Assembly (NCBI GenBank): GCA_019058515.1
Contig: JAHPYY010000178.1
Span: 1 to 7,930, forward strand
From: Promethearchaeota archaeon
GTDB lineage: Archaea; Asgardarchaeota; Lokiarchaeia; Sigynarchaeales; SOKP01
Direction: 5' to 3'
Length of the DNA stretch: 7,930 nucleotides
Under the pieces are notes generated by a model. It was not told the DNA's origin and did no database searches. It worked only from the letters and a program-made list of their open reading frames with translations. Below, piece after piece: positions 1 to 7,930 of the stretch. The position numbers and the translations under genes were made by a program. Positions within the stretch are counted from its first letter, which is position 1. Each line of letters starts with the position of its first letter.

Positions 1-307
1 GAATGTAGTTAACAAGACGAAGAAGAGGGGTGACTATTGCCAAAACGAGAATTATTATCGTGTAATAGATAATTTGAGAAATTTGGCCTGCGATAAATTC
101 TGATAATGCAAAACCAATATATACATATATTAGGGAATTAATATTCGAAGCGAGTATTGTAGTAAAAAATACAACACCTATTATGATCTTATTCGAACCG
201 TGAAAAAGATGCGATAAAATCCAGCTTCTTACTCCTTTTTTCCTTGCCTTAGCAAACGAATCTTTTGTGGATGAAAATTCGGCAAGGTCGATAGTCTCGA
301 TATCCAT
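1..307 (-). CDS. ABC exporter, N-terminal fragment (transmembrane domain), runs off left edge
   Basis: Reading the minus strand from the ATG at 307 gives 102 codons without a stop up to the edge. The protein starts MDIETIDLAEF, has a basic cytosolic stretch (KARKKGVRSW), then SWILSHLFHGSNK leading into a hydrophobic helix (about residues 41-63), a short loop with GQISQ, and a second helix (about 80-97). A 'SW-LLSHL' lead-in followed by a helix pair is typical of the type 1 exporter membrane domain (MsbA/multidrug family), in which a C-terminal ATPase would follow outside the window. Its substrate cannot be inferred. The ATG at 307 is the only normal start after an upstream in-frame TAA, and TTTAAGGATA lies about 28 bp upstream as a plausible TATA box. 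It is divergent from the acetyltransferase at 417. The family call rests on the N-terminal fragment only. Confidence 0.72.
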   Translation of the reverse strand, partial: MDIETIDLAEFSSTKDSFAKARKKGVRSWILSHLFHGSNKIIIGVVFFTTILASNINSLIYVYIGFALSEFIAGQISQIIYYTIIILVLAIVTPLLRLVNYI

Positions 308-416
308 ATGTGATATAAAAATAAGAGCAATATCCTTAAAGAAGTTTTTACATTTACCTTATAATATGTTATCAAACTTATCCAAAAAAAGAGTAAATCA
401 TTTCCCTTAATAGAAT

Positions 417-911
417 ATGAACATAACAATTAGAAAAGCCACGGTCCAAGATGCCGAAGGAATTTCTAAAATTTGGGAAATAATATGCTCAGAAAGAGGC
501 CATAGCGCAGTAAGCAAGCCTTTTACAATTACGCAAGAGAGAGCCTACATTTCCTCCCTTTCGGAAGACGAGGCTATGTTTGTGGCTAAAATTTCAGATC
601 GCATCATGGGATTTCAATCCATTGATAAATGGGAGAAATACACGGACTCGTTCGACCATGTAGGTGTACTTGGAACATTTATTATTCCCAAATATAGGAG
701 TAAAAAGGTAGGGATCTTATTATCTGAACACACCTTTAAATTCGCACGAGAACACGGATACGAAAAATTAGTAATATATGTTAGGGCAAACAATTTGGGA
801 GCTCAAGGATTCTACAAGAAGTTGGGTTTTGTCGAGAAAGGAAGATTATCCAAACAAGTTAAGATCGATAACCAATACTTCGATGAAGTGTTTATGGAGC
901 TGTTTCTTTAA
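417..911 (+). CDS. GNAT family N-acetyltransferase
   Basis: This 164-residue protein spans one complete GNAT domain, predicted to move an acetyl group from acetyl-CoA to an amine; the substrate is unknown. The start MNITIRKATVQDAEGI is the usual first strand and helix. Motif A lies around residues 83-107 (VLGTFIIPKYRSKKVGILL), where the acetyl-CoA pyrophosphate loop normally reads R/Q-x-x-G-x-G; here it is R94-S-K-K-V-G99, so the first glycine is replaced by lysine. Motif B is clear at 124-138 (ANNLGAQGFYKKLGF), with N126, A129, Y133 and the LGF turn. The fold resembles RimI and phosphinothricin acetyltransferase-like enzymes, but I would not assign either. No Shine-Dalgarno is seen; TTATAATATG at about 361-370 may be the promoter. 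It is a single gene ending in a T-rich terminator. Confidence 0.88.
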   Translation: MNITIRKATVQDAEGISKIWEIICSERGHSAVSKPFTITQERAYISSLSEDEAMFVAKISDRIMGFQSIDKWEKYTDSFDHVGVLGTFIIPKYRSKKVGILLSEHTFKFAREHGYEKLVIYVRANNLGAQGFYKKLGFVEKGRLSKQVKIDNQYFDEVFMELFL

Positions 912-950
912 TTGAATCTTATTTACAGAGAAAAAATATGATGAGGCAAG

Positions 951-968
951 TTTTATTCTTTTTTTTTT
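951..968 (+). terminator. T-rich terminator after the acetyltransferase
   Basis: A TTTTATTC stretch runs into ten consecutive T bases at 959-968, starting 39 bases after the acetyltransferase stop. Archaeal RNA polymerase terminates on U-rich tracts without needing a hairpin, so this is the likely 3' end. It also separates the gene from the convergent DUF4260 gene on the other strand. Confidence 0.55.
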
Positions 969-977
969 AAAGTTAAT

Positions 978-1373
978 TTACAACCGTTTCAGGTGTGTAT
1001 CTTTAAAGTCGGAGGGATATTTAAGTCCATATCCCATCATCCTGTCTAAGCTAATATGTCCTAACCAAATTATACTAATTTGTAAAATTAAGGGGATATT
1101 TAAACTTAAACCAATCAAACTTAGGATTACTAGCCATATGTATATATGGCCAAAATTATAAATCGTGCTTCCCTAATTTGAGTTTTTTAAATATCCTAAC
1201 ATGAACACATCCGGAGCTAGAATTAAGACAATAAATAAAATCCAATTACCATTTATAAGGATAAAGTAAAGTATTGAGAAAATAAAAATCGCTGTATTTT
1301 CTAAGATTAGAAGTAATCTTACTCTGCTTAACTCGTTTAATCTCTACTTCAATCTACCATTCGAATCAGTCAT
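978..1373 (-). pseudogene. DUF4260 family membrane protein with two in-frame TAG codons
   Basis: Reading from the ATG at 1373 to the TAA at 978-980 gives 131 codons in one unbroken register, interrupted only by TAG at codon 10 (1344-1346) and codon 67 (1173-1175). The product is a small polytopic membrane protein matching DUF4260 (PF14079, from memory). Its first helix is about 20-40, then LAPDVFMLGYL (52-62), IYNFGHIY (71-78), and the diagnostic end GHISLDRMMGYGLKYP (105-120) and FKDTHLKRL (123-131). The function of the family is unknown. There is no ATG, GTG or TTG between the first TAG and the conserved domain, and a well-placed promoter points to the ATG at 1373, so codon 10 would be translated. 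At codon 67 relatives usually carry a hydrophobic residue before Gly, so TTG to TAG is a simple origin. It may be a nonsense pseudogene or a live gene using TAG as sense; I cannot decide from one window. Confidence 0.8.
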
Positions 1374-1395
1374 ATATAATTTAACAAACACAAGT

Positions 1396-1406
1396 TATTA
1401 ATACTT
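1396..1406 (-). promoter_or_regulatory. TATA/BRE-like promoter for the DUF4260 gene
   Basis: On the minus strand AAG is followed by TATTAATA (1403-1396), centred about 26 bp upstream of the ATG at 1373. That spacing would start the transcript at or next to the start codon, as in leaderless archaeal mRNAs. It resembles the boxes ahead of the genes at 3941, 7032 and 7378. Confidence 0.45.
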
Positions 1407-1494
1407 AATATTCTAAATTATTAGTTTTTAAATTAGGTACATGCGATTAGCTAAACCTTGAATTAAGGATATAAGAAAGGAATTGGACTGAAAA

Positions 1495-2460
1495 TTAAAC
1501 AGTTAATTCTTTAAGTTTTAACTCAATCGTTCTTGCGATTTCGTTGTCTTTTAACTGATTAGCTATCTCGAGTAAAAGGGTAAAATAAGTTTTTGCCACT
1601 TCTGAATCTAGTTCCTCTAAGATTTCTTCACCTCTTCGAAAAATTAGAACCCTTAACGCTTCAAGGCGCCCAACATTTATTGCTGCAGAGTAAGCTTTTA
1701 AAAAATAGTCTTTCGAGTTGCCACTATCGTTTTTAAGAAAATAGACAAACGCGACGGAAAAATACGCAAACTGTAAGGAAAAATCAAATCCAATTTCTTC
1801 TCTCAACTCCATTGATTTGATGAAATAATCTAAACCCTTTTCAAGGTCATCCTTAACAAACGCGTAATATCCCCCTAGGTGTCTATAGAAATAAGATTGT
1901 TCTAATTTATAACCTCCTTCTATAGTTATGTCTAATCCTTTTTGATAATACTCGAGTGCTGTTAACTTATCGTTGTCGTCAGAATCTTTTTTGTTATCGT
2001 GAAATAATCCTAAATGAAAATACGATTTGGATAAACCAAGTTTATCGTCAAGCCGAGTTCTAATAGAGAGAGCATTGTTAAAATGAAGTAAAGCGTCGTT
2101 AAAATCTCCTTCTAGAAGACCCTCCCGGTAAATGCAATCTCCAATAAGATCGATCGCGTTTGCTTTTAAATCCCTTCTGTTTGACAACTCCGCAAGCGTT
2201 TGAGCTTTTTCAAGCATATTGATCTCTTCTTCGTAATTAAACTCTTTAAGGAATTTATGATCCATTCGAATTTGAGCAAATTGAATAAGAACATTAGCTT
2301 TTTCTTCATTCTTTATCTCAGGTAAATCTAATAATGGTTCAATAGAATTAAAGAGCAAAGAAGCATTATCAAACCTACCTTTGTAGCGATAAACTTCAAT
2401 GATCTTACATATCACATTAGTAAAATCGGTAAAAATTTCTTCAAGTACATTGTTTACCAT
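1495..2460 (-). CDS. Tetratricopeptide repeat (TPR) protein
   Basis: This 321-residue protein is almost entirely helical and soluble, with no signal peptide and no visible enzyme or DNA-binding domain. TPR-like helix pairs can be read at about 98-136 (DLIGDCIYREG, then NDALLHFNNALSI), 143-182 (SYFHLGLFHDN, then ALEYYQKGLDI), 187-225 (FYRHLGGYYAFVKD, then GLDYFIKSMELREEIG) and 229-263 (AYFSVAFVYFLKN, then SKDYFLKAYSAA), with more degenerate helices on both sides. Such arrays are protein-binding scaffolds; the partner is unknown. Signal-transduction regulators often carry similar arrays, but the usual extra effector domain is missing, so it could be a stand-alone adaptor. A GGTG eight bases before the ATG may be a weak ribosome site. 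It is divergent from the surface-protein gene at 2632 and lies downstream of no obvious partner. Confidence 0.82.
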   Translation of the reverse strand: MVNNVLEEIFTDFTNVICKIIEVYRYKGRFDNASLLFNSIEPLLDLPEIKNEEKANVLIQFAQIRMDHKFLKEFNYEEEINMLEKAQTLAELSNRRDLKANAIDLIGDCIYREGLLEGDFNDALLHFNNALSIRTRLDDKLGLSKSYFHLGLFHDNKKDSDDNDKLTALEYYQKGLDITIEGGYKLEQSYFYRHLGGYYAFVKDDLEKGLDYFIKSMELREEIGFDFSLQFAYFSVAFVYFLKNDSGNSKDYFLKAYSAAINVGRLEALRVLIFRRGEEILEELDSEVAKTYFTLLLEIANQLKDNEIARTIELKLKELTV

Positions 2461-2631
2461 AAATAAACACCAATCAATACATAACTAAAAACTTAAGGAA
2501 GAGATCGTTATTAATAGGTTTAGCTGTAGTACTTAACATAAAGTTTAAACAAATGATGAAGTTACCGTAATAGTAATTTTACGACAAAAAGGCATATTAG
2601 TTGAAAATTCATTAATTTATTTTATATTCAA

Positions 2632-3438
2632 ATGATATTCAAAACTCAGTTATATTCATTGTTCTTAGTCTTATTTGGGTTCTCAGCTTTTTTAAATCCA
2701 TATTTAATTTCCAGTACGAATACCTCTATTCCTGAAATCTATTATCAAGGTTTCAATTTGGGGTCATCAACTTTTACTTATAATGTAACTTCCTTTGATT
2801 CACCGATATATTTTCGAGCTCCAAGCCGACACACTTTTGGTTCTTATATTATCAATGCTATTGTACCTGAAGGGGGTCAAATCATACTAAACCTTCTAAG
2901 TTTTTCTACATATTTAAGCTGGAAACCCACTTTCTCAGACATAGCACCGTGTTTTAATCTCACTTTTGTCGGTAATTCTTCCTATTATGATGTGGAAAAT
3001 ATCATATTGGGATTAATTTTTGGGTGTGGATATAACAACTTTTATCCAGGTTTTATTATTCCTGCAAATAATTTGACCGGTGTTGAGGAAGAAGCAGTTA
3101 GGAACGCTAAGTCGCTGAGAGATTGGTACATTGAGGGTTATGCGTATGTTGAAGAATTCGTTTCAATGCTAAAAATTGGTTTTGTCTCTATAGATTTTTA
3201 TCATAATATAACCATGACCTATGACAAGCAAACGGGCATTTTAGTTCATTTCTGTAGGTATAACAATGAATCCTTAAATCCTAATTTTGAATTTTTTCTT
3301 GATGGTTATCACTTTGATTATCAATATCCAATAATAATTAGCTCTTATAATTCCATTCTTCTGCTTAGTATTACCTTAATTATGTCATTGATATACGTAC
3401 ACATGATTGGACACCAAGTCAGGAAAATACAAAGATAA
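2632..3438 (+). CDS. Membrane-anchored extracytoplasmic protein, probably glycosylated; family unknown
   Basis: I do not recognise a family for this 268-residue protein, but its topology is clear. Residues 7-26 (LYSLFLVLFGFSAFLNPYLI) form a signal peptide or signal anchor, about 205 residues should lie outside the cell, and a C-terminal helix at about 233-257 (IIISSYNSILLLSITLIM) precedes a basic tail, HQVRKIQR, which should face the cytosol. The ectodomain is rich in Tyr, Phe and Asn and contains seven N-x-S/T sequons (N30, N51, N109, N115, N147, N192, N212), suggesting N-glycosylation. Three cysteines (C107, C132, C208) leave no full pairing. It is preceded by AT-rich DNA (ATTAATTTA near 2610-2618) that could hold a promoter. 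It is divergent from the TPR gene and stands alone, so its neighbours give no clue to its role. Confidence 0.75.
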   Translation: MIFKTQLYSLFLVLFGFSAFLNPYLISSTNTSIPEIYYQGFNLGSSTFTYNVTSFDSPIYFRAPSRHTFGSYIINAIVPEGGQIILNLLSFSTYLSWKPTFSDIAPCFNLTFVGNSSYYDVENIILGLIFGCGYNNFYPGFIIPANNLTGVEEEAVRNAKSLRDWYIEGYAYVEEFVSMLKIGFVSIDFYHNITMTYDKQTGILVHFCRYNNESLNPNFEFFLDGYHFDYQYPIIISSYNSILLLSITLIMSLIYVHMIGHQVRKIQR

Positions 3439-3573
3439 ACTCGCAATTGAACTTCGGTGCACAAATTGATCCCCTCAACGACCGTCGTAACAGCGTTAAT
3501 TCTTCAGTTAATTATTTATAAAAATAACATTTAAATTTATAAAATATTCAATTACAATAAAGTATTTGACAAA
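3439..3573 (+). promoter_or_regulatory. Intergenic region with probable promoter of the zinc-finger gene
   Basis: No coding frame is supported here. The right half is very AT-rich, with ATTTAAATTTATAAAATATT around 3528-3547, whose TATA-like core (about 3535-3546) lies roughly 33 bp before the ATG at 3574. No T-run terminator for the surface-protein gene is visible just after its stop. Confidence 0.3.
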
Positions 3574-3827
3574 ATGAGGAGATTTAGAAGATTTTTCGAA
3601 TAGAAGAAGCTCCCAGCAATACCACAAATTGTAGTTGGTGTAAAGAAGTTATTAAGAAAGGTTCGATTAGACTTAGATTTGCCCCACCTAAAGGATATAA
3701 TTTTTATTGGCATCAAGATTGCGGGATCAAATATTTAGAAGGGCTAATAATTATACTAAAAAATGGCGAAAGAGGTCCTATTAACCGAGAAGAAGCAGAA
3801 AGAGCTCGAAGAGAAGCAGGGATATGA
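3574..3827 (+). CDS. Small PARP-type zinc-finger protein, apparent one-base frameshift near the start
   Basis: From 3588 to the TGA at 3825-3827 a frame encodes a compact zinc finger but has no ATG, GTG or TTG before the finger. An ATG at 3574 in another frame reads MRRFRRFF and joins this frame exactly if one T is added to the T5 run at 3592-3596. The joined protein has 84 residues: MRRFRRFFRIEEAPSN, then C20-S-W-C23, KEVIKKGSIRLRF, and W46-H47-Q-D-C50. This C-x2-C...H-x2-C spacing, with 'I-KGS-RL' after the first pair and 'WH--C' at the end, matches the zf-PARP fold (DNA-break binding in PARP-1 and DNA ligase III), with a shorter loop. The tail (NREEAERARREAGI) is a charged helix. DNA binding is inferred. 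Alternatives are an ATT start at 3591 or a recently broken gene. T-rich terminators follow. Confidence 0.68.
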
Positions 3828-3876
3828 TTTCATCTTGGATTTATAGCATTTTACTAAACTTACTTGTTTCTTTCTT

Positions 3877-3902
3877 ATACAATTTTTATCTTCCTTTTTT
3901 TT
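3877..3902 (+). terminator. T-rich terminator after the zinc-finger gene
   Basis: Successive T tracts end in eight T bases at 3895-3902, about 50-75 bases after the zinc-finger stop and just before the promoter of the next gene. U-tract termination is expected in archaea. Confidence 0.4.
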
Positions 3903-3905
3903 AGT

Positions 3906-3919
3906 AAAGTATTTTTAAT
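3906..3919 (+). promoter_or_regulatory. TATA/BRE-like promoter for the DUF6125 gene
   Basis: AAAG followed by TATTTTTAAT is centred about 26 bp upstream of the ATG at 3941 but only about 14 bp upstream of the ATG at 3929. If it is a real TATA box the transcript would begin near 3941, favouring that ATG as the start. The same AAAG plus AT-box arrangement precedes the genes at 7032 and 7378. Confidence 0.42.
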
Positions 3920-3940
3920 CTAATAATTATGATACAAACT

Positions 3941-4468
3941 ATGGAAGATACTCTTTTTGAACATCTTGATAAGGTTCAATTGAAAGAACTACTCGTTAAA
4001 TGTTGGATGACTCATGACGGCTCTTGGTTTTACAGTTGCGTTCAAGATTTCGGTATTAAAGCGGCTAATAAACTAAACAAAGCAGCAATTAAAAACCTCG
4101 CTCCGATTGAAATGAACAGAATAAAGAAAGCTTTAGGTTGGGAAAAAGAAAAAATAAGAACATTTGAGCAAGTAAAATCCTTTATTAATAATGGTTTTAG
4201 CATATTAAAAGGTGATTTTATGGATTTTGAGTATACTTTTCCAGAAAAAAATCGTATGCATTGGGAAATGAACAAATGTTTTGCGTATAACGGCATGAAG
4301 ATGATAGGTGTTGAAAAACATTATGAATGTGGCGTTATTTATCGAGTTAGGTGTTGGTTAAATTCGCTGGGAATCAAACATAAAGTTGAGCCTGAAATTA
4401 GTAAATGCTTACTAAATTCTCGTGAAAAATGTTCTGGAGATATTATCATTTTTTTGAATGAAAGTTAG
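3941..4468 (+). CDS. DUF6125 family protein (L-2-amino-thiazoline-4-carboxylate hydrolase-like)
   Basis: The protein has 175 residues from this ATG, or 179 from the in-frame ATG at 3929; the later start is preferred because the promoter-like box sits 26 bp upstream of it. Numbered from 3929, it begins with a helix (LKELLVKCWMTHDGSWFY, 19-35), then VQDFGIKAANKLNKAAI (38-54), a cysteine-tyrosine-rich core with HWEMNKCFAYNGM (111-123), HYECGVIYRVRCWLNSLGI (131-149), and closing cysteines C160 and C168. This order, especially 'THDG-WF', 'FGI--AN-LN' and 'YECG', is what I recall for DUF6125, common in archaea and anaerobic bacteria and related to ATC hydrolases. The substrate is unknown and catalysis is not demonstrated; seven cysteines suggest metal or thiol chemistry. 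It ends in TAG, with 14 further codons before a TAA at 4511. It stands alone after the zinc-finger gene. Confidence 0.7.
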   Translation: MEDTLFEHLDKVQLKELLVKCWMTHDGSWFYSCVQDFGIKAANKLNKAAIKNLAPIEMNRIKKALGWEKEKIRTFEQVKSFINNGFSILKGDFMDFEYTFPEKNRMHWEMNKCFAYNGMKMIGVEKHYECGVIYRVRCWLNSLGIKHKVEPEISKCLLNSREKCSGDIIIFLNES

Positions 4469-4546
4469 ATAAATCGATATATGACTTGCTTAACTGGAAT
4501 TTTTAGGATTTAAGTGAAGCTAAAGTTTTTAGTAGAGAAACTTACT

Positions 4547-4971
4547 CTAATTTCTATTTTTCCTATTTATTAAATAAGTTGAGTATTCCAAATTATTTTC
4601 TAGGCAAGCTTCATTACAGAGCCGCATCCTACGCAGTTAAATGACTTTAATGGTTGTTTCCGTATAACAAAAGATATGACATCTATTGACATCTTACACG
4701 CGTCATTGCATTTTCCACATTCAATACATTTTGTTAATCCAGTTGTAATTTATTGTCCCACACATCTTCCAATAATTCCTAATAATGTACCAGCAGGACA
4801 ATAATAGCAATAACTTCGCGAACCTATTAATATCCACCCAATAAGCATTAAATATATCTCAAAAATGAGGTACATTATATAGTCACAGAATATGGCATTG
4901 CCAATTTGCAAGGAAAAACAACGCGAGAACGAGCTAATCTATTAATTATTATTACGCACCCAAATTTTCAT
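4547..4971 (-). pseudogene. Decayed 4Fe-4S membrane protein (NapH/CcoG-like, Fer4_5 and ferredoxin domains)
   Basis: Minus-strand translation recovers a membrane helix and two iron-sulfur motifs in pieces. An in-frame ATG at 4875 leads into MYLIFEIYLMLIGWILIGS (helix), then SYCYYCPAGTLLGIIG, the turn seen in NapH-like proteins. A TAA at 4750-4752 (CAA TAA ATT, probably once AAA) interrupts before TKCIECGKCNDACKMSIDV, a C-x2-C-x2-C-x3-C cluster motif. A second motif, NCVGCGS, continues only after a one-base shift near 4618 as CNEACLENN and ends at TAG (4547-4549). The N-terminus is unclear: MKIWVRNN at 4971 and NRLARSRVVFP lie in different frames. Intact relatives pass electrons at the membrane. 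At least one nonsense codon and one non-homopolymer frameshift make this a probable pseudogene. It follows the aconitase X operon on the same strand, but a T-tract terminator lies between. Confidence 0.72.
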
Positions 4972-4993
4972 GATAAACTCAGAGAATACTGAG

Positions 4994-5001
4994 AAAAAAA
5001 A
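4994..5001 (-). terminator. T-tract terminator after the aconitase X operon
   Basis: Eight T bases on the minus strand begin 11 bases past the small-subunit stop. A small inverted repeat (CTCAG/CTGAG with a six-base loop, 4979-4994) lies immediately beyond. A U-tract stop here would separate the operon from the decayed Fe-S gene. Confidence 0.45.
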
Positions 5002-5012
5002 TTTATTTAAAA

Positions 5013-5453
5013 TTATAATATTTCAACGCTTCCCTCATTACCATTAACTCTAAGCATTTTACCGTTTTCGATTTTTTCTAATTCTGAAAAATCAATTTGA
5101 TCGACTATTGGAAACTTTATATCAAAAAAAACATCTGCTGCTACTGCTCCTGAACTCATTAATGGTTCCCCTTCCTGACAAACAATTGCTTTTGGTCCAA
5201 TTTTACGCACGATCGTTTCAAGCAGTACAAAACCTAAGGTAGTCGTACCAATTGGAATTGGGAATATCAACACTTTATCTTTTACATCTTTTTTATAGAG
5301 TTCGTGAGTTCTATCGGCCACTTTCAGTTTTCTAGTTTTGGATATTAACGGTAATGAGAATGCAGCCGTAATACTAAAGGGTTGTTTAGTAACGATGGCT
5401 TCCCCCTCTACAATACCTTTACTTAATGCTCTCCCGTTTAACTTCTTACCCAT
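5013..5453 (-). CDS. Aconitase X swivel (small) subunit, DUF126; phosphomevalonate dehydratase small-subunit-like
   Basis: This 146-residue protein is the swivelling domain that docks on the large subunit to complete a dehydratase active site; in archaea the best-known pair is phosphomevalonate dehydratase of the modified mevalonate pathway. Family features are GRALSKGIVEGEAIVTKQP (7-25), DRTHELY (47-53), KVLIFPIPIGTTTLGFVLLE (60-79), GPKAIVCQEGEPLMSSGAVA (86-105) and FPIVDQID (114-121). The family's glycine-serine motif, as I recall P-x-x-x-G-S with the catalytic serine, reads P65-I-P-I-G69-T70 here, so Ser is replaced by Thr and the usual Arg before Gly is Ile. That divergence makes a different substrate or reduced activity possible. 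It overlaps the large subunit by eight bases and has a strong GGAGG site upstream, so equal production of both subunits is expected. Confidence 0.85.
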   Translation of the reverse strand: MGKKLNGRALSKGIVEGEAIVTKQPFSITAAFSLPLISKTRKLKVADRTHELYKKDVKDKVLIFPIPIGTTTLGFVLLETIVRKIGPKAIVCQEGEPLMSSGAVAADVFFDIKFPIVDQIDFSELEKIENGKMLRVNGNEGSVEIL

Positions 5454-6639
5454 TTTTCCATTCCTCCGTTGCGATTCTTATACATTCGTCCATATTTCTA
5501 TATGTAGCAGGACTATAATAACACGATTTCGCTGAATTCGTCGTGGTAGGTTTAGGTGGGGGCATATAAGTGGGGCAAATAGTTGATATTTTCGCTCCCG
5601 AAGAATCTAATATTTTCTTATATTCTGAATTTAAAATGTAATTTTTGACTTCTTCATTAGTACATATCCAGAAGTTTAACTCATTGTTTATCTTTCTACC
5701 CTCTAGCTTCTTTATAACTTTAATGGTTTCTTCCTTGTTAAGATGAGGACACCCTATACACACATTTTTAGGGGAAAATTGCCACTCAGTAGAATATCTC
5801 TCTCTAACTTTTTTGAGATCATTCATCTCAATTTCAATTTTTTCTTCGGGTTTATCTTCAAAAGCTTCCTGGAGCGAGTTTGCTTCGGGAGTCAAGCCGG
5901 GCACATGAATTAGCGCCACTGCACCCGTAGACGCCGATGCGGACCCCAAGTTCTTCAAATCATCCGTAGATATCCCATCAAGACCTTCAATCACAGGGAT
6001 TTTGTTTCCTGCAGTTTCTCCTATTATTAGACCGATTGATGTCAAGTTATAGGTGTCTGTTGGGTCGATGTCGGAACCAATTTTAAATAGCACTTGCCCC
6101 TTTCGGTTCTCAGTAATATGTAAACCGTGATAGGGCGTTTTTCCAAGGATTCCACACGCAAGATCCAAGATACCCCCTTCCCTATTTGATCGCGCTCCAA
6201 GAACGGAATTTAAATAAATTACGGCAGACGAGTCCGACCACGCACAATGATCTCCAAGATTAGGTTTATTATCTAAATAATATGGCGTACATGTAAATCC
6301 TTGTACTCCAATCTTAGCTAAATCTTCCATCATTTGGTCGTGCAATTCAAACAAGGAATACACGCTACCCATATCTTCCGAATAATCCATATCGGGTATA
6401 GGATCAGCGGTCGTTCTAACTTTTACTTTCAATCCCGCTTCAGCCATTATATGTAATACTTTAGCGGCAGCACTACAAAAGCTTAAACCTATGTTTAAAA
6501 CGGTGTGAGCGGAAACAATTTCAATCAATTTTTCTGCTCCAAATGAATCTCCGATTTCAACAATATATTGCATTAATTTTGCGAGCATTTCGCCATTACT
6601 ACCTTTTAAAATACTCTCTTCTTCGTTTGTAAGATACAT
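5446..6639 (-). CDS. Aconitase X catalytic (large) subunit, DUF521; phosphomevalonate dehydratase large-subunit-like
   Basis: At 397 residues this is full length for the aconitase X large subunit, an iron-sulfur dehydratase. Motifs in order: MYLTNEEESILKG at the start, TCTPYYL (116-122), GDHCAWSDSSAVIY (129-142), NSVLGARSNREGG (144-156), GKTPYHGLH (166-174), ENRKG (177-181), GCPHLNKEE (296-304), ICP (354-356) and TNSAKSCYYSP (367-377). C297, C355 and one further cysteine (C117, C132 or C162) are candidate cluster ligands; this is inferred, not established here. The family dehydrates mevalonate 5-phosphate in archaeal isoprenoid synthesis, or cis-3-hydroxy-L-proline in other branches. Asp usually precedes the 'TC' of the late motif but is Ile-Cys here, and the small subunit is also divergent, so I keep the substrate open. 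The ATG at 6639 follows an AGGCGAT stretch that may be a weak ribosome site. Confidence 0.85.
   Translation of the reverse strand: MYLTNEEESILKGSNGEMLAKLMQYIVEIGDSFGAEKLIEIVSAHTVLNIGLSFCSAAAKVLHIMAEAGLKVKVRTTADPIPDMDYSEDMGSVYSLFELHDQMMEDLAKIGVQGFTCTPYYLDNKPNLGDHCAWSDSSAVIYLNSVLGARSNREGGILDLACGILGKTPYHGLHITENRKGQVLFKIGSDIDPTDTYNLTSIGLIIGETAGNKIPVIEGLDGISTDDLKNLGSASASTGAVALIHVPGLTPEANSLQEAFEDKPEEKIEIEMNDLKKVRERYSTEWQFSPKNVCIGCPHLNKEETIKVIKKLEGRKINNELNFWICTNEEVKNYILNSEYKKILDSSGAKISTICPTYMPPPKPTTTNSAKSCYYSPATYRNMDECIRIATEEWKNG
5463..5467 (-). promoter_or_regulatory. Shine-Dalgarno site for the aconitase X small subunit
   Basis: GGAGG lies nine bases before the small-subunit ATG, inside the last codons of the large-subunit gene. 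It is the strongest ribosome binding site in the window and confirms the ATG at 5453. Single genes here seem leaderless, so this internal operon gene uses a different initiation mode. Confidence 0.75.
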
Positions 6640-7002
6640 ATTAAATCGCCTATAAACTCCTATTTGTATTTAGTTATAGAAGTCTCTCAGTTAGTATTCA
6701 TTCCTTATTGTATAAAAAATTAATCGGAGAATGGAAAATCCAAAATAAACTTGAAGCACCTAAATTTAAGGAAGATTTAATAATGGATTTATATAATTAA
6801 ACCATCAATACCTAAGCTTACATATATTTTTGGACCCAAAACTTAAATTTCATTTTTCTTTAATAAAGTTCAATTTTATTTAATTAAACGACTATTTTAT
6901 CTAAGCTTCGTTCACCTATTCGTCAAAAAAGCTCGGTTTTGTTTAGGGGTATCATCTATTATTGAGATAAGCTTTAGATATTAGTTTCATAAATTGAAAA
7001 GA
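6640..7002. other. Gene-poor intergenic region between divergent units
   Basis: About 360 bases of AT-rich DNA separate the aconitase X operon from the gene at 7032. On the minus strand CTAAATACAAATAGG, about 25-40 bp upstream of the large-subunit ATG, could be the operon promoter. A 30-codon plus-strand frame at 6708-6800 (TTG start, KKLIGEWKIQNKLEAPKF) looks faintly coding but has no support. I see no RNA gene or repeat in the remainder. Confidence 0.35.
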
Positions 7003-7010
7003 TTTAAATA
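7003..7010 (+). promoter_or_regulatory. TATA box, leaderless-type promoter for the 7032 gene
   Basis: TTTAAATA, preceded by the purine-rich GAAAAGA that fits a BRE, is centred about 25 bp upstream of the ATG at 7032. This is the closest match to a textbook archaeal promoter in the window and puts the transcript start on or beside the ATG. Confidence 0.6.
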
Positions 7011-7031
7011 TTAGTAGTGACATAGATCTAA

Positions 7032-7189
7032 ATGGGAATTAATTGGGTAGGTGATGGAAAAAAACTAGCTAATCAAATCAAAAAGTTGAAAAAATCTATT
7101 ATATTACGAATAATCCAAGATTAGGTGATGTTGTAAAAATAGAGAATAAGTATAAAAAATTGCTTAATGACAACTTTTTATTTTTTTAA
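7032..7189 (+). CDS. Small orphan protein gene, apparent one-base frameshift
   Basis: The ATG at 7032 opens MGINWVGDGKKLANQIKK and, as written, ends at TAG after 30 codons. Adding one A to the A6 run at 7089-7094 joins it to a second frame, IYYITNNPRLGDVVKIENK followed by YKKLLNDNFLFF and TAA at 7187-7189, giving 52 residues of lysine-rich, soluble-looking protein. I do not recognise a family. The second segment reads like coding sequence (Asn-Asn-Pro-Arg turn, an amphipathic helix), and the unit has a near-ideal promoter and a long T-run terminator, which supports a real transcription unit. It may be a small gene hit by an assembly error, a truncated fragment of a larger protein, or a transcribed non-coding RNA whose ORF is accidental. 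Confidence 0.45.
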
Positions 7190-7206
7190 TGCTAAGAGAA
7201 CTAAAC

Positions 7207-7237
7207 TTCTTTTTTTTTTAAATTTTCTTATTTTTTT
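7207..7237 (+). terminator. T-rich terminator after the small orphan gene
   Basis: Ten consecutive T bases (7210-7219), followed by AAATTTTCTTA and seven more T bases (7231-7237), begin about 20 bases after the small gene's TAA. This fits archaeal U-tract termination. Confidence 0.5.
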
Positions 7238-7366
7238 GCCCACTTATTGCCCATATTATTTCAAGTTTAGCCCATTTTGCATATGTGACAATTCTAATTT
7301 ATCTTGAGAAAAACTTTAGATACAAATTACTAATTTTTGTTCATAAAAGTTATTTTTAATTGCCCA
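7236..7366 (+). repeat. Four (T)GCCCA repeats upstream of the thioesterase
   Basis: TTGCCCA occurs at 7236-7242, 7247-7253 and 7360-7366, with a variant TAGCCCA at 7268-7274. The first two are 11 bp apart, about one helical turn, and the third is 21 bp after the second. The last sits between the TATA-like box and the ATG at 7378, where a bound regulator could block transcription. GC-containing heptamers are otherwise scarce in this AT-rich DNA, so an operator array is plausible but unproven. Confidence 0.35.
7345..7359 (+). promoter_or_regulatory. TATA/BRE-like promoter for the thioesterase
   Basis: AAAAG followed by TTATTTTTAA is centred about 24 bp upstream of the ATG at 7378, the leaderless spacing seen for other genes here. 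It supports the ATG at 7378 over the in-frame TTG at 7360, which would fall inside the promoter. Confidence 0.45.
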
Positions 7367-7377
7367 TTTTAACATGT

Positions 7378-7776
7378 ATGGATGACATTATAAGCGAGCT
7401 TTACAAAAGAATTCCATACTATAGCACTCTAGGATTTGACGTGAAGGAAGTTCGAGATGGAAGAGCTATATTTGAACTTGAATTAAGGAAGGAATTGACT
7501 CAGAATGGTTCGATTCACGGAGGAGCATTAGCTTCTATGGTAGATTCGTCCTGTACTTGCGCAGCGTATTCTCTAACCTTTCCCCAAGCGTTTATAACTA
7601 CTATAGACCTTCAAGTACAATTTTTAAAACCAGTTTACAAAGGAAAAATTAAAGCGGTTGCTCATTGCCTAAAAGCAGGTAAAAGGGTATGCTTCTGTGA
7701 ATCCAAGATCTGGGACGAGGGCGATAATTTAGTGTGTACAGGTACTTCACAGCTTCTCAAAATAAGTTCAAAATAA
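7378..7776 (+). CDS. PaaI-type hotdog-fold acyl-CoA thioesterase
   Basis: This 132-residue protein is one hotdog domain of the PaaI/YdiI group, which hydrolyses acyl- or aryl-CoA thioesters in the cytosol, usually as a dimer or tetramer. The signature is N43-G-S-I-H47-G-G49 followed by A-L-A-S-M-V-D56: Asn/His at the oxyanion region and Asp56 as the catalytic acid, as known for the family. TTIDLQVQFLKPVYKGKI (74-91) is the core strand pair, and the last strands end at TSQLLKI. The length is normal. I start at ATG 7378; the in-frame TTG at 7360 would add six residues lying in the promoter region. The specific substrate is unknown; aromatic acyl-CoA (phenylacetate type) is only one possibility. 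It is a single gene, convergent with the gene at the right edge, and may be controlled through the GCCCA repeats. Confidence 0.88.
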   Translation: MDDIISELYKRIPYYSTLGFDVKEVRDGRAIFELELRKELTQNGSIHGGALASMVDSSCTCAAYSLTFPQAFITTIDLQVQFLKPVYKGKIKAVAHCLKAGKRVCFCESKIWDEGDNLVCTGTSQLLKISSK

Positions 7777-7825
7777 GGGGCTTGGATGCGTTAAATTAAA
7801 ATATGCGGTAAAATCATTCCTACAC

Positions 7826-7930
7826 TCAATTTCCCAGTCCTTTCATTATTTTCACGATCATCGTGAAAAACTTCTCGTCAGAGCCGTATAGATTTCGGAA
7901 TATAATGTGTTGGCGTATTACAGCTTTCCA
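7826..7930 (-). CDS. C-terminal fragment of an unrecognised protein, runs off right edge
   Basis: The minus strand is open from the edge for 34 codons to a TGA at 7826-7828. The fragment contains RQHIIFRNLYGSDEKFF and ends TMIVKIMKGLGN. The composition and codon use look like a real gene end, and it is convergent with the thioesterase. There is no motif I can tie to a family. A perfect inverted repeat (7849-7869) lies within its coding sequence. Confidence 0.5.
   Translation of the reverse strand, partial: WKAVIRQHIIFRNLYGSDEKFFTMIVKIMKGLGN
7849..7869. repeat. 21-bp perfect palindrome with one-base centre
   Basis: TTTTCACGAT and ATCGTGAAAA flank a single C at 7859, a ten-base perfect inverted repeat. 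It lies inside the partial minus-strand gene, near its 3' end, 73 bases after the thioesterase stop. It could act as a protein-binding site or a hairpin, or be a coding coincidence. Confidence 0.5.

Follow-up and report, generated by a model that had tools for sequence, protein, structure and literature searches.

In the available part of a survey of Asgard archaea, the Pyl gene cluster is absent from Lokiarchaeia and Thorarchaeia, while both carry a tRNAPyl of unknown role (PMC9723677); these tRNAPyl calls were made with Prokka. The accessible text of a review also places pylT in Lokiarchaeota and Thorarchaeota (PMC9499178), and the available excerpt of a further study states that pyrrolysine is not encoded by Freyarchaeia and Atabeyarchaeia (PMC11291895). 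Here, we describe a DUF4260 gene that carries two in-frame TAG codons. Our favoured interpretation, to which we assign a probability of roughly 0.78, is that this gene of a Lokiarchaeia-like archaeon has recently been inactivated.

The window, by which we mean the whole 7930 nt stretch of DNA that was analysed, has a GC content of 32.6%. The large subunit of aconitase X (AcnX) encoded there shares 86, 85 and 80% identity with its three best other matches and, among the best 120 of 3365 matches, the closer ones that bear a name belong to Promethearchaeota, Lokiarchaeota or Helarchaeota. The named relatives of the DUF6125 protein, among the best 120 of 393, come from Promethearchaeota, Lokiarchaeota, Lokiarchaeia, Hodarchaeota, Thorarchaeota and Hermodarchaeota. 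Judged from these similarities, the source would be a Lokiarchaeia-like archaeon.

Reading frame and the two TAG codons

The DUF4260 (PF14079) reading frame occupies positions 978..1373 of the minus strand, and runs from an ATG at 1373 through 131 codons to a TAA. Two stops lie inside it, a TAG at codon 10 (1344..1346, minus strand) and a TAG at codon 67 (1173..1175, minus strand), and a scan of all 131 codons found no internal TAA or TGA. The register, coordinates, both TAG sites and terminal TAA given in the preliminary description, as well as the lack of internal TAA and TGA, were all confirmed on re-reading. The description had also claimed that the gene is free of indels, which agrees with our alignments: the DUF4260 domain is gapless against the family, and the inspected rows of an alignment of 45 relatives differ only in the length of the N-terminal tail.

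With TAG read as X, the translation matched PF14079 at 126.5 bits (E 6e-37) against a cut-off of 27, residues 21–130 covering profile positions 3–112 of 113, which places the protein in the DUF4260 family across the domain. When the 131 codons were subjected to mononucleotide shuffling, only 2 of 20000 shuffles were without in-frame TAA and TGA, so that the open frame is not a product of chance. The protein is predicted to be small and all-helical, and is probably located in the membrane. Its read-through model reached a mean pLDDT of 87.0; a fold search with this model against solved structures returned no match at E up to 10, and none of the nine matches from a search of viral models lay at E up to 0.001.

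The two TAG codons fall at different kinds of site. Codon 67 adjoins the invariant G68, and its column holds I in 17, V in 12, L in 10, A in 2, M in 2, N in 1 and P in 1 of the 45 relatives. The earlier expectation that relatives carry a hydrophobic residue here is thus upheld (43/45 have I, V, L, A or M). K, R or Q occurs in none of the 45, and a position that is hydrophobic and never K, R or Q is ill suited to pyrrolysine. The N-terminal tail that contains codon 10 is not conserved, and 27 of 45 rows have a gap in that column; neither TAG, therefore, occupies a site that would suit a lysine-like or catalytic residue. Two DUF4260 relatives, P0010 and P0030, are themselves short at the N-terminus (96 and 74 aa), and an upstream stop could have cut these frames.

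Translation from the ATG would end after nine codons, at the first TAG, and the second TAG would block any restart ahead of the conserved second half. According to the codon list, codons 11 to 55 contain no in-frame ATG, GTG or TTG, and codon 56 is an in-frame GTG. As a common start is absent between codons 10 and 56, a working protein is not expected. It might be argued that the true start lies downstream, so that only codon 67 matters, or that the two halves are made separately, given that many relatives lack the tail around codon 10 and that the DUF4260 match begins at residue 21. However, the stretch devoid of common start codons counts against this, and codon 67 would still break the conserved domain; we find this explanation scarcely credible.

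A TATA-like box at leaderless spacing had also been pointed out upstream of the gene. The sequence TATTAATA is indeed present at 1396..1403 on the minus strand, −30 to −23 from the DUF4260 ATG, and among six gene starts compared, eight consecutive A/T at −30 to −23 were seen at DUF4260 only. The box is not rare by chance, however: a comparably TATA-like 8-mer occurred at that spacing for 312 of 4125 intergenic positions (7.6%), and eight consecutive A/T for 734 of 4125 (18%). Against this background, TATTAATA carries little weight.

Preservation of the gene body

The 45 relatives share 40–59% identity with the DUF4260 frame across shared columns, and the 43 that have at least 110 residues are predicted proteins with intact frames, against which the frame in the window is interrupted. 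We asked how much of the remaining gene body has been kept. Thirty positions reach a conservation of at least 85% among the 43 relatives when the window sequence takes no part in their definition, and the DUF4260 frame retains the conserved residue at every one of them (30/30); in a leave-one-out version of the same test, only 8 of the 43 relatives miss no position. The leave-one-out profile score of the frame ranked 9th of 44, the profile for each scored protein having been built from relatives less than 60% identical to that protein. In a tree, the frame clusters with P0001–P0008 (support 99/96), and its end branch of 0.53 compares with 0.65 for P0008 of the same group. Damage to the gene is confined to two codons. 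Because the gene body shows no relaxation of selection by either the 30-position test or the profile rank, the only kind of inactivation that fits is a recent one.

We also considered a neutral model, in which two nonsense hits correspond to about 30–50 substitutions. Given two such hits, the probability that 23 conserved sites go unhit was 0.014–0.10, a range obtained by integrating out the substitution number under two priors, and it fell to 0.003–0.047 when the absence of indels was also required, at an assumed indel rate of 0.1 per substitution. The 23-site set is partly circular, and these probabilities lean low, since the alignment that defined the sites contained the window; the 30-position test, redone without it, finds the same intactness free of that bias but yields no probability. 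The chance that both nonsense hits are TAG was 0.045–0.09. Under neutral decay, a gene that has acquired two TAGs but is otherwise undamaged would be a fairly improbable outcome. The intactness of the gene speaks against long neutral decay, and is compatible with recent loss combined with luck, with a tolerated TAG or with base errors.

Under recent inactivation, which we favour, both TAGs would be fixed in the population, the loss of function would be recent and TAG would be decoded by no tRNA.

TAG usage and other damaged frames in the window

The preliminary description presented a pseudogene and a sense TAG as alternatives, and noted that other genes of the window seem to have TAG as their terminator. 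One such gene was found: the DUF6125 gene (3929..4468, plus strand) has a TAG terminator. When its frame was continued past the TAG and aligned to 119 relatives, 114 did not reach the TAG column, and the remaining five had 1 to 11 residues at or beyond it. As 114 of 119 relatives end before this column, the TAG of DUF6125 is apparently an ordinary stop. The plural did not hold, since six other complete genes checked end in TAA; the other complete genes in the window are open frames by construction. Judged from the single gene DUF6125, TAG is still a terminator, which is not what genome-wide reassignment would predict.

Three further searches were negative. RNA folds downstream of the two TAGs were no better than those of shuffles (z −0.47 and 0.53) and so lacked a structure indicative of recoding; no Rfam family was found in the window; and no tRNA was found there, a weak result because the window is short.

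These observations bear on the possibility that TAG is decoded, at least in part, by a CUA tRNA (tRNAPyl or another suppressor), which would allow synthesis of the full-length protein and make TAG tolerable where constraint is weak. Such decoding would account for two lesions of one type in a frame that has no internal TAA or TGA and is otherwise fully conserved, and it would draw on the tRNAPyl that Lokiarchaeia carry without a Pyl gene cluster, as described in the available parts of both sources (PMC9723677; PMC9499178). It sits poorly with the hydrophobic residues of relatives at codon 67, with a DUF6125 gene that is terminated by TAG where its family usually ends, with the absence of the Pyl cluster from Lokiarchaeia in the accessible part of the survey (PMC9723677), with the unremarkable structure of the RNA past the TAGs and, weakly, with the lack of a tRNA in this short window. 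We consider it very unlikely.

The orphan tRNAPyl of Lokiarchaeia, as reported in the accessible survey text (PMC9723677), nevertheless keeps suppression alive as an idea. A CUA-anticodon tRNA of this kind, charged with an ordinary amino acid, would suppress TAG in the Lokiarchaeia-like archaeon, and TAG would then drift into weakly constrained genes yet still end others; we hold this joint proposal to be highly doubtful. If TAG were read, the orphan tRNAPyl of Lokiarchaeia would gain a job, and an Asgard lineage for which no Pyl machinery is known would be seen to tolerate amber codons.

Other frames of the window are damaged in ways that do not involve TAG. A remnant of a 4Fe-4S (Fer4_10) gene at about 4600..4911 on the minus strand is interrupted by a TAA in frame, and inspection by eye placed the second cluster motif of this remnant in another frame; the piece downstream of the TAA scored 29.4 bits to Fer4_10 against a cut-off of 25.5. 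A small frame near 7033–7190 (plus strand) is seemingly split at a run of A, beyond which it would carry on in a different frame. Together, the Fer4_10 remnant with its TAA and the split frame show that non-TAG damage is present near DUF4260, and base errors could account for some of it. A zf-PARP-like frame at 3588–3827 (plus strand), whose score of 22.5 bits does not reach the cut-off of 39.3, is without a common start in its own frame, with a TAG just upstream and an ATG-led stretch in the next frame.

The condition of these small frames also bears on a third explanation, namely that the living gene is intact and that the TAGs, or one of them, stem from erroneous bases or from a minority strain in a metagenome assembly. 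The window is apparently an entire contig of 7930 bases, its other split-looking small frames are explicable by errors, and all but two codons of the DUF4260 gene look functional, as would be expected. On the other hand, two errors in a short gene that both yield TAG would be a coincidence. In addition, the protein database includes a 991 kb contig with an identical AcnX, and the best DUF4260 match in that database is 58–59% identical; thus, no near-identical intact copy is listed from the 991 kb contig, which may not carry the locus. We regard errors or strain variants as unlikely.

Between a pseudogene and a sense TAG, codon 67, the end of DUF6125 and the Fer4 remnant favour the pseudogene, and direct positive evidence for a sense TAG is lacking.

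Comparison with other DUF4260 genes and with pyrrolysine systems

The distribution of DUF4260 is patchy. In the phylum of the genome that carries locus L018, DUF4260 was present in 37 of 198 genomes, and none of those 37 matches had an internal stop. The phylum represented by L004 gave seven DUF4260 matches in 299 genomes, of which five were partial and none contained a stop. The bacterial family to which the genome of L010 belongs had the gene in 117 of 222 genomes (128 matches); a stop is listed for two of these matches, TAG in one case and TAA in the other, and in one further genome the gene lies across two frames. Direct reading of these three loci (L069, L070 and L071) showed that the 'TAG' and two-frame cases are frameshifts in otherwise well-kept genes, and that only a decayed fragment is left in the TAA case. 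Three broken copies among the genomes of 128 matches indicate that broken DUF4260 copies exist, at a low rate.

A contig scan recovered 67 DUF4260 loci, none archaeal by title. Two of them, L060 and L066 from Paenibacillus, had a stop in the anchored frame, and both are partial C-terminal DUF4260 matches. Among the DUF4260 copies examined, the window gene alone combines two nonsense codons with a frame that is otherwise intact. Viral contigs contained one distant DUF4260 locus (L068, 47% identity) and no AcnX neighbourhood, and PADLOC assigned no family to the four proteins submitted.

The likeness of the window gene to pyrrolysine UAG decoding, as described for Sifarchaeia and methanogens in the available part of the survey (PMC9723677), is that an in-frame TAG occurs in a probable Asgard gene. 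Unlike the genes of pyrrolysine systems, it is not a methylamine methyltransferase, and one of its TAGs stands at a hydrophobic position; in the accessible survey text, moreover, Lokiarchaeia are without the Pyl cluster (PMC9723677). As a pseudogene, the DUF4260 case would be ordinary. It matches the family across nearly the full profile while its frame is interrupted, as in a recently inactivated nonsense pseudogene of DUF4260, and broken copies are also found in bacteria (L069, L070 and L071), but these are broken by frameshifts or survive as a decayed piece, whereas the window gene has two nonsense codons and no frameshift.
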